A DNA stretch of 64,000 nucleotides. Source: Chthonomonadaceae bacterium (GTDB taxonomy: Bacteria; Armatimonadota; Fimbriimonadia; Fimbriimonadales; Fimbriimonadaceae). A model generated the notes under the pieces. It was not told where the DNA came from. It did not search any database and saw only the letters and a program-made list of their open reading frames with translations. The stretch's first letter is position 1; every line of letters starts with the position of its first letter. A program made the position numbers and the translations under genes. Location of the stretch: positions 186,001 to 250,000 of the forward strand of contig CP054189.1 in NCBI GenBank assembly GCA_015709495.1, in the 5' to 3' direction. Of this stretch, positions 1-64,000 are shown one piece after another.

Positions 1-82
1 TGGGTAGAAGGGCGGCCGCCGCAACGCCACCCGCCGCCTGCAACAGTTGCCGCCTCGAAGCTGCAAATTCCTTCTTGCTCAT
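1..82 (-). CDS. N-terminus of a Tat-exported protein (cut by window edge)
   Basis: Reading leftward from the ATG at 82-80 gives MSKKEFAASRRQLLQAAGG followed by VAAAALLP up to the edge. This is a textbook twin-arginine signal peptide: a short polar N-region, SRRQLLQ (consensus S/T-R-R-x-F-L-K) and an alanine-rich hydrophobic core. The protein should be exported folded, often with a cofactor. Only 27 codons are visible, so its function cannot be told. A CATAAT box (104-109, minus strand) lies 21 bases upstream. The adjacent leftward protease gene at 148-2094 reads into this gene's promoter region. Confidence 0.8.
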   Translation of the reverse strand, partial: MSKKEFAASRRQLLQAAGGVAAAALLP

Positions 83-147
83 ACGTCAAAGACTCCGCGC
101 TCTATTATGGACGCAGAATTCAGCGCAGCGAATCGCCGAATGCGAGG

Positions 148-2094
148 TTACTTCAGCGCAATCCGAGCGACGTCCAGTCTGAGTTCCGCGCCTTCCGATA
201 GGTCGTCTGAAGTGAGAATCCGGAAATAGATCGTTCGTTCCGGGTCCATGAATCGGATCGGGTCGGTGAGGTTGAACGTGGAAGTGGTGGGCCCTGTGGG
301 GACGGGTCCGCTGTGGATCGTTACGAAATTGCCATAGGGGTACGAAGCCGAACTCCAGTCGTAAAGCTGAATCGTCTCGGTCCCCTCAGATGTACCCGTG
401 AAGTGCCTCCGAACCAGCAAGTCCATACGCGCAGCGAACTGCACCTGTCGAAACACTCCATGCAGGACGATCCTTCCGTCGTCTCTTCGCGTAACGCGAA
501 CGTATTGGCTGTCCTCAAGCAGCGCCTCGGCGAAGCCGCCCCAGCACGCAGCTCCGCCTTCCGGAGTCGATGCGGCCAGCAACGGGTGAGCCATCGTGAA
601 GGTGTTCGGCATCGTGAGCGAGTACGCTTCCTCGCCGTCCAAAAAGAGCTTGAGCGGCCCCGTGATGGGTGGAAGATACACAGCGGTGATCCAGTCTCGC
701 TGCCGATTCGCGATGGGCAATTCCACCCCGCCGATCCTCACCGAAGCCGTAGTCGCCCGATCGAGTCCCCGTCCGTGCAAGCGGAAAGTCATAACCGCGT
801 CCGTATCGTAGTGGAAGTCGGCGATCTGGGAACCCAGCCCCGAAACGACGCGAACCTCCGGAGGTCGTGGAGGCGCCGGGGGCCCCAAAATCGACAGCAT
901 GGCGGCCTCAGCGTCGATGATGCCGTAGTTGCAGTACACGCCATAAGAACCTTGATTGACCGGAATCGCGGTATCTTCAATCGCCGCCCGCACCTCGCCA
1001 GCAGTCGAACCGGGCTTCGCGCCCAACAACAGCGCCGCCAGGCCGGCTACGTGGGGACACGCACCGCTCGTCCCTCCAAAGCCGGAGGTGTAACCTCCCC
1101 CTGCCGTCGTCGTCCATAGACTCGTTCCCGGAGCGGCCACATCGACCCAATACCCGTGGTTCGAGAAGCCCGCCTTCCTGAGGCTCGTGTTCAGAGCGGC
1201 TACGCTCAAGACGTCGTCGTAGGCAGCGGGATAGTATGGATACACGGAAGACGAATTCCCTGCAGCGGCGACGGGAAGAACTCCGTTTTGCCGGCAGTAG
1301 CGGATCGCATCGCCCTCAGCCCGGCTCACGAGATCGGAGAAGTAGCTCATCGAAAGCACGTTCGCCCCATTGTCGGCGGCGTACAGGTACGCGGCGATGT
1401 TGGCCGAGTCGTAGAAGTAGCCCGCGTCCGTGGCGGCCTTCAGCGCCATGACCTTGGCTCGTGGAGCGACGCCCGTCACGCCGAGCGAATTGTCTTGGAC
1501 GGCGGCCACAAGCCCCGCGCACGCCGTTCCATGCCCATGCACGTCGTCCGGGTCGGGGTCGCCGTAAGCGAAGTCGTATCCAATGATATCGTCGATATAG
1601 CCGTTCAGGTCGTCGTCGATCCCGTTTCCGGGAATCTCGCCGCCGTTCACCCAAGCGTTGGCCGACAGGTCCTCATGCGTGAGATCGACGCCGGTATCGA
1701 TCACCGCTACCGTGACGGCGTCGCTTCCGAACGAATGGTCCCAAGCGAGGTCCGCCTTGATCGCTCGCATGTGCCACATATCCGGCCACATCGGGTCGTT
1801 CGGCTCGTAGGCGGGAAGCGCCACCCGGTCGAAGTCCACCCACTGCGCACGCGTCCGTTCGGCCATCCACTTTCGCGAGGCTTGCAGAGCGCCCTTCGGC
1901 GTCTCAACCACGGCAACCGAAATCTGCGGATACCAAGCAAGCACCTTCCCGCCCTTGGGGATGGAACGCTTGAGGTCGCCCGCCGAAGCGAACTTGGCGA
2001 TCAATCGCCGGGGGTGGCAGAGCCTATCCCCCAGCCTGATGGGCTCATCCACGCGGGACGCAGCCCAAGCGGCTAGCAATAAGGAAGTCAGCAT
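148..2094 (-). CDS. Subtilisin-like serine protease (peptidase family S8), probably exported
   Basis: A 648-residue protein with a short hydrophobic N-terminus (MLTSLLLAAWAAS), probably a signal peptide. The subtilase catalytic triad is complete: Asp133 in AVIDTGVDLTH, His188 in HGHGTACAG and Ser343 in GGTSGACPHVAG, with the oxyanion Asn280 in AAAGNSS. The Ser motif is a variant of the usual GTSMAAPHVAG. Residues about 25-95 resemble a propeptide (inhibitor I9-like) region, and about 230 residues after the catalytic domain look like beta-rich accessory domains. The ATG at 2094 has a TATGAT box 12 bases upstream. Substrate unknown. Confidence 0.93.
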   Translation of the reverse strand: MLTSLLLAAWAASRVDEPIRLGDRLCHPRRLIAKFASAGDLKRSIPKGGKVLAWYPQISVAVVETPKGALQASRKWMAERTRAQWVDFDRVALPAYEPNDPMWPDMWHMRAIKADLAWDHSFGSDAVTVAVIDTGVDLTHEDLSANAWVNGGEIPGNGIDDDLNGYIDDIIGYDFAYGDPDPDDVHGHGTACAGLVAAVQDNSLGVTGVAPRAKVMALKAATDAGYFYDSANIAAYLYAADNGANVLSMSYFSDLVSRAEGDAIRYCRQNGVLPVAAAGNSSSVYPYYPAAYDDVLSVAALNTSLRKAGFSNHGYWVDVAAPGTSLWTTTAGGGYTSGFGGTSGACPHVAGLAALLLGAKPGSTAGEVRAAIEDTAIPVNQGSYGVYCNYGIIDAEAAMLSILGPPAPPRPPEVRVVSGLGSQIADFHYDTDAVMTFRLHGRGLDRATTASVRIGGVELPIANRQRDWITAVYLPPITGPLKLFLDGEEAYSLTMPNTFTMAHPLLAASTPEGGAACWGGFAEALLEDSQYVRVTRRDDGRIVLHGVFRQVQFAARMDLLVRRHFTGTSEGTETIQLYDWSSASYPYGNFVTIHSGPVPTGPTTSTFNLTDPIRFMDPERTIYFRILTSDDLSEGAELRLDVARIALK

Positions 2095-2227
2095 GGGTCT
2101 TCGTCCATCATAGCGGACATTCCCCTAGGTAGGGGCAGGCAAATCTGCCGTTTTCGGCACAACTCCCCCACGGGGCAGCATCTCTTCAGATCGACGCCCC
2201 CAGCGAGAGATCGGCCGGCCCCAAGGG

Positions 2228-3640
2228 CTACGCTCCTTCGACGATCCGGCCCGAAACGCCCCAAAGATGCGCCGCGGTCGCCTCGACTCGAACGAGGCGG
2301 CCGATTTGCTTAGGGTCGCCAGGGAAATGGACCATCGTGAACTCGCGCGAATAACCTTCGAACCTCGTGGGGTTCTTGCGGCTCGGCCCTTCGACCAGCA
2401 CCTCAAGCACCTTCCCGACGCGACTTTCGTTTCTTCGAAGCGTGATCGAAGTCTGAAGTTCAATGAGCTCGAGCAGTCTCCGCTTCTTCACGGGTCCCGG
2501 AACCTGCTCCCTTTCCGCTGCCGGAGTTCCGGGGCGCGGGCTGTAGGCGAACATGAAAGCACCGTCGAACTGAAATCTCTCGACCGCGGCCATCGTGTGC
2601 CGAAACATCTCTTCGGTTTCTCCCGGAAACCCCACGATCAGGTCGGTAGTGACGCCGAGATCGGGCACGGCCACCCGCAAATTCTGGAGAATCTGCGCGA
2701 ACGAGCCCAGCGTGTACTGCCGCCGCATCTCCTTCAGAACCTCGTCGTCACCGGATTGGAGGGGAAGATGAACGTGCTCCATCACCTGCGGGCATTCGCG
2801 GATGCACTCGATGAGGTCTTCTTTGAAGTCACGGGGGTAGGGCGAGGTGTAGCGAATCCTCTCCAAACCCGAGATGCCCGCGAGAAGCCACAACAGCTTG
2901 CTGAACGGGACTCGCCCTTCGGCCAGATTCCTCCCGTAACTGTTCACAGTCTGCCCCAAGAGCGTGACCTCTTTGGCGCCCCTCTGCGCGAGTTGCCGAA
3001 CCTCCCCGACGATGTCCTCGGTGGGCCGAGACCGCTCCCGGCCCCGGGTCGTCGGGACGATGCAAAACGTGCAGAACTTGTCGCATCCGTACTGGATCGG
3101 CACGAACGCCTTGAGTTTTCCCCAACCAGCGGAGGAGCCCGTTGGGGGCGCGATACGACGCGGCACGTCCGTTACGACGGCGCCCTTGCGCTCAGGCAGC
3201 CCGAGCCGAGTCCGGAATTTCCGAGCCTGCGCGGCTTCCTCTACGAGCCCAGGAAGGGATGCGATCTGCCCAGTTCCAATCACAAAATCAACGAACGGAG
3301 CGCGACGCTTGATCTCATCGCTCCGGAGTTGCGCCATGCACCCGCAAACGCCGACAATGAGTTCGGGCTTCTCACGCTTCAACAGCCCGACTTCGCCCAG
3401 CATCGAAAACGCCTTCTGCTCGGGCTTGCTGCGAACCGAGCAGGTGTTGAGGAGCACGACTTGGGCATCCCGAAGCGTTCGCGCGGGGGCGAACCCGGCC
3501 TCTTCGAGATAACGCGCCATCTGAACGCTATCCTCTTCGTTCATTTGGCAGCCCCACGTCTGAATGAAGTACTGGCCGCGCCCGGAAGTTGCGCGGGTTG
3601 GAAGAAGCAGGTCGGAAGCTCGAACGAGTGCTTGAGGCAT
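2228..3640 (-). CDS. miaB: tRNA-2-methylthio-N6-dimethylallyladenosine synthase MiaB
   Basis: This radical SAM methylthiotransferase adds the 2-methylthio group to i6A37 of tRNAs that read UNN codons. About 470 residues, normal for the family. The N-terminal UPF0004 domain carries the three cysteines of the auxiliary [4Fe-4S] cluster (TWGCQMNEED, LLNTCSVRSKPE, GVCGCMAQL). The radical SAM motif is YGCDKFCTFCIVP, and the C-terminus (about 405-470) is a TRAM RNA-binding domain. The ATG at 3640 is preferred over an in-frame TTG 12 codons upstream. It is divergent from the VKOR-DsbA gene. RimO and MtaB are paralogues, but the motif context fits MiaB best. Confidence 0.93.
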   Translation of the reverse strand: MPQALVRASDLLLPTRATSGRGQYFIQTWGCQMNEEDSVQMARYLEEAGFAPARTLRDAQVVLLNTCSVRSKPEQKAFSMLGEVGLLKREKPELIVGVCGCMAQLRSDEIKRRAPFVDFVIGTGQIASLPGLVEEAAQARKFRTRLGLPERKGAVVTDVPRRIAPPTGSSAGWGKLKAFVPIQYGCDKFCTFCIVPTTRGRERSRPTEDIVGEVRQLAQRGAKEVTLLGQTVNSYGRNLAEGRVPFSKLLWLLAGISGLERIRYTSPYPRDFKEDLIECIRECPQVMEHVHLPLQSGDDEVLKEMRRQYTLGSFAQILQNLRVAVPDLGVTTDLIVGFPGETEEMFRHTMAAVERFQFDGAFMFAYSPRPGTPAAEREQVPGPVKKRRLLELIELQTSITLRRNESRVGKVLEVLVEGPSRKNPTRFEGYSREFTMVHFPGDPKQIGRLVRVEATAAHLWGVSGRIVEGA

Positions 3641-3748
3641 CGCGTACCTGATGAGAATACCTCCCGCCCGGTTCAACTCAGGCTCGGCGCGGAGCGAGAT
3701 CAGGCTTGGGAACCTGCGCGGTCCTGAGTTCGTTGGACACCTGGGAGC

Positions 3749-3754
3749 TATAAT
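3749..3754 (+). promoter_or_regulatory. -10 box (TATAAT) of the VKOR-DsbA gene
   Basis: A perfect TATAAT ends 7 bases before the GTG at 3762, so the expected transcription start lies at or next to the start codon. No Shine-Dalgarno fits in this space, which implies a leaderless mRNA. Confidence 0.65.
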
Positions 3755-3761
3755 TCACCCC

Positions 3762-4895
3762 GTGACAGCGGTCTGGATCAACCGAATCATCTTAGTGCTA
3801 TCGTTCGCCGGGATTTTCGTCGCCGGCGTTCTGAGCTTGGGGCACATCTTGGAACGCCCTTTGCCGTGCGGAATCTACGGCGGAGGATGCGATGCGGTCG
3901 CGCTCGATCCTAGCTCGAAGTGGTTCAATATCCCGGTCGCAGTTTATGGCCTTGTGGCGTACTTGACCGTTACGGGTCTTACGATCCTGCGCCTTACGGG
4001 CTCTGGGGAGAGTTGGAAGGCCCTCACCCGCGCGGGTTTCGTCCTGACTTTGGGAGGAGCGCTCGTGAGCTTCTACCTGCAATATCACTCCCTCGCGGTC
4101 ATCAAGTCGCTTTGCCCGTGGTGCATGGCGTCGGCAATCACGATGACGCTGCTCTTCTTGTTCCATGCCGTCCTGTGGCAGTCCGGTCCCCCCGAGGATG
4201 CCCGAGGATCTGCGATCGACTTTGGGGTTCTTGGGATCAGCGCGGTGCTCGCGCTTGGGTTCCTTGGCTGGGAGGCGGTGAAGCTCACCCGCAGTGAGAA
4301 GCTCACGGTCGACATCTCGGTCCTTGGCGACAACTCCTACGAGCAACTCGTTCCCGAGGACGCCCATGTTCACGGATCGAAGGACGCGCCGATTACGATC
4401 GTCGAGTTTGCCGACTTCACCTGCGGCCAATGCATGAAGCTGTACCCGGTGATTAAGGACCTTGTCCGTCGAAGCAACGGCAAGATCAAGCACGTGTACC
4501 GCCACTTCCCGCTGTTTGAGTCCCACCCGGCTGCTCTTACCTCCGCCATTCTCAGCGAATACGCGGGCGAGCATGGGTTCTTTTGGCAGTTCGCCGAGCA
4601 GTCCTCGATGCTACAGCAAGATCAAACGAAGCAGACCGACGTGTACTTTGCGTTGATCCGAAACTTCGGGCTGGACGCCGAGAAGGCGCGCCAGATTCTG
4701 AGGGACCCCGAAAGCGGTGCGTTCAGCCGAGTGTACAGAGACCGCGCGCTCGCCGACAAACTCGGACTGATCAGCACCCCCGTGATCATCATTCTCGCGG
4801 ACGGCCTCAAGGCCCGAACGGTGTCGTCGGCCGATTTGATCAACACGCTGAGCGCTCCCGAGTATCAGGCGATTCTAAAGGGCGATGTCCCCTAA
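3762..4895 (+). CDS. Vitamin K epoxide reductase (VKOR)-DsbA-like fusion
   Basis: A membrane oxidoreductase that couples quinone reduction to disulfide formation in exported proteins. Residues 1-175 are a multi-span VKOR domain with loop cysteines Cys36 and Cys43 and the active-site CPWC (118-121). About 200-377 form an extracytoplasmic thioredoxin-fold domain with CGQC (221-224) and the DsbA-like phrase [14 protein letters not shown]. The fusion places the quinone-linked oxidase and its thiol partner in one 377-residue chain. The GTG at 3762 was chosen because it opens directly on the first membrane helix and sits 7 bases after TATAAT; a frame extension to 3651 overlaps the miaB start region. 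Its stop overlaps mnmA by 11 bases. Confidence 0.9.
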
Positions 4896-5970
4896 GCCGC
4901 GCGTCCTTGTCGCTATGTCGGGCGGAGTCGATAGCAGCGTCGCCGCGGCTCTCATGGTGCGTCGAGGCTTTGAGGCGATCGGCGTTACGATGCAGATTTG
5001 GCAAGAAAGCCAAACAGATCCTCGGCATTCGGGATGCTGCTCGCTTGGGGCCGTCGAGGACGCCCGACGGGTCGCGAACCGTATAGGGATTCCTCACTAC
5101 GTTATCAATTTCCGAGACGAATTCAAGGCGTCGGTCATCGATCGGTTCGTCGAGGACTACCTGAGCGGCCTGACACCCAACCCCTGCGTCGAGTGCAACC
5201 GTTCGATCAAGTTCGATCTGCTTCTACAGAAGATGAAGGAGCTAAATTGCGATCTGCTCGTTACGGGGCATTACGCCCGAATTCGCCGGACGGCCAAGAG
5301 CGGCCTCTTTCGCCTTCTGCGGGCGAGAGGAAAGTCCAAGGATCAATCGTATGTCCTGTACATGTTGACCCAGGAACAGATGGCCGTGACGAGATTTCCG
5401 ATGGGCGAGTTTTCGTCTAAGGAAAAGGCGCGAGAGTTGGCGTTTTCTTTGGGGCTGCACGTCTCCGACAAGCCCGATTCGCAGGAGATCTGCTTTGTGA
5501 GCGAAGCCGGAGGCTACCGCGAGTTCCTTCGCAAGCACCGCCAAGAAGCGTTTGCCGAGGGTGAGATCGTTGATTCGCAGGGCCAGGTCGTGGGGCAGCA
5601 TGCCGGAGTCGCGAACTTCACCGTCGGGCAACGACGCGGTATCGGAGTCGCGAGCGAACGGCCTTTGTACGTCCTCAACCTCGACCCGGACCAGCGGCGC
5701 GTCGTCGTGGGGTCCGGCGACGACCTGCTAGTGCGAAGAGTGAAGTTCGGCGACCCGGTTTGGCCGAGCGGACACGTCCCAAGCCGGCCCGTTACCGTTT
5801 ACGCAAAGATCCGCTACAACATGGAGGTCCGAAAGGCCGTCCTTCATCCGAGCGCCGAGCCTATCATCGAGTTCGACGAGCCGGTTCGCGCCGTCACCCC
5901 GGGACAGATTGCCGTCGCTTACGCGGGGAAGTCAGTACTCGTGGGTGGGCGCATTGTCGGCCCTGCTTGA
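4885..5970 (+). CDS. mnmA: tRNA-specific 2-thiouridylase MnmA
   Basis: This enzyme thiolates U34 of Glu, Gln and Lys tRNAs using ATP and a persulfide sulfur donor. The 361 residues match the usual length. The PP-loop is SGGVDSS near the N-terminus. The first catalytic cysteine is in [13 protein letters not shown] and the second in SQEICFVSE. The tRNA-binding insertion and a C-terminal beta-barrel ([11 protein letters not shown] onward) are present. It overlaps the VKOR-DsbA gene by 11 bases, so the two are probably translationally coupled, which puts a tRNA-thiolation enzyme downstream of a thiol oxidoreductase. Confidence 0.96.
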
Positions 5971-6015
5971 GCCAACCGAATCCGAAAGGGTCTGGTGTTC
6001 CGCGCCCGAATCGGC

Positions 6016-6035
6016 TATAGTAGAAAGTAAGGAGG
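6016..6035 (+). promoter_or_regulatory. -10 box and Shine-Dalgarno of the YtxH gene
   Basis: TATAGT at 6016-6021 is followed by a strong AAGGAGG at 6029-6035, 10 bases before the ATG at 6046. This is a conventional leadered start, unlike the several leaderless-looking starts nearby. Confidence 0.6.
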
Positions 6036-6045
6036 TTTCATTCAA

Positions 6046-6279
6046 ATGAGCGACCATGAAGACAAGAACGCGATGCTCTATCTCCTTGCCGGCATCGGTT
6101 TGGGCGCCATTATCGGCGTAGCTGCGGGCATGCTGTTCGCACCGAAAGCAGGCTCGGAAATGAGAGAGGATATCGCCGACAAGTACCGCGAGATCAAATC
6201 CAAGACCGAAGAGTGGATTGCCGAGCAGAAGGCCAAGCGGAGCTCTAAGCACGCTGCTGGCGAAGAAGTCGGCGCTTAG
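6046..6279 (+). CDS. YtxH-domain small membrane protein
   Basis: A 77-residue protein. A glycine-rich transmembrane helix (about residues 10-29, LLAGIGLGAIIGVAAGM) runs into the YtxH signature LFAPKAGSEMREDI, and is followed by a charged, Lys/Glu-rich helical tail. YtxH proteins are small envelope or stress-associated proteins of unknown biochemical role. Its stop lies 11 bases before the TTG start of the AI-2E-family permease, so the two are probably co-transcribed. Confidence 0.85.
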   Translation: MSDHEDKNAMLYLLAGIGLGAIIGVAAGMLFAPKAGSEMREDIADKYREIKSKTEEWIAEQKAKRSSKHAAGEEVGA

Positions 6280-6290
6280 GAGCCCCGTTC

Positions 6291-7493
6291 TTGGGAGGTT
6301 GGCGATTAGCGATTTGGGTGATCCTTGTAGGGATCACCCTCGCGTTTTTGTATATGGTTCGGGGCATTTTGTTGCCCTTTGCCGCGGCGCTTATCATTAG
6401 CGTGCTCCTCGATCCCACGGTCCGGAAGCTCCGAATGAGGGGCTACCCGCGTTCGCTGGCGATCGGCCTCGTTTTCCTCGCTTTTTTCGGGGTGCTCATC
6501 GGGATTGGGGCGTGGCTGACTCCCGTCGTGAGCAATCAGCTCGCCAACCTCCGCTCGGGAATCGCCAACTTCAGCAATGAAATCGGCGCCTCCGACCCCA
6601 ACCAGAGCTTCTACATCCGGTGGAACCCCGTCGTCCGCGCACAGGGCGAAGGGCAACTCACCGCCGTGGATAAAATCCTCTCGGAAGTCGCTCCCTATCT
6701 CGACCGGATGGGACTTCCCGCCAATCGGCGCGCCATCGTCGACGAGTACATCCTTCCCTACCAACAGGAGATCGCGGAGTACGTCGAGCGTTTCTTCCAG
6801 AGCCTTTTCGGGGCGCTCCCGGCCATCGCAACCAACATCATTTTCGTGGTGATCACGCCGATGCTGGTGTGGTACATGCTCGTCGACCTCGACCGGCTCA
6901 AGCGACGCGGCGCGCTGTGGATTCCGCCTCAAATCCGCGACGAAACCTTGGACATCTTGCGCGACATCGCGCGCGTTTTCGAGAACTATCTGCGGGGCGT
7001 CACGCTGGCGATCCTTGGGTATATGACGGGAGCTTCGATCGTGCTTTCGATTCTAGGCGCGCCCTATGGGGTGCTGCTGGGCATCCTCTTTGGGGCGATC
7101 TATCTGATCCCGTTTCTTGGCGCGTTGACCTCGCTTGCAATCCTCTTCCTCGCGACCGGACTGAGCGGCAAGGAGTCGATCGTCGGAATCGCTATTGCGT
7201 CGCCTTGGACTGCGGCGGCAATCGTCGCCCTCATTTACGCCGCGTTCGACCGCACTTACGACATGATGGTCTACCCGCGCGTCGTCGGGAAATCCGTGGG
7301 CCTGAACCCGATCGTCAGTTTCTTCGTGGTCCTCAGCGGTGGGGCACTCTTTGGACTGCTTGGGATGATTCTGGCGTTTCCGCTCGCGGGTGCGGTGAAG
7401 GTCGTTCTGGATCGAATCATCAGAGTCACCACCGGCCCCGCGGAGCAGGTCAGCCTGCCCGCCTTGCCCCTGCGCCACAGAATCACTGGCTGA
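6291..7493 (+). CDS. AI-2E-family transporter (PF01594-type permease)
   Basis: A 400-residue polytopic membrane protein. It begins with paired helices (LAIWVILVGITLAFLYMVRG, then LPFAAALIISVLLDPTVRKL), continues with a soluble loop region (about 95-180) and ends with a cluster of five or so helices containing GYMTGASIVLSILGAPYGVLLG and the family phrase PRVVGKSVGLNPIVSFFVVLSGG. Members export small molecules or Na+/H+; the AI-2 link holds for only a few. The TTG start at 6291 follows a TAGGAG ribosome site at 6277-6282. The 3' end overlaps the convergent zinc-ribbon gene by 11 bases. Confidence 0.92.
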   Translation: MGGWRLAIWVILVGITLAFLYMVRGILLPFAAALIISVLLDPTVRKLRMRGYPRSLAIGLVFLAFFGVLIGIGAWLTPVVSNQLANLRSGIANFSNEIGASDPNQSFYIRWNPVVRAQGEGQLTAVDKILSEVAPYLDRMGLPANRRAIVDEYILPYQQEIAEYVERFFQSLFGALPAIATNIIFVVITPMLVWYMLVDLDRLKRRGALWIPPQIRDETLDILRDIARVFENYLRGVTLAILGYMTGASIVLSILGAPYGVLLGILFGAIYLIPFLGALTSLAILFLATGLSGKESIVGIAIASPWTAAAIVALIYAAFDRTYDMMVYPRVVGKSVGLNPIVSFFVVLSGGALFGLLGMILAFPLAGAVKVVLDRIIRVTTGPAEQVSLPALPLRHRITG

Positions 7494-9762
7494 TCGCTTC
7501 TGGCTTTGAGGGGCGGAGCACGCGGGGCATGGGCTCGTCCAAGCGCTTTTCGTCCAACCAGGTCCGAAGTCGATTCGCTAGGTTCGCAACTCCGATCCTC
7601 GCCTCTCTTGGACCAGATCGCAGCTTCGCCGCAAGCACGACCGTCGGAACCTGAAGGTAGACGGCGCTCCCTTCGATCCGCTCAATTACAAGCGACGAAT
7701 CATCGTAAAGTCGCACTCCTGCGATCTCTTCCCTTCGGATTCGGGTTCGCCTAACCGTCCCAATTTCGAGGTAGTCAGGCGTAACGGCGAAACGGCATCG
7801 TGACCGCGCCCGCAGTTCCTCGTCGCGCAGTTCCAGCCGAACGCATGGGCTCCTCCAAAGGAACCTCTTCCGGCGGCCCTTCCCAAACGGCAAGCGACCC
7901 TGTTCGTAGGCCTCGACCATCGCTCGGTCGAATCCGCTTTCGAACTCGCGCTCCTCGGTTCTCATCGGCAGGCGTTGGGCCGTCCGGTGCCAGGATTCGA
8001 GATCGAGGACCTTGCCGGTCCGTTCGCGCAGCGTCGGATTCGTCGTTTGCACGAGCCGCAATCCCGCAGGGGCGTCGTCGAACTCCGAACCACAATCCGA
8101 GCACACGAACCCTGGCCCCGAACTGACCTTTCCGACCCCGATCCAAGGGAGTTGCTCGATCGGTACGGCTTGGCCCGTGTAGTGCCTTGCGAACCCGAAG
8201 TAGTCGCGCCGGGCTTCGATCAGAGTGAGCATCCCCCCGTGCAAGAAGTAGTCGGACCGGCAGCTCTCACAAACCGCGTTGCCCGATTCGGGAGATAGGC
8301 CAGAAGCCACGCGGAGCCACTCTTCCTCGTACTGCGAAGCGACCGGCATCCGCTTGGGGCTCGCAATCAGAGTCCAGCGTCCGTCGGGCTCCGAATCAAA
8401 CTGGGACTGGCAGGCAAGGCACACCCGAACCCGCAAGGACCGGCCGCTGAACTCGCGCCATTCGGAATCGGGGCGAGCCGGCTCGCACGAGGCGTCGGGA
8501 TGGGGAGAGAGCCACCCGCCAAAGAGGTCGAAATTCGCCCGACATCTCTCACACCGCGCTTCATCGACCCGAAGCGACCACCGACCCCGCCGAAACGACA
8601 GCAGGCCCGAACGGCACAGGGGGCACACCTTGATCGGCGAATCGTTCTGGAACTCTCTCACCGGGCCCTCGTGGCAAACCGGACAGGAAGCGGGGTCGAA
8701 CCTCCTCAGGCGAATCTTCGACTCGCGGCAAACCGGACAGGTAAGGCGCGGAAGGGGCGACGCGCGTTCCAGAACCCCGCCGCAGGAGGGGCACTCCCGG
8801 CGCGCGAAGCGAAACGTCATCAGCCGGAGCGCACGCTCCTCAAAGCTCTCCAGATCCTCGGGGACGGGTTCGGCGACGCCCGTTTGGGCGAGGAGTTCAC
8901 CGCACTTCTCCGCGCTGTTCGGCCGCTCCTCCGGCAAAAGCGAGAGCCCAAGTTGCACAGCCCCCCAAAAATGCGCGGCCGAATCGAACGCGACTTTCGG
9001 CACCGGCACGGACACGCCCCGCTTGGGCTCGGGGGGAGCAACGCCGATTCCCAGCCGATAAAGCAGGCAGCAAAGGCCGAATACGTCGGTCGCGGCAGAC
9101 CGGACGGAGCCAGGAACTCGCTGCTCGGGCGCAACGCACGAAGGAGCATATTTCGCTCCCTCCGACCCAAGCACATCGCACAGCCATTGAGTTGTTTGAC
9201 CGAACGAGCACACGATCAAGGTCCCTTCGTCCGTGATCCAGACCGTCTCGAAGTCTAGGCCCAAGAGCAGCGCTCCGCTCCGATGAACCGCTCGCAAGGT
9301 CTCGAGAAGTTGACTCGCGATCGACCTGAGCTCGTCCGGGCGGACCAGTTCCCTTTCCGAAACCCATTGCCCTAGCGGCCGTACCCTCCCTGGCCCGTCC
9401 CAAACCGTGTAAGCAGTCCCGTTTGCGAAGAACCGATCCCGAAGCTGCAGGAGATGCCTCGACGGAGTTCTTCCCAGGTGAAACGCCTCATGAAAGAAGG
9501 CGCTCCGCAACCGGTGGGCGACTTCGGGTCCCCACACCGAGAGGTCAGCCGTGCCCCACGAGTTGAGCGGCAAATGAGGGGGCGATAGCTCGCCGATCCA
9601 ACATTCATCGCCCCGTACGTGGTCTTGGGCTCGGAAAAACTTGACGATTCCCGTGGCGATCGAGGGGGAAGTCCGTTCGTATCTGCCGCTCAGGCCCCAA
9701 TCGCTCCTGGCTCCGTGAGAGCCCTCGGGCGCGGTTTCGTTGAAACCTGGGCGAACAAGCAT
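7483..9762 (-). CDS. Pseudokinase-like protein with eight CxxC zinc knuckles
   Basis: About 759 residues. Residues 30-300 follow a Ser/Thr kinase fold: LLETLRAVHRSGALLLGLD at the catalytic-loop position, CSFGQTT at the DFG position, VAPEQR at the APE position and TDVFGLCCLLYRLG at helix F. The HRD Asp and the DFG Asp are both missing and no VAIK lysine is evident, so it should lack kinase activity. Then come CxxC pairs at 324, 342, 360, 380, 404, 448, 498 and 554, probably zinc ribbons, and a basic C-terminal domain. The ATG at 9762 was chosen because it follows TACAAC by 8 bases and avoids the divergent gene. No known architecture is recognised. Confidence 0.75.
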   Translation of the reverse strand: MLVRPGFNETAPEGSHGARSDWGLSGRYERTSPSIATGIVKFFRAQDHVRGDECWIGELSPPHLPLNSWGTADLSVWGPEVAHRLRSAFFHEAFHLGRTPSRHLLQLRDRFFANGTAYTVWDGPGRVRPLGQWVSERELVRPDELRSIASQLLETLRAVHRSGALLLGLDFETVWITDEGTLIVCSFGQTTQWLCDVLGSEGAKYAPSCVAPEQRVPGSVRSAATDVFGLCCLLYRLGIGVAPPEPKRGVSVPVPKVAFDSAAHFWGAVQLGLSLLPEERPNSAEKCGELLAQTGVAEPVPEDLESFEERALRLMTFRFARRECPSCGGVLERASPLPRLTCPVCRESKIRLRRFDPASCPVCHEGPVREFQNDSPIKVCPLCRSGLLSFRRGRWSLRVDEARCERCRANFDLFGGWLSPHPDASCEPARPDSEWREFSGRSLRVRVCLACQSQFDSEPDGRWTLIASPKRMPVASQYEEEWLRVASGLSPESGNAVCESCRSDYFLHGGMLTLIEARRDYFGFARHYTGQAVPIEQLPWIGVGKVSSGPGFVCSDCGSEFDDAPAGLRLVQTTNPTLRERTGKVLDLESWHRTAQRLPMRTEEREFESGFDRAMVEAYEQGRLPFGKGRRKRFLWRSPCVRLELRDEELRARSRCRFAVTPDYLEIGTVRRTRIRREEIAGVRLYDDSSLVIERIEGSAVYLQVPTVVLAAKLRSGPREARIGVANLANRLRTWLDEKRLDEPMPRVLRPSKPEAISQ

Positions 9763-9823
9763 ACGTCCATGTTGTACCCTCGCAGCCATGGGCCGCCGGT
9801 AAACTCCTCTTGGGTTTGAAACG

Positions 9824-10759
9824 ATGTACAGCCTGATTCTCGCCGCTCTGCTCACGCCGATTCAGTACAACTTTCCGGCCCAGAAACCGGTGGTGTACGA
9901 GATGAAGGTCTCGATGCAGGGATACATCCCGGTCTTGGGTGGAAACGAGGGCACGGCGGAGTTGTTTCTGGGGATCGAAGTCGGCGCCCTGCCCCCCGAT
10001 TCTGAGGGCCGGCTGCGAGCCTACAACGACCTCGTCGAAGTGAAGACGGTCTTCAATGGGGCGACCCTTCCTTTCGGACTGGACAGCATCAAGTCGTTCT
10101 TCCCGAAGACGACGGTCAGCCACTCGCCGTACGGCAAGGTTCTCGCCAACGACGCGCCCGACGTTCAGCTTCCCGTGAGGCTCCCCGGACTCGACCCCAA
10201 GCGGTTCCCGGAGATCACCTACCTTCCCCTCGAGTTCCCGGCCGAGGGCGTCGAAATCGGAAAGAGTTGGACGTTCGTGAGGAAGATCGGCCCGGACGAC
10301 ATGGTGTATACGGTCAAGACCCATTCCCTGGACGACGCGTCCGCGAAGTTCGGCGTTTCCGTACAGCAGACCTCACTCACCTATGAAGACGAGGCGGGGG
10401 AACTCGTCGCAGAAGCCGAGGCAATTCGGAAGGTCGAAACGACGCTGACCGGCCAAGGCGAAGTTCACTTCGACCGCAAGAAGGGGATGGCGACCCAAGT
10501 TCGAGTCGTCACGCAGGCTCAGGGCAACGTGACGGACCTCTCCAGCAAGAAGGTTTCCCAGCGCCAACTGACCACCACGCTCGATGTCCGACTCCGAGGC
10601 ACGGGGCCGTCCATCGAACCGAGCCCGAAGAAATCGAGCGAAGCAGCAGGGTGGCAATCGTGGCTGCAACGCGCAGCCGACTTCGCCACCAACGTCTCCC
10701 GGTCCGTGTCGATGGGTTGGAGCCTCCTCAAGGCGTTCTTGGGAATTCGCGTATCGTGA
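9824..10759 (+). CDS. Exported protein of unknown function
   Basis: A 311-residue protein starting with MYSLILAALLTPIQY, a short signal peptide. The mature part looks beta-rich and contains phrases typical of lipid- or surface-layer-type exported proteins (YLPLEFPAEGVEIGKSWTFVRKI; LTGQGEVHFDRKKGMATQV). The C-terminal 50 residues are helical and hydrophobic (WLQRAADFATNVSRSVSMGWSLL in part). No family is recognised with confidence. It is divergent from the pseudokinase-like gene and 63 bases upstream of the PAAR gene, so it may be in the same transcript. Confidence 0.7.
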   Translation: MYSLILAALLTPIQYNFPAQKPVVYEMKVSMQGYIPVLGGNEGTAELFLGIEVGALPPDSEGRLRAYNDLVEVKTVFNGATLPFGLDSIKSFFPKTTVSHSPYGKVLANDAPDVQLPVRLPGLDPKRFPEITYLPLEFPAEGVEIGKSWTFVRKIGPDDMVYTVKTHSLDDASAKFGVSVQQTSLTYEDEAGELVAEAEAIRKVETTLTGQGEVHFDRKKGMATQVRVVTQAQGNVTDLSSKKVSQRQLTTTLDVRLRGTGPSIEPSPKKSSEAAGWQSWLQRAADFATNVSRSVSMGWSLLKAFLGIRVS

Positions 10760-10822
10760 CCCTAAACGAACGATGAGTGCGTTACAATGGGTGATGGAGC
10801 CGGTCGAAGACGGAGATAACCG

Positions 10823-11119
10823 ATGAGCTTTCCCGCAGCGAGAGTTACCGACATGCATACGTGTCCCATGTCGGACGGCCCCAAACCTCATGTGGGAGGG
10901 CCCATCTTGCCTCCCGGATGCCCCACCGTCCTGATCGGCGGCCTTCCCGCTGCGCGGGTGGGTGACCTTGCAACTTGCGTCGGACCTCCCGACACGATCG
11001 TCATGGGAAGCACCACGGTCCTCATCGGCGGCCAGCCCGCGGCGCGAGTCACCAGTACCACGGCTCACGGCGGGCTCGTGATCCCGCCCGGATGTCCTAC
11101 CGTCCTCATCGGAGGCTAG
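10823..11119 (+). CDS. PAAR-domain protein
   Basis: A 98-residue protein made of three PAAR-type repeats: VLIGGLPAARVGD, VLIGGQPAARVTS and a final PTVLIGG, with His and Cys residues (MHTCPM, TCVGPP, TAHGG) suited to metal binding at the spike tip. PAAR proteins sharpen the VgrG-type spike of type VI secretion and related contractile systems, or cap phage spikes. No sheath, tube, VgrG or effector gene is visible, so it is an orphan here. A GGAG sits about 8 bases before the ATG at 10823, and TACAAT at 10783-10788 could be its -10. Confidence 0.88.
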   Translation: MSFPAARVTDMHTCPMSDGPKPHVGGPILPPGCPTVLIGGLPAARVGDLATCVGPPDTIVMGSTTVLIGGQPAARVTSTTAHGGLVIPPGCPTVLIGG

Positions 11120-11178
11120 GCCCTCATACAGCCGATATGATGTTTGCCGGGAATCACCCGACAATTAGGTTGCACGCT

Positions 11179-11535
11179 ATGTATTCCGAGTTGGAGCCGC
11201 CCGAAGCAATCGAGACTTACAAGAAGTCCGTCCAGAAGCACCTCAAGCGGTGCCCGCTTTGCGACACCCTCAATGCGCTTCAGAACGACGAATGCGTCAC
11301 CTGCGGATGGAGCGGGCAGTTTATCCGCTCGCAAGTTCACGTGGTCGACGCGTTTCTCAGGTTGCTCCAGCGGTGCCCTGGCCTAAGCTCGCACCTGAAC
11401 GCCGCAGCGAGAACCCCAGGACCTCGACCTTCGAGACGGGCGCTGGTTCCTTCCCGAACCGCTTCCGTTTGGCAGCGGCTTTCTCGGTTGCTGCGGCAGG
11501 TTCTTGGCCGAAGAACGACCGATTTTCGCGCCTAA
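11179..11535 (+). CDS. Small zinc-ribbon protein
   Basis: A 118-residue protein with one zinc ribbon: CPLC (Cys25, Cys28) and CVTC (Cys39, Cys42) separated by 10 residues. An acidic N-terminus precedes it and a long Arg/Ser/Pro-rich tail follows. No function is recognised. Upstream in-frame ATGs exist at 11137 and 11140; the ATG at 11179 is preferred because TAGGTT (11166-11171) ends exactly 7 bases before it. The tail after about residue 60 is of low information, so the true extent is less certain than the ribbon. Confidence 0.55.
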   Translation: MYSELEPPEAIETYKKSVQKHLKRCPLCDTLNALQNDECVTCGWSGQFIRSQVHVVDAFLRLLQRCPGLSSHLNAAARTPGPRPSRRALVPSRTASVWQRLSRLLRQVLGRRTTDFRA

Positions 11536-11560
11536 AATCGCGCGAGATTTCCCCACCGTC

Positions 11561-11621
11561 TGTGAACAAACGGCCCGCTGCGGACTCGTAGCATGTGGAT
11601 AAGCCATTTCAGTTTTCCACG
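11561..11621. promoter_or_regulatory. Possible DnaA-box cluster upstream of dnaB
   Basis: TGTGGATAA at 11594-11602 is an exact reverse complement of the consensus DnaA box TTATCCACA. Two 7-of-9 matches flank it: TGTGAACAA at 11561-11569 and TTTTCCACG at 11613-11621. All lie in the 166-base gap before dnaB. This may be DnaA control of dnaB; with only one perfect box it is not enough to call an origin. Confidence 0.4.
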
Positions 11622-11669
11622 GGAAAAGTGTCTGTCAAAAATCTTCTCGTCCAGCGCACAGACTTTCGC

Positions 11670-11675
11670 TATAAT
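11670..11675 (+). promoter_or_regulatory. -10 box (TATAAT) of dnaB
   Basis: TATAAT lies 26 bases before the dnaB ATG. The leader begins with a small hairpin (TGGGG-TTGAGA-CCCCA) and lacks an obvious Shine-Dalgarno. Confidence 0.55.
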
Positions 11676-11701
11676 GGGGTTGAGACCCCAAGCGAGCCGA
11701 C

Positions 11702-13069
11702 ATGAAAGCACTGCACGAAGGACCAGCCCCACTTTATAGCGTCGAGGCCGAGATGAGCGCTCTCGGAGCAGCGATGTTTGGAGAGCGTCCGGCCGAACTC
11801 GTCCTCAAGCTCGTCGACGACGATGACTGGTACTTCCCCGCTCACCGCGACATCTATGTGGCGATGCGGCAGTTGCAGATGGACAACAAGCCGATCGACA
11901 TGGTCACGGTCAAACAGGAGTTGATCCGCCGGGGCAAGTTGGAGGCGGTCGGCGGGGAGGACTACCTGATCGCCGTCGCGGAGTTCGTCCCGACGCCCGC
12001 CAATGCCGAAACGTATGCTCGACTGGTCAGGGAGGCGGCCACCCTCCGCAGACTCGAAGCCGCGGGGCACGAGATCGTGAAGGTGGTCCGCGGTCCGGAC
12101 GAAACGGTCGAGGAAAAGGTCAAGTTAGCCGAACAAAAGGTGTACCAAGTGGGCATTCGGGAGATGGGTAAGGAGTTCATCCCGATGCCCAACCTCGCTG
12201 CCGACGTGATGAACGACCTCGACCTGATCTTGGAGTCAGGCTCGGAGACTCTCGGCATCACAACGGGATTTTATGACCTCGACGAAATGGTCCAGGGGTT
12301 TCATCCGGGCGACTTCGTCATCATCGCCGCGCGGCCCTCGATGGGAAAGACCGCGCTCGTCCTAAGCATGGCGCTTCACGTCGCGGAACTCGCCGCCGAA
12401 CAGGGCAAGGGCTCCGTAGCGTTCTTTTCGTTGGAAATGAGCGGCAAACAGCTTGCCAAGCGGCTCGTTTCTATGCTGAGCCGAATCTCAATGCACAGCA
12501 TGAGGCGTACCGACCTCAACGATAACACCCTCAAGCAGCTCGCCGACGCTTGCGAACACCTCTACAGCTTGCCCATCTACGTCGATGAGACCTCCGACAC
12601 CACGCCGCTCGACGCCCTCGCCAAGTGCCGGAGACTCCAGCGCGAACACGGGCTCTCGTTGGTCGTGGTGGACTACCTTCAGCTCATGCGCTATCACCGC
12701 AAGACCGAGAACCGGGTTCAAGAAATCAGCGAGATCGCCCGCTCGCTCAAGGCGATGGCGAAGGAACTCAAGGTGCCCGTGATCGCCCTAAGCCAACTCA
12801 ACCGAAGCGTCGAATCGCGCGACAAGAAGATGCCGCAACTCAGCGACCTGCGGGAGTCCGGCTCGATCGAAGCGGAAGCCGACGTCGTGGGTTTGATCTA
12901 TCGGGAGCAATACTACAAGGATCGGGAGTCGCCCGATGAAGCGCGCCGCGAGGCGGACCACACCGAAGTTGCGAGCATCATCATCGCCAAACACCGAAAC
13001 GGCCCGACGGGGTTTGTCAAGCTGGGATTCCAAGCCACCTACGCTCGGTTCGTCAACATCAAGCTGTAG
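11702..13069 (+). CDS. dnaB: Replicative DNA helicase DnaB
   Basis: The hexameric 5'-3' helicase that unwinds DNA at the replication fork and recruits primase. At 455 residues it is a normal length. Residues 1-110 form the N-terminal helical domain (SVEAEMSALGAAMF). The RecA-like motor domain follows, with Walker A RPSMGKTA (211-218), Walker B LVVVDYLQLM, the sensor IALSQLNRSVE and the arginine-finger region near the C-terminus (IIAKHRNGPTGFVKLGF). No intein is present. It heads a dnaB-purD-purB run on the same strand and has a TATAAT promoter and DnaA-like boxes upstream. Confidence 0.97.
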   Translation: MKALHEGPAPLYSVEAEMSALGAAMFGERPAELVLKLVDDDDWYFPAHRDIYVAMRQLQMDNKPIDMVTVKQELIRRGKLEAVGGEDYLIAVAEFVPTPANAETYARLVREAATLRRLEAAGHEIVKVVRGPDETVEEKVKLAEQKVYQVGIREMGKEFIPMPNLAADVMNDLDLILESGSETLGITTGFYDLDEMVQGFHPGDFVIIAARPSMGKTALVLSMALHVAELAAEQGKGSVAFFSLEMSGKQLAKRLVSMLSRISMHSMRRTDLNDNTLKQLADACEHLYSLPIYVDETSDTTPLDALAKCRRLQREHGLSLVVVDYLQLMRYHRKTENRVQEISEIARSLKAMAKELKVPVIALSQLNRSVESRDKKMPQLSDLRESGSIEAEADVVGLIYREQYYKDRESPDEARREADHTEVASIIIAKHRNGPTGFVKLGFQATYARFVNIKL

Positions 13070-13107
13070 GCTCGCGGTACAGTCTCTGGGGTCGGAAAGA
13101 TTTCAAT

Positions 13108-14349
13108 ATGCGAATACTGATCGTCGGTTCAGGGGGGCGCGAGCACGCCCTCGCCTGGAAGCTTGCCCAGGAAGCTGAGGTTCATGCGTCCCCCGGCAAC
13201 CCCGGAATCGCCGAGTGCGCCCAATGCCACCTGGCTTCGCCTTCGATCGCCGATCTCACGGCCCTTGCAAAGAACCTATCTCCCGACCTCGTCGTCGTCG
13301 GACCCGAGGCGCCACTCATCGCTGGGCTGGCCGACTCCCTCCGAACGCACGAAATCCCGACCTTCGGGGTCGATGCGGCTGGCGCGCAACTCGAGGGCTC
13401 GAAGGCGTTTTCGAAGGAGCTGATGCGGGCGGCGGGAGTGCCTACGGCACGGTACCTTACGGTGTCCGAAGCTGACGAGGCGCGGGAGTTCGCCCGACAG
13501 AGTTATCTCGAAGGAAGGCAGCTCGCTGTAAAGGTGAGCGGGCCTGCCCTCGGTAAGGGGGTTGCCGTCTGCGACAGCCTCGAAATGGCCCTCGAAGAGA
13601 TCGATCGCGCCCTCGTGCGAGGTGAATTCGGCGAGGCCGGGCGGAAGCTCGTGCTCGAAGAGCGCCTTTTCGGACGCGAGTTCAGCCTGATGTGCCTTTG
13701 CTCAGGCGAGCGTTTTGTCAGCCTCCCGCTCGCTCAAGACTACAAGCGTGCGTGGGAGGGCGATGCCGGACCGAACACGGGAGGAATGGGGAGCTATTCG
13801 CCGGTCGAATGGGTCGACGATGGGCTCGTCCACGAGACGGAACGCCGGGTGATCGCTCCGCTTCTTACCGGGCTAAGGAATCGCGGAATCGACTACCGCG
13901 GAGCCCTCTTTGCAGGGCTGATGGTCGTGGAGGGCGAGCCGTTCTGCCTGGAGTACAACGTGCGTTTCGGCGACCCGGAAACCCAGAGCGTCATGCCCAG
14001 GTTGGGCGACGGATTCGCAGATTCGCTTCTTGGCGTTGCCCTGGGGCGTCCTCCGCAGCCGATAGCCGTGCGCGATCTCGCTTGCGTTACCGTAATCGTT
14101 GCCTCGCGGGGCTATCCCGGCGCGATCGAAAAGGGCCTCCCCATCGAAGTCGGACCGGTAGCCGACGATGCCCTCCTCTTCCACGCCGGCACCGCCGTCA
14201 GCGAGGGGCGCTGGGTGACCGCCGGGGGGAGGGTGATGGGGGCCACTGGGCTTGGTCCCGACCTCCCCGCCGCACGAAGCGCCGCCTACCGAGCTGCCGA
14301 GCAAGTGAGATTCGAGGGCGCCTGGTTCCGCCCCGACATCGGCAACTGA
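13108..14349 (+). CDS. purD: Phosphoribosylamine-glycine ligase (GARS) PurD
   Basis: Catalyses the second step of de novo purine synthesis, joining glycine to phosphoribosylamine with ATP. At 413 residues it has the usual length. The N-terminal pre-ATP-grasp domain starts MRILIVGSGGREHALAWKL. The ATP-grasp domain contains LAVKVSGPALGKGVAV, and the family signature is YNVRFGDPETQSVMPRL. The C-terminus contains GRVMGATGLG. TACAGT at 13078-13083 may be a local -10. It is followed after 30 bases by purB, another purine gene. Confidence 0.97.
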   Translation: MRILIVGSGGREHALAWKLAQEAEVHASPGNPGIAECAQCHLASPSIADLTALAKNLSPDLVVVGPEAPLIAGLADSLRTHEIPTFGVDAAGAQLEGSKAFSKELMRAAGVPTARYLTVSEADEAREFARQSYLEGRQLAVKVSGPALGKGVAVCDSLEMALEEIDRALVRGEFGEAGRKLVLEERLFGREFSLMCLCSGERFVSLPLAQDYKRAWEGDAGPNTGGMGSYSPVEWVDDGLVHETERRVIAPLLTGLRNRGIDYRGALFAGLMVVEGEPFCLEYNVRFGDPETQSVMPRLGDGFADSLLGVALGRPPQPIAVRDLACVTVIVASRGYPGAIEKGLPIEVGPVADDALLFHAGTAVSEGRWVTAGGRVMGATGLGPDLPAARSAAYRAAEQVRFEGAWFRPDIGN

Positions 14350-14379
14350 TCGCCGAGCAAGGTACGATCAAGCCCTCCC

Positions 14380-15660
14380 ATGATCGAGCGATACTGCACG
14401 CCCGAAATGACCGCGATTTGGTCCCGCGAGTCCAAGTACAGCCGCTGGCTCGAGGTCGAAATCGCCGTGTGCGAAGCTTGGGCCGAAGAAGGCGTAATCC
14501 CCCGCGACGAACTGGACCAGATTCGATCTCGCGCTTCTTTTTCGCTGGCGAGATGTGACGAACTGGAGAAGGAGACCCGGCACGACCTGATGGCTTTCGT
14601 GCGAAACGTCAGCGAGAACGTGGGCCAACCCGCTGCTCGGTGGATTCACTTTGGGATCACGAGCTACGACGTGATCGACTCCGCGCTCGGGATGATGCTC
14701 CGGGATTCTTGCGACCTCGTTCAGAACTCCCTCGCAAACGTTCAAGTTTCGATTTTGAACTTATTCAACCAACACGGAGGCGTACCCTGCATCGGCCGCA
14801 CGCACGGTATCCACGCCGAACCGATTACGTTCGGACATAAACTGCAAGGTTGGAGCAAAGAGTTAGATCGCTCCCGCAATCGGGTCGAAGCGGCGAAGGG
14901 CGAAATCGCCGTCGGCAAAGTCTCTGGCGCTGTCGGGATTCACGCCCATGTCTCTCCGGCGATGGAATTCAGGATTTGCAAAGGTTTGGGGCTTCAACCT
15001 GACCCTAACAGCACGCAGATCGTCGCGCGTGACCGCCATGCGAACCTCCTTTGCGCGTTGGCGGTTATGGCCGGCAGCGTCGAACGCATCGCCACCGAAC
15101 TCCGTAACCTTCAACGCACGGAGATCCTCGAGGTCCAGGAAGAGTTTGCCAAAGGTCAAACGGGCTCGAGCGCGATGCCGCACAAGAGGAATCCGTGGAA
15201 CTCGGAGACTCTTTGCGGGTTGGCACGAGTGGTTCGCGGCAACGCCCACGCGATGCTCGAGTCCGTGATGACGTGGCATGAGCGCGACCTTTCGAATAGC
15301 TCGCTCGAACGGATTGTACTGCCTGATACGTTTCAACTTATTCACTTCATGCTCGTGCGGCTCTCACGAATCCTCGATGGACTGGTGGTTTTGCCTGAGA
15401 ACATGGACGCCAACCTGAGGAAGATGGGTGATTTGGTCTTCAGCGAGCACCTGATGGTCGCATTGATTCGCGCAGGTTTATCGCGTGAAGATGCCTATAA
15501 GAAGGCACAGCAGCACGCCGCGCGCGCATGGGATGGCGTGGACTTCCGAACGTCCGTCTGGGAAGACTCGGAAATCCGCGATCGAATCGGAGACGAGGAA
15601 CTGAAACTCGTGTTCGACCTTGCGCATCACCTTCGACACGCTCCCCAGAACATCGGATGA
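14380..15660 (+). CDS. purB: Adenylosuccinate lyase PurB
   Basis: Catalyses two steps of purine synthesis: cleavage of SAICAR to AICAR, and of adenylosuccinate to AMP. A 426-residue member of the fumarase/aspartase superfamily. The signature loop GSSAMPHKRNPWNSE holds the catalytic Ser, and the conserved GRTHGIHAEPITFG carries an active-site His. The ATG at 14380 gives the canonical start MIERYCTPEM. TACGAT at 14363-14368 ends 11 bases upstream and may give purB its own promoter in addition to read-through from purD. Confidence 0.97.
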   Translation: MIERYCTPEMTAIWSRESKYSRWLEVEIAVCEAWAEEGVIPRDELDQIRSRASFSLARCDELEKETRHDLMAFVRNVSENVGQPAARWIHFGITSYDVIDSALGMMLRDSCDLVQNSLANVQVSILNLFNQHGGVPCIGRTHGIHAEPITFGHKLQGWSKELDRSRNRVEAAKGEIAVGKVSGAVGIHAHVSPAMEFRICKGLGLQPDPNSTQIVARDRHANLLCALAVMAGSVERIATELRNLQRTEILEVQEEFAKGQTGSSAMPHKRNPWNSETLCGLARVVRGNAHAMLESVMTWHERDLSNSSLERIVLPDTFQLIHFMLVRLSRILDGLVVLPENMDANLRKMGDLVFSEHLMVALIRAGLSREDAYKKAQQHAARAWDGVDFRTSVWEDSEIRDRIGDEELKLVFDLAHHLRHAPQNIG

Positions 15661-15713
15661 GAAACGCCGACGCGAGCTCGGTCCTTCGAACCCGGCAAAA
15701 CGCGAAAGGAACA

Positions 15714-16025
15714 ATGCGCGTCAGAAAGGTTGTGAGAACGTCGATCTTGGCGCTGATTTGCCTTCTGTCGGCTTGGAGTTGGGCGCAAACGCCCCCAACG
15801 GCCCCGCCGCAACCGATTCGTCTGCAGGTGCGTCACGCCGACCCTTGGGTCATCAAGCTGATGCTCGAAGGCGGCAGCGTGGTTTCGCCGGAGATGAGCA
15901 CGCTTTTCGGGTTCTTGGGAGCGCCGCCGAACACTGGCAATGCGGTCAACCGCCTCTTCCAGAATGGGACCCTGATCGTCAATCCGACCGACAACAGCAT
16001 CTGGTTCTTCCCCGATAGGCCGTAG
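15714..16025 (+). CDS. Small exported protein with a secretin N-domain-like segment
   Basis: A 103-residue protein. Residues 1-24 are a signal peptide (RTSILALICLLSAWSWAQ). The mature part, IRLQVRHADPWVIKLMLEGG then TLIVNPTDNSIWFFPD, resembles one N1/STN-type domain of secretins (VKYADP...VLxxL; NSIVV), but no secretin barrel follows. It could be a stand-alone periplasmic protein; the domain match is by eye. The ATG at 15714 has AAAGGA just upstream. It follows purB by 53 bases. Confidence 0.65.
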   Translation: MRVRKVVRTSILALICLLSAWSWAQTPPTAPPQPIRLQVRHADPWVIKLMLEGGSVVSPEMSTLFGFLGAPPNTGNAVNRLFQNGTLIVNPTDNSIWFFPDRP

Positions 16026-16191
16026 TCGCCCCGCCCTTGGCCCCCAAGAAAGGCGCCCTTAGGCATATTTGACAGCTTTTCGCCGCGCTGCCCACCCGCC
16101 CACGCCGAAAGCAGGGAAGTTTGACAAAGTCCAGGAACCCAAGGGCGATTCGAGTTGTTGGATAGACCGGCAGGTACACTCCGCCCAATTC

Positions 16192-16755
16192 ATGCTCCGG
16201 GGCAGGCGCAACCACAGGGAAGCCTTCGAGCGCGAAGCGGAGCGGGTGTTCTCGTCACTTTTCGGAACCGCTTTGCGATTGACTCGTTCGCGCGAGGAGG
16301 CCGAAGACCTAACGCAAGAAGCCATCGTACGGGCGTACGAGGCGTTCGAGAGGTTCGACGGCGCTAATTTCAAGGCTTGGATTCTTCGGATTCTGACGAA
16401 CCTATTTATCAATCGGTATCGCCAGAAGCAACGGACGCCTTCGACGGCATCGCTCGAAGAAGACGGCATTTACGAGCCTATGGCGCCGGAGGGCCTTGAG
16501 CCAGACCGGGAGTTGTTCGACCAACTCGTAGGAGAGGAGGTCGAGGCGGCGCTCGGCAACGTGCCCGAGGACTTCCGAATGGCGGTGGTGTTGAGCGACA
16601 TCGAAGGACTGACGTACCAAGAGATCGCCGACGCTACCGGAGTGCCGATTGGGACCGTTAGGTCCCGACTTGCGCGAGGAAGGGCGATTCTGAGGCGCGA
16701 ACTGGAATCTTATGCGCGAAAAGAAGGTTATTTGAAAGAAGGAACGATTGAATGA
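16192..16755 (+). CDS. ECF-type RNA polymerase sigma factor
   Basis: A 187-residue sigma-70-family factor. Region 2 is FGTALRLTRSREEAEDLTQE followed by AYEAFERFDGANFKAWILRI, typical of ECF sigma factors. Region 4 is VVLSDIEGLTYQEIADATG with VPIGTVRSRLARGR, the recognition helix. It has no extra domains. The ATG at 16192 is preceded by TACACT (16175-16180). The next gene starts on its stop codon (ATGA) and encodes a membrane protein of anti-sigma type, so the pair is a sigma/anti-sigma switch for envelope or stress signals. A GGAACC at 16134-16139 resembles an ECF -35, but no matching -10 was seen. Confidence 0.93.
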   Translation: MLRGRRNHREAFEREAERVFSSLFGTALRLTRSREEAEDLTQEAIVRAYEAFERFDGANFKAWILRILTNLFINRYRQKQRTPSTASLEEDGIYEPMAPEGLEPDRELFDQLVGEEVEAALGNVPEDFRMAVVLSDIEGLTYQEIADATGVPIGTVRSRLARGRAILRRELESYARKEGYLKEGTIE

Positions 16756-17483
16756 GCGATTGGCTCGAAATCCACGCATTGGCTGATAACGAACTGGACG
16801 CCGAATCAGAGGCTGAAGCCCGAAAGGCGGTCGAGGGCTCGCCTGCGGCGGCCTCCGAGTACCGATCTGTCCGGACGGTCAAGGAAACGCTCGCATCGAA
16901 AGCGGTCCAGGCCGAGGTTTCGGACGCTTGGAAGAAGTGCCGAGGTCGGCTCGATGAAATCGACAAGACGCACCGCGCCGAGTCGTTTGTGGGCAGGTTC
17001 TCGTGGGCGTTGAGCGGCCTTTTCGTGGTGGCCCTCGTCTCGACCGCGATCTACAATCGCACCGTCAACCCCCAAGCTCTCCGCACAGGCGATGTGGCTC
17101 GGATGGTGGCGGGTTTAGCTCCGCAGTATTCCTCGAGCCAGGGGCAGCCCCAAGACATGAGCACATGGGTGAAGAGCTCCCCCGTAACGCTCGATACTGG
17201 CAGCCTCAAGGTCATGGCTTACGCCGAGGGGCACTACCGGGAGCATCCCGTGGCCATGATTCAGCTTTCGGACCGTGAGGGGAATCTCGCTCTCGTGGTC
17301 GTTCGAGGCGCGGGAAGGCTCGAAGGCGGCGAACCGATGCTGGGCTACAGCGGCTATCAGTCGGGCCAGATCGATACGCTCAACTTCGTTGCATGGCAGG
17401 ATCGGGGTTACAGCCTGATGATTATGGGTCCCCGGCCGCATGAAGACCTTCGCAGCACGGCAGAGTCCATCCGACTTCGGTAG
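16752..17483 (+). CDS. Membrane anti-sigma factor
   Basis: 243 residues with one transmembrane helix at 83-101 (FSWALSGLFVVALVSTAIY). The cytoplasmic N-terminus starts IHALADNELDAESEAEARK, which resembles the anti-sigma domain opening, though without the His-Cys-Cys zinc site of zf-HC2 proteins. The 140-residue outer part has no recognised domain and may sense the signal. Its ATG overlaps the sigma factor stop by four bases, as is common for cognate pairs. The anti-sigma role is inferred from this context. A hairpin at 17522-17550 follows the gene. Confidence 0.8.
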   Translation: MSDWLEIHALADNELDAESEAEARKAVEGSPAAASEYRSVRTVKETLASKAVQAEVSDAWKKCRGRLDEIDKTHRAESFVGRFSWALSGLFVVALVSTAIYNRTVNPQALRTGDVARMVAGLAPQYSSSQGQPQDMSTWVKSSPVTLDTGSLKVMAYAEGHYREHPVAMIQLSDREGNLALVVVRGAGRLEGGEPMLGYSGYQSGQIDTLNFVAWQDRGYSLMIMGPRPHEDLRSTAESIRLR

Positions 17484-17521
17484 CTTAGGTGCCCGCGCCG
17501 CCAGCCTCCCCACCAGCACCA

Positions 17522-17550
17522 AGGCCGCCCAGAGAGTATCTGAGCGGCCT
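17522..17550. terminator. Bidirectional hairpin between convergent genes
   Basis: AGGCCGC pairs with GCGGCCT (7 bp), then after one mismatch CAGA pairs with TCTG (4 bp) around a 5-base loop. It sits between the ends of the anti-sigma gene (17483) and the leftward LTxxQ gene (17580). No T-run follows, so termination is inferred from position and stem strength. Confidence 0.6.
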
Positions 17551-17579
17551 CGGTAGCTTGTAGTAAGGCTGGGACCGAA

Positions 17580-18296
17580 TTACCGATCGACTGGCGGATC
17601 GGCCTTGAACGGCTTCCCGGCCATCTCTTTGAGCTTGGCTCGCTGCCCGTCGGTGAGCACCTTGCCCAGTTCCGCATCGAGAACCTCGTTGTTCTTCTGC
17701 ATCCTCTCTCGGAGTTGATCGCGGTCCATTCCGCCATCGCGCATCTCTTGGAACAGGCTCTGATTCGCCTCGGCCTGCTTGGCCTGTAAGTCGGCGATTT
17801 TAGCCTTCTGCTGATCGCTGATGCCGAGTTCCTTTTGCACGTCGGGCATCGTGACCGCTCGGTTGCCGGCGAGTTGAACGCGAATCTCGAAAAGTCGCTT
17901 CGACTGCTCAGGAGTGAGAATCTTGTCGACCTCCTTCTTCTGAGCGGCTTGGTACTTCTCCATCATCGCCTGCATCTCTTGCCGATCGGGAGGACCGCCC
18001 CCTCCCATCATGTCCTGCATGGCGGCTCGAATCTCTTCCCGAGACTTCTCTTGCAGCGCCTGCAACTTGCTCTTTTGGTCGGGCGTGAGATTGAGGTCCC
18101 GTTGGACGTCGTCTCGATTCAGGAGTCCGAGGCCGCTCGTGTCCGAACCGCCGAATTGACCTCCAAACCCTCGCTGTCCACCGAAGCCCCCTCGGCCCTG
18201 ACCGCCGCCTTGGGCTGGCGCAAGCGCAGCTGCTGCCGCCAAAGCGCTCACCGCCAGAATGGCAATCACTGATCGTTTCCAGTTCATCGTCGTCAT
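17580..18296 (-). CDS. Exported LTxxQ (Spy/CpxP-like) helical protein
   Basis: A 238-residue protein with a signal peptide (RSVIAILAVSALAAAAALAPAQ) followed by a Gly/Arg/Phe/Gln-rich stretch (GRGGFGGQRGFGGQFGG). The rest is a long charged helical region with LTPDQKSKL, LTPEQSKRL and LTDGQRAKL, the LTxxQ repeats of periplasmic Spy/CpxP proteins, which act as chaperones or stress sensors. It is the last gene of the type II secretion operon, 43 bases after the secretin, and the Gly-rich stretch resembles linkers in that secretin. A role in secretin assembly is only inferred. A second LTxxQ protein is at 60595-61305. Confidence 0.8.
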   Translation of the reverse strand: MTTMNWKRSVIAILAVSALAAAAALAPAQGGGQGRGGFGGQRGFGGQFGGSDTSGLGLLNRDDVQRDLNLTPDQKSKLQALQEKSREEIRAAMQDMMGGGGPPDRQEMQAMMEKYQAAQKKEVDKILTPEQSKRLFEIRVQLAGNRAVTMPDVQKELGISDQQKAKIADLQAKQAEANQSLFQEMRDGGMDRDQLRERMQKNNEVLDAELGKVLTDGQRAKLKEMAGKPFKADPPVDR

Positions 18297-18339
18297 CTCC
18301 TACTTGTCTCGCATCCCCCGCTTAGGGAGGGGAATTCGT

Positions 18340-20778
18340 TTAGCGTCCGCCACCGGGGGGAGGAGTCGCGCCGCCGTGCCCTGTGGTCGTCGTCTGCTTG
18401 CTCGGCGGGATCGCGCCGTTGACGGCTTTCTGCGACTCTTCTGAGAGCTTGCCCTGCCCCTCTTCGCGGAGCTTCCGAGCGTCCTCGTCACCCTTTACGA
18501 CTCGCGGGGTCAAGAAGACGAGCAGTTCGGTCTTGACGTCCTGCTTGTCCGTCGATCGGAACAGGTTGCCGAGAACGGGGATATCGCCCAGAAGCGGCAC
18601 CTTCTTGACTGTCGACGACACTGTGTTGCGAATAATGCCGCCGAGAATGATGGTCTCGCTGTCGCGAACTGAGACGACCGTGTTCGCCTGCCGCTGATTG
18701 ATGATGGGCGCGTTGAAGCTCGTGAACCCCTGGAGGTCGTTGGCCGTCTGGTCGATCACCATCGTGACGTATCCGTTGGCGGTAATCCGCGGGGTGACGG
18801 TCAGGACGATCCCCACGTCCTGGAACGCGTAGGTGAACGTGAGGTTGCCGTTGACGTCCTCACGTGAACTGAGCACGTAGGGCACCCGCTGGCTGATGTT
18901 GATGACGGCTTCGGAGTTATTCGATGTGAAAATTCGGGGGGTCGAGAGCACGCGGAACTTCTGATCGGTCTGCAGCGCGTTCATGAAGGCCGTGAGCTTC
19001 CCGCCGGTGATCGTGTACCGAAAGCCTTGCAACGCCGGCGTTGCGGTGGAGAGCCCGAAGCCCGTGCCCCCGGTTTGAGTCGTTCCAGGATCGCGGAAAG
19101 CGGGAGTATCTGTGAGGTTCCACTCCACGCCAAGCTTCGAAGACGAGTCCAGCGTCGCCTCGACGATGATGGTCTCGATCATCACTTGCTCGGGAATCTT
19201 GTCGAGCTGTTCGAGGATCGATCGGACGAGGTCCACGTTGTCCGGCGAGGTCACCACGATCAGGCTGTTCGTGTTGAGGTCCGGGATGATTGTGATTTGG
19301 CCGGTGAGGTCGCGAGTGTTGACGATGCGGCCTTGGTCGTCCCGACCTTGAGGCGCGGAAGTGCCCTGTTGCTGCCCGCCGAACGTACCAAAGCGGCCGC
19401 CCTGTTGAATCATGACTTGCGTCATGAGTTCGCCCGCGTTGGCGTTCGGGTCCTCGAGGAGCAAGCCCAGTTCGCGGTCCGGGTCGTATTCTTCCTCAAA
19501 GCTTCGGCCGCCGCCCGTGTTCTGGCCGCCCGGCTGCCGATTGTTTTGGTTATTCCGGTTGCCGGACTGAGTCGTTCCCGTACGCCCGAACTGGTTGTTA
19601 CGGTTGACGTTGTTACCCGTGTTGCGCGTTCCAAAGGCCTGGCTCAGCAGCCCGGCGACGTCGTCAGCCCGTGCATTGGCCAGCGAGACCACGAATGTCG
19701 AGGACTCCAGCTTGACCTCGGTATCCAACTCCTTGATGACGTTCCCGACCAGCGCGTGGTTCTCCTCGGTGGCCGTGACGATGATCGAGTTCGTTCGAGC
19801 GTCGGTCACAACGGTCCCAAACGAGGCTTGCGGTGAACCAAATCGCATCGCCTGCTGAATCCGCTGCTCGAACGGCACGTTGGCGGTCCCGATTCCCCCA
19901 CGGCCGGTTGGCGCGGTGGCGGTCAGTACGTTTTGAACTGCGGGGGCGATCTCTGCGGCGATCGCAAACTCAAGACGGTAGACCTTGGGAGTCATCGGCA
20001 GGTCGCTCTGCTTGTCCAATTCCTCGATGAGCGAACCGACCTGGCGTTGCTCGGACGAAGGCGCGTTGACGATCACGGAGTTGGTGTAGTCGTCGCTCGA
20101 GGCCCGCACCACCGATCCGCCCCTCCCAAAGCTCTGGAAACCGCCTCGGGTGTTGCGGCCCTGAAACCCGCCCCGGTTCATTTGGGTGCCGCCGCCACCA
20201 AACATCTGCATGAGTTGCTGCATCGGGTCTTGCACCGTCGCGAACACTTCGTTCACGACTCTCGATACCTGGCTGGCGTTGGCGTACTTGAGCGGATACA
20301 CCTTGAGGTTGGTTTGGCTGCCCGAGAGCATCGACTGAATCGCGCCCATGTCCATGCCCTCAAACGGGTTGCCGCCTCGACCCCGATTGTCTTGCCCCCG
20401 GGTGTCGCGCTTTCGGATGATGAGGAGCGAACCTTCTTTTCGCATGTCGAAGCCCTTCAGGCTGACGACCGCGTTCAGAATCTCGAATGCCTCGTTCAAT
20501 GTGGCCGGTTTGGCGCTGGTGACCGTGATGGGGCCCGTAAGCTGAGGGTCCTTGACGATCGTGACGCCTGACGCCTTGGTCAGGGCCGCGATCACGGCAT
20601 CGACGTTCGCGTTCTTGAAGTCCAGCGTGATTCGCTTAGTAGCGTCGAGCTTGAACGATTCCCAAGGCTTCGAAGAGCCGCCCTGCGTCCCTCCGCCGAA
20701 GTCGAACTGAGCGAAACTCAGCGCTGAAACCAGCGCGAGAATCGCGATCCACGTCCACCTACTCTTCTTCGTTCGCAT
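18340..20778 (-). CDS. gspD: Type II secretion system secretin GspD
   Basis: The outer-membrane channel subunit. About 812 residues with a signal peptide (WTWIAILALVSALSFAQ). The N-terminal STN/N0-like domain (FKNANVDAVIAALTKASGV) and several N1-type repeats (VYPLKYANASQVSRVV; ITIIPDLNTNSLIVVTSPDNVDLVRSIL in part) precede the secretin barrel with VPLLGDIPVLGNLF near the C-terminus. Long Gly/Asn/Gln/Arg-rich linkers interrupt the periplasmic domains, making it longer than most GspD. The ATG at 20778 overlaps the upstream PilP-like gene by 20 bases; a frame extension to 20853 lies entirely inside that gene. Confidence 0.94.
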   Translation of the reverse strand: MRTKKSRWTWIAILALVSALSFAQFDFGGGTQGGSSKPWESFKLDATKRITLDFKNANVDAVIAALTKASGVTIVKDPQLTGPITVTSAKPATLNEAFEILNAVVSLKGFDMRKEGSLLIIRKRDTRGQDNRGRGGNPFEGMDMGAIQSMLSGSQTNLKVYPLKYANASQVSRVVNEVFATVQDPMQQLMQMFGGGGTQMNRGGFQGRNTRGGFQSFGRGGSVVRASSDDYTNSVIVNAPSSEQRQVGSLIEELDKQSDLPMTPKVYRLEFAIAAEIAPAVQNVLTATAPTGRGGIGTANVPFEQRIQQAMRFGSPQASFGTVVTDARTNSIIVTATEENHALVGNVIKELDTEVKLESSTFVVSLANARADDVAGLLSQAFGTRNTGNNVNRNNQFGRTGTTQSGNRNNQNNRQPGGQNTGGGRSFEEEYDPDRELGLLLEDPNANAGELMTQVMIQQGGRFGTFGGQQQGTSAPQGRDDQGRIVNTRDLTGQITIIPDLNTNSLIVVTSPDNVDLVRSILEQLDKIPEQVMIETIIVEATLDSSSKLGVEWNLTDTPAFRDPGTTQTGGTGFGLSTATPALQGFRYTITGGKLTAFMNALQTDQKFRVLSTPRIFTSNNSEAVINISQRVPYVLSSREDVNGNLTFTYAFQDVGIVLTVTPRITANGYVTMVIDQTANDLQGFTSFNAPIINQRQANTVVSVRDSETIILGGIIRNTVSSTVKKVPLLGDIPVLGNLFRSTDKQDVKTELLVFLTPRVVKGDEDARKLREEGQGKLSEESQKAVNGAIPPSKQTTTTGHGGATPPPGGGR

Positions 20779-21397
20779 CTTGATCCATCCTACGGTTGTT
20801 GTTGCTAAAATCGTTACCCGTTGGCTCAGGCCTGAGCGCAATTCCTCCCCCAATCTCCCCAGATACCGGTGGAGCGAAAGGACGCAAAGCCCCCGAACCG
20901 CTCGGGGTCAGTTCCTCGTACTCTGTTACGGGAGTCAGCGTCGCCGTTCGGCCTGACCTCCCTTGAAGTGTCAGCGAATCTGGTCCAATCGACTGCACGG
21001 AGCAGGACTTCCAACTCTGCCCTGCGCCCAAAAACACCCACTCGCCGCTCGATTTGTTTTCCACAAGCGCTCTCGGAACTCCGTCCTCGACGAACCGGCC
21101 CGTAAACACCCAATCGACCTCGCCGCCCGCGAATTCTGCGGGTACGACGTTCGGCCCGATGGCGGACCCGCCCGAACGCGCCACCACAGGCATAAACGCG
21201 TCCCGAGGGGGCTCGTTCAGTCGGTCGAACTTCGCGCTGTAGTCCTCTTCGGTGAACCCAGCGGCCTTGGCTGCCTTCGGCCGCGGAATCGACCGCGACT
21301 TCTGGCCAGCCGTGGGCTCCGACGAGGTCATTACCCACGCCGCCACAACGACAATGCCCAGCCCACCATAGATAAGTTTTCGGTTCATTTGTGCCAT
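20759..21397 (-). CDS. PilP/GspC-like inner-membrane protein
   Basis: A 212-residue protein with one N-terminal transmembrane helix (LIYGGLGIVVVAAWVM) and a periplasmic part containing DWVFTGRFVEDGVPRALVEN and WKSCSVQSIGPDSLTLQGR, a pattern like the small beta domain of PilP/GspC (value, signal, then response phrase). It lies directly between the PilO-like and secretin genes, where PilP or GspC belongs. It would link the inner-membrane platform to the secretin. The ATG abuts the stop of the PilO-like gene. Family assignment relies on position and on this short domain. Confidence 0.7.
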   Translation of the reverse strand: MAQMNRKLIYGGLGIVVVAAWVMTSSEPTAGQKSRSIPRPKAAKAAGFTEEDYSAKFDRLNEPPRDAFMPVVARSGGSAIGPNVVPAEFAGGEVDWVFTGRFVEDGVPRALVENKSSGEWVFLGAGQSWKSCSVQSIGPDSLTLQGRSGRTATLTPVTEYEELTPSGSGALRPFAPPVSGEIGGGIALRPEPTGNDFSNNNRRMDQDANEEE

Positions 21398-22003
21398 TTA
21401 TCGCTGCTCCGCAAGGCTCCCAGTTCCCGCGCTGGCCGCTTGGTTGTTCGCCAATGGCCCCTCGGTCGAGCGGACGGGCTTCGAGCTTTGATACGCTCGT
21501 GCCTCGACGGTCGCGTTGACTTTGTCCGAAGACCCATCGGCGCTCGCCAGTTGCACCCTAACTACCGACAGGCGAGAAGGCTTGGTTTCCAGCCGCCTGA
21601 GAAACTCGTGGACGTTGGGGAACGGTCCTTCGAGCGACATCGTGTAGGCGAGGGTGACCACTCCTTCGGCTTCGCCGGGTCGTTGAGGACGAAACGTGGC
21701 CAGTTTAACTCCACACTCCTGGGCGATCTCGGTCGCCGAAGCGAGAGCGTCCGCGCTCACCTTTCTGGGGTCGCCTTCCCAAGCGTAGGTGGCGATGAGG
21801 CCCTTCGCTTGAGCCTGGCGCCCCCGAAGGTCCTTAAGGCTTGCTTCCAGTTCGGCTTCCTCCTTGGCGCGCTGGAGCTTCGATTTCGCGGGCGCGGGCT
21901 CGGGCCAGAAGAGGTCAAACCCCACCGCGGCGACCCCGATGAGGATCGCCAAGGCGAGGATCGCGCTCGCGCCCGAAAGGTGAGCGAGGTTCTTCAGACT
22001 CAC
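21398..22003 (-). CDS. PilO/GspM-like inner-membrane protein
   Basis: A 201-residue protein with an N-terminal transmembrane helix (about 12-33), a coiled-coil (KSKLQRAKEEAELEASLKDLRGRQAQ, in part) and a ferredoxin-like domain (GVVTLAYTMSLEGPFPNVHEFLRRLE). This is the PilO/GspM layout. The partner gene just upstream carries PilM and PilN. The GTG at 22003 overlaps the stop of the PilM-PilN gene (GTGA). It forms the inner-membrane alignment complex that connects the ATPase and secretin. Confidence 0.82.
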   Translation of the reverse strand: MSLKNLAHLSGASAILALAILIGVAAVGFDLFWPEPAPAKSKLQRAKEEAELEASLKDLRGRQAQAKGLIATYAWEGDPRKVSADALASATEIAQECGVKLATFRPQRPGEAEGVVTLAYTMSLEGPFPNVHEFLRRLETKPSRLSVVRVQLASADGSSDKVNATVEARAYQSSKPVRSTEGPLANNQAASAGTGSLAEQR

Positions 22004-23286
22004 GCCTTCACCCCCTTCTTCTGAGCTTCCGAAATCGGAATGTTGCCCACGGCATGAAACGTGATGGAGAAGTTGACGACGGGCGTGTCTGCGATCACGC
22101 CGTTGTTGGCGAAGACCAGCTTGACATCGCGGAACCGATCTTGCGCCGAGAGATATTCGAGGAATGCGGAGATCGACTCGTTGGCCTTGGACGTTCCCCG
22201 AATCGTCACCGGCTTGCCCCTCTCAAACGAAAACCCTGTGAGCCACAGGTCGTCGGGCGTCCCCTGCCCCACGACCGTAAGGACGTCGGAGGCGGTTTGG
22301 GCAGGTTCGAACGATCGTGAGATCGGTGTTGCCATCCGCTGCATCTCGTTGAGCCCGTTCTGAAGCGTATCCCGCTGCCGCTTGAGGCGAGCCGTCTTCG
22401 AGTTCCACGCCGAATCGGATTTCTTCGCCACAGCCCTCATATCGCTGTAGTCGAGCCCCACCCACGCGCAAAGGAGCAGCGCAGCTGCAAGCCCGAGTAC
22501 GGCAAGTCGAGTCTTCGCAACCTCCTTTTGCTGCTTGCGCTTCCGCGACTCCTCGGGCAACTCCAGCTTGACCCCCAAGCGGTCGATGTCGGCGCCCGCA
22601 AGCAGGGCTAAGGTGCTTTCGCCGGGCCGGAACTGCGCGCTCGGCAAGTCGAGATTGCCGGCGACGATCACGTCGGCGGGTTGGACGCCGGAAATGCCGA
22701 ACGTTCGCGCAATCTCGGTTTCGATCGTCTCGGCGTCCTCGGTTGCGGGCGCGATTCGGCTGTAGACGAGTTCGCCGTTGTCGATGATGTCGATGGCCAA
22801 CCCCTCAGGCGCGACTTCGACGACCGCACAGGTCATCGCTCCCAGCTTCTGCGCCATCAGGGCGGAGCCAAACGCCGCCGGAACTACGTGTTCAACTCGG
22901 AGCCCAGCTTCGGCGAAATCGGCAAACACCATTCGCAGCGTCGCCAGAGGAACGGCGTCCACAATGGCCAGCCTGCCTTCGGGGGTCACGTCGTTCGTCA
23001 GTCGGAACCCGAACGCAAGCTCTTCAGCCTTGATCGGAAACAGTTGCCCGATCTGAACCGACAGCATCCGTTCGACTTCTTGAGGCGAGATGTTGGGCAC
23101 TCGCAGCGACCGAATGAAGGCGGTGCGACGTGAGAGACAAGCCACGACCGCGCGCGAATCGAGCGCCTGCGCGGCCTGCTTGAGGGACCGAAAGTCCCGA
23201 GTCGCGCCCACCGCGGGGTCATAAAAGGTGATCTCCGCCGATGCGGTCCAGCGGACGACGGGCAAGGCTGCCTTGGGCTTGCTCAT
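22000..23286 (-). CDS. PilM-PilN fusion (GspL-like) platform protein
   Basis: 428 residues. Residues 1-240 resemble the actin-like cytoplasmic domain of PilM/GspL (VPNISPQEVERMLSVQIGQ; CAVVEVAPEGLAIDIIDNGEL). A transmembrane helix at 261-278 is followed by a coiled-coil and a PilN-like periplasmic domain (PDDLWLTGFSFERGKPVTIRGTSK in part). PilM and PilN are usually separate in type IV pili but joined in GspL, so this is a GspL-type protein. The ATG at 23286 overlaps the GspK stop (ATGA); a 15-codon upstream extension is inside gspK. Confidence 0.85.
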   Translation of the reverse strand: MSKPKAALPVVRWTASAEITFYDPAVGATRDFRSLKQAAQALDSRAVVACLSRRTAFIRSLRVPNISPQEVERMLSVQIGQLFPIKAEELAFGFRLTNDVTPEGRLAIVDAVPLATLRMVFADFAEAGLRVEHVVPAAFGSALMAQKLGAMTCAVVEVAPEGLAIDIIDNGELVYSRIAPATEDAETIETEIARTFGISGVQPADVIVAGNLDLPSAQFRPGESTLALLAGADIDRLGVKLELPEESRKRKQQKEVAKTRLAVLGLAAALLLCAWVGLDYSDMRAVAKKSDSAWNSKTARLKRQRDTLQNGLNEMQRMATPISRSFEPAQTASDVLTVVGQGTPDDLWLTGFSFERGKPVTIRGTSKANESISAFLEYLSAQDRFRDVKLVFANNGVIADTPVVNFSITFHAVGNIPISEAQKKGVKA

Positions 23287-24551
23287 GAGTTCCCCCAAAC
23301 GCTCACGTCTGCGGTCGGAGCGCGATTCCAACGCCAGAGCGTGTACACGTCGGGCAGCGCAGGTTTCCGCACCTTTCTCAGTACCGGCTGTCCTTCCACG
23401 ATCTCGACTACGGCTTCGAGAGCCGTCTCCCTCGATCCGAATTGCCCGATCACCCTCACCACGAACGTCTGAGAACCCAGCGTCAGCAAGTCGATGCTGC
23501 TCGCGAGGACCTCAGGGGTGAGTCCAGGGATCGTCGTTAGCTCTCCCAGAGTCTGGAGCCCTCCGCTCTGCTGACGAGAAGCCATCGCAGACGAAATATC
23601 GGGAGTAAAGCCTGGGATCGAGTTCAAAACGGCTTCCGATGCTGTATTCACGTTGATTCTTCCCACTTGGGTTGTGGCTTCGCCGACGCGGCAATTGTCG
23701 AGAATGGCGGCCGCGTCGTTGATGTTCATTCCAGGCAGAAGTAATACATCGCCGAAGCCGGTGAACGTTCCCACCTGGTTCCTTCGCTGGACGATGGCTT
23801 GCGCGATTCCTTGTGAGACGCCGACCTGAGCGAGTTGTTGAGCCGAAGCGGCGTTCAAGTCGAGCCTAGCTTGGCCATCAGGCCGAGTACCGATCGGCGA
23901 CCGAGAATCGACCGTGGCAAGCTGAATCATTAGCGGCTGCTCTTCGGGTCCCCCTTGCACGAGATACTGACTCGTCACAACTTCCTGCGGGATCGAATAC
24001 AGCGTCTGCGGCGTGAAACCCTTGACCAGAAGCACTTCGTCGACCGTGTCCATCGGCCTCAAGGCGGCGTTGTAGGGGTTGGCCAAGCTGTTGTAGTACT
24101 CGTCTTTCGCTCCCTCCGGACGGGCATTCAGGTCGCCGGAACGCCAGTCCAACAGGCTGTCGATCTGCTCCGAAGTGAGTGGGAGCCGGTAAAGCTGCTC
24201 TTCGGCCGCGGTGTTGAGGTTGATGAAACTGCAGGCGTCCACGATTTCAAACCGAAACGCGCCCCTTCCCACGAGGAATCGCTGATCGCCCACCTCGCCG
24301 GACGTATACCAAGCGTCGGCGGTCGAAATCAGCGTCGGGTCGATCGTGGGGTCGGCGAGAACCCCCAGCGCGTATTGGATTCCGGCATCGGCAAGCAATT
24401 CGGCCCGCCGACCCTCGATGCGGTTGCGGATCGAACGCATCTCGGCGTGCTCGCGGACGCTGAACGCCACGGCTAGGGTGATGAGACCGGTCAAGACGAC
24501 GAGCCCCAACACGAGCCCACCGCCGCGCTGAGTTCTTCGAACCCTCCTCAT
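23283..24551 (-). CDS. gspK: Type II secretion minor pseudopilin GspK
   Basis: A 422-residue large minor pseudopilin. An N-terminal prepilin-type hydrophobic helix follows RRTQRGGGLVLGLVVLTGLI. Two helix-hairpin-helix motifs are visible, LDLNAASAQQLAQVGVSQGIAQ and INVNTASEAVLNSIPGFTPD (in part), as in GspK family members. GspK caps the GspI-GspJ tip complex. It overlaps gspJ and the downstream GspL-like gene by four bases each. It is followed by no peptidase gene in this window. Confidence 0.9.
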   Translation of the reverse strand: MRRVRRTQRGGGLVLGLVVLTGLITLAVAFSVREHAEMRSIRNRIEGRRAELLADAGIQYALGVLADPTIDPTLISTADAWYTSGEVGDQRFLVGRGAFRFEIVDACSFINLNTAAEEQLYRLPLTSEQIDSLLDWRSGDLNARPEGAKDEYYNSLANPYNAALRPMDTVDEVLLVKGFTPQTLYSIPQEVVTSQYLVQGGPEEQPLMIQLATVDSRSPIGTRPDGQARLDLNAASAQQLAQVGVSQGIAQAIVQRRNQVGTFTGFGDVLLLPGMNINDAAAILDNCRVGEATTQVGRINVNTASEAVLNSIPGFTPDISSAMASRQQSGGLQTLGELTTIPGLTPEVLASSIDLLTLGSQTFVVRVIGQFGSRETALEAVVEIVEGQPVLRKVRKPALPDVYTLWRWNRAPTADVSVWGNS

Positions 24552-25294
24552 GGCTGCGTCGTACCTCCGAGTCCGGCAGGGTTCTCAGGCGTAACGTCGC
24601 TGGCCGGCAGCCGAATGACCAGCACCCTACGCTCGGTCGGTCGCTGGCTCAACACATACGTGATTCGAACAGACGCAGGCAAGCGAGGAGGGTCCATCGC
24701 CGTGGTGTCCCAATAGGGCGTCCACGTCGTCCCGTCCCAAAACTCGAACACCATCGCGCTGACGTCCTCGTTCATGACGCGCTCCCATCCGCCCTGATAG
24801 GGGTCGCCATCGGAGGGGCGTTGCTCGCGGACAAAAAGCCCCGAAACGTCGGGCGCCTCACCCACGGGAGTCGTCTGCAGCGAGATTTCGGCGAGCCCTC
24901 CTTGAGGGCCGTACTGCTCGTTGAGCGTCTCGAAGTCGCCTTGCGCGCCGATGAAAGCGCCGTTCGGTTGGAGGCCCGTTGAAGTGAAAATGAGCATGTC
25001 GGGCAGGTCGCCGAGGTCGGAAAGCTCGGAAGCCGAACCCGAAGAGAAGGCGATGAAGTAGCTGGGGCTTACGACGCTGTCCGCGCTCAAGAAGCAGCTG
25101 CCGATCAGCTTCCGGAGTTCGTCGTCGAACCGCTCGATCCGCGCTCTCTCTTCCTGCGCGGGAATCACCTGCTCCTGAACCACCAAGGCGGTGCGAAAGG
25201 TCTGGACGAGCCCGGCCGCGAGGATCGCCATGATCGCCACCGATACGATCAGTTCGATCAGCGTGACGCCTCTACTGAGCCTGCCCACAGTCAA
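24548..25294 (-). CDS. gspJ: Type II secretion minor pseudopilin GspJ
   Basis: 248 residues with the type IV prepilin signature SRGVTLIELIVSVAIMAILAAG: cleavage after Gly9 and Glu at +5 of the mature chain. The rest is a beta-rich domain with FDDELRKLIGSC and VFEFWDGTTWTPYWD, typical of GspJ. Start is TTG at 25294, which overlaps the gspI stop; a GTG two codons in is an alternative. It is part of the tip complex GspH-I-J-K. Confidence 0.88.
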   Translation of the reverse strand: MTVGRLSRGVTLIELIVSVAIMAILAAGLVQTFRTALVVQEQVIPAQEERARIERFDDELRKLIGSCFLSADSVVSPSYFIAFSSGSASELSDLGDLPDMLIFTSTGLQPNGAFIGAQGDFETLNEQYGPQGGLAEISLQTTPVGEAPDVSGLFVREQRPSDGDPYQGGWERVMNEDVSAMVFEFWDGTTWTPYWDTTAMDPPRLPASVRITYVLSQRPTERRVLVIRLPASDVTPENPAGLGGTTQP

Positions 25295-25686
25295 GGTCCA
25301 CCCTCCCCGGTTCCCGCATCGACGGGGGGTTCATAAATTAGAGCATAGGCCACCTCTTCCATCTGCTTCCCTCCTGGGGAGGCAACGATGGTCACCGTAA
25401 GGGCTTCAAGGTTCTCAACCCCGGTGGGATCGACTTGCGCGCTCCACTCGTAGGTGGGAAACCCGTAGTCTTCGAGGTCTCCGGAAAGCGCGGAGAGGCG
25501 GTAATCGCGCGTCGACCGCAATTCCTCCAGCTTCTGGATCGCGAGTCGCTGAAGAGTCTCTCGCTCCCGAAGGATCGTGTCCGACCGAATCATCCCGCCC
25601 AAGGCGCCTAACACCGCGGTGATGCCGAGCCCGACGACTGCGAGCGTGACGATCAACTCGACCAGCGTAAAGCCCCGGGTCCTCAT
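25291..25686 (-). CDS. gspI: Type II secretion minor pseudopilin GspI
   Basis: A 131-residue minor pseudopilin. MRTRGFTLVELIVTLAVVG is a strong prepilin signature with cleavage after Gly5 and Glu10 as the +5 residue. LAIQKLEELRSTRD is characteristic of GspI. The ATG at 25686 overlaps the gspH stop by four bases; a 12-codon upstream extension lies inside gspH. It should initiate pseudopilus assembly together with GspJ and GspK. Confidence 0.87.
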   Translation of the reverse strand: MRTRGFTLVELIVTLAVVGLGITAVLGALGGMIRSDTILRERETLQRLAIQKLEELRSTRDYRLSALSGDLEDYGFPTYEWSAQVDPTGVENLEALTVTIVASPGGKQMEEVAYALIYEPPVDAGTGEGGP

Positions 25687-26204
25687 GGCCCGACCCTCTG
25701 TTCGAGTTCGCCCGCCTGCCACCTTTCGGCGGTCCGGTCGGGCAGTGCGCCCGCGACGAACTTACCCAATCCGCGGTTGGGGTCGATCTCGATCGATTCG
25801 ACCCCCCCATATCCGGTGTCAAATTCGATCCCGCTAGGCGTCGCAGAACCGTCGCCGTAGAACTCGGCAATCCACTCCGAACCTGCCGTGTCTGCGAATC
25901 GGTGGACGAACCTCGTGGCATCGACGGCCTCGGGCAGCTCCACGAACCAGTTGCGCGTATCGCCCTCCCCAAGTTCCGCCACGATCCGCCGGTCGGCGTC
26001 TTCATACCGAAGCGTGAGGGTCGAGGCGGTCTCGATCGCGTGCTCCCGAACGCGTCTCGTGAGCGCCTCGAACTTCATCTTGAACGACCGCCAATCCTCG
26101 CCCGCTCGAACCGCGGTCATCCGCACCACGAGCGCCGTCGCCAGTAGCGCAAGCAACACGACGACGATCGACATTTCGATGTACGTGAATCCGCGCCTAG
26201 TCAA
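25683..26204 (-). CDS. gspH: Type II secretion minor pseudopilin GspH
   Basis: 173 residues from a TTG at 26204, giving MTRRGFTYIEMSIVVVLLAL: the prepilin motif with cleavage after Gly5 and Glu10 at +5. The TTG overlaps the last eight bases of gspG; an in-frame extension to 26300 lies inside gspG and places the signature too deep for a prepilin. The globular part (FKMKFEALTRRVREHAIETAS) fits GspH. It is the fourth gene of the operon in the normal G-H-I-J-K order. Confidence 0.83.
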   Translation of the reverse strand: MTRRGFTYIEMSIVVVLLALLATALVVRMTAVRAGEDWRSFKMKFEALTRRVREHAIETASTLTLRYEDADRRIVAELGEGDTRNWFVELPEAVDATRFVHRFADTAGSEWIAEFYGDGSATPSGIEFDTGYGGVESIEIDPNRGLGKFVAGALPDRTAERWQAGELEQRVGP

Positions 26205-26634
26205 TGCCTTCGATGATGTCGGCGTCGTTGCCTTCGCCGCCTTCGACGCCGTCCGCGCCAAACGAGTAAAGGGCGAACGTGTCATCGCCCAAGAACTCAT
26301 AGTTGTAGGGGCTGCCCCAAGGATCGTTCGGGATTGGGTTGACCGTATAAGGCCCTCGCCAATCGGTCACGTCGGCGGGCTGAGATCGAAGCGCTTCGAG
26401 ACCCTCTTCCGTCGTGGGGTAGCGGCCCGTATCGGTCCGAAACACCTGAAGCAGCTTGCTCACGTTCTGAATGTCGCTCAAAGCCCGTGACCTCTTGGCT
26501 TCGTCCACGCGCGTAAAGTACCTCGGTACGATCATCGCCGCCAAAATGGCCAGAATCAAGATCACGACGAGCAATTCAATGAGAGTAAAGCCCCTCTTCC
26601 GCCCGTTTTGTTGCATACGATTGTTCCATTTCAT
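26197..26634 (-). CDS. gspG: Type II secretion major pseudopilin GspG
   Basis: 145 residues. KRGFTLIELLVVILILAIL is the prepilin signature, with cleavage after Gly15 and Glu20 at +5. The C-terminal domain has the GspG hallmarks GRYPTTEEGLEAL, DWRGPYT, DPWGSPYNYEF and FALYSFGADG, including the calcium-binding loop region. It polymerises into the pseudopilus that pushes substrates through the secretin. ATG at 26634; an internal ATG at residue 7 is also possible. It begins 29 bases after gspF. Confidence 0.95.
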   Translation of the reverse strand: MKWNNRMQQNGRKRGFTLIELLVVILILAILAAMIVPRYFTRVDEAKRSRALSDIQNVSKLLQVFRTDTGRYPTTEEGLEALRSQPADVTDWRGPYTVNPIPNDPWGSPYNYEFLGDDTFALYSFGADGVEGGEGNDADIIEGID

Positions 26635-26663
26635 GGTTCGTTATTTACTCCAACTCTCCCAGA

Positions 26664-27875
26664 TTATTTCACCAAATTCTGCGCTTCGAAGATCGGAAGC
26701 ATGACCGAAAGCACCACAAATCCGACGAATACGCCCATGACGACGACGATGAGCGGCTCGAACATGGCCGTCATCCGCCGGACGCCTGTATCGACCTCAA
26801 AATCTAAGCTGTCGGCGACCCTCGACAGCATTGTGGGGAGGTCCCCGGTCTCTTCGCCGATCGCCACCATGTGGGTCAGCACCGGGGGAAAGGCGCCGGT
26901 CGAAGACATCGCGTGGTGGAGGGCCTCGCCGTCCCGAACTTGAGTCGCTACGTCGTCGGCCACGCTCTGGATGAGTCTATTGCCCGAGGCCATGCCCGAA
27001 AGCCTAAGCGACTCCAAGATCGGCACTCCGCCATAAATCAACGTCGATAAGACGCGAGAAAACCGTGAAATCACGGCCTTCCCTACGATCTTTCCGGCCG
27101 CCGGAAGCCTCAGTAGCACGCGGTCTCTCATGATCGCCCCCTGTTCCGAGAGTACCGCCGCCCGATAAAACACGAACGCGCCGACAACGACGCCTACGAT
27201 GAGCATCCAGTTCGCCGACAAGAAGTCCGTGAAATCCAACAGCAGCCGCGTGCTGGCCGGGAGGTCGGTCCCCAAGTCCTTGAAAACAACCGAAAGCCGG
27301 GGCAACACGAAGGTCAGCAGGAACACGATCACGCCCGCCGCGACGGTGGTCAGGACGGCAGGATAGATCAGGGCAGAGACGATTTGGCTCCGGCGAGTGA
27401 CTTCGCGCTCTTGAAAGTCGGCCAAGCGAGCCGCAACCTCAGCGAACTGGCCGCTCGCCTCACCCGCTCTCAGGGTCTCGGTGAAGATGGGGGAGAAGAA
27501 CTTCGGGAACTTCGCGAGGGCTTGGGAGACCGGAAGGCCGCCGCGCACATCCTCGAGCGCTCCCTCGGCGACTCTCATCAGCGCCGGGCTTTCCGATTGC
27601 TCGCCCACCACCTGGATCGCGCGGTCGAGCGGTAGCCCCGCAGCGGCAAGGTCCGCCAGTCGCCGCGTGAACAGCGCCAAGTCGGCTCGGCTCGCCCTTC
27701 CGGTGATCGCGCGTGGCGCGTCGGGGTGGGTCGGAGCCGACGATTCGCGCAGGTCGAGTACGAATCGGCCCTCGGCAAGGATCGACGAAATCGCGCCGTT
27801 CCGGTCGGGAGCCGTGATCGTGCCCGACACCTTCTTCCCCGAAGGCTCGACCGCGACATAGGAGAACGTCGTCAC
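26664..27875 (-). CDS. gspF: Type II secretion inner-membrane platform protein GspF
   Basis: A 403-residue polytopic protein. The N-terminal SYVAVEPSGKKVSGTI is the conserved GspF opening. Two repeated GspF domains each carry helices and the phrases LAALTRRLADL-like FTRRLADLAAAGLPL and LSTLIYGGVPILESLRL. It closes with MFEPLIVVVMGVFVGFVVLSVMLPIF. It anchors the ATPase GspE to the pseudopilus assembly site. Start is a GTG at 27875. gspE ends 40 bases upstream. Confidence 0.95.
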   Translation of the reverse strand: MTTFSYVAVEPSGKKVSGTITAPDRNGAISSILAEGRFVLDLRESSAPTHPDAPRAITGRASRADLALFTRRLADLAAAGLPLDRAIQVVGEQSESPALMRVAEGALEDVRGGLPVSQALAKFPKFFSPIFTETLRAGEASGQFAEVAARLADFQEREVTRRSQIVSALIYPAVLTTVAAGVIVFLLTFVLPRLSVVFKDLGTDLPASTRLLLDFTDFLSANWMLIVGVVVGAFVFYRAAVLSEQGAIMRDRVLLRLPAAGKIVGKAVISRFSRVLSTLIYGGVPILESLRLSGMASGNRLIQSVADDVATQVRDGEALHHAMSSTGAFPPVLTHMVAIGEETGDLPTMLSRVADSLDFEVDTGVRRMTAMFEPLIVVVMGVFVGFVVLSVMLPIFEAQNLVK

Positions 27876-27915
27876 CGACGCTCACCACCCTGTTCGAACC
27901 GCAACGCGCCCCTCC

Positions 27916-29502
27916 TCAAAACTCCTCTCTCTGGCAGACCCGAAGGACTTCCTCGGGCGTCGTTCGTCCATCGAGGACCGCCAGCTTGCCGTCCCCAAGC
28001 AACGTCCTCATGCCTTGGTTCTTCACCGCATAGTCTTTGATCACGCTCGAAGAAGCGTGTTCGACGGTCATGCGCCGCACGGGTTCGTCAACCACCAAGA
28101 GTTCGAAGACGCCCTGCCGACCCCGAAAGCCGCTTCCGCTGCACTTATCGCAACCCTTTCCCCGCATGAGCTTCGCCGACGCCGCTTCCTTATCGGAGAT
28201 GCCGACCGCTCGCAGAGCCTCCGGCTTTTCTTCGGATGGCTCCGAACAGTGGGGACAGTTCCGGCGGACGAGCCGTTGGGCCAGAACGCCGATCATCGAA
28301 CTCGCCGCAAGGTAGGGCTCGACGCCCATATCGAGCAGCCGCGTGACCGCACCTGCGGCGTCGTTGGTGTGGAGCGTGCTGAACACGAGGTGGCCGGTCA
28401 GAGAGGCGTGAACCGCGATCTCGGCGGTTTCGTAGTCTCGAATCTCACCCACCATAATCACGTCGGGGTCCTGCCGGACGATGCTGCGAAGGCCATTGGC
28501 GAACGAAAGGCCGATGTTGGCGCGAACCTGAATCTGCCCGATGCCGGGGACCTGGTATTCGACCGGGTCTTCGATCGTCAGGATGTTCTTGGAGGGGGAA
28601 TAGATTTCTTGGAGGGCGGCATAGAGCGTCGTGCTCTTTCCCGAGCCGGTCGGTCCGGTGCTCAGGATGATCCCGTAGGGCATTTCGATCACGCGCCGGT
28701 AGCGCTCCAACTGGTCTTTCCGCATCCCAAGCTCTTCGAGCCCAAGCATCGCCGTGCCCTTATCGAGGATGCGCATCACGCCGCGCTCGCCAAACACCGT
28801 GGGCACGATCGAAACGCGAACGTCGATCGCCCTGCCTGCGATCGTGAGCTTGATGCGGCCGTCTTGCGGCAGCCGCCGCTCGGCGATGTTCATTTCCGCG
28901 AGGATTTTGATGCGGGAGATGAGCGCCGCGTGCATCCGTTTCGGAGGCTTCATTACGTCGCGGAGCATTCCATCGACGCGGTAGCGCACCTTCACCTCGC
29001 GCTCATAAGGTTCCACGTGAATGTCGCTCGCGCCGTCCCGAACGGCCTGTGCAAAGATGAGGTTCACCATCTGGACGACCGCGCTTTCGGCGGCCATCTT
29101 TTGGAGGTCCGCAAGATCGACGGTGTCATCGAATTCGGTGGGACCCGCCTCGTCGGAGTGCAGACCGGCCAGCATCCCTTCGAGGAACCTCTCCTCGATC
29201 CTGACGCGGAGGAAGCTGGGGTCGGCGCGAACCGGGCGCACCGGCATTCCCAACAGGATCCCAAGGTCGTCGACGGCGGCGAGAGAGGCCATCGAGGCGA
29301 CTGCGACGATGAGAATCCCCTCTTCGACGTACAACGGCAGAACCTGGTGCTTGAGCGCGAACTCGCCCGGCGCCTTGTCGACGGCCGCAGGGTCGATCTT
29401 GATCGCCTCAAGATCGACATAGACCAGACCGTTTCTGGGGTCGTCGAGCGTCTCGATCGCCCCGTTGGACAGTTGTGGGTTTTCAGGTTCGAAAGTACTC
29501 AT
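27916..29502 (-). CDS. gspE: Type II secretion ATPase GspE
   Basis: 528 residues. An MshE-type N-terminal domain (FALKHQVLPLYVEEGILIVAV) is followed by the secretion ATPase core: Walker A GPTGSGKST, Asp box IEDPVEYQVPGIGQ, Walker B DPDVIMVGEIRDYETAE and His box TGHLVFSTLHTNDA. A tetracysteine zinc site (CPHC and CDKC) lies near the C-terminus. It powers pseudopilus extension. The ATG at 29502 gives MSTFEPENPQ; an upstream in-frame extension reaches into the next gene's leader. It is the first gene of the operon, divergent from the exported protein at 29705. Confidence 0.95.
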   Translation of the reverse strand: MSTFEPENPQLSNGAIETLDDPRNGLVYVDLEAIKIDPAAVDKAPGEFALKHQVLPLYVEEGILIVAVASMASLAAVDDLGILLGMPVRPVRADPSFLRVRIEERFLEGMLAGLHSDEAGPTEFDDTVDLADLQKMAAESAVVQMVNLIFAQAVRDGASDIHVEPYEREVKVRYRVDGMLRDVMKPPKRMHAALISRIKILAEMNIAERRLPQDGRIKLTIAGRAIDVRVSIVPTVFGERGVMRILDKGTAMLGLEELGMRKDQLERYRRVIEMPYGIILSTGPTGSGKSTTLYAALQEIYSPSKNILTIEDPVEYQVPGIGQIQVRANIGLSFANGLRSIVRQDPDVIMVGEIRDYETAEIAVHASLTGHLVFSTLHTNDAAGAVTRLLDMGVEPYLAASSMIGVLAQRLVRRNCPHCSEPSEEKPEALRAVGISDKEAASAKLMRGKGCDKCSGSGFRGRQGVFELLVVDEPVRRMTVEHASSSVIKDYAVKNQGMRTLLGDGKLAVLDGRTTPEEVLRVCQREEF

Positions 29503-29704
29503 TCTCGTTGGGCCAGTTGTCGCCTCAAAGCAGTACGAAGAACTTCCGCAATTCCTCACCCATCCCATGAATTCGTGGGTCGAACGCCCGGTCGTTCCCT
29601 TTTTGCCTGCCAGCGTTCGGCACGAATCGGAGCTCAGACTCGCCGTAACGGGTCCATTCGGCGATACGTCCAGACAACGAGACGACCGGGCAAACGAGGG
29701 AAAG

Positions 29705-30220
29705 ATGCTGTTTCGAGTTCTGTTTTCGTCAATTCTTGCGGCGCTCGGCCTCAGTCAAGAGGTCGAAGTCAAGCCCTACATGACTCTTCGCGGCTCCGAC
29801 AGCAAGGTCGTGACGAGGGAGTACCGTCTCATCTCCTCTCATTCCGAATGGGACGCGCTTTGGCACAGGCACTCTGGGAAACTCGAAACCTCCGAGAAGC
29901 AACGCGGATTCCGAGTCGACTTCAAAGCCTACCGCGTGATCGCGATCTTCCAGGGCAAGGGGTGGAACTCGCGCGGCGTGGTCGGGACGCTCCACGAAAC
30001 AGACGGCGGATTGAGGCTTCGATTCGACGAACTGACCTACCAGACGTTTGGGCCTGACGGCGGCGGCGTGCGGGTTGCGGCGTACGGATTCTTCGTCGTT
30101 CCCAAGTCGTTCGACAGGGTGGTCTTGGAGGAAAACGTTCAGGGAATCATCGGCGATCCGCCCGTATGGAAACCCCGTGGCGCCTTGAGTTTACAGGCCG
30201 CCTCCATCATTCCAAAATAG
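29705..30220 (+). CDS. Exported protein of unknown function
   Basis: 171 residues with a signal peptide (RVLFSSILAALGLSQ) followed by a compact domain: REYRLISSHSEWDALWHRHSG, then FRVDFKAYRVIAIFQGKGWNSRG, then a C-terminal VRVAAYGFFVVPKSFDRVVLEENVQ. This layout (W-D-W, then VIAIFxGxxxNSRG) resembles small protease-complex or copper-binding exported domains, but no family is named with confidence. The ATG at 29705 was chosen over an upstream in-frame start since GAGGGA precedes it and it opens on the signal peptide. It starts the divergent transcript next to gspE. Confidence 0.7.
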   Translation: MLFRVLFSSILAALGLSQEVEVKPYMTLRGSDSKVVTREYRLISSHSEWDALWHRHSGKLETSEKQRGFRVDFKAYRVIAIFQGKGWNSRGVVGTLHETDGGLRLRFDELTYQTFGPDGGGVRVAAYGFFVVPKSFDRVVLEENVQGIIGDPPVWKPRGALSLQAASIIPK

Positions 30221-30305
30221 TCCACTTAGGCGGATCTGGTCCAAGAAAACGCCGATCTGCGCGAGACGGCCGTCTTATGAGTGATTCCACTCGGATGGGT
30301 GATCT

Positions 30306-31946
30306 ATGCTCACGTCAACGTTTCTCTTCGTCGTACTCGGAGTTCAAGCCATGCAAAACCCACAACAGCCCACGATGGGGCTTGGCGCCTTGGCCCGGCC
30401 GCAACCCGGCCGAAGCATGAGGTCTACCTCGACCTTTCGCGAAGGTCCCGATGGGAAGTATCTCCGCACAGCCAAGCCCAAAGGCGACCTCGAAGAAAAG
30501 AGCAACTACGACAACTTCCGGGTTCCGCCGGGCGAGACTCACACGTTGCTCGACGTCGAGGGACCGGGCGTAATCACCCACATCTGGATCACGTTTCTCG
30601 GCCCCGAACCTCAAGGATGGGCGCCGAACGGCTCCGCGTCGCACCAAGATATGCTGCTGAGAATCTACTGGGACGGGAACGAGAAACCCGCGGTCGAGGC
30701 CCCGGTCGGCGATTTCTTCGCAAACGCTTTTGGCAAAAGGAGCGAGGTGATCAGCCTACCGATCATCGTTGAGGACGGCGATTCCTACAACTCGTTCTGG
30801 CACATGCCGTTTCGCAAGTCTGCGCGCGTCGAAATCGTCAACCAAGGGGAGCAAAACATCAACCTGCTGTATTACAACATTGATTGGATCAAGTTGGACT
30901 CTCTCCCCCAAGATACGCCTTATTTCTATGCTCAGTACCGGCAGGAATACCCGGTCGAACAAGGCAAAGATTACCTCGTTCTGGAAACAGAAGGCAAGGG
31001 CCACTTGGTCGGCGTCACTTTGGCCGTCCGCACCCGAAGTCCTTCGTGGTTTGGCGAAGGCGACGAAAAGATCTACATCGACGGCGAGGCCGAGCCCTCG
31101 ATTTGGGGTACCGGCACGGAGGATTACTTCCTTTCTGCATGGGGCCTCAAAACGACCAGCACTCCGTACTTCGGCGTGCCGTATTTCGATCAATGGGGCA
31201 TTGTCGGCGGGCACACGAGCGCGTATCGGTGGCACATCAACGACCCCATCGTGTTTCAAAAGGGCATCAAGGTGACCTTCGAGCACTTTGGGTGGATCTC
31301 TCCCGACGAGAACCCTGACTACAGGTCGATGAGTTGGAACGAGCGACAGGACGATTATTCGAGCGTTGCCTATTGGTATCAGGTCGGCCCTTCGACGTTT
31401 ACCGCAAGAGCGCCTTCGGGAGCGGAACGAAGGCTCCCGCATCTGGAGCGCATCGCGGCTTACGCAAGGGACGGCCACACGCACGGGGCAGGCTCATCGG
31501 CATCCCAGCAGCTTGACCTCTACCCTAAGCCTCAAGTTCTTTACAAGCCCGCTTCGATCGAGGGCGCCTGGATCGAGGTGCCCTTTGAAGTCAAGGTAAA
31601 GGAGCCTTTGCGTTTGCTGCTCAACCTGACTACCTCGTACGACTTCGGACGGTATCAGGCGTACCTGATTCCTCGGGGATCAGAGGATCGTCCAGGAGTC
31701 AAACTGGGGGGAGTAATCGATCTTTATTCCGCCGAGGTCAGAAATCGGGAGGTCCACCTGCTCGACTTCTGGCCGGACCCTGGCAAATACGTTCTTAGGC
31801 TGGAGTGCGTAGGGCGCAATCCGATGTCGGAGGGTTACTTCCTCGGCATCGAATCCGTTCTTCTCCGCGAGCGCCGGCCCAGGGTGCGAGAGATGGGACA
31901 CGATAAGGATAAGGACTGGCGCAAAGATCCGAAGCTGTATGGATAG
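30306..31946 (+). CDS. DUF2961 / GH172-type glycoside hydrolase-like protein
   Basis: 546 residues with an N-terminal signal peptide (MLTSTFLFVVLGVQA). The DUF2961 features are clear: GPGVITHIWITF, LLRIYWDGNEKPAVEAPVGDFFA, FWHMPFRKSARVEIVN, YFYAQYRQEYP, IWGTGTEDYFLSAWG and YRWHINDPIVFQKGIKVTFEH. DUF2961 proteins have been assigned to GH172, which includes D-arabinofuranosidase and difructose-anhydride synthase activities. The substrate here is unknown. A C-terminal beta-domain follows residue 400. With a GH127 enzyme at 58640-60565, furanoside degradation is suggested. Confidence is high for the family and low for the substrate. Confidence 0.9.
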   Translation: MLTSTFLFVVLGVQAMQNPQQPTMGLGALARPQPGRSMRSTSTFREGPDGKYLRTAKPKGDLEEKSNYDNFRVPPGETHTLLDVEGPGVITHIWITFLGPEPQGWAPNGSASHQDMLLRIYWDGNEKPAVEAPVGDFFANAFGKRSEVISLPIIVEDGDSYNSFWHMPFRKSARVEIVNQGEQNINLLYYNIDWIKLDSLPQDTPYFYAQYRQEYPVEQGKDYLVLETEGKGHLVGVTLAVRTRSPSWFGEGDEKIYIDGEAEPSIWGTGTEDYFLSAWGLKTTSTPYFGVPYFDQWGIVGGHTSAYRWHINDPIVFQKGIKVTFEHFGWISPDENPDYRSMSWNERQDDYSSVAYWYQVGPSTFTARAPSGAERRLPHLERIAAYARDGHTHGAGSSASQQLDLYPKPQVLYKPASIEGAWIEVPFEVKVKEPLRLLLNLTTSYDFGRYQAYLIPRGSEDRPGVKLGGVIDLYSAEVRNREVHLLDFWPDPGKYVLRLECVGRNPMSEGYFLGIESVLLRERRPRVREMGHDKDKDWRKDPKLYG

Positions 31947-32488
31947 AGATCGCCAGAGCCAGCCGCGACCGCACGCCCTAAGTGCGAGAACTCTTCCCGG
32001 AAACATCTGAGTGTCCCTGCAGTTGTCAGCGAGTTGAGCATCGAAAGGGGGCCGATCCCACAAGGCTTGTGGGGTGCCTCATCACGGCTTATCCGCGCGC
32101 ACTTGCCGACCGCCCTCCGTTCCTTCTCGGGAGGACCTGATGGACAAGAAGGGCAACAGCATGGTAACTGCAAACCAAAGCCCGCCGCGGCCTTGGAGGC
32201 CCAGACACTTACAATGACGGAATTGCCAAGACGATGCAGACCCCGTATTTTTACCAGTTTGCCCCCACCACCACCATAGCGATCGAGATTCTGTCCTATA
32301 CTGGGGAAGGTACCGACAGCCAACACCAGTTCTTTCTGCAATGTGACGATTGGCCCGTGCTACCGAGCAGGCGAAGGCGAAGGGAGCATGTTTTGGGCAA
32401 CAGCGAACAACCGTCGGAAGTAGCACGAGCCAACGAAACCCGTTTTGGGTCTCACCGTGGAACTCACGTACTCATTCCACTGGTGGTG
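31947..32488. other. Gene-poor stretch before the redox cassette
   Basis: About 540 bases with no convincing gene. An open frame from the ATG at 32234, with TACAAT 18 bases before it (32210-32215), joins the thioredoxin-like gene in frame but encodes an Arg-rich, unlikely-looking N-terminus. This may be an upstream extension or decayed sequence. Base composition is less GC-rich from here to about 34.5 kb. Confidence 0.4.
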
Positions 32489-32950
32489 ATGTACACCCTT
32501 ATGCGAGTAAACGCGGCGACTGTTGTACCGCGACTTCAAGAAACCTACCGTCCAAAGGATCCTCCGATGCCTGCGCTGATGTCGACCGTCAACGACATCT
32601 CCATTGGAACGCCAGCTCTCCCGGAACTCGCAGAATTCGGCTTTCCGCTGAAAGTAGTGGTGCATATCGATTGCCTGAGTTGCACGACTCGGCCGCTCGA
32701 ACCCATCCGAGACCTGTTCCGACGTAACGACATCCTCAATGTCGTCGCTTCGGAAGATTACGACGTTTATACGTCCTTCGCTGCCGAGAATCCAACTTCG
32801 AAGGTCTTGTTTTCGACACCGGCGTTCGCAAAACGCGTGAATGCGGCGTTCGGACCGCGAGTTTATGTGTATGATGCAAACGGGCGACTCCAATACCTTC
32901 AAAGAGTCCCCTCCGACGTAGGAACCGTCCTCGATGAAAGCAACCGCTAA
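32489..32950 (+). CDS. Thioredoxin-like protein with a CLSC motif
   Basis: About 153 residues from the ATG at 32489; GTGs at 32483 and 32486 or the ATG at 32234 could be the true start. The N-terminal part LIPLVVMYTLMRVNAATVVPR spans the start and looks like a membrane anchor. The core is thioredoxin-like: PLKVVVHIDCLSCTTRPLEPI, with a CxxC pair, and RVYVYDANGRLQYLQRVPSD, the usual late strand-turn of TlpA/redoxin proteins. It probably reduces or oxidises cysteines outside the cytoplasm. It overlaps the next membrane gene by 17 bases. It is the first gene of a four-gene cassette. Confidence 0.6.
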   Translation: MYTLMRVNAATVVPRLQETYRPKDPPMPALMSTVNDISIGTPALPELAEFGFPLKVVVHIDCLSCTTRPLEPIRDLFRRNDILNVVASEDYDVYTSFAAENPTSKVLFSTPAFAKRVNAAFGPRVYVYDANGRLQYLQRVPSDVGTVLDESNR

Positions 32951-33551
32951 CCGTCGAATCAGTGACCGCGTTGCAGGATCAATACCCGCCGGACTGGCTG
33001 CCGCGCTTGTCGTTGGACCCGTTACGTTGTTGACGATCGCAGAATGCCTCTTTCGCGACCTGCATCGCTTCATTCTAGCTCAAGGCCCTGGTATGTCTGG
33101 CTACCTGATTTGGCTGCCAGTTGTCCTTACTACGCTCCTAGTTGGCTCCATTACCATGGTCTCCTTCCAGTTCGGTCGCGACGGATACCTTTCCATTGCC
33201 GCCGGTTATGCGATAGCCGCAGTCGCGGTGACCCACTCGCGAGGATCTCACATTTGGCCAGGACTCTTTGATTTCTCAACGCTTAGCGCTGGGCCCATAC
33301 TCTTAGCCACAGGTCTAAGCATCCTTCTGGGAGCTACCGGAGCCGTGATCTTTAGGGTTCGCCCAGGTCTTCGCGCTACAACCCTCCTCACGCTATTCCT
33401 TGCGGTACTGGCCGTCGCATGGACTTGGATACACCACTTGACGGACGGGGGCCCCTACAGCGCATTTGTCTACTCCCGCCACATCATAATGAGCATTGCG
33501 TTCGCGTTGTCCGCAGGAACCTTTCTGGCTACGAAGGAGGATTTCGAATGA
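32934..33551 (+). CDS. Polytopic membrane protein of unknown function
   Basis: 205 residues with about six predicted membrane segments (GLAAALVVGPVTLLTIAE; LIWLPVVLTTLLVGSITMV; LSIAAGYAIAAVAV; ILLATGLSILLGATGAVIF; TLLTLFLAVLAVAWTWI; IIMSIAFALSAGTFLA). No family is recognised. Its ATG is inside the end of the thioredoxin-like gene and its stop overlaps the prepilin start (ATGA), so the three are one transcript. A role as electron-supplying or scaffold partner is conceivable but unsupported by cysteines: only one is present. Confidence 0.7.
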   Translation: MKATANRRISDRVAGSIPAGLAAALVVGPVTLLTIAECLFRDLHRFILAQGPGMSGYLIWLPVVLTTLLVGSITMVSFQFGRDGYLSIAAGYAIAAVAVTHSRGSHIWPGLFDFSTLSAGPILLATGLSILLGATGAVIFRVRPGLRATTLLTLFLAVLAVAWTWIHHLTDGGPYSAFVYSRHIIMSIAFALSAGTFLATKEDFE

Positions 33552-34081
33552 AGCGCAAACTATCGGGTTTTACGATTGTCGAGGTTATGGTGGTCGTCGC
33601 TATTATTGCGATTCTCGTGACTATTCTGATGCCGGTTTTGCAGGGGGCTAGGAAATCTTCGAGCAAGGTTGTTTGCGCGAGCAATATGCATCAGATATAC
33701 GCGGCGATGAAGCTGTACGAAGCGGATTATGGCGACTACCCTCCTGGCTCCGTAGTCTGGCCCGCGTTCCAACCCTATTATCCTACGGTCCTAATCTGTC
33801 CTGCTGGTACTCTCTCACCACGAGGCGAATTTGACTACATAATGGCAGGCAACCCGCTTGACTTGCTTCCGGGATACAACGAGGCTCTTCGAGAATGCAA
33901 GTACATTCGGGGTGGGCTGTTTCCGGTCGTGCGTGACCACAATCACATGGTCAAAACGAATGCCATGCACCCAGAGTCTTGGCTTTATCTCGTCAGAGAG
34001 AACGGGGCATTCTCAGTGGTAAGACCAAAGCTGCTGGATGGTCCCTGTAAGTCTATAGTAGGTTTTGACAGCAACTTATAG
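33548..34081 (+). CDS. Lone type IV prepilin-like protein
   Basis: 177 residues. MKRKLSGFTIVEVMVVVAII is a prepilin signature (cleavage after Gly7, Glu12 at +5). After the hydrophobic helix, GARKSSSKVVCASNMHQIYAAMKLYEADYGDYPPG matches the pseudopilin/DUF1559-like head common in planctomycete and armatimonad prepilins. A strong AAGGAGG (33534-33540) precedes the ATG at 33548. The globular part is short and lacks the GspG calcium loop. It is not part of the type II secretion operon and may depend on its machinery. Confidence 0.85.
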   Translation: MKRKLSGFTIVEVMVVVAIIAILVTILMPVLQGARKSSSKVVCASNMHQIYAAMKLYEADYGDYPPGSVVWPAFQPYYPTVLICPAGTLSPRGEFDYIMAGNPLDLLPGYNEALRECKYIRGGLFPVVRDHNHMVKTNAMHPESWLYLVRENGAFSVVRPKLLDGPCKSIVGFDSNL

Positions 34082-34095
34082 ATAGGAGACAGAAG

Positions 34096-34452
34096 ATGAA
34101 AGTAAACAAAAGCGCATACGTGACGATTGTTGCGTTCGGAGCCTTCGTGTTTGCGAGTGCTCTGCCATTCTGCAAGTACGATGATCCGATTGTATCTTAT
34201 GGTGGAGTATCTGCGACATGCCGGCAAATCACCACCTCCCCTCCCCCAGGCTCAGTTCCGCTTGCGAATTGTACGTACCAGTGGTGCAATCTGGAGTGGC
34301 CGTGTAGTCAGACAAAGCAGGTAATGTCCCGAATTAAGGACATTTACTATCATCCGTCGATCAGTCCACACTTGTTTGTAGGCAACGTTACTGACGTTGC
34401 GGAAAGTGGATGGTGCTGCAACTGCGTCATGCCTCCCGTTACTCCTTTGTAG
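34096..34452 (+). CDS. Cysteine-rich exported protein
   Basis: 118 residues with a signal peptide (TIVAFGAFVFASALPFC) and eight cysteines: Cys26, 42, 59, 64, 70, 107, 108 and 110, the last three in WCCNCVMPP. No family is recognised. The even number and spacing suggest a small disulfide-stabilised or metal-binding exported protein. TAGGAGA lies 9 bases before the ATG at 34096. It ends the cassette with the thioredoxin-like, membrane and prepilin genes. It is followed by 200 bases and then the insertion sequence. Confidence 0.65.
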   Translation: MKVNKSAYVTIVAFGAFVFASALPFCKYDDPIVSYGGVSATCRQITTSPPPGSVPLANCTYQWCNLEWPCSQTKQVMSRIKDIYYHPSISPHLFVGNVTDVAESGWCCNCVMPPVTPL

Positions 34453-34628
34453 CACTGGTACCTCCAGCTTTCTCGGACCGGTCCGTTAGCCTTTTGAACT
34501 CCGAATGCTTTCGGGAAGGCTTATAGCCCCAGTTGAGCGTCTAATGGCGTCGGTACCGGATTGCAGCTCTGACTAATGGAGGGTTGATCCTTCGGTGCGC
34601 CCGAGTTTCCTGACCGCTCCAAGAGGGC

Positions 34629-35861
34629 TCAAAGAGGCCTCGCGCTGAGAAGTGTTTTGGCTCCTCGCTGTTTGGTGTGGGTAGCGGGTCGTAGCTTTCC
34701 GTGCAGCAGGTAGCTCATGGCGATGAGGTTTTGAGGGTTGCTGTAGCCTCGCGCTTTGTTTTTGGCTGCCTGCAGAACGCTGTGGAGGCCTTCCAGGAAT
34801 CCGTTGGAGATTCGGGTTTCGAACCACCTCAAGATCTTGTCCGCCGCATTGAAGAAGGTGACGGCGACCTCGACGACGGCGTGGATATCTGAGGCGAGGG
34901 CCATGCCGATCCACTCGTAGAATGCGGTCTGCGCCTGGCATCTGGGGACTTTGAAGAGTTCCTGGAAAGCCAGTCTGAGACCGTAGGCTTTTCCGGTGAG
35001 GGGAAAGGCGTTCTCTTCCAGAAGCTCTTGGAGGCTCAGCTTCTCTTTCTCTGAGAGGTTGGTTGGGTTCTTGAGCCAGAGCCAGCGGGTTCGTTTGAAC
35101 TTCGTCGCCTTCTTGGTTTCGGCTTTTCTCGTTTCATCGACCGCCCTTGTCAGAAGGGCCACAAGGTGGTAGCGGTCGAGCGTCACGCTTGCTTGGGGGA
35201 AGGCCTGCGCGATGCCGCCAAGGAACGCCGGTCCCATGTCGCAGGTGAAGGCCTGCACCTTGGCGGGGTCCGCGCCTTTGGCCTTGAGGAACGCTTTGAA
35301 CTCGAAAAGGGCAGAACCGCTTCTCCCCTGGCAGGCATACAGAACGCGCCGGGCATCCAAGTCCACGAAGACCGTGATGTAGTCGTGGCCGCGCCTTGCC
35401 GCCGTCTCGTCCACCCCGATCCTTGTCGGCTGGCCGATGCCCAGGGCGTCTCGGGTTCGCTTCACGTATTGATGGATGAGCCGCCAGAGCCGGGTGTCAG
35501 ACAGTCTCAGGAGCCTGGCCGCCGGCGCCACAGGCATCTGGGAAACGAGCTCGATCGCATGCGCTTCAAAGTCCATCGTGAAGCCGCTGCCCGCATGGGC
35601 CCAGGGAACCTGAACCGTGGCCACCTTCCCGTCCTTGCCGATGACCCGAGGCACCCTGGCATGAATGAAGCACGGATACTTGAAGAAGTTTAGGTGCCGC
35701 CACTTCCGCTCGGAAGTGTCGTGAACCTCAAGCCCGCCAAACCTGGCCCCGCGTTCAAAGTCCACCTTGATGTGAACCTCACCGTCAATGAACTCGATGT
35801 CCACGATCTTCCAAGGGGGCGTTAGCCCAAGGCCAAGAGCAAATAACTCGGTCGGTTGCAT
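34629..35861 (-). CDS. ISL3-family transposase
   Basis: 410 residues. DDE-type catalytic residues are visible: RIGVDETAARRGHDYITVFVD, TCDMGPAFLGGIAQAFPQA and the Glu region NGFLEGLHSVLQAAKNK, with the DRYHLVALLTRAVDE helix. An N-terminal zinc-binding-like region and a helix-turn-helix (RLLRLSDTRLWRLIHQYVK) precede it. The ATG at 35861 follows a TAATCT box by 6 bases. The reading frame leaves the element at 34659 without a stop and ends at 34629-34631, so the last nine residues (KTLLSARPL) are encoded by the target duplication and flank. Confidence 0.95.
   Translation of the reverse strand: MQPTELFALGLGLTPPWKIVDIEFIDGEVHIKVDFERGARFGGLEVHDTSERKWRHLNFFKYPCFIHARVPRVIGKDGKVATVQVPWAHAGSGFTMDFEAHAIELVSQMPVAPAARLLRLSDTRLWRLIHQYVKRTRDALGIGQPTRIGVDETAARRGHDYITVFVDLDARRVLYACQGRSGSALFEFKAFLKAKGADPAKVQAFTCDMGPAFLGGIAQAFPQASVTLDRYHLVALLTRAVDETRKAETKKATKFKRTRWLWLKNPTNLSEKEKLSLQELLEENAFPLTGKAYGLRLAFQELFKVPRCQAQTAFYEWIGMALASDIHAVVEVAVTFFNAADKILRWFETRISNGFLEGLHSVLQAAKNKARGYSNPQNLIAMSYLLHGKLRPATHTKQRGAKTLLSARPL
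34659..34682 (+). repeat. Left terminal inverted repeat of the ISL3 element
   Basis: 24 bases starting GGCTCCTCGCTG, perfect complement of the right end. It also codes for transposase residues THTKQRGA in the last codons inside the element. Confidence 0.95.
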
Positions 35862-35867
35862 CCCATC

Positions 35868-35873
35868 AGATTA
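35868..35873 (-). promoter_or_regulatory. -10 box of the transposase gene
   Basis: TAATCT on the minus strand ends 6 bases before the transposase ATG, a leaderless layout like many host genes here. It lies inside the element next to the right inverted repeat, a usual place for a promoter that is weak until insertion. Confidence 0.5.
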
Positions 35874-35878
35874 CGCCA

Positions 35879-35902
35879 ACCCACACCAAACAGCGAGGAG
35901 CC
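35879..35902 (-). repeat. Right terminal inverted repeat of the ISL3 element
   Basis: The exact reverse complement of the left end, ending in AGGAGCC and followed by AGTGTTTT. Confidence 0.95.
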
Positions 35903-35910
35903 AGTGTTTT

Positions 35911-36345
35911 TCGGCAACCCACTTCTGGCAAGCCTTCACTCCGCGAGCAGGCAGGCCCCTGCGCTGGGCGCCGCCCCCACTCCAATTGCCCTAACGCAGA
36001 TATCCATTCGAGTCGCCTCCGCGGGCCTACATTTTCGAGCGCAGCTTTCGGGCTCGCTGGTTCCGTTTGACACGCTGGTTTATCGCGCCCCGATTCATGG
36101 CTCCCTCCCCCTGCCTGTTTCCCAGGCGCAGCCAGTCCGAGGAAGGGGCCGAACTGCACCCGACCGGGAATGAGAAACACGCGCTGGGGACGAACTCCGG
36201 CCAGATCGAGTGCGCCGATGCCATAATTGGGCTACCCGAGTTGGGTTGCCGCTGTTTCCCGCCACCGGGGACCCGATGCGGGGGAAAACGATTTTCAGTT
36301 GTTGAGGCTCTCACCTCTCAAACCCACAAACAGGAAGGCGAAATC
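35911..36345. other. Gene-free flank right of the insertion sequence
   Basis: 435 bases without a convincing gene. Short frames run through on both strands but show no recognised motif. A GGAAGG ribosome site at 36332-36337 belongs to the next gene. Confidence 0.4.
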
Positions 36346-37500
36346 ATGAACTGGAAGGACCGAATGACTCGCGACGAACTCGATCGAATTCGAAGCGCGA
36401 AGGCCGAGCGTCTCGTCAGCCTTTACTTACCTACGGCCCGCGCTGGGCGGGAGACCCTCCAGGGGCCGATCTACCTCAAGAACCTCCTCACCCAAGCCGA
36501 GCAAGAGCTTTCTGAACTTGGCCTGAGGTGGAATGAGATCGAAGAAGTCCTCGGAGCGGCACGGGCTCTCTTGGACGACGACCACATCTGGGTCCACGCC
36601 TCCGACGGCTTTGCGATTTTCCTCTCGCCAGGACAGGCCGAGGGGTATCGACTCCCTGTCGGATTTGAAGAGAAGTGCGTCGTGGGCACGAGGTTTCATA
36701 TCAAGCCGCTCTTGCCCTACTTTGCCAAAGACGGCGCGTTCTATGTTCTCACTCTCAGCGAAAACCTCGTTCAGATGTATCTGGCGACCCGTCACCAAAT
36801 TCACACGCTCGAAGTCCCTGAGATGCCGACCAGCATGGCGGAGGCGCTCGCCGCACACGATCCGGAGTCGCAACTCCAGTTTCACACCTCCGCTGGGTCC
36901 GGCGGCGCAGGCGGGCGGGCGGCCATGTTTTTTGGCACGGGCGACGAGACCGGGATGAACAAGCAGAAGAAGGAGTTGCGGGAATACTTCGAGCGCGTCG
37001 ATAGAGCCGTGACCCGATATGCCAACTCTGCGCCCCTTCCTCTGATCCTCGGAGGAGTCGACTACCTTTTGCCGATCTACCGCAAGACCAACGAATTCCC
37101 AGGGTTGATCGACCCTCAGTTCGAAGGCAACTACGACCGTTCGACCCCCGAGGAGGTTCTGGAAAAAGCCTGGGAGCAAATCGCTCCCGTGTTCGCTCAG
37201 AGTCGGAAGAACGCGGAGGCCAAGTTCGCCGAGTTGAACGGAACCGGGCTCGCGTCCGCCGCTCTCGATGAGGTCGTCGCGCGGAGCTTCGAAGGCAGGG
37301 TGGATACGTTGTTCGTGGCTCTCGACCGCGAAGTCGCCGGTGAGTTCGACACCGAACAGCACGCGGTTCAGTTGGGGGGCTCCGAGGACCTCACCGACCT
37401 CTGCGCCGTGCAGACCTTGTCGCAAGGCGGCGCGGTGTACGCCCTTCCTGCGGCGGAAATGCCTGGACGGGGCGAACTGGCCGCGATCTACCGGTACTAA
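36346..37500 (+). CDS. baeRF family 3-like protein (release-factor superfamily)
   Basis: 384 residues. The sequence LVSLYLPTARAGRETLQGPIYLKNLLTQAEQEL, then WVHASDGFAIFLSP and HIKPLLPYFAKDGAFYVLTLSENLVQMYLA, matches bacterial homologues of archaeal/eukaryotic peptide chain release factor eRF1 (baeRF3). A central glycine-rich loop (AGSGGAGGRA) and a C-terminal Rossmann-type half (PLILGGVDYLLPIYRKTN) follow. Roles in ribosome rescue are proposed, not shown. GGAAGG precedes the ATG at 36346. It ends seven bases before the convergent Rossmann gene. Confidence 0.85.
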   Translation: MNWKDRMTRDELDRIRSAKAERLVSLYLPTARAGRETLQGPIYLKNLLTQAEQELSELGLRWNEIEEVLGAARALLDDDHIWVHASDGFAIFLSPGQAEGYRLPVGFEEKCVVGTRFHIKPLLPYFAKDGAFYVLTLSENLVQMYLATRHQIHTLEVPEMPTSMAEALAAHDPESQLQFHTSAGSGGAGGRAAMFFGTGDETGMNKQKKELREYFERVDRAVTRYANSAPLPLILGGVDYLLPIYRKTNEFPGLIDPQFEGNYDRSTPEEVLEKAWEQIAPVFAQSRKNAEAKFAELNGTGLASAALDEVVARSFEGRVDTLFVALDREVAGEFDTEQHAVQLGGSEDLTDLCAVQTLSQGGAVYALPAAEMPGRGELAAIYRY

Positions 37501-37507
37501 GAGGCGA

Positions 37508-38134
37508 TCACTGCGCGCCGTCCAGCCACCTGAGGAAGGGTGAGCGTCTGTACGCTTGGATGAGCTCGAAAACAGGCTCGTCGCCCCTCACCCATCTAAG
37601 CACCTGGTGCGCTAGCCGTCCGTCGTGATCGTCGATCCAGGCCTTCGGCCAGTCGATCCGGCTGTGCTTCAGCCCAGGCAAAAGCACCTCGCTTGGCAGC
37701 AGGCTCAAGACGAGCGGCGTCCCCTCTTTCGATGCCGTGCTCATAAGGTGCGCGTGCAGGTAAGCGACCGCTTGCTCGATCGAAGCTCCATCGGTGCAGG
37801 TCGCCTCCACCCCTGCCCAACGGTTGACCATCCGAGCCGACCGGGCGTTTGCGCAGTACACAACCCTTGTAAAGTCGCCCGCAAGTTCGTCCAACGAATC
37901 CGTCACGGCCAGAGCGTGCTCTGCTTTCGCGCACGTGAACACCGTTTGGGCAAGCCGGAACGCCAAGTCGACCTTCTCACTGTCAGGATCGAACAGCGTC
38001 AGGGTCATCGGCCGCTCGCCGAAGTAGCTACTCAGCGACGCCAACACAGGTACCGACACCGCCAGATGTCCCGCACCGATCAAAGCGACGTGTCCGTGCC
38101 CCATCTTTACTATGTGACGACCTGAAGCGAGCAT
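37508..38134 (-). CDS. Rossmann-fold protein of unknown function
   Basis: About 208 residues from the ATG at 38134, which follows AGAGGA; an ATG at 38104 is also possible. It opens on a Rossmann strand-loop VALIGAGHLAVSVPVLASL, then TLTLFDPDSEKVDLAFRLAQ with an acidic residue after strand 2. This suggests NAD(P) or nucleotide binding and resembles family-4 glycosidase openings, though the characteristic metal motif is not seen. The gene is divergent from the DUF5695-like gene with only 30 bases between their starts. Confidence 0.6.
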   Translation of the reverse strand: MLASGRHIVKMGHGHVALIGAGHLAVSVPVLASLSSYFGERPMTLTLFDPDSEKVDLAFRLAQTVFTCAKAEHALAVTDSLDELAGDFTRVVYCANARSARMVNRWAGVEATCTDGASIEQAVAYLHAHLMSTASKEGTPLVLSLLPSEVLLPGLKHSRIDWPKAWIDDHDGRLAHQVLRWVRGDEPVFELIQAYRRSPFLRWLDGAQ

Positions 38135-38146
38135 CCATTCCTCTGG

Positions 38147-38152
38147 TAATAT
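38147..38152 (+). promoter_or_regulatory. -10 box of the DUF5695-like gene
   Basis: TAATAT ends 12 bases before the ATG at 38165. It sits between two divergent starts only 30 bases apart. Confidence 0.4.
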
Positions 38153-38164
38153 CCCTGCGCCCCC

Positions 38165-40714
38165 ATGGAAGACCCGTTCGATCGCGTCGACCTTACGACG
38201 TCCTATCTGTCGATCGAGTTCGGCACAGGCGGTCGGATGCTCCGACTGTGGGCCGGAGACCCTGACCTGCCGGAAGAGGGCGAAGAGTTCCAATTCTCAT
38301 TGAACCCGCTCACGTTCGGCGAGGAGGCATCGGATAGGTACCTCCCAGGCTCGATTCTGCTCGGGGCACGGTTGCGTCCCGACGAACCGTGGGTATTGGA
38401 CCGGAATCAAAGCGCGACGCCGCACGAGGAACTCGACAACGCCCAAGTTGAGTTCGAGTACGAGTTCGGATTGCTGCCGGAACTCCGGGTGACAGGTCGG
38501 TTCTATGAGGTTCGAGGTCCGAGGTCGTACCTGGTGTGGGACGTAAGGGTAGCCAACCGGGGCCGCGTCAGCGTGGAGATTGGGGAACTCGCGTTTCCAT
38601 TTGCGCTCATCAACGTGTTCGAGGGCGCGCGGGGGATGGATTCCTCGGGCAAAGGCATGGCCAACGACCGCGTCCGGATTCACCGGCACGCAGGGGGCGC
38701 GGGAAGCTACCTGTTTGCGACGAGGCTCAGCGGCGAATCCCCAAGCCTCTGCATCTTTCCCGGCGAAGACACCACGTGGGACCTAATCAGCAGCGTTCCG
38801 GGGTCACTTTCGACCCCGCTCAGGTGGCCGGGCATCCCCGTCGTCTATCTCCTGAGCCGGGCCGCAGTCGAACGAGAGGGTTGGAGCGAGTGGCAGAGCA
38901 ACCCGCAATCCCTTATCCTCGAACCCGGAGACTCTCGAACCTTTCAAACGTGTTTCGCTACTTCGAGCGCCGACCCGGGGGACGGGCTCCAGCAACTTCT
39001 CAGCCAGTGCGGCCAACCCTCCATGCGCGTGCTTCCTTCCGCGGTCGTGCCGGCTTCCGTAGGGGTCGCGATCGAGGTCACTGGGCCGGAGGTGGCCGAG
39101 TTCTATGCGAGCACCCCGGCCTCGGTGGAATCTGACACCGACGAAAACGGAGGGTTCTGCTTCGTCAAGCCGCGTTCCCCCGGCCCTTGCCGCGTGCTTG
39201 AACGAGACGTCAAGGGCAGGCTCGCCCACGCCGACGTGCTGTTCCTTGAGCCCATCGATAGCCTGATCAAGAAGCGGGCGCAATGGATCGCGAGCCGCCA
39301 GGTTCACCACGGCCCCGACACTGTGCTTCATAAAGCGATCGTGCCCACCCACATCAAAACGGGGCAGCAGGTCACGGGGCACGACGAATTCACGAGGCCT
39401 TTCACGGTCGAATCGTGCCTGAGCGACGCGCTCTTTTTGGCCGAAAAGAACACCTTGTACCCAGACGCTCGGGAAATCGAAATCGTCGAGGCATTTGTGG
39501 AGGAGTTCGTTCTCGACGACCTCCAAAACCCAGGCACGTTCGCCGTCGGCTCGGCGTTCCCCGACCTCTTTTCAGCGTCGACGAACTTCCGCAACTCGCA
39601 CTCGTATGTGCTTCTCACACTCCTCTACGACTCACTCGGCCGATGCGCTGGGACCGGCGCCCCGCTTCAGCGGCCACCCGAGTTCTACCTCGATCTCGCG
39701 GTTCGGACGCTCCAAGCCCTGTTCCAATACGATTTGATTCCGTCCAGGGGGCTAAGATGGCTCGATGCGCTCGTTTCGAGACTCGAGGGCTTAGGGCAGG
39801 GAGACCTCGCGCTCAGCCTGAAGCAGGAACTGGACCACACCGCCCATCAGATTCTTCGCAACGCGCTTGCCGACCTCGTGGAGTTTGGCTGGGAGCCGAC
39901 GGTCCCGGATCGCATCGGGTGGGCCGCCAGCAGGCTTGCGGACACCTACGTCGAAGAACTCTGCCTGTACGTTTCGGCGACCGCGCGCTCGCTTGCGCCC
40001 GACTGGAAAACCTACTGCGCCGACCAGCGCCTTCCGATCGAAACTCGCTTCGCCTCCGGACCCACCCAGCTCGATCGCGCCGAACTCTCGTTGGGCTACT
40101 CGACCGTCGCGAACTCGCTTCGCCTTCTGGATGGGGTGCTGGGGGGCGCGTATGAAGCGGCCGACTCCTTGCTTCGGATGGCGTTCGGAGGCATCATCGC
40201 CCCCTGGGGTCTCGTCCGAGAGGACGGAAGCGCGTCGATGGGCGTGTGCAACGACCCCGCGTCGAGACAACGGGGATTCGCGCCTTACAGTGGAGACATC
40301 GGGTTTACGCTTTACGAGTACCTGCGCGGCGCAGCCACCTACGTCCTTCCCCACCCAGGCTACGGAGTGTTTTCGTTTGGTGGGCAGTTCGCAGTCGATG
40401 AGGTTGGGTACGCGATCCGACCGTGGGACGGCTTGGGACGCCGAATTCACATGGGTCAGCTAGGGTGCGATTTGAATTGCGATTACGGGAGGATCCTCGA
40501 AGCCAACGTCGACGCAAGGAAGCGCCACGCCACCGTCAGGGTCGAAAACCCCAGCCCGTTCCCAACGACTTGCACGCTGACGGTAGCCGGCCTTTGGGGG
40601 AGCCTGTTCGATGTGGGCGGCAAGGAAATCGGACTTACAGAAGGGGCGCTCCGCCACTGGCTCGACCTTCCGCCTTCAGGTATTGTGGAGGTCGAAATCC
40701 GGGTGAAGCCATGA
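38165..40714 (+). CDS. DUF5695-like carbohydrate-active protein
   Basis: 849 residues without an evident signal peptide. An N-terminal beta-sandwich (residues 1-320) begins TTSYLSIEFGTGGRMLRLW, and an alpha/alpha-barrel half (about 360-770) contains IVEAFVEEFVLDDLQNPGTFAVGSAF (in part) and ALFQYDLIPSRGLRWLDAL. This matches the DUF5695 group of carbohydrate-active proteins as remembered; the family call is by eye. Two short acidic motifs could be catalytic but none is certain. Its stop overlaps the next gene (ATGA). Confidence 0.65.
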   Translation: MEDPFDRVDLTTSYLSIEFGTGGRMLRLWAGDPDLPEEGEEFQFSLNPLTFGEEASDRYLPGSILLGARLRPDEPWVLDRNQSATPHEELDNAQVEFEYEFGLLPELRVTGRFYEVRGPRSYLVWDVRVANRGRVSVEIGELAFPFALINVFEGARGMDSSGKGMANDRVRIHRHAGGAGSYLFATRLSGESPSLCIFPGEDTTWDLISSVPGSLSTPLRWPGIPVVYLLSRAAVEREGWSEWQSNPQSLILEPGDSRTFQTCFATSSADPGDGLQQLLSQCGQPSMRVLPSAVVPASVGVAIEVTGPEVAEFYASTPASVESDTDENGGFCFVKPRSPGPCRVLERDVKGRLAHADVLFLEPIDSLIKKRAQWIASRQVHHGPDTVLHKAIVPTHIKTGQQVTGHDEFTRPFTVESCLSDALFLAEKNTLYPDAREIEIVEAFVEEFVLDDLQNPGTFAVGSAFPDLFSASTNFRNSHSYVLLTLLYDSLGRCAGTGAPLQRPPEFYLDLAVRTLQALFQYDLIPSRGLRWLDALVSRLEGLGQGDLALSLKQELDHTAHQILRNALADLVEFGWEPTVPDRIGWAASRLADTYVEELCLYVSATARSLAPDWKTYCADQRLPIETRFASGPTQLDRAELSLGYSTVANSLRLLDGVLGGAYEAADSLLRMAFGGIIAPWGLVREDGSASMGVCNDPASRQRGFAPYSGDIGFTLYEYLRGAATYVLPHPGYGVFSFGGQFAVDEVGYAIRPWDGLGRRIHMGQLGCDLNCDYGRILEANVDARKRHATVRVENPSPFPTTCTLTVAGLWGSLFDVGGKEIGLTEGALRHWLDLPPSGIVEVEIRVKP

Positions 40715-41106
40715 ACGAAATACCTACTTGGTGGCTGGTGATATCGGGCGCTTTCTTTGGGATCGGAGTGCTGGCGTTTCTTGCCATGACGGCGCTTTTC
40801 CTCAGGCTGAGCGCGGTCGTCAACGAACTCAAGCCGAAAGTCGACAACATCAGCGCCAAGGTCGAGGCCCTCACGGCCAACCTGGAGTCAACTTCGGCGC
40901 AGGCGAAGTCGACGATCACCACGGTGGGCTCGGGAACGGCGAACATCGTGCGGTCCGTGGAAACCGCGCTCGTGGGTTCGGCTAAGCGGCTGGAGGGCTT
41001 TGCGACGGTGATGTTCACCGCCCTTTCGATCCTGAAGCTGGTGAGGGAGTTTCAGGCCGTCCGCGGCAAGCCTCACGTTGACAGCTCGAAGCCCGACGGG
41101 GTATAG
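40711..41106 (+). CDS. Small membrane protein with a coiled-coil
   Basis: 131 residues. An N-terminal transmembrane helix (LVISGAFFGIGVLAFLAMTALFL) is followed by heptad-rich sequence VVNELKPKVDNISAKVEALTANLES, resembling DUF948/YtxH-type small envelope proteins. The ATG overlaps the DUF5695-like stop. The initiator tRNA starts 14 bases after the stop, in the same orientation. Confidence 0.7.
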   Translation: MNEIPTWWLVISGAFFGIGVLAFLAMTALFLRLSAVVNELKPKVDNISAKVEALTANLESTSAQAKSTITTVGSGTANIVRSVETALVGSAKRLEGFATVMFTALSILKLVREFQAVRGKPHVDSSKPDGV

Positions 41107-41119
41107 TTTTCGTTCGCAC

Positions 41120-41196
<77 letters not shown>

Positions 41197-41333
41197 TCCC
41201 CTCCTTTGCTCGTTCGGGACACATGGGTCGCTTATCAAAGTCGCCCTCCACCTCAACCCTGCGCGGACCTCTTCCGGGCACGGGCCCGCAATCAAGCTTC
41301 CCTGAAATCGAAGTACAGAACACTCACTTCTTG

Positions 41334-41359
41334 ATTATCATCAAATTATGATGGATAAT
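41334..41359. promoter_or_regulatory. Probable PadR operator
   Basis: ATTATCATCA (41334-41343) and TGATGGATAAT (41349-41359) form an inverted repeat with one inserted base, in an AT-rich patch 17 bases before the PadR ATG. PadR proteins usually bind such dyads and repress their own operon. The binding is inferred. Confidence 0.55.
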
Positions 41360-41376
41360 GAAGATTGAGGAACATC

Positions 41377-41718
41377 ATGACATTCAGAAGCGACATCGAG
41401 GCGCTCATTCTTGCCAGCCTGGAGAGCGGCCCCAAGTACGGGTTCGATATCGCCAGGCACATCAAGGAACGAAGCGCCGAAAAACTGAAGCTCGGCGAAG
41501 GGCAGCTCTACCCAGTGCTCCACCGACTCCAGAAGCAGGGCATGCTCGAAGCCGATTGGGAGATTCCGGAGGGCGCGACGCCTAGAAAGGTGTACCGGCT
41601 CACGATTGAGGGATCGAAGCGGCTCGCCGAGAAGCGCAAGGCCTGGAAGTCGTTCGTGACGAGCGTGGAGGGAGTCCTTGGGACGGTCGGCATGAAAGCG
41701 GAGGTTGACCATGGGTAG
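41377..41718 (+). CDS. PadR-family transcriptional regulator
   Basis: 113 residues. The winged helix starts DIEALILASLESGPKYGFDIARHI, with EGQLYPVLHRLQKQGMLEADWE in the recognition part and PRKVYRLTIEGSKRL in the wing. The C-terminal helix (EKRKAWKSFVTSVEGVLG) is the short dimerisation helix of the two-gene PadR type. GAGG precedes the ATG at 41377. It overlaps the next membrane gene by eight bases, forming the common regulator/HAAS-domain pair. Confidence 0.95.
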   Translation: MTFRSDIEALILASLESGPKYGFDIARHIKERSAEKLKLGEGQLYPVLHRLQKQGMLEADWEIPEGATPRKVYRLTIEGSKRLAEKRKAWKSFVTSVEGVLGTVGMKAEVDHG

Positions 41719-42742
41719 GAGAATCGAATGGTATCTCGTGGAGCTCGAGCGGATGCTCAAAGGCAGGGTCCCGCTTGAAACCGTTCACGAACTTCAAACC
41801 GAAACGAAAGCTCACTTGGAGGCAGTAGCCGCGAGCCTCACAGCAAAAGGATGTGAGCCCGAAGCGTCCGAGCTTGAGGCGGTCAAGTGCTTTGGCCGAC
41901 CAGTCGACGTTGCCTGGGCGACCCTGCGCGATCACGGCTCGCGTCCAGGGCCTTGGGCTACGTGGTTGGTGTCGGGAATCGCACTCGTGGCCTTTCTTTG
42001 TCCGTACGTGATTTGGGCTGTTGACGTGTCTGCGCTCACGCTCCTTCACGGCTGGATTGCGTTCTACTGGCTTGCTCTTACGGCATTTGTCGTGGCGGGC
42101 CTCTGGTCGCGCAGGCCCCTCTTGATTCCCGTTTCGGCCACGCTTGGCATCGCGGCGATCGTGATGACCTTCGTAATGAGCGGCCAGATTCTCGAACTAG
42201 GTCCGGTCGGTGGGATTGGCAGCATCCCGCGACGGGACGCTTCGAGGATCCTCGCCAACGGGGCCGTCGAGCACGAGGACTTCCGCAAACTGATCGCCGA
42301 GTTCGACAAAGGTGAGCAGGGCTTTCAGGACGACGAACTAGTTAACCTCGCAGCCCGCAGGGTCCTGGTTCGGGGGCCGTTCAATTCGCTACCCGATGTC
42401 TATCAGCGGTCTGGCAGCATGAGTTTCCGCCCAATTCGAACCTATTCGTACCCCTTTCCCCCAACGCCCGAAACTCTGAACATTTACCGCGATGCTCTTC
42501 GCTCGAATTCGAACGAATACCGCTCTGAGGCCATTCGGCTGCAGGGCGTATCGGATAGCTTCTACGACAGCGTCCGCGCCGCCATCGATGCTCCAAGTTC
42601 GACTTTGAACGGGACGGCAGCGACCATGAGTTTTGGAGGGGCAGGGATGTTGGGAGGGCTGGGCCTCGCGCTTATCGGGCTTACCCGTGGCCTATGGGGC
42701 TGGCGAGCCAAGACGCTCTTGGAGAGGCGCGCCTTGGCTTAG
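41711..42742 (+). CDS. HAAS-domain membrane partner of PadR
   Basis: 343 residues. The N-terminus (WYLVELERMLKGRVPLETVHELQTETKAH, in part) is an alpha-helical HAAS-type domain, followed by GRPVDVAWATLRDHG. About four transmembrane helices follow (WLVSGIALVAFLCPYVIWAV; LTLLHGWIAFYWLALTAFVVAGL; LGIAAIVMTFVMSG; FGGAGMLGGLGLALIGLTRGL). Such proteins are typically co-expressed with PadR and their function is unknown. GGAGG lies 6 bases before the ATG at 41711; a TTG two codons earlier is possible. Confidence 0.78.
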   Translation: MGRRIEWYLVELERMLKGRVPLETVHELQTETKAHLEAVAASLTAKGCEPEASELEAVKCFGRPVDVAWATLRDHGSRPGPWATWLVSGIALVAFLCPYVIWAVDVSALTLLHGWIAFYWLALTAFVVAGLWSRRPLLIPVSATLGIAAIVMTFVMSGQILELGPVGGIGSIPRRDASRILANGAVEHEDFRKLIAEFDKGEQGFQDDELVNLAARRVLVRGPFNSLPDVYQRSGSMSFRPIRTYSYPFPPTPETLNIYRDALRSNSNEYRSEAIRLQGVSDSFYDSVRAAIDAPSSTLNGTAATMSFGGAGMLGGLGLALIGLTRGLWGWRAKTLLERRALA

Positions 42743-42821
42743 CCTGGAATTCTGAATGTGCGGGCTGAAGATGCGACGGCGGGTGGCCATCCCATGGGAC
42801 TGGTCTACTTCCCACGGGTGC

Positions 42822-42844
42822 CACCCCAAACTTGATTTGGGGTG
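42822..42844. terminator. Hairpin between convergent genes
   Basis: CACCCCAAA and TTTGGGGTG form a perfect 9-bp stem around a five-base loop (CTTGA). It lies between the HAAS gene (ends 42742) and the leftward sigma gene (ends 42999). No T-run follows. Position and stem suggest a bidirectional terminator. Confidence 0.6.
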
Positions 42845-42998
42845 CTCGGGGGTGGGGAGTGAAGCACAAGGCTAAGGACACTCTCGACGCGGCGATTGGG
42901 TTCGGCACAGCCGAGGAAGCGCCCGCCGTTTTGACCTTCCGGCCTAAGGGGCGCTACGAATCGAGCCTCGCAAAGGCGCGTTCTTGCCAAGCCAGATT

Positions 42999-43571
42999 CT
43001 AAAGGATCAGGCCCTGGATGCTGGGGTGGCAGCGCAACCTTTCCATCGCCCTTGAGATCCGCTTGCGGACCTGCGGGGCGTTCATATCGCTGTTCGCGGC
43101 GATCTCTTCGGACGACATTCCGAGTGAGTACCGCATGTGCAGCAACTCGCGATCCAGAACGTCGAGGGTATCGATCGCGGCCTTCAGAGCCTCACGCTCC
43201 CCAGCCAAAGCCCCCATTTCATACGACAGAGATTGAACCTCGTCCACCGGAATATCAGCTATTCGCACTCTCACTTCCCTCCGACGGTGCGTTCGGACCG
43301 TGTTCGCCAAAAAGCCGACGAGCCACGATTCAAACGAACCCCTTGATTGGTCGAACTCTGGAATGCGGGCGAAAACCTGAAGCATCGTCTCCTGGACGAT
43401 CTCTTCGTAGTCCTGGGGCTTGAGATTGTATCGGCGGACGATACGGTTCAGCGCCTCCCTTACCTTTCCGGCAAGGAGATCGCCGATTTGGCCGTCGCCC
43501 GACAAGTAACCCGGAATCAACTGTTCCGTATCGACATCGACAGACGCAGCGTCGCTAACCTCAACTCCCAT
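42999..43571 (-). CDS. Sigma-70 family RNA polymerase sigma factor
   Basis: 190 residues. Region 2 appears as NLKPQDYEEIVQETMLQVFARI with FDQSRGSFESWLVGFLANTVR; region 4 as ELLHMRYSLGMSSEEIAANSD and APQVRKRISRAMERL. This is a short ECF/SigH-like sigma. The ATG at 43571 is preferred since AAAGGAG (+ strand 43582-43588) lies 8 bases upstream. The small zf-HC2 protein at 44060 is divergent and is the likely anti-sigma. Confidence 0.9.
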   Translation of the reverse strand: MGVEVSDAASVDVDTEQLIPGYLSGDGQIGDLLAGKVREALNRIVRRYNLKPQDYEEIVQETMLQVFARIPEFDQSRGSFESWLVGFLANTVRTHRRREVRVRIADIPVDEVQSLSYEMGALAGEREALKAAIDTLDVLDRELLHMRYSLGMSSEEIAANSDMNAPQVRKRISRAMERLRCHPSIQGLIL

Positions 43572-44059
43572 TCTCCCGTACTCCTTTAGCACATCCCCTT
43601 GCAGGGGAACCCGAAGACCCCTTTTCGGGACTTCGTTGAACCGCGTCTATCGACCCCGGAAAGCCCAAGGCCAACTACCGCGATTTCTATTCAGCCGATA
43701 GGTGATTGACGCCAAACCCTGAAACTGTGACGCTTGGGGAACGGAAAACTCCGATTTCCAGTATTCATCACAGGTGCCGGCGCACATCCCATCGCAGGCG
43801 CTCGTAGACGCCCAATTGGATTCTATCAAATGGACGCTCAACAGTGGCTCGCAAATGTACTAGCTTTGCCAAAACCCAGGTGAAATTGCCCTGCCGCAGC
43901 TTGTGCGGCACGGTTCGCCAAGCCAGAAGACGAGGTCGGCGATTGTGACGGGGTTGATGGTTTTTGCGAAACTTCCCGCATCGTGCCAGACCTGGTATGT
44001 TCATGCGTCACAGTCAGGACCTCTGGCGTCAATACAAAGTGAAGCACAACTGATCCAGC
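43572..44059. other. 488-base divergent intergenic region
   Basis: No convincing gene. On the minus strand the sigma factor leader has two small hairpins: CCCCT-TGC-AGGGG (43595-43607), just upstream of the ribosome site, and CCCGAA/TTCGGG (43610-43629). They could affect translation. Promoters for both the sigma factor and the zinc-finger gene should lie here but none is clear. Confidence 0.4.
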
Positions 44060-44308
44060 ATGTTCCCCGAATCAACCCAACCCTATCAGGCTGAGGAGTC
44101 GTGTGCCGACGTCCGCGACCTGTTGCACGCGTTGATCGAGAACGACCTCGATGAAGACGACGCGAAGTGGGTTTTGCAGCACCTCGCCGAATGCGACGAA
44201 TGCCGCGAAGCCCTCAAGCAGCACGCCAAGCTGAGCGGCCTGGTGCTCCGCCATCTCCCTTGGCTTGGGATGGCTCATTTCGGCCAACGGGGCGCAACCG
44301 CGCATTAG
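44060..44308 (+). CDS. Small zf-HC2 anti-sigma-like protein
   Basis: 82 residues. The zinc-finger signature is clear: Cys15, then His41-x3-Cys45-x2-Cys48 in VLQHLAECDECREALKQH. There is no transmembrane helix. Soluble zinc anti-sigma factors bind and inactivate a cognate sigma; the divergent sigma factor 488 bases away is the likely partner. Redox release of zinc would be the usual way to control it. The partnership is inferred from position. It starts at an ATG with no good Shine-Dalgarno. Confidence 0.78.
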   Translation: MFPESTQPYQAEESCADVRDLLHALIENDLDEDDAKWVLQHLAECDECREALKQHAKLSGLVLRHLPWLGMAHFGQRGATAH

Positions 44309-44313
44309 CGACC

Positions 44314-44343
44314 CTGACTTGGAGCGCCCCTTGCTGGTAGCCT
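44314..44343 (+). promoter_or_regulatory. Promoter of the TMEM14-like gene
   Basis: CTGACT (44314-44319) and TAGCCT (44338-44343) are 18 bases apart. TAGCCT ends 7 bases before the GTG at 44351, leaving no room for a Shine-Dalgarno, so a leaderless transcript is implied. Confidence 0.5.
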
Positions 44344-44350
44344 TCTCAGC

Positions 44351-44701
44351 GTGAATAAGCTGCAGGGATTGCTGTTGATCTACGGCCTCTTGATGCTCGT
44401 CCTCGCGCTCGTTGCAGCGTCGAAGAGCCCGGCGTCCCTGATCGCCGGCGGCGGAGCAGGGCTCATTTGCATCGGCGCTGCTGCCCTGGCTAAGACCCAC
44501 CCGGCCTGGGGCTACCGAATCGGGGGCGTGGTCGCGCTCGCCGTCCTTGGGCGCTTCTCAATGTCCTTGGTGAACGAGTTCAAGGTGTATCCGACCCTCG
44601 TGCTGGTCGTAGCTTCGGCGATCACGTTCCTTGTGCTTCTTGGCGCGCACTTCGCCGCCAAGCTCAAGAGGCAGGGCGAAGCGGGAACGGAAAGTCCGTA
44701 A
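44351..44701 (+). CDS. TMEM14-like small membrane protein
   Basis: 116 residues with four membrane helices: LLLIYGLLMLVLALVAA, SLIAGGGAGLICIGAAAL, GYRIGGVVALAVLGRFSMSL and TLVLVVASAITFLVLLGAHF. The glycine-rich second helix and the F-K-V-Y-P-T loop fit the Tmemb_14 (TMEM14) family, whose bacterial function is unknown. It starts with GTG at 44351. Its end overlaps the convergent ygfZ gene by 38 bases. Confidence 0.8.
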   Translation: MNKLQGLLLIYGLLMLVLALVAASKSPASLIAGGGAGLICIGAAALAKTHPAWGYRIGGVVALAVLGRFSMSLVNEFKVYPTLVLVVASAITFLVLLGAHFAAKLKRQGEAGTESP

Positions 44702-45653
44702 CGACGCCCCCGACCTGCGAATCGCCGGAGACGACTCTGACCCGGCTGTCGGGTTCGGCTGCTGATCTCCGCACGCGAGCCGAAGCGATCCAGCCATGGG
44801 CCAGTGAATTGGCAACCGACTGCACATGCCCAATGTCTTGGCCCTCCAAGTCCTGAACCCTCGCGCCCCTTTCGACTTCCGAACTCAAGAACAGCCCTCG
44901 GCGAATCCAATTGACGTGGCCGCGGGCGTAGATTCGCATCAGCACCTCTTGGCCCACGTAGCATCCCTTGGCGTAGCTGATGGCCGCGGCCTCGAACTGG
45001 GGCCCCAATTCGGGCGGAAGGGTCTTGTCGTCCCAATCCACACCCCTCGTCGGGATTCCGGCCGCGATCCGAACCGCCTCCCAGGTCTCGGGCCGAACGG
45101 GAGGCAAACCGCCAAACTGCTCGCCCCAATCACTTTCGAAACTTCCTTCGGAGAAGAGGTCCCAACCCGTCAGTCCGCCGTAGTCGAACCGGATGGCAGC
45201 TCCGCTGGCGCCTACCAGCGTACCGCGCCAAGCGCTCACTTCGGAAGGGACTCCGAGGCTTTCGACGAGCGGGTCCGAACCGGGACCTCGAAGTGCTGCA
45301 GCCGCGGGGGCATGGCCACGCGACCAGGTTACGTCTTCGAGAAACACTGACTCTCGAACGCGGTCCTCGATCGCGTCGAGACCCTCAGCGTCGGACGCCA
45401 AGAGCAAGCCCTCCACCGTTCGACCGACGCGCAACACCGCTCGCAGCATCCCGGACCGCGTGCAAAGACAACTCCAAACGACCTCGCCGACCTGCAATTC
45501 CCTGAGGTCCTGCGTCACCTGGCCCTGGAGCCAACTCAGGTGGTCCTCACCCCCGAGGAAACCGACCGAAACCGAACCCTCCTGAAGCCGGGCCACGCCC
45601 TGCGTAAGGGCCTCGAAATCGTTTCGGCAATTGGAGGCGCGGCTCGAACCCAT
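44664..45653 (-). CDS. ygfZ: YgfZ/GcvT-like folate-binding protein
   Basis: 329 residues. The family signature KGCYVGQEVLMRI is present, with its conserved Cys. The GcvT-like fold runs from DHLSWLQGQVTQDLREL to a C-terminal beta-barrel (RRGLFLSSEVERGARV). YgfZ is a tetrahydrofolate-dependent helper of Fe-S cluster assembly, which fits the presence of MiaB and a NifU-like scaffold here. It is divergent from the DUF2993-like gene with 44 bases between the starts. Confidence 0.9.
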   Translation of the reverse strand: MGSSRASNCRNDFEALTQGVARLQEGSVSVGFLGGEDHLSWLQGQVTQDLRELQVGEVVWSCLCTRSGMLRAVLRVGRTVEGLLLASDAEGLDAIEDRVRESVFLEDVTWSRGHAPAAAALRGPGSDPLVESLGVPSEVSAWRGTLVGASGAAIRFDYGGLTGWDLFSEGSFESDWGEQFGGLPPVRPETWEAVRIAAGIPTRGVDWDDKTLPPELGPQFEAAAISYAKGCYVGQEVLMRIYARGHVNWIRRGLFLSSEVERGARVQDLEGQDIGHVQSVANSLAHGWIASARVRRSAAEPDSRVRVVSGDSQVGGVVTDFPFPLRPAS

Positions 45654-45685
45654 CGTAGAGAACTACGCTTCGAGAAGCCCACAGG

Positions 45686-45691
45686 TAGCAT
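45686..45691 (+). promoter_or_regulatory. -10 box of the DUF2993-like gene
   Basis: TAGCAT ends 6 bases before the ATG at 45698, a leaderless arrangement. Confidence 0.5.
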
Positions 45692-45697
45692 GGCGGC

Positions 45698-46558
45698 ATG
45701 AATTTGCTCGCTTGGGGCGCTGCGCTGGGGCTTCTCTTCCATGTGGGGTCCAGTGAAGTGCGCCGCTTCGAGCGGTTGGCGGCGGAAGACATCGCTGCCA
45801 AGCTCTCCGGACCCGCCAAGGAAGTGGCCGTCCGTACGAAGTTCTCCTCCCTGATCGGGGCTGCGCAGGGGCGGCTCTCGAAGGTCGTGCTTCAGGCCAG
45901 ACAGTTCACGACCGACGGGCTGCCCCTCCACACAGAGCCCTTCCGACCCCAGTCAGGCTCGATCGGGAGCTTGGAAATCGAACTCGAGGACTTCGAACTC
46001 ACAGGACTTCCTGTGCGCAAGCTCACCGCTTCGATCCCCGATTGCCGCTTCGACTTCGGGCTGGCGCGGCGCGAGGGCAAAGTGAGGCTCAGCAAGAGCG
46101 GGATCGGCGTGGGATGGGTTCAAGTCGAGGAAGACGCCCTTGAGACCTTCATCCTCAAGAAGTTTCGAGAGATCAAGGGGGTCAGCGTCAGGCTCGAAAA
46201 AGAGCACGTGTTCGTCAAGGGCCGTGGGGAGTTCCTTCTGTTCGACTCGGAGTTTGAGGTGATCGCGCGGTTTGCAGTCGAGGAGGGCGTCAGGTTTCTG
46301 CTCACGGATGCAAGAATCTGGTTCGACGGGCTCTCGACCGATGCCGCATCGAGACAGATATTGCTCGATACGCTCAACCCGGTCGTCGACCTCGATCGGG
46401 ACCTCAAACTGCTGGGCGCGATCCGCGTAGAGAAGTTCAGCCTTCACGACGGGCTCTTGGAGGCATGGGGCCAAGCTAGGATTCCTGAAGCTCCAGGTCA
46501 GGCGTCGAACCCCCTCGTTGGCGCCGGCGATCAGATCGTGTATCCTCAGGCAAGATGA
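45698..46558 (+). CDS. DUF2993 (LmeA-like) exported protein
   Basis: 286 residues. A short hydrophobic start (LLAWGAALGLLFHVGS) is followed by repeated beta-strand phrases of the DUF2993 type: LSKVVLQARQFTTDGLPLHT, SLEIELEDFELTGLPVRKL and EDALETFILKKFREIKGVSVR (in part). DUF2993 members in actinobacteria (LmeA) bind phosphatidylinositol-type lipids; the role here is unproven. The end overlaps the glycosyltransferase start by four bases. Confidence 0.7.
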   Translation: MNLLAWGAALGLLFHVGSSEVRRFERLAAEDIAAKLSGPAKEVAVRTKFSSLIGAAQGRLSKVVLQARQFTTDGLPLHTEPFRPQSGSIGSLEIELEDFELTGLPVRKLTASIPDCRFDFGLARREGKVRLSKSGIGVGWVQVEEDALETFILKKFREIKGVSVRLEKEHVFVKGRGEFLLFDSEFEVIARFAVEEGVRFLLTDARIWFDGLSTDAASRQILLDTLNPVVDLDRDLKLLGAIRVEKFSLHDGLLEAWGQARIPEAPGQASNPLVGAGDQIVYPQAR

Positions 46559-47280
46559 GCCGATCCGCCGAGTCTGAGGTCAGCGTCATTGTGCCGGCGC
46601 TCAACGAGGAGGCCACGATCGGCGAAGTCGTCGAACGGCTGCTCGCGCTACCCCTTTCGGTTCAAGTGATCGTCGTGGACGACGGGAGCACCGATCGCAC
46701 AGCGGCAGTGCTGGCCCCCTATGCGGACCGAATCCTCATCCTCCGCAACGAGCGCCCGTCCGGGAAAGGAAGCGCCATTCGGCAAGCCCTCCCTCATGTT
46801 CGGGGCGAGGCTGTCATCATTCAGGACGCCGACCTCGAATACGCCCCGGAGCAGATCCCTGGGATCGTCCGCCCGATCCTCCAAGGGGAGTCAGACGTGG
46901 TGTACGGTTCTCGATTCACGAACGGTTTTCCCGAAGGAATGGCCTTGCCGAACAGGGTCGTCAACGTGTTGCTCGCGTGGACCGTCAGGCTCCTGTTCTT
47001 TCGCCGAATCACCGACGAAGCGACGTGCTACAAGGCGTTTCGGCGGGAGGTGCTTCTCGACATGGACCTCTCGTGCAGGAGGTTTGAGTTCTGTCCAGAG
47101 GTGACCGCCAAAGCGATCCGGATGAGAAAGGACATCCTCGAAGTTTCCATCGACTATGAGCCCCGATCCAAAGCTGCGGGCAAGAAGATTCGCTGGACCG
47201 ACGCGCCCGACGCCTTCTGGACCCTGCTGAAGTGGAGGTTTCGAGCTTGGAAGAGGCCCAGGCGGGAGAGTTCTCCATGA
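46555..47280 (+). CDS. Family 2 glycosyltransferase (polyprenol-phosphate type)
   Basis: 241 residues of GT-A type: SVIVPALNEEATIGEVVERL, the nucleotide-binding VIVVDDGSTD and the metal-binding DADLEY (in IIQDADLEYAPEQI). KGSAIRQALPHV and VYGSRFTNG are typical of dolichol- or undecaprenyl-phosphate sugar transferases. There are no membrane helices at the C-terminus. It would move a sugar onto a lipid carrier for cell-envelope glycans. ATG overlaps the DUF2993-like stop; it also has TATCCT 8 bases upstream. Confidence 0.9.
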   Translation: MSRSAESEVSVIVPALNEEATIGEVVERLLALPLSVQVIVVDDGSTDRTAAVLAPYADRILILRNERPSGKGSAIRQALPHVRGEAVIIQDADLEYAPEQIPGIVRPILQGESDVVYGSRFTNGFPEGMALPNRVVNVLLAWTVRLLFFRRITDEATCYKAFRREVLLDMDLSCRRFEFCPEVTAKAIRMRKDILEVSIDYEPRSKAAGKKIRWTDAPDAFWTLLKWRFRAWKRPRRESSP

Positions 47281-48320
47281 CCAGCGTTCGCGAGCGGATT
47301 GAAGAACGGGAACGGGAATGGCTTTCGCCCTTCGCGGCCCTTGCCTGCCAAAGCGAGGGCCGGAAACGAGGCGAAGCGCCCGACCCTGTCCGAACCTGCT
47401 TTCAACGCGATCGCGACCGGGTGCTCCACTCCAAATCGTTCCGACGGCTCAAGCACAAGACGCAGGTGTTCATCGACCCGCTAGGCGATCACTATCGAAC
47501 CCGCCTCACCCACACGCTCGAAGTGGCGCAAATCGGCCGGACCATTGGCCGAGCCCTTCGGCTCAACGAGGACCTGATCGAATCCATCGCGCTCGCTCAT
47601 GATGTCGGGCACTCGCCGTTCGGCCACGCGGGCGAATCGGCTCTCGACGAGGTCATTCGGGAGGTTCGCGCCCAGCGAAACGACCCCCAAGTTCCCGAAG
47701 GCTTCCGGCACTACGAGCAGTCGCTTCGCGTCGTCGACGTGCTGGAGAACCTGAATCTGACCCTCGAAACGCTGGCCGGGATCGCGGGGCACAGCAAAGG
47801 GAGGCTCGACCTCACGGATGCCGACGGGAATCCCACGTCGACGCTGGAGGCGGCGGTTGTGAGGATCGCCGATCGCGTCGCGTATCTCAACCATGACCTC
47901 GACGACGCTCTCCGGGCGGGAATGGTGACGGAGGCGCCGAGGGAGGTCAGATACCTCGGCGAAACGCACGGGCAGAGGGTCGGCGCGATGGTCGAAGACG
48001 TCGTCGAGAGCAGCTTGGACCGTCCGGTCATCCGCCTCTCTGCCCGGATGCTCGAAGCCACCAACTTCCTCAAGGAGTGGCTCTTTGAAAACGTCTACCA
48101 CCAGTACCCGAAGCGATACAGCGACATCCCGAAAGCCAAGGCGCTCGTTCGGGAACTGTTCCTTTACTACTGCGAAACGGGCAACCTCCCGCCTGGATTC
48201 GAAGGAATTCAAGGTGCGATCGATTACGTTGCAGGTATGTCGGACCGGTACGCTCTGGATACCTACGCAGAACTCAAGCTGCCGACGGCTTTTCGCGGCC
48301 GAAACTTTCGCAACAGCTAA
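47277..48320 (+). CDS. dgt: dGTPase-like HD-domain protein
   Basis: 347 residues. dNTP triphosphohydrolases cleave dNTPs to nucleosides and triphosphate. Family motifs: KSFRRLKHKTQVF, the HD residues in RTRLTHTLEVAQIGRT and ALAHDVGHSPFGHAGE, and VVRIADRVAYLNHDLDDAL. The C-terminal helices include AMVEDVVESS and RMLEATNFLKEWLFENVY. This is the deoxyguanosinetriphosphate triphosphohydrolase-like type 2 group. The ATG at 47277 overlaps the glycosyltransferase stop (ATGA). It overlaps the convergent antiporter gene by four bases. Confidence 0.92.
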   Translation: MTSVRERIEEREREWLSPFAALACQSEGRKRGEAPDPVRTCFQRDRDRVLHSKSFRRLKHKTQVFIDPLGDHYRTRLTHTLEVAQIGRTIGRALRLNEDLIESIALAHDVGHSPFGHAGESALDEVIREVRAQRNDPQVPEGFRHYEQSLRVVDVLENLNLTLETLAGIAGHSKGRLDLTDADGNPTSTLEAAVVRIADRVAYLNHDLDDALRAGMVTEAPREVRYLGETHGQRVGAMVEDVVESSLDRPVIRLSARMLEATNFLKEWLFENVYHQYPKRYSDIPKAKALVRELFLYYCETGNLPPGFEGIQGAIDYVAGMSDRYALDTYAELKLPTAFRGRNFRNS

Positions 48321-49978
48321 TCGGCGTCTTCGTTTTGAGTGATTCTCAGGACCTCGTTCGCTAAGCTTTCGCCCACCAGATTCTCTTCGTCGACGATCCC
48401 GTCGACTCCGGTGTTTTCGAGGTCGGAGGCGTACAGGTTGTATCTCGCCCGGACGACGCAAGGCACCGAAGGCGCGACCCTGCGAACGGCGTGGGCCGCG
48501 ATCACGGCGCTTTGGTGGTCGGAAAGCGCGACCACCACGCCGCAAGCGCCCTTCAGTCCGGCGTGTTCGAGTACGGTGTCGTTCGTCCCGTCGCCCACCA
48601 CGAACCTAAGACCCGTGCCACGCCCGTCCCTTGCCAAACGCGGATTGACATCGAGCACTAGGACCGACGCGCCCGCTGCCTCGATCTTCCTTGCGGCCGC
48701 GCGCCCGGCTTCGCCGAAACCGATCACCACGAAATGATCCTTGATCTCTTCCAGGCGCTTGGTCGCCCGAATCTCCTCAGAAACGAACTTCCTAGGGGCC
48801 ATAAGTCGCTTGGCGACCTTCCGCGAGAATGAAGGCGCGATCGCGACGAGGTAGGGGGTCGCAAGGAGCGTCAGGACGCTCGATGACACCAGCAACTGGG
48901 CGATCTCATCGGCAAGCAGGCCCTGGGATCTCCCCACCTGGATCAGCACGAAGCTTAGCTCCCCCACCTGTCCCAAGACGATCCCGGTGCTGAGAGCCCA
49001 CAGCATGGTCATGCCGAACAGCCGCACGCTTACCAATACGATAAGCGCCTTGACCACCACGATCCCCGCTGCGGTCAGCGCCACCCACCCGAAATTGCCG
49101 GCAATCCAACCGAAGTCCGCGAGCATCCCGATCGAAGTGAAGAACAGCGTCGAAAACAGAGTTCGCACCGAGGCGATGTCGGCTCGGATCGTCACGGCGT
49201 GCGAGGTTTCGGCCAGAAGCATCCCCGCGAGGAAGGCGCCCAGAGCGGGCGAGACTCCGATCCGGTGAGCCGCCCAAGCCGAACCGATGCAAACGGTCAC
49301 CGAAACCAGCACCGGAAGCTCGCGGTTGCGGCCCATCGCTCGCGAGATCATGGCTCTCGGCGTGAAGTACTTGATCGCGATCAGAGATATGAGTACCACG
49401 AGCGATATCTGAGCGGCGATGACCCCTAACTCTTGCCATTGGAGTCCGGCCTGATGCTCGCCGCCCAGCATCGTCATCAGCAGCACAAGGGGAATCAGCG
49501 CGACGTCTTGAACCAACAGAATCCCCAGCGCGGTGCGGCCATGGATTGCGTCGAGGTCGCCGCGATCACGTAGCTGCTTGAGCACGACCACCGTGCTGCT
49601 GAGAGCGACGACCGCACCCACAGCGAACGCTGAACGCCATTCGAGCCCAAGCGCCGGGGCGAGGGCGACACACAGCAGAGTCGTCAGAGTCACTTGGACG
49701 ACCCCGCCACCGACGCCCACCCGCCCGAGCCTGCGAATGTGACGCCACGAGAATTCGAGGCCGATGGTAAAGAGCAGCAGGGCTACGCCGAGCTCGGCGA
49801 GGTCATGGACCGCATCGACGCTCTCTACGACGCGAAGGAGCCCAGGACCCAGAATGGCGCCCGCGAGCATATATCCGACCACCGCCGCTTGACGGAGCCG
49901 CTCGAAAATCGCTCCGAGAAGCACCGCCCCAGCAAACACAAGGGCAATATCTTTGAGCAGGGTCCAGCCGTCGCTCAT
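48317..49978 (-). CDS. CPA2-type cation/proton antiporter with TrkA-N domain
   Basis: 553 residues. The first 380 residues hold about 12 membrane helices, including GYMLAGAILGPGLLRVVE and GVALLLFTIGLEFSWRHIRRLG (in part). A cytoplasmic TrkA-N domain follows (HFVVIGFGEAGRAAARKIE; VLVLDVNPRLARDGRGT). This is the KefB/KefC layout without a TrkA-C domain. It exchanges K+ or Na+ for H+ and is likely gated by NAD(H). The ATG at 49978 follows a TAAACT box by 9 bases. Confidence 0.92.
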   Translation of the reverse strand: MSDGWTLLKDIALVFAGAVLLGAIFERLRQAAVVGYMLAGAILGPGLLRVVESVDAVHDLAELGVALLLFTIGLEFSWRHIRRLGRVGVGGGVVQVTLTTLLCVALAPALGLEWRSAFAVGAVVALSSTVVVLKQLRDRGDLDAIHGRTALGILLVQDVALIPLVLLMTMLGGEHQAGLQWQELGVIAAQISLVVLISLIAIKYFTPRAMISRAMGRNRELPVLVSVTVCIGSAWAAHRIGVSPALGAFLAGMLLAETSHAVTIRADIASVRTLFSTLFFTSIGMLADFGWIAGNFGWVALTAAGIVVVKALIVLVSVRLFGMTMLWALSTGIVLGQVGELSFVLIQVGRSQGLLADEIAQLLVSSSVLTLLATPYLVAIAPSFSRKVAKRLMAPRKFVSEEIRATKRLEEIKDHFVVIGFGEAGRAAARKIEAAGASVLVLDVNPRLARDGRGTGLRFVVGDGTNDTVLEHAGLKGACGVVVALSDHQSAVIAAHAVRRVAPSVPCVVRARYNLYASDLENTGVDGIVDEENLVGESLANEVLRITQNEDAD

Positions 49979-49987
49979 GCCACTGTG

Positions 49988-49993
49988 AGTTTA
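49988..49993 (-). promoter_or_regulatory. -10 box of the antiporter gene
   Basis: TAAACT on the minus strand ends 9 bases before the ATG at 49978. The same hexamer precedes the GH127 gene at a similar distance. Confidence 0.5.
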
Positions 49994-50037
49994 CAGGCAC
50001 GTAGCGATGCATCGTAAGACTTTGCTTTGAAAGCCGG

Positions 50038-50607
50038 CTACTTCCGAGTTCCCGGTTTGACGGCAGGGATCGACGCGAGCCAATCGGGAACCTCGTCCGG
50101 GGCGTATGAAGTCGCACTCACCCGATGAGCGGCAAACAACGGGACGCCCAGGTCGATCCCGCCTTCGCTTCGGTCGATCAAGACGCCCACACCCACGACC
50201 TCCGCGCCGTGCTCGCCAAGCGCGTCGCAAACCTCTCTGATCGAAACGCCGGTCGTCAACACGTCGTCCACCACCAACACTTGGGACCCCTTCTTCACGC
50301 TGGCCCCCCGGCGGAGCGCTTTGCGTCCGTCCTCAGACTCGACATAAAGGGCTGGTAAGCCCATCTGACGGCCGACTTCATAGGCGATTAGGATTCCGCC
50401 CGTGGTGGGGCCGGCCACACGATCGAGCTTGAAAGGTTCGAAGTACCGGACGATTTCCGCGCAAAGAGCCGACAGCACCGCGGGGTTTTCGAGCACGCGA
50501 AACTTTTCGAAGTAGGTGTCACTGTGGCGTCCGCTGGTGAGTATGAAGTGGCCCTTCAAAACCGCGCCCGAGTCATCGAGCAGCTTGGCGAGATCAACCG
50601 ACGACAC
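50038..50607 (-). CDS. pyrE: Orotate phosphoribosyltransferase PyrE
   Basis: 189 residues. The PRPP-binding motif is VLVVDDVLTTGVSIREV and the hood region includes FILTSGRHSDTYFEKF. VAGPTTGGILIAYEVGR is typical of the longer bacterial OPRT type. It makes OMP from orotate in pyrimidine synthesis. The GTG at 50607 overlaps the panD stop by 14 bases, so it is the last gene of the operon ccmE-ccmF-panD-pyrE. Confidence 0.95.
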   Translation of the reverse strand: MSSVDLAKLLDDSGAVLKGHFILTSGRHSDTYFEKFRVLENPAVLSALCAEIVRYFEPFKLDRVAGPTTGGILIAYEVGRQMGLPALYVESEDGRKALRRGASVKKGSQVLVVDDVLTTGVSIREVCDALGEHGAEVVGVGVLIDRSEGGIDLGVPLFAAHRVSATSYAPDEVPDWLASIPAVKPGTRK

Positions 50608-50956
50608 TGTAAGGTTTCATCTCCCGGACTACCTCGTTGTTCTTGTCGAGGAGCAGAATCGTGGGTTCGATCACCTCGTCGGTCCAGGCGAACGCGCAGA
50701 TCACAAGCCGATCGCCCTTTTCGAAGAAATGGGCTGCGCCCCCATTGAGGCCGATCACACCTTTGGGACCCGCGAAGGCGTAGGTCGAGAGCCTGGCCGG
50801 ACGGTCCACGGCCCAAATCTGGACGAGTTCGCCGTCCAGTAGCCCTGCGCGTTTCATCAGTTCGCCGTCGATCTCGATGCTGCCCACATATTCGGGGTTC
50901 GCGTAGGTGACGTGAGCGTGATGAAGTTTTGCCTTAAGGAGTTGCAACAAGCGCAT
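50594..50956 (-). CDS. panD: Aspartate 1-decarboxylase PanD
   Basis: 120 residues. This pyruvoyl enzyme makes beta-alanine for pantothenate and CoA. The self-cleavage site is PEYVGSIEID (Gly25-Ser26), and FEKGDRLVICAFAW is the family's late strand. The ATG at 50956 lies 23 bases inside ccmF and its end overlaps pyrE by 14 bases. No other pantothenate gene is seen here. Confidence 0.96.
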   Translation of the reverse strand: MRLLQLLKAKLHHAHVTYANPEYVGSIEIDGELMKRAGLLDGELVQIWAVDRPARLSTYAFAGPKGVIGLNGGAAHFFEKGDRLVICAFAWTDEVIEPTILLLDKNNEVVREMKPYSVVG

Positions 50957-53321
50957 CTTCTTTTTCCGAAACTTCGGATACCTCTTCGGGGATGCCGGCG
51001 GGTTGCCCGGGCAGGGTCCGAGCGGGCCGATACCTTCGGTACCAAGCCGCCATTATGCCACCGATTCCCATGATTCCAATCCCGAGCCAAACCAAACCCG
51101 TCATCGGCTTATAAAACAGCTCCACGAAATACAGGGGCCGCACGAACTGGAGCTGAATGCTCGCCGCGCCCGACCGCGGATCGACGCTTTCGAGGGTGAC
51201 GAAGTAGTCGGAGTCCAACACGGCTGGCTCCGGCTTCGTCCCGGTCTCTGACAGCTTGACGCCCGGAAGGATGTCGAAGCTGTGCGCCGCCGTCGTCACG
51301 GTGAGCCTCGCGCGGAACACGGTGTCGGTCGATCCGGCCTCACCCTCCGTCTCGATCCCTTTGAACGTGAATCGGTAGCCCTCGAAGTTCGCGGACTGGT
51401 TCGGCGTCAACGGCGTGACTTCGCTCGCGTTGAACTGCATAGGGTGGAGCGTGAAGTAGATGTCGTTCACAAACCCCCGTTGGATGTGAGGCCACACCAT
51501 GGGCCGGAACTCCCCACCCATGTTCGCGTAGTAGAACCCCGGCCTAGCAACGAAACTGTGCTGCTCGGAGGTCACGTCGAACAGCACCTTGTTTTTCCGG
51601 TCGGTGAGTTCGGAAGTGTGCTCCTTCACGGCCACCTGATAGCCGAGGGCGTTCTGCGGCGCGCCTTCTTGAATCGTCAATTCGACCTTGTTTTCGAGGC
51701 CCCGCGACACCATCAGGCCCGCGAGCGTGATCGCGACGCCGATGTGAGACAAGAACACCGACATCGACATCTTCATGCCGCGAGTCGATTCGAACATCCG
51801 CCAGACGTTCGACACGACCGCCATCAAACAGATTCCCGCCAGGATCAGCGTCCAAACCGGGGCGGACATGGCCGTTCCGAACGGCATATCGATCTTGCCG
51901 CTCAGGTCGATGCGCCCACGGCCGGTCAAGACCATCGCGAGGAAAAGGAATCCCGCCGCGCTGACCGTGATGCAAATCACCGCGTACAGCTTCTCCCACA
52001 GTTTCTTGAACCCGGTGCCGCGCCAACTGATGAGCGGGCCCAGCGCCATCAGGATCATCGTCGGAACGAAGAACCACACGAGGACCCTATGGTAGAGCCA
52101 CTCTTCGACGACCTTGGGCTGGCTGCCGGAGAGGCTTTGAATCAACGGAACGCTCATCCCAACCGCCGTCGCAATCGCCAAGCAAGCGAGCAACACGGAT
52201 CCCCATCGGTACGCCGCTTCCCTGTGCATTCCCGAAGTCGGGGGTTCGCCCCCTTCGGCGGCTCGCAACCGACGCCAGCGCCACGCCCACAGCACGAGAT
52301 AACCCAGCGTGAAACCTCCGCCTCCGCCGATCAACATCCAGAGCGCGGTGTTGTTCATTTGGGCGAAGCTGTGGACGCTGGTGTCGCCCAGGAAGCCCGA
52401 CCTCGTCAGAAACGTTCCGTAAAGAAAGGCGATGAAGGGAAGGCCGGCAAGCAGCAAGTTGCTCACGATCCATTTGCCCTTCGTAATCTGCACGAGCACT
52501 CCATGGACGAAGATGGCGAGGATCGCCCACGGGACGAAACTGGTGTTTTCGACCGGGTCCCACATCCAGAAGCCGCCCCATCCGAGGGTTTCATAAGCCC
52601 AAAGCCCGCCCATCGCGAGCCCCAGACCCAAGAACGAGAGCGACAGGATCGCCCAAGGGCGAATGCGTTTGGTCCAATCGGCGAGATCGCCCGTCGCCAT
52701 CGCAGCGACGCCAAAGGCGAACAGGGCGAGCAGCGACCCGAACCCCAAAAAGATGGTCGGCGGGTGGATGATGACCCAGTAGTTCTGAAGAGCCGGCGCG
52801 AGTCCCACTCCGTCTTCGGGGATGTACGGCTTACCGCCAAACAGGTTCAACACGAAAGGAGACTCGAACGCGAGCATCCCCATGAGCGTGGCGAGGAACA
52901 GCGAACAGGTGATCGTGAACCAGCGGCGGTATTGCCCGGTACCCGTCGCGATCAGGCTCGCAAAGAGAGCTGCGGTCGTCGCCCACAGCAAGAAACTCCC
53001 TTCCTGCCCCGACCAGATTCCGGCGATCTTATAGGGGATGGTGTTGAGCTTATCGGCGTGGCCGTACACGTAGGCGTATTCGAATTGATCGCCGATGAAC
53101 AGCGCGGCCAAGCTGCCAAAAACCCCCAACACCGCGACAGTCCCGGCCCAAAGGCCGACGATCCCCACCCTTCGGCCCCACGAAACCCAAGGCGCAAGAA
53201 ACCAGCCGAAGACGGAAGCGAGAAACAGCGCGACCGAAACCCACACCAAAGTGGAACCGAGGGACCCGGTTTGCAGCGCCCAGCCCGGCGCGACAGGCAA
53301 ATCTAGTGGGGGAACGTCCAA
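50934..53321 (-). CDS. ccmF: Cytochrome c-type biogenesis protein CcmF
   Basis: 795 residues, longer than the usual 650. CcmF attaches heme to apocytochrome c at the outer face of the inner membrane. The tryptophan-rich WWD-type motif is LGWGGFWMWDPVENTSFVPW. GQEGSFLLW and YWVIIHPPTIFLGFGSLLAL also match. More than ten membrane helices are present, followed by a long periplasmic domain before the last helix (LTGLVWLGIGIMGIGGIMAAW). Start is TTG at 53321, just after the ccmE stop. No ccmA-D or ccmH is seen in this window. Confidence 0.95.
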   Translation of the reverse strand: MDVPPLDLPVAPGWALQTGSLGSTLVWVSVALFLASVFGWFLAPWVSWGRRVGIVGLWAGTVAVLGVFGSLAALFIGDQFEYAYVYGHADKLNTIPYKIAGIWSGQEGSFLLWATTAALFASLIATGTGQYRRWFTITCSLFLATLMGMLAFESPFVLNLFGGKPYIPEDGVGLAPALQNYWVIIHPPTIFLGFGSLLALFAFGVAAMATGDLADWTKRIRPWAILSLSFLGLGLAMGGLWAYETLGWGGFWMWDPVENTSFVPWAILAIFVHGVLVQITKGKWIVSNLLLAGLPFIAFLYGTFLTRSGFLGDTSVHSFAQMNNTALWMLIGGGGGFTLGYLVLWAWRWRRLRAAEGGEPPTSGMHREAAYRWGSVLLACLAIATAVGMSVPLIQSLSGSQPKVVEEWLYHRVLVWFFVPTMILMALGPLISWRGTGFKKLWEKLYAVICITVSAAGFLFLAMVLTGRGRIDLSGKIDMPFGTAMSAPVWTLILAGICLMAVVSNVWRMFESTRGMKMSMSVFLSHIGVAITLAGLMVSRGLENKVELTIQEGAPQNALGYQVAVKEHTSELTDRKNKVLFDVTSEQHSFVARPGFYYANMGGEFRPMVWPHIQRGFVNDIYFTLHPMQFNASEVTPLTPNQSANFEGYRFTFKGIETEGEAGSTDTVFRARLTVTTAAHSFDILPGVKLSETGTKPEPAVLDSDYFVTLESVDPRSGAASIQLQFVRPLYFVELFYKPMTGLVWLGIGIMGIGGIMAAWYRRYRPARTLPGQPAGIPEEVSEVSEKEDALVATP

Positions 53322-53322
53322 C

Positions 53323-53712
53323 TTAACCTTGCTGTCCTTGATACTTGCTGGGGCACTTGATCAGCATTCGTTCCGCGTGAAATGCGCCCTCCTTCATTTC
53401 GCCGATCACCACGACTTGGCTTGCCTCGCCCATGTTTGCCGGAGGAGGGCCGTGGTAAACGACCGGCATGGAGTTCGCCTCTTCATCGAGGAGCGTAAAC
53501 CGAACCTGGCGAACCTTCATGTCGCTGACGAGCGAAGCCTTGTCGATCTTCCCAACAACATGCAGGTTCTTGCCGCTCTTTGTGCCTGCCTCAGCGATCG
53601 TAACATAGGGGCTTGCGTTCATCAAGAACGCGGTGACCATCCCAGTGATTGCGAGAGCTCCCACAATCACGGAAACGATCAAACCGAGCTTGCTTCCAGT
53701 TGTTCGACTCAT
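53323..53712 (-). CDS. ccmE: Heme chaperone CcmE with CxxxY heme-binding motif
   Basis: 129 residues. An N-terminal anchor (LGLIVSVIVGALAITGMV) is followed by the OB-fold with LHVVGKIDKASLV and VVIGEMKEGAFHAERMLIK. CcmE normally binds heme covalently through the His of HxxxY; here the motif is Cys120-Pro-Ser-Lys-Tyr124. Cys variants are known in some archaea and sulfate reducers. ATG at 53712 has GGAGAG upstream and TACAAT 18 bases before it. It starts the operon with ccmF. Confidence 0.93.
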   Translation of the reverse strand: MSRTTGSKLGLIVSVIVGALAITGMVTAFLMNASPYVTIAEAGTKSGKNLHVVGKIDKASLVSDMKVRQVRFTLLDEEANSMPVVYHGPPPANMGEASQVVVIGEMKEGAFHAERMLIKCPSKYQGQQG

Positions 53713-53818
53713 GAGTCTCTCCGGTTCGAATTGTAGCAGATGGAACCCAAAGGCGGCTGCCGGTGTTGGCGGATTGTGGAGGTTCCCGCAAGGAAAGCGA
53801 ACTCAGGTGGCTGTCGGA

Positions 53819-53824
53819 TACAAT
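53819..53824 (+). promoter_or_regulatory. -10 box of the exported protein gene at 53834
   Basis: TACAAT ends 9 bases before the ATG at 53834, too close for a Shine-Dalgarno. Confidence 0.5.
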
Positions 53825-53833
53825 GGACGAATC

Positions 53834-54436
53834 ATGCGGTTGCTGAAGGCGACGGGGATTGGGGTTTTGGCGCTTTCGTTGGGTGGCGCATTCTGGGCTG
53901 TGGCGCAGCGAGTGCCCACCGACGCCCCAGAGGCGACTCCATCCAAGCCCATCGACATGAACGACCCCGATTTCGGCAACCTCCATATGTCGAGCCGGTT
54001 GGGAAGCTTCAAAATGCGAACCTTCCGGGGGAGGTTTGAGATCTCCTTCAGCGGCACCGCTCTGCTCAGTCATTACGAGGGGGCGCCGCTCGTCGTCGAA
54101 GGCAACCTACAAAAGGAATACGACGCGAACAACAAGGTCGCCTATTTCGGTAGAGGAAAGATCGTGGGACTCGGGACTTTGCGGGCGCTGCAGTGGTTTG
54201 GGCGCGATCTCGAAGCCTCATGGCGCGGGACGGGCGTCGCGCAGCTTTACGGCGAGTTCGACGAGAAATTGGAAACCGGAAAGTACTGGTTCGACGACCC
54301 GACCGATCAGAGGCATTGGGGCACGTTCGGCATGACGGTCACGGTCCCCCGTGACGACGTTTACGGTTCCGGCACGCCCGTTCCCAGGAGCCGCGCCGGA
54401 TCGGGCGGCGGCGGAACCTCGAACGCGCCGCAGTAG
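53834..54436 (+). CDS. Exported protein with an OstA-like or OB-type segment
   Basis: 200 residues with a signal peptide (GIGVLALSLGGAFWAVAQ). The mature part includes SSRLGSFKMRTFRGRFEISFSGTALLSHYEGAPLVVEGNLQKEY (in part), which resembles the repeated strands of LptA/OstA-type periplasmic proteins; the match is weak. The Gly/Ser-rich C-terminus (RAGSGGGGTSNAPQ) is disordered. It is divergent from ccmE and is followed after 3 bases by the YprB-like gene. Confidence 0.6.
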   Translation: MRLLKATGIGVLALSLGGAFWAVAQRVPTDAPEATPSKPIDMNDPDFGNLHMSSRLGSFKMRTFRGRFEISFSGTALLSHYEGAPLVVEGNLQKEYDANNKVAYFGRGKIVGLGTLRALQWFGRDLEASWRGTGVAQLYGEFDEKLETGKYWFDDPTDQRHWGTFGMTVTVPRDDVYGSGTPVPRSRAGSGGGGTSNAPQ

Positions 54437-54439
54437 GAT

Positions 54440-55210
54440 TTGCTCAAGAACACATTCATCCACATCCCCGGCGTCGGGAGGATCGCCGAAAGGGCGCTCT
54501 GGGAAAGCGGTTGTCTCGAATGGGGGCAGTATCTCGACAATCCCGGCCGGTTTTCGATCGGGACGGCCTCTCCATCAAAGGCGGTCGAGGTCCTCACAGA
54601 GAGCCAGAGGCACCTCGATTCCGGCACGCATCAGTACTTCCAACGGGCGCTGGGGCTTGCCGAGTCGTGGCGAGCCTTCCCGGACTTCCGCGACGATTGC
54701 GTCTATCTCGACATCGAGACCGACGGAGGGCAAGCGGGGGACAGCATCACGATGGTCGGGTTGTACGACGGCCTCGAGTTCCGGTGCCTCGTGCGCGACG
54801 AAGACCTTTCCCAGTTTCCCGACCTGATCTCACACTACAAGATGATCGTGACCTTCTTCGGCTCCGGCTTCGACCTTCCAATGTTGCAGCGGAAATTTCC
54901 CAGCGTCGAATTCGACCAAATCCACCTCGATCTCTGCCCGACTCTCAAGAAGCTCGGCCTGAGAGGAGGCCTCAAGAAGATCGAAGCGTCGCTCGGGCTG
55001 GCCCGTAGTGAAGACACCACCGGGCTCTCCGGCTGGGACGCCGTTAGGCTATGGAGGCAATACGAGCGAGGCAGCGACCGCGCTCTCGAAACGCTGATCG
55101 CCTATAACCGCGAAGATGTCGTGAACCTGGAGTTCCTCGCAGAACTGGCATACTCCCGGCTTCGAATTGCCACCCTGCCCGACGCCGCCCAACCCGCCGT
55201 TGAGTCGTAA
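54440..55210 (+). CDS. YprB-like RNase H-fold nuclease
   Basis: 256 residues. The C-terminal half is a DEDD-type ribonuclease-H-like domain: CVYLDIETDGG with the first Asp and Glu, ITMVGLYDGLEF, MIVTFFGSGFDLPML and the last Asp in YNREDVVNLEFLAELAY. The N-terminus starts HIPGVGRIAERALWESG, a helix-hairpin-helix-like opening typical of YprB proteins. It is likely a 3'-5' nuclease with a still unknown substrate. The start is a TTG at 54440 with only TAGGAT before it. Confidence 0.82.
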   Translation: MLKNTFIHIPGVGRIAERALWESGCLEWGQYLDNPGRFSIGTASPSKAVEVLTESQRHLDSGTHQYFQRALGLAESWRAFPDFRDDCVYLDIETDGGQAGDSITMVGLYDGLEFRCLVRDEDLSQFPDLISHYKMIVTFFGSGFDLPMLQRKFPSVEFDQIHLDLCPTLKKLGLRGGLKKIEASLGLARSEDTTGLSGWDAVRLWRQYERGSDRALETLIAYNREDVVNLEFLAELAYSRLRIATLPDAAQPAVES

Positions 55211-55255
55211 CGGCCCGCCCCAACGAGAGGAAATCGACAATTTGATTCGGTACAC

Positions 55256-55285
55256 TTGGCAACTCGTGGATCATCGTGATACAGT
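55256..55285 (+). promoter_or_regulatory. Promoter of murA
   Basis: TTGGCA (55256-55261) and TACAGT (55280-55285) are 18 bases apart. The latter is preceded by TGA, making an extended -10 (TGaTACAGT). murA then has its own ribosome site GGAGGG before the GTG at 55319. Confidence 0.6.
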
Positions 55286-55318
55286 GTTTGCACTACCTAC
55301 CAAGGACGGAGGGTATTT

Positions 55319-56611
55319 GTGGACATCTTGAGAATTGAAGGCGGGCGGCCGTTACACGGGTCGCTCCGCGTGCCGGGAAGCAAGAACGCTTCTCTCGCCA
55401 TCTTGTCATCGGTCGTGCTCGCGCAGGACCCGGTCGTGCTTCATAACGTCCCCAACGTACGCGACACCCGCGTGATGTCGGACCTTTTGGAGCTTTTCGG
55501 CGCGCGCGTCGAATGGAACGGAGATTCGATTTCCATCGACTGCAGCGAGATCCACCCCGCGAAGCTCGATCCTGAGGTCGCGCGGCAAATCCGAACCTCG
55601 TTCTATCTGTTGGGTCCCCTACTGGCGCGTTTGGGCCATGCGGCGATCCCAGCTCCCGGAGGCTGCCGCATTGGCGCTCGGCCCGTGGATTTTCACCTCA
55701 ACGGTTTGGGGCGGCTGGGCGCAGTCATCGACCTGGACATGGGCGAGTACGTGGGACGAACCGACGGCTTGAAGGGCGCGGACCTCTACCTCGACTTCCC
55801 CAGCGCGGGGGCGACCCAACACTTGATGGCGACGGCGACGATGGCAGAGGGCGTCACCGTCATTCATAACGGAGCGATCGAACCCGAAGTCGTCGTGCTC
55901 GCCGAGTTCCTCAATAATCTTGGAGCGAGGATCGAAGGCGCGGGGACCGGCATCATCACCGTTACCGGCGTTTCCCGGCTTCATGGCCGGCCGTTTCACA
56001 TCCCAAGTGACCGGCTGCAAGCGGGGACCTACATGCTCGCAGGGGCGATCACGAGAGGTGAGGTCACCGTCAACGGCATCCTTCCCGAATCCCAATCCGC
56101 TCTCACCAGCAAGCTCAAGGAATCCGGTGCGAAGGTGGTCGAAGGCAACGACTGGATCCGCGTGTCCTCCGACCGCAGACTCGACGCGATCAACGTCAAG
56201 ACCATGCCCTACCCGGGGTTCCCGACTGACATGCAGCAGCCCATGGCCGCTGTGCTCACGTTGGCCGACGGAGTCAGCGTCGTCGAAGAGACCATTTACG
56301 AAAGCAGGATCGGGCACGTCCCCGAACTCAATCGAATGGGTGCGAAAATCCGGTTGGAAGGGCGCTCCGCCGTCATCACCGGCGTAGAACATCTCAAGGG
56401 AGCGAATCTCGAAGCGAGCGACTTGCGCGCGGGGGCCGCCCTGAGCCTCGCGGCCCTAGCGGCTGAAGGAGAGTCCTACATAAGGAACGTCCATTTTATC
56501 GACCGTGGGTATCAGGACTTCGAGTCCCAGTTGCGGTCGCTCGGAGCCGTGATCGAGCGCATTCCCGCTTCGGAATCCCCGATCCTGGAGCACTCCGAGG
56601 TACGGCCCTAA
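55319..56611 (+). CDS. murA: UDP-N-acetylglucosamine 1-carboxyvinyltransferase MurA
   Basis: 430 residues, the first committed enzyme of peptidoglycan synthesis. The start GTG at 55319 gives the family opening MDILRIEGGRPLHGSLRVPG, with KNASLAI nearby. The catalytic Cys is in APGGCRIGARPVDFHL. Other conserved parts are GVTVIHNGAIEPEVVVLAEFL and YPGFPTDMQQPMAAVL. Its normal length and motifs leave little doubt. mreB follows after 4 bases, joining peptidoglycan synthesis to cell shape. Confidence 0.97.
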   Translation: MDILRIEGGRPLHGSLRVPGSKNASLAILSSVVLAQDPVVLHNVPNVRDTRVMSDLLELFGARVEWNGDSISIDCSEIHPAKLDPEVARQIRTSFYLLGPLLARLGHAAIPAPGGCRIGARPVDFHLNGLGRLGAVIDLDMGEYVGRTDGLKGADLYLDFPSAGATQHLMATATMAEGVTVIHNGAIEPEVVVLAEFLNNLGARIEGAGTGIITVTGVSRLHGRPFHIPSDRLQAGTYMLAGAITRGEVTVNGILPESQSALTSKLKESGAKVVEGNDWIRVSSDRRLDAINVKTMPYPGFPTDMQQPMAAVLTLADGVSVVEETIYESRIGHVPELNRMGAKIRLEGRSAVITGVEHLKGANLEASDLRAGAALSLAALAAEGESYIRNVHFIDRGYQDFESQLRSLGAVIERIPASESPILEHSEVRP

Positions 56612-56615
56612 GAAC

Positions 56616-57629
56616 TTGAAACTCGTACCCGAAATCGGAATCGACCTCGGCACAGCGAACATCCTTGTCTATCGTCGAGGCAAGGGCATCGTGTTGCAGG
56701 AGCCTACCGTGGTGGCCATCAACACCTCGAACGGCAAAGTCCTGGCCGTCGGCAACGAAGCGCGGGAGATGCTGGGACGCACTCCCGGAAACATCCAAGC
56801 GATCCGGCCTCTGAAAGACGGGGTTATCGCCGACTACACGACCACCCTCAAGATGCTGGAGTACCTCCTCGAAAAGGTCGTCGGAAAGCGGGTCGTTTTC
56901 AAGCCCAGAGTGCTGATCTGCGTGCCCAGCGGGGTGACGAACGTCGAACGACGCGCCGTGATTCAAGCTGCGATCGCGGCGGGAGCCGGCGAGGCCATGA
57001 CGATCGAAGAACCGATGGCCGCCGCAATCGGCGCGGGCCTTCCCATCGCATTGGCTGGGGGCAACATGGTCGTCGATATCGGCGGCGGGACCACCGACGT
57101 CGCCGTCATCAGCCTCGGTGGGATCGTGCTCTCGCAAAGCATCCGCATCGGCGGCAACAAGATGGACGAGGCGATCATCCGGCACATCCGCAACGCCTAC
57201 AACCTCATGATCGGCGAGCCCAGCGCTGAGGAAATCAAGATCAGAATTGGGTCCGCTTATCCCCTCCAGCAAGAGCTTCGAATGGAGATCCGGGGCCGAG
57301 ACATGGTCGCGGGTTTGCCGAAGTCCGTCGAGGTATCGAGCGAGGAGATTCGAGAAGCCCTCAGCGAACCGGTTCGTCAAATCGCCGAGAAGCTCTGCCA
57401 GGTCCTCGAAGTCACCCCGCCTGAACTCGCCAGCGACATCATCGAACGGGGGATCGTCCTTACGGGAGGAGGCGCTTTGCTAAGGGGACTCGATCGGCTG
57501 TTGAGGAGCGTGACCGACATACCGGTTCGAGTCGCCGAGAATGCGCTACACTGTGTCGCCGCAGGCACCGGACGCGCACTGGAATCCTACGAAGCCATCC
57601 GCCTGAGCGGCGCGGTCAGCACAATATGA
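56616..57629 (+). CDS. mreB: Rod shape-determining protein MreB
   Basis: 337 residues of the actin superfamily. The phosphate-1 loop is EIGIDLGTANILVY, and the second is VVDIGGGTTDVAVISLGGI. The adenosine loop is VLTGGGALLRGLDRLL. It guides peptidoglycan synthesis during elongation and would work with MurA. The start is TTG at 56616, confirmed by the conserved opening MKLVPEIGIDLG. Its stop overlaps the next gene by four bases. Confidence 0.97.
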   Translation: MKLVPEIGIDLGTANILVYRRGKGIVLQEPTVVAINTSNGKVLAVGNEAREMLGRTPGNIQAIRPLKDGVIADYTTTLKMLEYLLEKVVGKRVVFKPRVLICVPSGVTNVERRAVIQAAIAAGAGEAMTIEEPMAAAIGAGLPIALAGGNMVVDIGGGTTDVAVISLGGIVLSQSIRIGGNKMDEAIIRHIRNAYNLMIGEPSAEEIKIRIGSAYPLQQELRMEIRGRDMVAGLPKSVEVSSEEIREALSEPVRQIAEKLCQVLEVTPPELASDIIERGIVLTGGGALLRGLDRLLRSVTDIPVRVAENALHCVAAGTGRALESYEAIRLSGAVSTI

Positions 57630-58303
57630 ACCCAACGACGTGGCAGAGAGGTCGGTCGTCCTTGACCAAGGTTGGGGTCGTCGCGCTTCTGGCTTCGTTC
57701 GTCCTGGGCGGACAGCCGCAAGGACCGGCCGCCCAAGAGACAGGCCCGACCGGCGGACTTCCGACGTTGCGACCCTCGGAGCGGGAAATGGCGATGGTGG
57801 CTGAGCAGGAGGGCGGGCTTTCGCATCGCCCCACCGAGTCGATCGATCCCAAGATCCTAGCCGAGCCGACCACGACGCTCGAAGCCGCGACGACGTTTCA
57901 AAAGGTCGAGACGGCCCTGCGGCGCGTCGTCCTCGTAGACTCCGCAGCGGTACCGCTCAAGAGCGGAGCTTCGAGTTCGGCCGCCACCCGGAATCAAGTG
58001 ATCGACGAATTGGACCGGCTCTTCGAACTGTGCCGCCCGAAGTTCAAGTTCACCCCTCGGCTGAGCGAGTTCGACGGCGGAGTCCTTTCGATTCCCGCCG
58101 GTCAGCCGCAACGCGTGAAGTTGGAGAGGCTGATCGCCTGGGGGTGCGTGGGCCGAGTCGCTCCGTTGGCGACCTCAAAGGAGACTTCAATCGGTTTGGC
58201 GGACTTCGGCGATGCCGTGGGCCTGTTCTTGGCTCGGATGGCCGACCTCACCCACACGCCAAGCTCCCAATGGAGCCCCTACATGAACGCCCACGGCGGC
58301 TAA
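57626..58303 (+). CDS. Exported protein of unknown function
   Basis: 225 residues. A signal peptide (LTKVGVVALLASFVLGGQPQ) is followed by a Pro/Thr-rich stretch and then a helical/beta domain: NQVIDELDRLFELCRPKFKFTP, VLSIPAGQPQRVKLERLIAWG and TSIGLADFGDAVGLFLARMADL. It resembles the exported partner proteins often found after mreB in these bacteria, but no family name is given. The ATGA overlap with mreB suggests co-expression. It ends two bases before the convergent NifU-like gene. Confidence 0.68.
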   Translation: MNPTTWQRGRSSLTKVGVVALLASFVLGGQPQGPAAQETGPTGGLPTLRPSEREMAMVAEQEGGLSHRPTESIDPKILAEPTTTLEAATTFQKVETALRRVVLVDSAAVPLKSGASSSAATRNQVIDELDRLFELCRPKFKFTPRLSEFDGGVLSIPAGQPQRVKLERLIAWGCVGRVAPLATSKETSIGLADFGDAVGLFLARMADLTHTPSSQWSPYMNAHGG

Positions 58304-58305
58304 GG

Positions 58306-58593
58306 TCAATCGCGGCGAATCACCGAGCGGACGCCCGGTACCCATTCCCGAAGCCGTTGCTCGATCCCATTGCGGAGAGTGATTTCAGAGAGCGGGCAAC
58401 CTCGGCAGGTCCCCCGAAATCGCACCGAAACGTTGCCCTTCTCATCGACGCCGATCAATTCGATCCGCCCCCCATGCGACCTTGCGTACGCCTGCACTTC
58501 CACCATTGCATCGCGGACTTCATCGAGCAACGGCCCAGACTCCAGAAAGGGAGTTGGCTTCCTTCGTCCGAAAAGTCCAGATAAGAACGTCAT
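58306..58593 (-). CDS. NifU C-terminal-domain Fe-S scaffold protein
   Basis: 95 residues. The Nfu domain motif is CRGC (Cys63-Cys66) in VRFRGTCRGCPLSEITLRNGIE, with an N-terminal helix EVRDAMVEVQAYARSHGGRIEL. Nfu carriers hold and deliver [4Fe-4S] clusters, which may serve MiaB and YgfZ functions in this genome. The ATG at 58593 was chosen since AAAGGA and TATACT precede it. Confidence 0.9.
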   Translation of the reverse strand: MTFLSGLFGRRKPTPFLESGPLLDEVRDAMVEVQAYARSHGGRIELIGVDEKGNVSVRFRGTCRGCPLSEITLRNGIEQRLREWVPGVRSVIRRD

Positions 58594-58639
58594 GAGGTCC
58601 TTTGAGTATACGGCATTGTCAAGTATCGCTGAGGGTGGG

Positions 58640-60565
58640 TCATGTCTCCTTGCGCACCCAAACTTGCATGGCGTTGGCTCCTCGATTGCACCAGGCCATG
58701 TAGGGAATGAATCGAGCGGTAACGGGCGCCCTCTCCGACTTCTCAAGCGGCGCATAAAGGTCGGCTCCGTCTGGGAGATTCTCCAAGCTGCCCTTCACCC
58801 ACCACTCCGAGAGCCCATGCCCCATCGAATTCGACTCGCACAGTTGGGGGCGCGCTGCTACGTCGGCCACGAATCGGTGCGGCGCGGCGCCCAGGTCCGC
58901 TTCTTCCAGGCAGTAGACAATCGGCCCCACCATCAGGCAAGCGCGTCCCAAGGCCGAGAGGTTCTTGGGGTTGGAGACGAACCATCTCGGCTCGGCGGAG
59001 AAGTCCGCGCTCAAGGCATCTCCTTGCTTCCACTCGCGGCGAATCACGGCATAGCCCTGCTCGATTTTCGGCTCGAACCGCTCGCCGTTCCACGCGAAGG
59101 TCGCGCTCTCACACCACCAGGGCACACGAAGCGCCACCGCGACCTGCGCCCCCGTTGGTCCTTGGAACTGAACGGTCACGACGCCGGGATTCGGATAGGC
59201 GCCCCCGATCTGAAATCGGGCCTCTCCCTCCTCTTTCGGCGTCGAAATCCGAGAAGCGACGGGAAGGTGAATCCACAACACCGAACCCTCGGGACCCCGA
59301 CCAACCGAAGCGATTCTGCTCCCGATCGATCCGATCAGGCGCGCGACGTTCGGCGGACAGCAGGCACATGAAAACCAAGGGGTTCGAGAGTGCTCGCCCT
59401 GGCTTTCGAGCGGGTTCGTGTAGAAGTACCTGTCGCCGCTGAGAGAAACGCCGCTCAGCATCCCGTTGTAGAGAGCGCGCTCGACGACGTCCCAGTAGCG
59501 GGCCTCTCCGGTGAGCCGTCCCATTCGCTCACCCCAAAGGGCCAAACCAACCGCCGCGCAGGTTTCAGCGTAAGCCGTTCGATGGGGCAAATCGTAATCC
59601 GTCGTAAACCCCTCGTTGTGGGCAGCGGGCCCAATTCCCCCTGTGATGTACATCCTTTGGGTCGTCAAGTTATCCCAAACCCGCTGAAGGGCCGCCTCGG
59701 TAGGGTCGCCCAGATCGCAGGTCTCGGAGGCAGCGGCGTAGAGGTACATCGACCGAACGGCGTGCCCGACCACAAACGAATGCTCGCTCACCGGGGCATG
59801 GTCCTGAAGGTACTCGCCGCTGTAGCTCCCTTCGTTGCGCACCATTTGAGGCATCCAGGGGCTCAGCTTCATCGCTTCTGTGTCGGCGATCTCGGCCTCA
59901 AAGATCGACGGTCGGCGTCCCCTCTGGTCGACCATCCACTTGGCGAGATGCCAATACTCGCCCCTGGCCCCCACGCCCAACTCACACTCGTCGAGCCGAA
60001 TCAGCGCAAGCTCCAACTCCTCATGCCCGCAAAATCCAACCCGCTTGCCGGGTCCGAACGTCGCCGCGATGTGGTCCGCTGCCCTCTTCGCAACTCCGTA
60101 GAGCCCCGAGTCCCCGAAGGCTTGCCTGTGGGCGACCCCGGCCTCGATCAGATGGCCCATGCAGTACATTTCGTGCAGGGCGGATAGGTTGGTGAACTTC
60201 TTGTCAGGGTGCATCAACTGAAAGAAAGTGTCTATGTATCCTGACGGTTCTTGTGCATTTGCGACGATGGAAACCACTTCTTCGACGCAGGGTCGAATCG
60301 GATGATCGGGGTGTTGTTGAACAGCGTAGGCGGCTGCTTCGAGCCACTTGTAGACGTCGCTGTCGTCGTAATACCTCCCCTGGTGGCCGCCACTTTCGCC
60401 CCGAGCGCACCGTCGAAAGTTCTCGAGCCTACCGGTCGACTCGATCTGCTCCAACTGCGCCCGGAGCCCCACATCGAAGATCGCCTCCTGCCGCGCCCGC
60501 CAAAACGGATCGGAAATCGCTACCCAACGGGCTTCGAGGGGACGCATCGGCGGCGGTAGAGACAT
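58640..60565 (-). CDS. Glycoside hydrolase family 127 (beta-L-arabinofuranosidase type)
   Basis: 641 residues. GH127 enzymes use a zinc-held cysteine nucleophile. The matching residues are Glu318 (HNEGF, acid/base), Glu334 and Cys336 (AYAETCA) and Cys402-Cys403 (CACCPPNVARL). No signal peptide is seen, so it probably acts in the cytoplasm on imported oligosaccharides. The ATG at 60565 follows a TAAACT box by 6 bases. It is isolated from transporters or regulators. Confidence 0.93.
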   Translation of the reverse strand: MSLPPPMRPLEARWVAISDPFWRARQEAIFDVGLRAQLEQIESTGRLENFRRCARGESGGHQGRYYDDSDVYKWLEAAAYAVQQHPDHPIRPCVEEVVSIVANAQEPSGYIDTFFQLMHPDKKFTNLSALHEMYCMGHLIEAGVAHRQAFGDSGLYGVAKRAADHIAATFGPGKRVGFCGHEELELALIRLDECELGVGARGEYWHLAKWMVDQRGRRPSIFEAEIADTEAMKLSPWMPQMVRNEGSYSGEYLQDHAPVSEHSFVVGHAVRSMYLYAAASETCDLGDPTEAALQRVWDNLTTQRMYITGGIGPAAHNEGFTTDYDLPHRTAYAETCAAVGLALWGERMGRLTGEARYWDVVERALYNGMLSGVSLSGDRYFYTNPLESQGEHSRTPWFSCACCPPNVARLIGSIGSRIASVGRGPEGSVLWIHLPVASRISTPKEEGEARFQIGGAYPNPGVVTVQFQGPTGAQVAVALRVPWWCESATFAWNGERFEPKIEQGYAVIRREWKQGDALSADFSAEPRWFVSNPKNLSALGRACLMVGPIVYCLEEADLGAAPHRFVADVAARPQLCESNSMGHGLSEWWVKGSLENLPDGADLYAPLEKSERAPVTARFIPYMAWCNRGANAMQVWVRKET

Positions 60566-60571
60566 GCCGTG

Positions 60572-60577
60572 AGTTTA
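60572..60577 (-). promoter_or_regulatory. -10 box of the GH127 gene
   Basis: TAAACT on the minus strand ends 6 bases before the ATG at 60565, giving a leaderless layout. Confidence 0.5.
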
Positions 60578-60594
60578 CTGTCGAAAGCACCGGG

Positions 60595-61305
60595 CTAGCC
60601 GGACTTGGGGGGATTGAACTTTGCGCCCTGCATCTTCGCCCAAGTCGCCTTCTGGCCGACCGTGAGTACAGCGACCATCTTGCCTTCGGCGACCTTCTTG
60701 GAGGCCTCAATGGTTTTCTTATCCTCGGCCGCGCGCTTCGTCATCAGCGCTTGGACCTTTTCAACATAGGCTTTGACCGCTTTTTCGTCCTTCGAGTCCT
60801 TTGGCTTGGGAACAGCCTCGAACTCCTTGCGCCGCTTGGCTTGAAGGGCATCGACTTGGGATCGGAAGGCGTTGTGGGCCGCCGTCACCTGCGACTTCTG
60901 TTGCGCGGTGAGACCGAGTTCCTTGGCGACCTCTTCGATGAGAAACGAAACAGCTCCGAGGGACTGGAGCGTCACTTCGCGAAGCCTCTTCTTCTGAGAG
61001 GCAGAGAGCTCCCCGAGCGCCTTCCCATGGAAGGTTTCCGACGCCGCTTGAATCTTCTTTCGAGCCGCCTCTTGCTGGGCCTCCGTCTTCGGGTTCGACT
61101 TCATGATCGGATCGACCTGCGCCTTGAGCGAGGCGAAGTGGCTGTCGATCTTCTTCTTCTGACTCTCACTCAGCTTGACTTCTTTCTGCACGGCCTCGAA
61201 CTGCAAGAGCCCTACCATGTCGGAGTTCAGCGTTCGGGGGAAGCTTGATTGAGCTGCCGACACACCGCTGGCCGCAAGCAACAGAAGAAGGAGGAAGGCT
61301 CTCAT
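60595..61305 (-). CDS. Exported LTxxQ-like helical protein
   Basis: 236 residues. A signal peptide (RAFLLLLLLAASGVSAAQ) is followed by a long helical, Lys-rich region with LSESQKKKID, LSASQKKRLRE and LTAQQKSQVT, again of the LTxxQ type. It should be a periplasmic chaperone or sensor and is a relative of the one ending the secretion operon. ATG at 61305 follows TATAGT by 6 bases. The upstream in-frame extension is not needed. Confidence 0.8.
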   Translation of the reverse strand: MRAFLLLLLLAASGVSAAQSSFPRTLNSDMVGLLQFEAVQKEVKLSESQKKKIDSHFASLKAQVDPIMKSNPKTEAQQEAARKKIQAASETFHGKALGELSASQKKRLREVTLQSLGAVSFLIEEVAKELGLTAQQKSQVTAAHNAFRSQVDALQAKRRKEFEAVPKPKDSKDEKAVKAYVEKVQALMTKRAAEDKKTIEASKKVAEGKMVAVLTVGQKATWAKMQGAKFNPPKSG

Positions 61306-61311
61306 AGTTTC

Positions 61312-61317
61312 ACTATA
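61312..61317 (-). promoter_or_regulatory. -10 box of the LTxxQ protein gene
   Basis: TATAGT on the minus strand ends 6 bases before the ATG at 61305, the clearest leaderless-type layout after the VKOR-DsbA gene. Confidence 0.6.
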
Positions 61318-61404
61318 CTTGCCTACGGACGGCAGGCACTGAGAAGCTCGTCTTTGGGTCAAAGGACCAGAACCCTTCGCGCAGCGACGCCTCCGTTCGT
61401 TTTG

Positions 61405-64000
61405 TTAAGGCCGGTGAGCCAGAGCCTTAGATTCGTCCGCCGACATGACGGTAACCTCCGCGCCGGGCACCGCCTTGGGGATTCTGCGAATCAGCCCATC
61501 TTGGGGATCGACTGTCAATGCCGGAAAAATCGGCACAACCTGCTTCCCCACAAGCACGTCGAGACGCAAGCCATAGTCGCCGGGATGATCTGCCAGCAGT
61601 TTACTGAGCCGTTTGAGATCGGCCTCGGTCGCACGGCTGATCTGAATCACCACGGTCCCCGCCATCGAATCCGGACTCGCTAAGTCCAAGGCGAGCGGGG
61701 GGTCCAGCCTTTGAAGCTGATCCAACCTCACCTCGATGTCCTTCTCGCCGCCGTTACGCCGCTCGCGGTGCATGACGGCGCCCTCTACCTGCACAACGGT
61801 GTCGTTCTCTACTTGGTCCCCAAGTTTTGCGAAAGTCTTTGCGAACACGATCACCCCCACCTGGCCCGAAAAATCCTCCAATCGAAACGACGCCATTTTC
61901 TCGCCTGTTCGCTTCGTGACTAGAGTCCGTACATTGGAGACGACCCCAGCCATACGCACCGGCGTTCCGTCGTCCAGTTCCGTAATGGCGCCGCAGCGAT
62001 GGGTGGACATCTGCGGCAAGAGCCTTTCGTAACCCCGCAACGGGTGATCGGACACATAAACTCCGAGCACTTCCTTCTCCATGGAAGTAAGCTGAGCCCT
62101 GTCAGGCGGTTCCGCTTCAGGAAGCTCCGGGTAATGAACCACATCGGCGACTTGCTCGCCCTCGCCAAACAACGATACTTGCCCCGCATTTCTGTCGCGA
62201 TTCGCGGAATCGGCAAACGAAAGGGCGCCATCTACGTACCCCAAAAGGGTCAAGCGATTTTGGCCGAACTCATCCAACGCACCTGCCTTGATCAACGCCT
62301 CGAGCACGGGCTTCGTCGCTCCCATTGGCTTCAGCCGTTCGGCAGCTTCATAGAGGTGTCGGAAGGGGCCGTTCGCCGCTCGCTCCTCGATGAGCGACGA
62401 CACCATTCCCGTTCCGACGCCCTTGATCGCGGCCAACCCAAACCGGATTGCCGATCCTTCCACACCGAAGCTAATCCCCGACCGATTGATGCTGGGCTGC
62501 AGCACAGGGATTCTTTGCCTCCGGCACTCATCGATCAGCGTTATGACCCGATCCTCCTTTTCCATGTAGGCCCCCAAGAGGGCAGCCATGTACTCTACAG
62601 GATAGTGCGCCTTCAAATAGGCCGTTTGATAAGCCAAGATCGCATAGCACACCGCATGCGCCTTGTTAAATGCGTAGCCCGCAAAAGGTTCAAGCCGGGT
62701 CCAAATCTTCTTCGCAACCCTTTGCTCCACGCCGTTGGCCGCGCATCCCTTGAGGAAATCCTCGAGCAAAGCGTCGAGAGCACTCTTGTCCTTCTTGCTC
62801 ATCGCTTTGCGCAAGAGGTCGGCCTTTCCAAGGGTGAAGCCAGCCACAGCCCGAACCGACTTTAGCACCTGATCTTGATAGACGATCACCCCGTAAGTCT
62901 CTTCCAGAATGGGCTGCATGCGATCGTCTAGGAACTCCGGCTTCTTGCGACCGTATTTGGCGTCGATGTATTCCGGAATGTGTTTGATGGGTCCAGGTCG
63001 AAACAAAGCGACCATCGCGGATAGCTCCTTCACATTGCGCGGCTTAAGTTCCTGAATGTGACGCCTCATTCCGGGAGACTCGAGTTGGAAGACTCCCGTC
63101 GTGTCGCCTCTACCCAGCATCTCAAACGTGGCCTCGTCGTCTAAGGGGATGCTGCCGATGTCGAGATGCTCTCCGCGAGTTTCGGCGACGATTCGGACGG
63201 TCTGAGCGAGCACCGTGAGGTTGGAGAGGCCCAAAAAGTCCATCTTCAGGAGGCCCATCTTCTCCAAAACGCCCATCTCGAACGCCGTGATGGGCTGGCC
63301 CTCGTTGCCGCGGTACAGCGGGACATATTCGACCAGCGGTTCGCCGCTGATCACGAGCCCGGCTGCGTGGACTCCGCAGTGTCTAACTCGCCCCTCGACG
63401 GACTTAGCTTTATCCACTATCTCGCGCACTTCGGGATCGGAAGCCACGAGCTGCTTGAACTCGGCGATTTCTTCGAGCGCCTTTTCCAGCGTGATTCCCG
63501 GCGTGTTCGGAATGCACTTGCAGATCCTATCGGCCTCTTGAGGCGGCTTACCAAGGACCCTCGACGTGTCACGTATGGCAGCCTTGGCGCCCATGGTCCC
63601 AAACGTAACGATTTGTGCAACCCTTTCGGAACCGTACTTGCCGGTAACGTACTGGATCATCTCCTCGCGGCGGGCGTCTTCGAAGTCCATGTCGATGTCG
63701 GGCATCGACACGCGCTCCGGATTCAGGAACCTCTCAAAAGTGAGGTCGTAATGGAGAGGATCGACCTCCGTGATGCCAATCGCATAGGAAACCAGCGAGC
63801 CCGCGGCTGACCCCCGCACCCCATAATGGATGCCTTGCTCGCGCGCGTAGTTCGCAAACTCCCGCACGAGCAAAAAGTACGATTCAAAACCCGTGCTTTC
63901 GATCACGTCGAGCTCGAACTTGAGCCTCTCCCAAGCCGCCTCATCGCACTCTTGGACGCGTCGGGGCAGAGACTCCGTAGCGACCTTCCTCAGGTACGAC
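61405..64000 (-). CDS. dnaE: DNA polymerase III alpha subunit DnaE (N-terminus beyond the edge)
   Basis: The reading frame stays open to the right edge, so about 865 C-terminal codons of a protein usually near 1,150-1,200 residues long are present; the PHP domain is lost. The visible palm includes ELDVIESTGFESYFLLV, YGVRGSAAGSLVSYA and the catalytic PDIDMDFEDARREE. The fingers region has KAHAVCYAILAYQTAYLKAHYP, and HhH plus OB-fold domains near the end (RMAGVVSNVRTLVTKRTGEKMASF in part) are normal. Apparent start codons in this stretch are internal. Confidence 0.97.
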   Translation of the reverse strand, partial: SYLRKVATESLPRRVQECDEAAWERLKFELDVIESTGFESYFLLVREFANYAREQGIHYGVRGSAAGSLVSYAIGITEVDPLHYDLTFERFLNPERVSMPDIDMDFEDARREEMIQYVTGKYGSERVAQIVTFGTMGAKAAIRDTSRVLGKPPQEADRICKCIPNTPGITLEKALEEIAEFKQLVASDPEVREIVDKAKSVEGRVRHCGVHAAGLVISGEPLVEYVPLYRGNEGQPITAFEMGVLEKMGLLKMDFLGLSNLTVLAQTVRIVAETRGEHLDIGSIPLDDEATFEMLGRGDTTGVFQLESPGMRRHIQELKPRNVKELSAMVALFRPGPIKHIPEYIDAKYGRKKPEFLDDRMQPILEETYGVIVYQDQVLKSVRAVAGFTLGKADLLRKAMSKKDKSALDALLEDFLKGCAANGVEQRVAKKIWTRLEPFAGYAFNKAHAVCYAILAYQTAYLKAHYPVEYMAALLGAYMEKEDRVITLIDECRRQRIPVLQPSINRSGISFGVEGSAIRFGLAAIKGVGTGMVSSLIEERAANGPFRHLYEAAERLKPMGATKPVLEALIKAGALDEFGQNRLTLLGYVDGALSFADSANRDRNAGQVSLFGEGEQVADVVHYPELPEAEPPDRAQLTSMEKEVLGVYVSDHPLRGYERLLPQMSTHRCGAITELDDGTPVRMAGVVSNVRTLVTKRTGEKMASFRLEDFSGQVGVIVFAKTFAKLGDQVENDTVVQVEGAVMHRERRNGGEKDIEVRLDQLQRLDPPLALDLASPDSMAGTVVIQISRATEADLKRLSKLLADHPGDYGLRLDVLVGKQVVPIFPALTVDPQDGLIRRIPKAVPGAEVTVMSADESKALAHRP

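Follow-up and report, generated by a model that had tools for sequence, protein, structure and literature searches.

The gene at positions 7483..9762 of the minus strand of the window (the whole stretch of 64,000 nucleotides that was analysed) encodes a 759 aa protein consisting of a degenerate kinase domain, a zinc-ribbon array and a PH-like domain. This protein is probably best regarded as a non-catalytic member of a kinase-zinc-ribbon-PH family of the Armatimonadota, a bacterial group on which little work has been done. According to the proposed scheme, the members of this family would have a Ser/Thr kinase followed by eight CxxC motifs, forming four putative C4 zinc ribbons, and a PH-type domain. 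The zinc-ribbon/PH module would be the conserved working part, docking on a partner or ligand, while the attached kinase would be able to phosphorylate in most relatives. In the genus of the window genome, and independently in other lineages, this kinase would have undergone decay of its active site, leaving a kinase fold that may serve as an interaction scaffold. Bacterial pseudokinases as such are already known, and what is new here is a derived pseudokinase, retained by selection, in a family of this architecture. Among the papers searched, none was found on bacterial zinc-ribbon pseudokinases or on this family in the Armatimonadota.

The open reading frame starts at an ATG at position 9762 and ends with a stop codon at 7483-7485 (minus strand), although translation could equally well begin at the in-frame ATG at 9789, which is preceded by an AGGAG motif at a distance of 14 nt. 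Its 3' end overlaps tail-to-tail by 11 bp (7483-7493) with a convergent gene for an AI-2E/PerM-type transporter (6291..7493, plus strand). On the other side, a divergent gene (9824..10759, plus strand) codes for a conserved, predicted exported protein of about 300 aa with no Pfam match, and 35-62 bp separate the starts of the two genes. A chance reading frame or a frame artefact can be ruled out, the frame being common to full-length relatives. No membrane helix was seen by eye in the window protein, which is probably cytoplasmic.

The kinase-fold domain covers residues 24-300 (8863..9693, minus strand). The Pkinase match of the window protein alone is weak (E 2e-4, below the Pfam gathering score), but its homology to kinases is certain from the matches of its relatives and from the predicted fold. 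Pkinase is matched by 24 of 26 family members (best 3e-37), and a family profile matched kinases in the PDB with an E value of 1e-60, the nearest solved structure being PpkA (5hnv, E 1.4e-60). An AlphaFold2 model based upon a 33-row alignment, which was deep over the kinase only, had a mean pLDDT of 81, with values mostly >90 in the kinase part, for which PpkA was again the best solved match (TM 0.83 by target length). The bilobal fold of the protein kinase superfamily, which the initial annotation had considered visible and had proposed to check by structure prediction, is thus borne out both by profiles and by the predicted structure.

The residues that a Ser/Thr kinase requires for activity, namely the beta-3 Lys and the Asp of both HRD and DFG, are present in most relatives but missing from the window copy, as had been noted from its sequence. 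In register with the relatives, Gly replaces the beta-3 (VAIK) Lys at residue 57 (K57G; 9592..9594) and the catalytic HRD Asp at residue 168 (D168G; 9259..9261), Thr replaces the metal-binding Asn of HRDxxxxN at residue 173 (N173T; 9244..9246) and Ser replaces the DFG Asp at residue 186 (D186S; 9205..9207), all of these positions being on the minus strand. The HRD position reads LLG. The motif GLD had earlier been offered as the counterpart of HRD, and while the absence of the catalytic Asp was correctly perceived, the Asp of GLD lies at the position of the lysine in HRDxK and not at that of the catalytic residue. The alignment with relatives further indicates that the glycine loop is missing. 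Among the structural kinase residues, those retained include E92, E213, D226, and R280, and a Lys in the beta-2 region (K41) is loosely reminiscent of WNK kinases. A pseudokinase is defined as a kinase fold lacking one or more of the Lys, HRD Asp and DFG Asp residues (PMC12599244), and by its motifs the window protein falls within this definition. The protein presumably carries out no phosphotransfer, and the earlier suggestion that it is a non-phosphorylating regulator is probably correct in view of the kinase fold, the loss of catalytic residues and the CxxC pairs. Such a regulator might bind a ligand or nucleic acid, as was also proposed.

The zinc-ribbon array extends over residues 306-575 (8038..8847, minus strand), where most of the family-conserved residues are kept. 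The eight CxxC pairs counted in the initial annotation are all present, at residues C324/327, 342/345, 360/363, 380/383, 404/407, 448/451, 498/501, and 554/557 (nucleotides 8793-8782, 8739-8728, 8685-8674, 8625-8614, 8553-8542, 8421-8410, 8271-8260, and 8103-8092, respectively, minus strand). As the 16 Cys recur in almost all of 41 relatives, these pairs are not due to chance. The CxxC knuckles are conserved as pairs, which is the mark of C4 zinc ribbons, and there are weak zinc-ribbon profile matches besides. The spacing of the pairs suggests that they form four C4 zinc ribbons, and the array would presumably bind zinc. A sequence search for solved relatives of this part yielded weak matches only, the best with an E value of 0.005 (E3 ubiquitin ligase). 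In two members from one genus (L171 of genome G031 and L165 of genome G090), CxxC pairs four and five lack several of their cysteines, so that the zinc array also can be partly lost.

The last 170 or so residues, previously described as a new domain, in fact comprise a helical linker and a PH-type domain. The linker (residues 588-620; 7903..8001, minus strand), recognized from the alignment and the predicted structure, carries the family motif LEDWHRxARxLPxxxEE. The PH-type domain (residues 635-742; 7537..7860, minus strand) was modelled by folding the C-terminal 171 residues alone (pLDDT 75, about 90 in the barrel), and in the prediction seven strands form a bent barrel, with a C-terminal helix as its cap. 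The model matched PH folds with VIA-align Z scores of 10.7-13.0, the best match being 7yis (Z 13.0, 2.3 A, 93 residues), with many other PH-type structures above Z 10.6, and Foldseek results for this domain agree. A new fold is thereby ruled out. Because the score for bPH_6 (17.6 bits, E 0.0039) is under the Pfam gathering threshold of 22, the PH assignment is made at the fold level only. The domain shares its fold with bacterial PH domains (bPH_6; GRAM) without reaching a Pfam gathering score. Among the family members, bPH_6 was detected in 4 of 26 at E values up to 0.01, and a distant relative (L207) gave a sub-threshold match to GRAM.

Long relatives of the window protein, with 27-37% identity, were found by protein search in about half of 61 related genomes, and a family profile search detected the gene in 44 of 85 genomes of the bacterial family. 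Across the phylum, 52 of 291 Armatimonadota genomes encode the zinc/PH part. Full-length relatives whose parts follow one another in this order occur both in the bacterial family and in the order, and the named records are from the Fimbriimonadaceae, to which the window genome belongs, and from uncultured Armatimonadetes. Based upon the phylum search and one genome scan with the kinase motif only, the kinase-zinc-PH family appears to be restricted to this phylum. A search of plasmids found none carrying the zinc/PH part. In three genomes outside the order the protein is longer (about 900-970 aa); HRD, DFG, and Lys are intact, and the zinc array is likewise present, as is a PH-like end. In these three (L206, L207, and L208) an inserted charged segment, probably helical, separates the array from the PH-like end, and L207 and L208 also contain an extra N-terminal zinc ribbon ahead of the kinase. 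Separately, a Lachnospiraceae open reading frame of 736 aa (L091:1-2208) matches the family profile in two separate stretches, possibly tandem kinase domains.

The initial annotation implied a distinct type of pseudokinase, and had named close homologues with intact catalytic residues as evidence against its reading. Such homologues do exist: full-length relatives of the same architecture, 33-37% identical to the window protein, retain these residues, and the usual motifs in most relatives are GRGGFG, VxKELAP, HRDxKPSN, and DFG. The three members from outside the order have intact HRD, DFG and Lys, so that the ancestor was most likely active, and since family members, including these three, are mostly intact, the window copy can be regarded as a derived pseudokinase. 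In G001, from the same genus, the Lys is changed to Leu and DFG to GFG. The Lys and the DFG Asp are also lost in G033, G004, and G089, where HRD is replaced by HGN, HGD, and HGG, respectively. Elsewhere HRD reads HRN (G027), HRG (G095 and G096), or HKN (G090), and in G034 a Lys to Asn replacement is the sole change.

In a tree constructed from the zinc/PH region only and rooted on the members that lie outside the order, the degenerate kinases branched at four separate places, or five if G034 is counted. These changes are read as losses because the outgroup state is intact. Forcing the ten clear degenerate cases into one clade cost 115 log-likelihood units, and such a clade was rejected (p-AU 4.5e-7), although the test is weakened by the group having been named post hoc, once the alignment had been seen. 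The ratio of kinase to zinc branch lengths, measured on a fixed topology, was 1.06-5.6 for the degenerate rows vs 0.39-1.09 for the intact ones, these rows not being independent events; the value of 8.85 obtained with the window pair stems from near-zero branches and was not used. With only four to five independent events, the p-value of a row-based rank test on these ratios overstates the support. The zinc cysteines are nearly always kept where catalytic residues are lost. From these sequence comparisons, the pseudokinase state is derived in the window genus and a few other lineages, and the catalytic residues were lost independently, at least four times. The repeated loss of the kinase active site, with the zinc part kept, suggests that the latter carries the essential function.

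The degenerate kinase could instead mark an early pseudogene stage, the gene being under relaxed selection and on its way out in this lineage, and several observations fit this explanation. The evolution of the kinase part is accelerated, and the gene as a whole is found in some relatives but not in others, as can be seen from several kinase-less genomes in which the PerM gene lies directly beside the exported-protein gene. In many Fimbriimonadaceae the common order is Dsb/VKOR, MnmA, PerM, the kinase gene (on the opposite strand) and the exported-protein gene, whereas in L186, L189, L191, L192, and L194, which do not have the kinase gene, the PerM and exported-protein genes are directly adjacent, with a clean absence at the site. 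The window genome and a second genome of the same species (G094) are 98.9% identical in DNA over 17.7 kb, and of the 11 changes between them in the kinase part five are non-synonymous. However, both of these genomes and G001 have an intact reading frame, none of the 16 zinc cysteines has been lost, and only one of 13 changes in the zinc plus C-terminal part is non-synonymous. Over the whole gene there are 18 synonymous and 6 non-synonymous changes (dN/dS 0.11), and the window gene is under purifying selection. The synonymous and non-synonymous changes are distributed as 6/5 in the kinase, 7/1 in the zinc and 5/0 in the C-terminal part. The window copy also keeps 34 of 67 family-conserved positions in the kinase (51%), the corresponding figures for the zinc and helix/PH parts being 49 of 55 (89%) and 10 of 12 (83%). 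Although the numbers of changes are small, they show constraint on the zinc/PH part and less of it on the kinase part. In light of these results, we consider it unlikely that the gene is being lost.

The neighbourhood of the kinase gene yielded no genomic partner. The divergently encoded exported protein, characterized by the motifs GFxPILGG and LPVRLPGLDxKRFPDITYLP, is encoded beside the kinase at about half of the loci that were inspected. Its gene occurs in 74 of 85 genomes of the family, compared with 44 of 85 for the kinase gene, and is found in most genomes lacking the latter too, so that co-occurrence does not support it as a dedicated functional partner. STRAD is a pseudokinase that allosterically controls LKB1, and two other Pkinase genes above the cut-off are present in the window genome, one of which might be controlled by the window protein in a similar manner. 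Neither of these Ser/Thr kinase genes is adjacent, no link to the window gene was found and intact family members would need no such partner; allosteric control of this kind is accordingly quite doubtful. That the kinase pocket carries out other chemistry, such as AMPylation or glutamylation, or binds ATP in an alternative mode, has a precedent in SelO and SidJ (PMC12599244) and could draw on K41, but it is very improbable, as the Lys, both Asp, the metal-binding Asn and the glycine loop are jointly gone, and the replacement residues differ among the degenerate lineages and so do not point to a shared new active site.

The reading of the window protein as a non-catalytic, zinc/PH-based family member can be compared with known systems. 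With PpkA and PknB-type bacterial Ser/Thr kinases it has the kinase fold in common, but it lacks all catalytic residues of an active kinase and has zinc-ribbon and PH parts in addition. Similarly to GRK2, it combines a kinase with a C-terminal PH domain, and Foldseek lists GRK2 for both the whole model and the C-terminal domain. GRK2 is not known to have a zinc-ribbon array, and the superposition of its whole chain on the window model is poor (rmsd near 30 A), indicating that the likeness is one of parts and not a kinship of the whole. A 2025 review recognizes seven pseudokinase families, five of them wholly pseudokinase, among 42 families of bacterial Ser/Thr kinases (PMC12599244); the terms "Zinc," "PH domain," and "Armatimonad" are absent from it. 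Those seven (ActPs1-3, GLW, CP1, DYD, and DLHK) likewise show a bacterial Ser/Thr kinase fold with substitutions of Lys, HRD, and DFG. In the GLW pseudokinases HRD is replaced by GLW and the kinase is followed by a transmembrane region, whereas the window protein has LLG followed by the zinc array and PH-type domain. In contrast to the five wholly pseudokinase families, that of the window protein contains dead and intact members together.

Given at least four losses of the active site and a zinc/PH module under selection, we tentatively suggest that catalysis may be optional in this phylum-restricted regulator, and that even those members whose kinase is intact could possibly have a main function other than catalysis. 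Bacterial pseudokinases have mostly been described as whole families and are largely unexplored experimentally (PMC12599244). The mixture of dead and intact members marks the zinc/PH module as the first part to study, and within this one family some of these members are neighbours in the tree, as with G090 (HKN) and G031 (HRD) from one genus; such matched pairs allow one to ask what role a kinase domain has after its catalysis is gone.

Follow-up and report, generated by a model that had tools for sequence, protein, structure and literature searches.

What does a tight group of four genes, encoding a thioredoxin-like protein, a membrane protein, a lone prepilin and a secreted cysteine-rich protein beside an insertion sequence (IS), represent in an Armatimonadota genome: a functional unit, or unrelated genes gathered by chance? 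The window analysed here is a stretch of 64,000 nucleotides (G000:C1:186001-250000) from a genome of 2.9 Mb. The arrangement given in the preliminary description was fully re-found from the open reading frames (Table 1): the first three genes overlap by 17 and by 4 bases, a 14-base gap precedes the fourth, the CLSC motif is present in the thioredoxin-like protein (hereafter redoxin) and eight cysteines are counted in the ORF at 34096-34452. The lower GC content remarked on there is equally real. The block 31962-34657 is compositionally foreign, with 54.1% GC against 60.6% for the whole window, a value found as low in 7 of 614 equally sized sliding windows, and the four genes have GC3 values of 0.55-0.58 against 0.70-0.75 in three flanking genes. 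The start of the redoxin, first placed at ATG 32489, is probably the in-frame TTG at 32393, which is preceded by a Shine-Dalgarno-like AAGGGAG and adds a membrane anchor; this N-terminal anchor resembles that of many redoxin relatives. The overlaps suggest that the four genes may be read as a single transcript, as had been proposed; promoter and terminator scans gave matches no more frequent than in shuffled sequence.

Table 1. Features of the cassette and its surroundings, in window positions
Feature	Position	Strand	Remarks
Redoxin-type thioredoxin-like protein	32393..32950	+	CLSC; FGPRVY (probable cis-Pro) motif; probable TTG start
Multi-pass membrane protein (TM protein)	32934..33551	+	Motif RGxxIWPG; only in type-1 cassettes
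Prepilin	33548..34081	+	Class III signal peptide G-FTIVE; Shine-Dalgarno AAGGAGG
Secreted Cys-rich protein	34096..34452	+	118 aa, 8 Cys; Sec-type signal peptide ..FVFASA-LPF.., by eye
ISL3-family IS	34659..35902	-	25-nt perfect inverted repeats; 8-bp target duplication AGTGTTTT; cassette neighbour only
Block missing in same-species genome	31962..35934		Contains cassette and IS; 18 bp there instead

The IS beside the cassette is real and belongs to the ISL3 family (transposase ORF 34629-35861). Since it is flanked by an 8-bp duplication of its own, it is independent of the cassette and not its carrier, and we reject the cassette as IS cargo; the four genes lie outside the IS ends at 34659 and 35902. 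Further along the window, at 36205-37497 (+), lies a gene for a bacterial archaeo-eukaryotic release factor-like protein (baeRF family 3/7).

Do these genes belong together elsewhere? Single-sequence searches of 85 family genomes found matches to the redoxin, the TM protein and the prepilin adjoining one another in other genomes, and in the first set of loci a small secreted Cys-rich gene stood 3' of the prepilin wherever the contig went on. The genes are a conserved cassette. The same four-gene order, with the multi-TM gene between redoxin and prepilin, is a rare form, which we call type 1, but nine intact loci of it exist: in the window, G007, G072 (two, in tandem), G094, G080, G099, G097 and G042. 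The G097 locus is closely similar to that of G099; G075 carries the type-1 genes with a broken redoxin frame, and the type-1 locus of G013 is decayed. The profile of the TM protein matches at least 10 of 291 genomes of the phylum and that of the redoxin at least 73, these and the other tallies being lower bounds because the searches score the best candidates per genome (in G000 the best 12 of 29, missing its second cassette).

The window cassette is thus named as the type-1 form of a recurring accessory cassette of Armatimonadota, whose core consists of a prepilin gene and, immediately 3' of it, the gene for a small disulfide-rich secreted protein; a membrane-anchored redoxin is in most cases encoded 5' of the two. 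The commoner type 2 lacks the multi-TM gene and often has, after the Cys-rich gene, one for a single-TM extracytoplasmic protein. Pairs of prepilin and Cys-rich genes without a detectable redoxin gene also exist; these pairs, together with the optional character of the multi-TM gene, make the prepilin and Cys-rich genes the tightest unit and the redoxin its usual companion. Several variants were observed on the way. An extra small thioredoxin-like gene with a CGCxxC or CCCxxC motif, absent from the window, lies directly 5' of the redoxin in G094, G099, G023, G042 and G044 (L059:9795-10202, L063:10815-11231, L065:791-1144, L111 and L124). L213 (G062:C1:4785000-4789500) holds a complete redoxin, prepilin, Cys-rich and membrane protein set, L156 has TM and prepilin genes with neither a redoxin nor a recognisable Cys-rich ORF, and in L214 and L218 the prepilin, Cys-rich and single-TM genes are followed directly by another prepilin, a layout that suggests tandem arrays.

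How constant is the association? Forty redoxin loci were taken from the best-scoring places of the redoxin profile by score alone. A prepilin or its homologue lies downstream in 34 of them, and a secreted ORF on the same strand, with six or more Cys and a start no more than 1.9 kb downstream, in 27. Over all 54 redoxin loci the counts are 45 and 36, respectively; the first 14 loci were partly chosen by synteny, and the forward set of 40 and the reverse sets of 20 and 14 given below are the fairer tests. Controls were low: upstream of the redoxin, a prepilin was found in 1 of 46 loci and a Cys-rich ORF in 2 of 47, one of these being the tandem cassette's own gene, and on the opposite strand a Cys-rich ORF occurred in 4 of 54. 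Among the loci that failed the count are some at contig ends (L065, L075, L120, L145), some below the cut-offs with the gene visible by eye (L057, L060, L063, L138), two with a stop or frame break in the Cys-rich gene (L137, L135) and some from which the gene is absent (L115, L141-L143); L115 (G050:C47) retains the redoxin, the prepilin and the single-TM gene.

The association holds in reverse. The type-2 Cys-rich profile, built from 24 rows, matches at least 43 places in 35 of the 291 genomes. Twenty of its places, outside the loci already tallied (the set includes L203-L205, which are also redoxin-profile matches, and L206, on the contig of L112), have a prepilin directly upstream in 14 cases and a same-strand redoxin in 8, one of them downstream. 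Starting from the single-TM protein, whose profile matches at least 130 of 291 genomes, 14 places hand-picked from a longer list (a fifteenth, L222, of 1,325 bp, was excluded) were compared: 13 have a prepilin, in 10 the Cys-rich gene lies between it and the TM gene, and 8 have a same-strand redoxin, which precedes the prepilin in seven. The test of whether the Cys-rich gene is conserved together with the redoxin and prepilin genes is strongly positive in both directions, for loci that are not phylogenetically independent, with profiles built from cassette members and with one locus, L108, overlapping an earlier one, L070. The earlier cassette reading is partly supported; the IS is unrelated to the cassette and the multi-TM gene is optional.

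The window redoxin matches no Pfam family at E<=1; in a broader set, 14 of 31 relatives match Pfam Redoxin and 6 match AhpC-TSA at E<=0.1, and the redoxin profile finds the thioredoxin-like protein 2m72 in the PDB (E 7.8e-4). C62, P123 and R124 are invariant in a 13-row alignment (A1), the window protein having CLSC and GPRVY at these motifs, and several redoxins lack one cysteine of the CxxC pair (G007, with CLSS, L122 and L140). The AlphaFold model of the redoxin (pLDDT 40) has a low-confidence b-a-b-a-b-a-b-b order that fits the thioredoxin fold; the models, with pLDDT of 40 and 37, are too weak to use. Shared with Redoxin/AhpC-TSA/TlpA-type proteins are the CxxC motif, this predicted order and the Redoxin matches, and we take the cassette redoxin to resemble the TlpA type. 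It differs from them in its 'xPRxY' motif, in place of which many relatives have 'TPT', in a CxxC that is often CxC or a single Cys, and in its recurrence with a prepilin. A search of the plasmid collection with the redoxin of L118 gave no match.

The TM protein has no Pfam family, and its alignment (A5) holds no conserved Cys. We rejected a relay of the DsbB/VKOR/DsbD type on these grounds, no Pfam match to those families being found. The prepilin is confirmed: Pfam N_methyl (E 7.8e-07) and TIGR02532 match above their cut-offs, and the GspG (E 1e-09) and ComGC (E 5.7e-08) models match below their curated cut-offs. It shares the N-terminal motif and hydrophobic helix with the (pseudo)pilins of type II secretion and type IV pili (T2SS/T4P; GspG, ComGC, DUF1559-type prepilins). 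Unlike them, it stands alone without assembly machinery and is tied to a Cys-rich protein and usually a redoxin, and some of its cassette homologues lack the cleavage motif. The motif is found in 40 of 45 pilin-like partners; since the remaining 5 are without it, pilus assembly cannot hold for every cassette. The Cys-rich gene is kept beside four of these five (L068, L074, L109 and L124, not L119). The window genome has one prepilin peptidase (PF01478) and an assembly ATPase; the gene of this type II/IV secretion ATPase (T2SSE and MshEN) lies at 27919-29568 (-) in the conserved flank, some 2.9 kb away from the cassette.

No family in Pfam, NCBIfam or PADLOC matches the window Cys-rich protein, and neither do the plasmid and phage collections; the type-2 set has no PDB match, and the Cys-rich proteins scanned gave isolated chance-level matches only (Pfam, NCBIfam, PADLOC, PDB). 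Eight Cys columns of the type-2 proteins are invariant or nearly so, and 36 of 42 rows have an even number of cysteines after the signal peptide (33 of 38 once four duplicates are left out), as expected for fully paired disulfides. The question of whether homologues keep their cysteines has a clear answer in both closely compared pairs, which retain all that they share: 8 of 8 in the tandem copies, at 57% identity, and 9 of 9 in the conspecific pair. A comparison of the type-1 with the type-2 Cys-rich proteins does not support homology between them, the hhalign probability being 53% over 16 columns. The single-TM protein has no confident family, with weak NTF2-type hints (TcaA_5th, E 0.052).

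Within one species the cassettes show strong turnover. In the same-species genome G094, window positions 26000-31961 find a match at 99% identity and 35935-41000 at 97%, and where the window has 3,973 bp between these flanks G094 has 18 bp, which makes the cassette a presence/absence block. Conversely, G000 has no DNA corresponding to the type-1 cassette of G094 or to the first of its type-2 cassettes. The sole cassette locus found common to both is a second, type-2 cassette of G000 with redoxin, prepilin, Cys-rich and single-TM genes (L192:1608-3734; G000:C1:1410607-1412733). Its alleles are strongly diverged, with 71-87% identity over about 2 kb coinciding with the cassette, in flanks of mostly 93-99%; dS is about 1 and dN/dS 0.08-0.24 where estimable. 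The pattern suggests that whole, divergent alleles are exchanged while purifying selection acts on them, and does not suggest point diversification.

Some features of the DNA around these loci may be recorded here. The type-2 cassette of G094 in L068 (G094:C1:250000-266000) sits at a rearrangement point, its flanks mapping to G000:374533-380718 and 1413060-1420113 and its edges being rich in short repeats. A repeat-rich frame (ETHAFLGPRLRGRTLQGPC...) adjoins a G094 cassette at L059:6272-7597, and repeated DNA near it also matches several places in G000. The G000 stretch that replaces the type-1 cassette of G094 encodes a HicB-like antitoxin (PF15919, E 2.3e-08; L183:3500-3800, near G000:C1:2291500).

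Is the cassette a known system under another guise? In the Verru_Chthon cassette (TIGR02596/02598/02599) of a different bacterial group, prepilin genes likewise recur as part of a cassette; its definition includes, to our knowledge, no redoxin or Cys-rich partner, and the window prepilin matches its models in the N-terminal stretch only, far below the cut-off. Known anti-phage defence was rejected, as none of the four window proteins has a PADLOC match; one chance-level match (Cas8f, E 0.053) concerns the single-TM protein of L192. Inspection of the cassette neighbours by eye revealed no recurring RiPP-like modification enzyme. No system described in the papers and family libraries searched matches the recurring gene set; a contig scan with one degenerate motif, the form that the search outside the phylum took, returned three loci, all from Armatimonadetes. 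The single superfamilies are known, and against these libraries and papers we regard the cassette as new as a system.

What could such a system do? Gene order and co-conservation establish it as a system, and its chemistry we infer. The preliminary description suggested that the cassette could make, fold and export a disulfide-stabilised protein, and it may do so. Our preferred reading, to which we assign a probability of about one half, is that the disulfide-rich secreted protein is folded by a redoxin dedicated to it and either acts together with its partner pseudopilin or depends on it for export or display. The Cys-rich protein would leave the cytoplasm through Sec, as its signal peptide implies, and the redoxin would form or shuffle its disulfides in the envelope. 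The prepilin, cut by the genome's prepilin peptidase, would join the cell's pilus or type II machinery, where it may serve the Cys-rich protein as a dedicated partner in export or display.

Turnover between strains speaks for a role at the surface or in competition more than for housekeeping, and there are two alternatives of this kind. The Cys-rich protein may stay attached to the cell, at its surface or on the pilus, and serve as a variable tip or adhesin; turnover would then reflect selection by phages, predators or attachment partners and not the release of an exoprotein. We consider this a tentative possibility: the prepilin is the most constant neighbour, alleles diverge and cassettes come and go within a species, and pili of Fimbriimonas are thought to serve attachment according to PMC4072686, but the Cys-rich gene persists beside most of the motif-less partners, and nothing found supports a pilus location of its product. 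Alternatively, the Cys-rich protein could be an antibacterial agent delivered through the pseudopilin in competition or self-recognition, with the single-TM (type 2) or multi-TM (type 1) protein as its immunity protein or receptor, a role we judge rather unlikely. Strain-specific content with one common, strongly diverged locus in G000 and G094, the multi-copy occurrence, a membrane protein accompanying many cassettes and the NTF2-like hints for the single-TM protein would all fit it. Yet the cassette proteins show no toxin, immunity or adhesin signature and resemble no known toxin or defence family, the low within-pair dN/dS is not diversifying, and the membrane gene is placed differently in the two types. 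The fullest form of this idea, a phylum-wide, strain-polymorphic system in which a one-gene 'private' pseudopilin and a dedicated redoxin secrete or display one disulfide-rich protein for competition or self-recognition between close relatives, the membrane protein being receptor or immunity, is likewise doubtful.

The other alternatives fare worse. A redox-stress or metal-binding module, pairing the redoxin with a thiol-rich scavenger, could draw on the Redoxin/AhpC-TSA similarity and the many cysteines; it is improbable, as the secretion signals, the constant prepilin partner and the mostly even Cys numbers argue for structural disulfides and not free thiols. In the MauD/MauE/MauA system, dedicated thioredoxin-like and membrane proteins accompany a small disulfide-rich protein, and the cassette might by analogy serve the maturation of an enzyme subunit that is rich in disulfides and carries a protein-derived cofactor. 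PMC7794033 speculates that MauE acts in disulfide formation. We regard such a role as highly improbable and reject identity with the Mau proteins: the cassette has a prepilin in place of enzyme genes and no sequence match to them, no MauE or methylamine-dehydrogenase light-chain Pfam match appears at E<=1 in the window, TM and Cys-rich sets, the TM protein has no conserved Cys, and no large subunit is among the recurring neighbours. Chance assembly of unrelated genes brought by the IS, to which the adjoining element and the low GC might point, deserves next to no credence, being already refuted by co-conservation, with identical order in nine intact type-1 loci, a related order across the phylum and an IS bearing its own target duplication.

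The recurrence of the cassette bears on a wider peculiarity of the phylum. Prepilin genes number in the tens in Armatimonadota genomes, an excess for which we know of no explanation. For Fimbriimonas ginsengisoli, PMC4072686 gives 79 of the PulG type. The recurrent, private pairing of a prepilin with a disulfide-rich protein leads to the hypothesis that some of these surplus prepilins may be cargo- or partner-specific.
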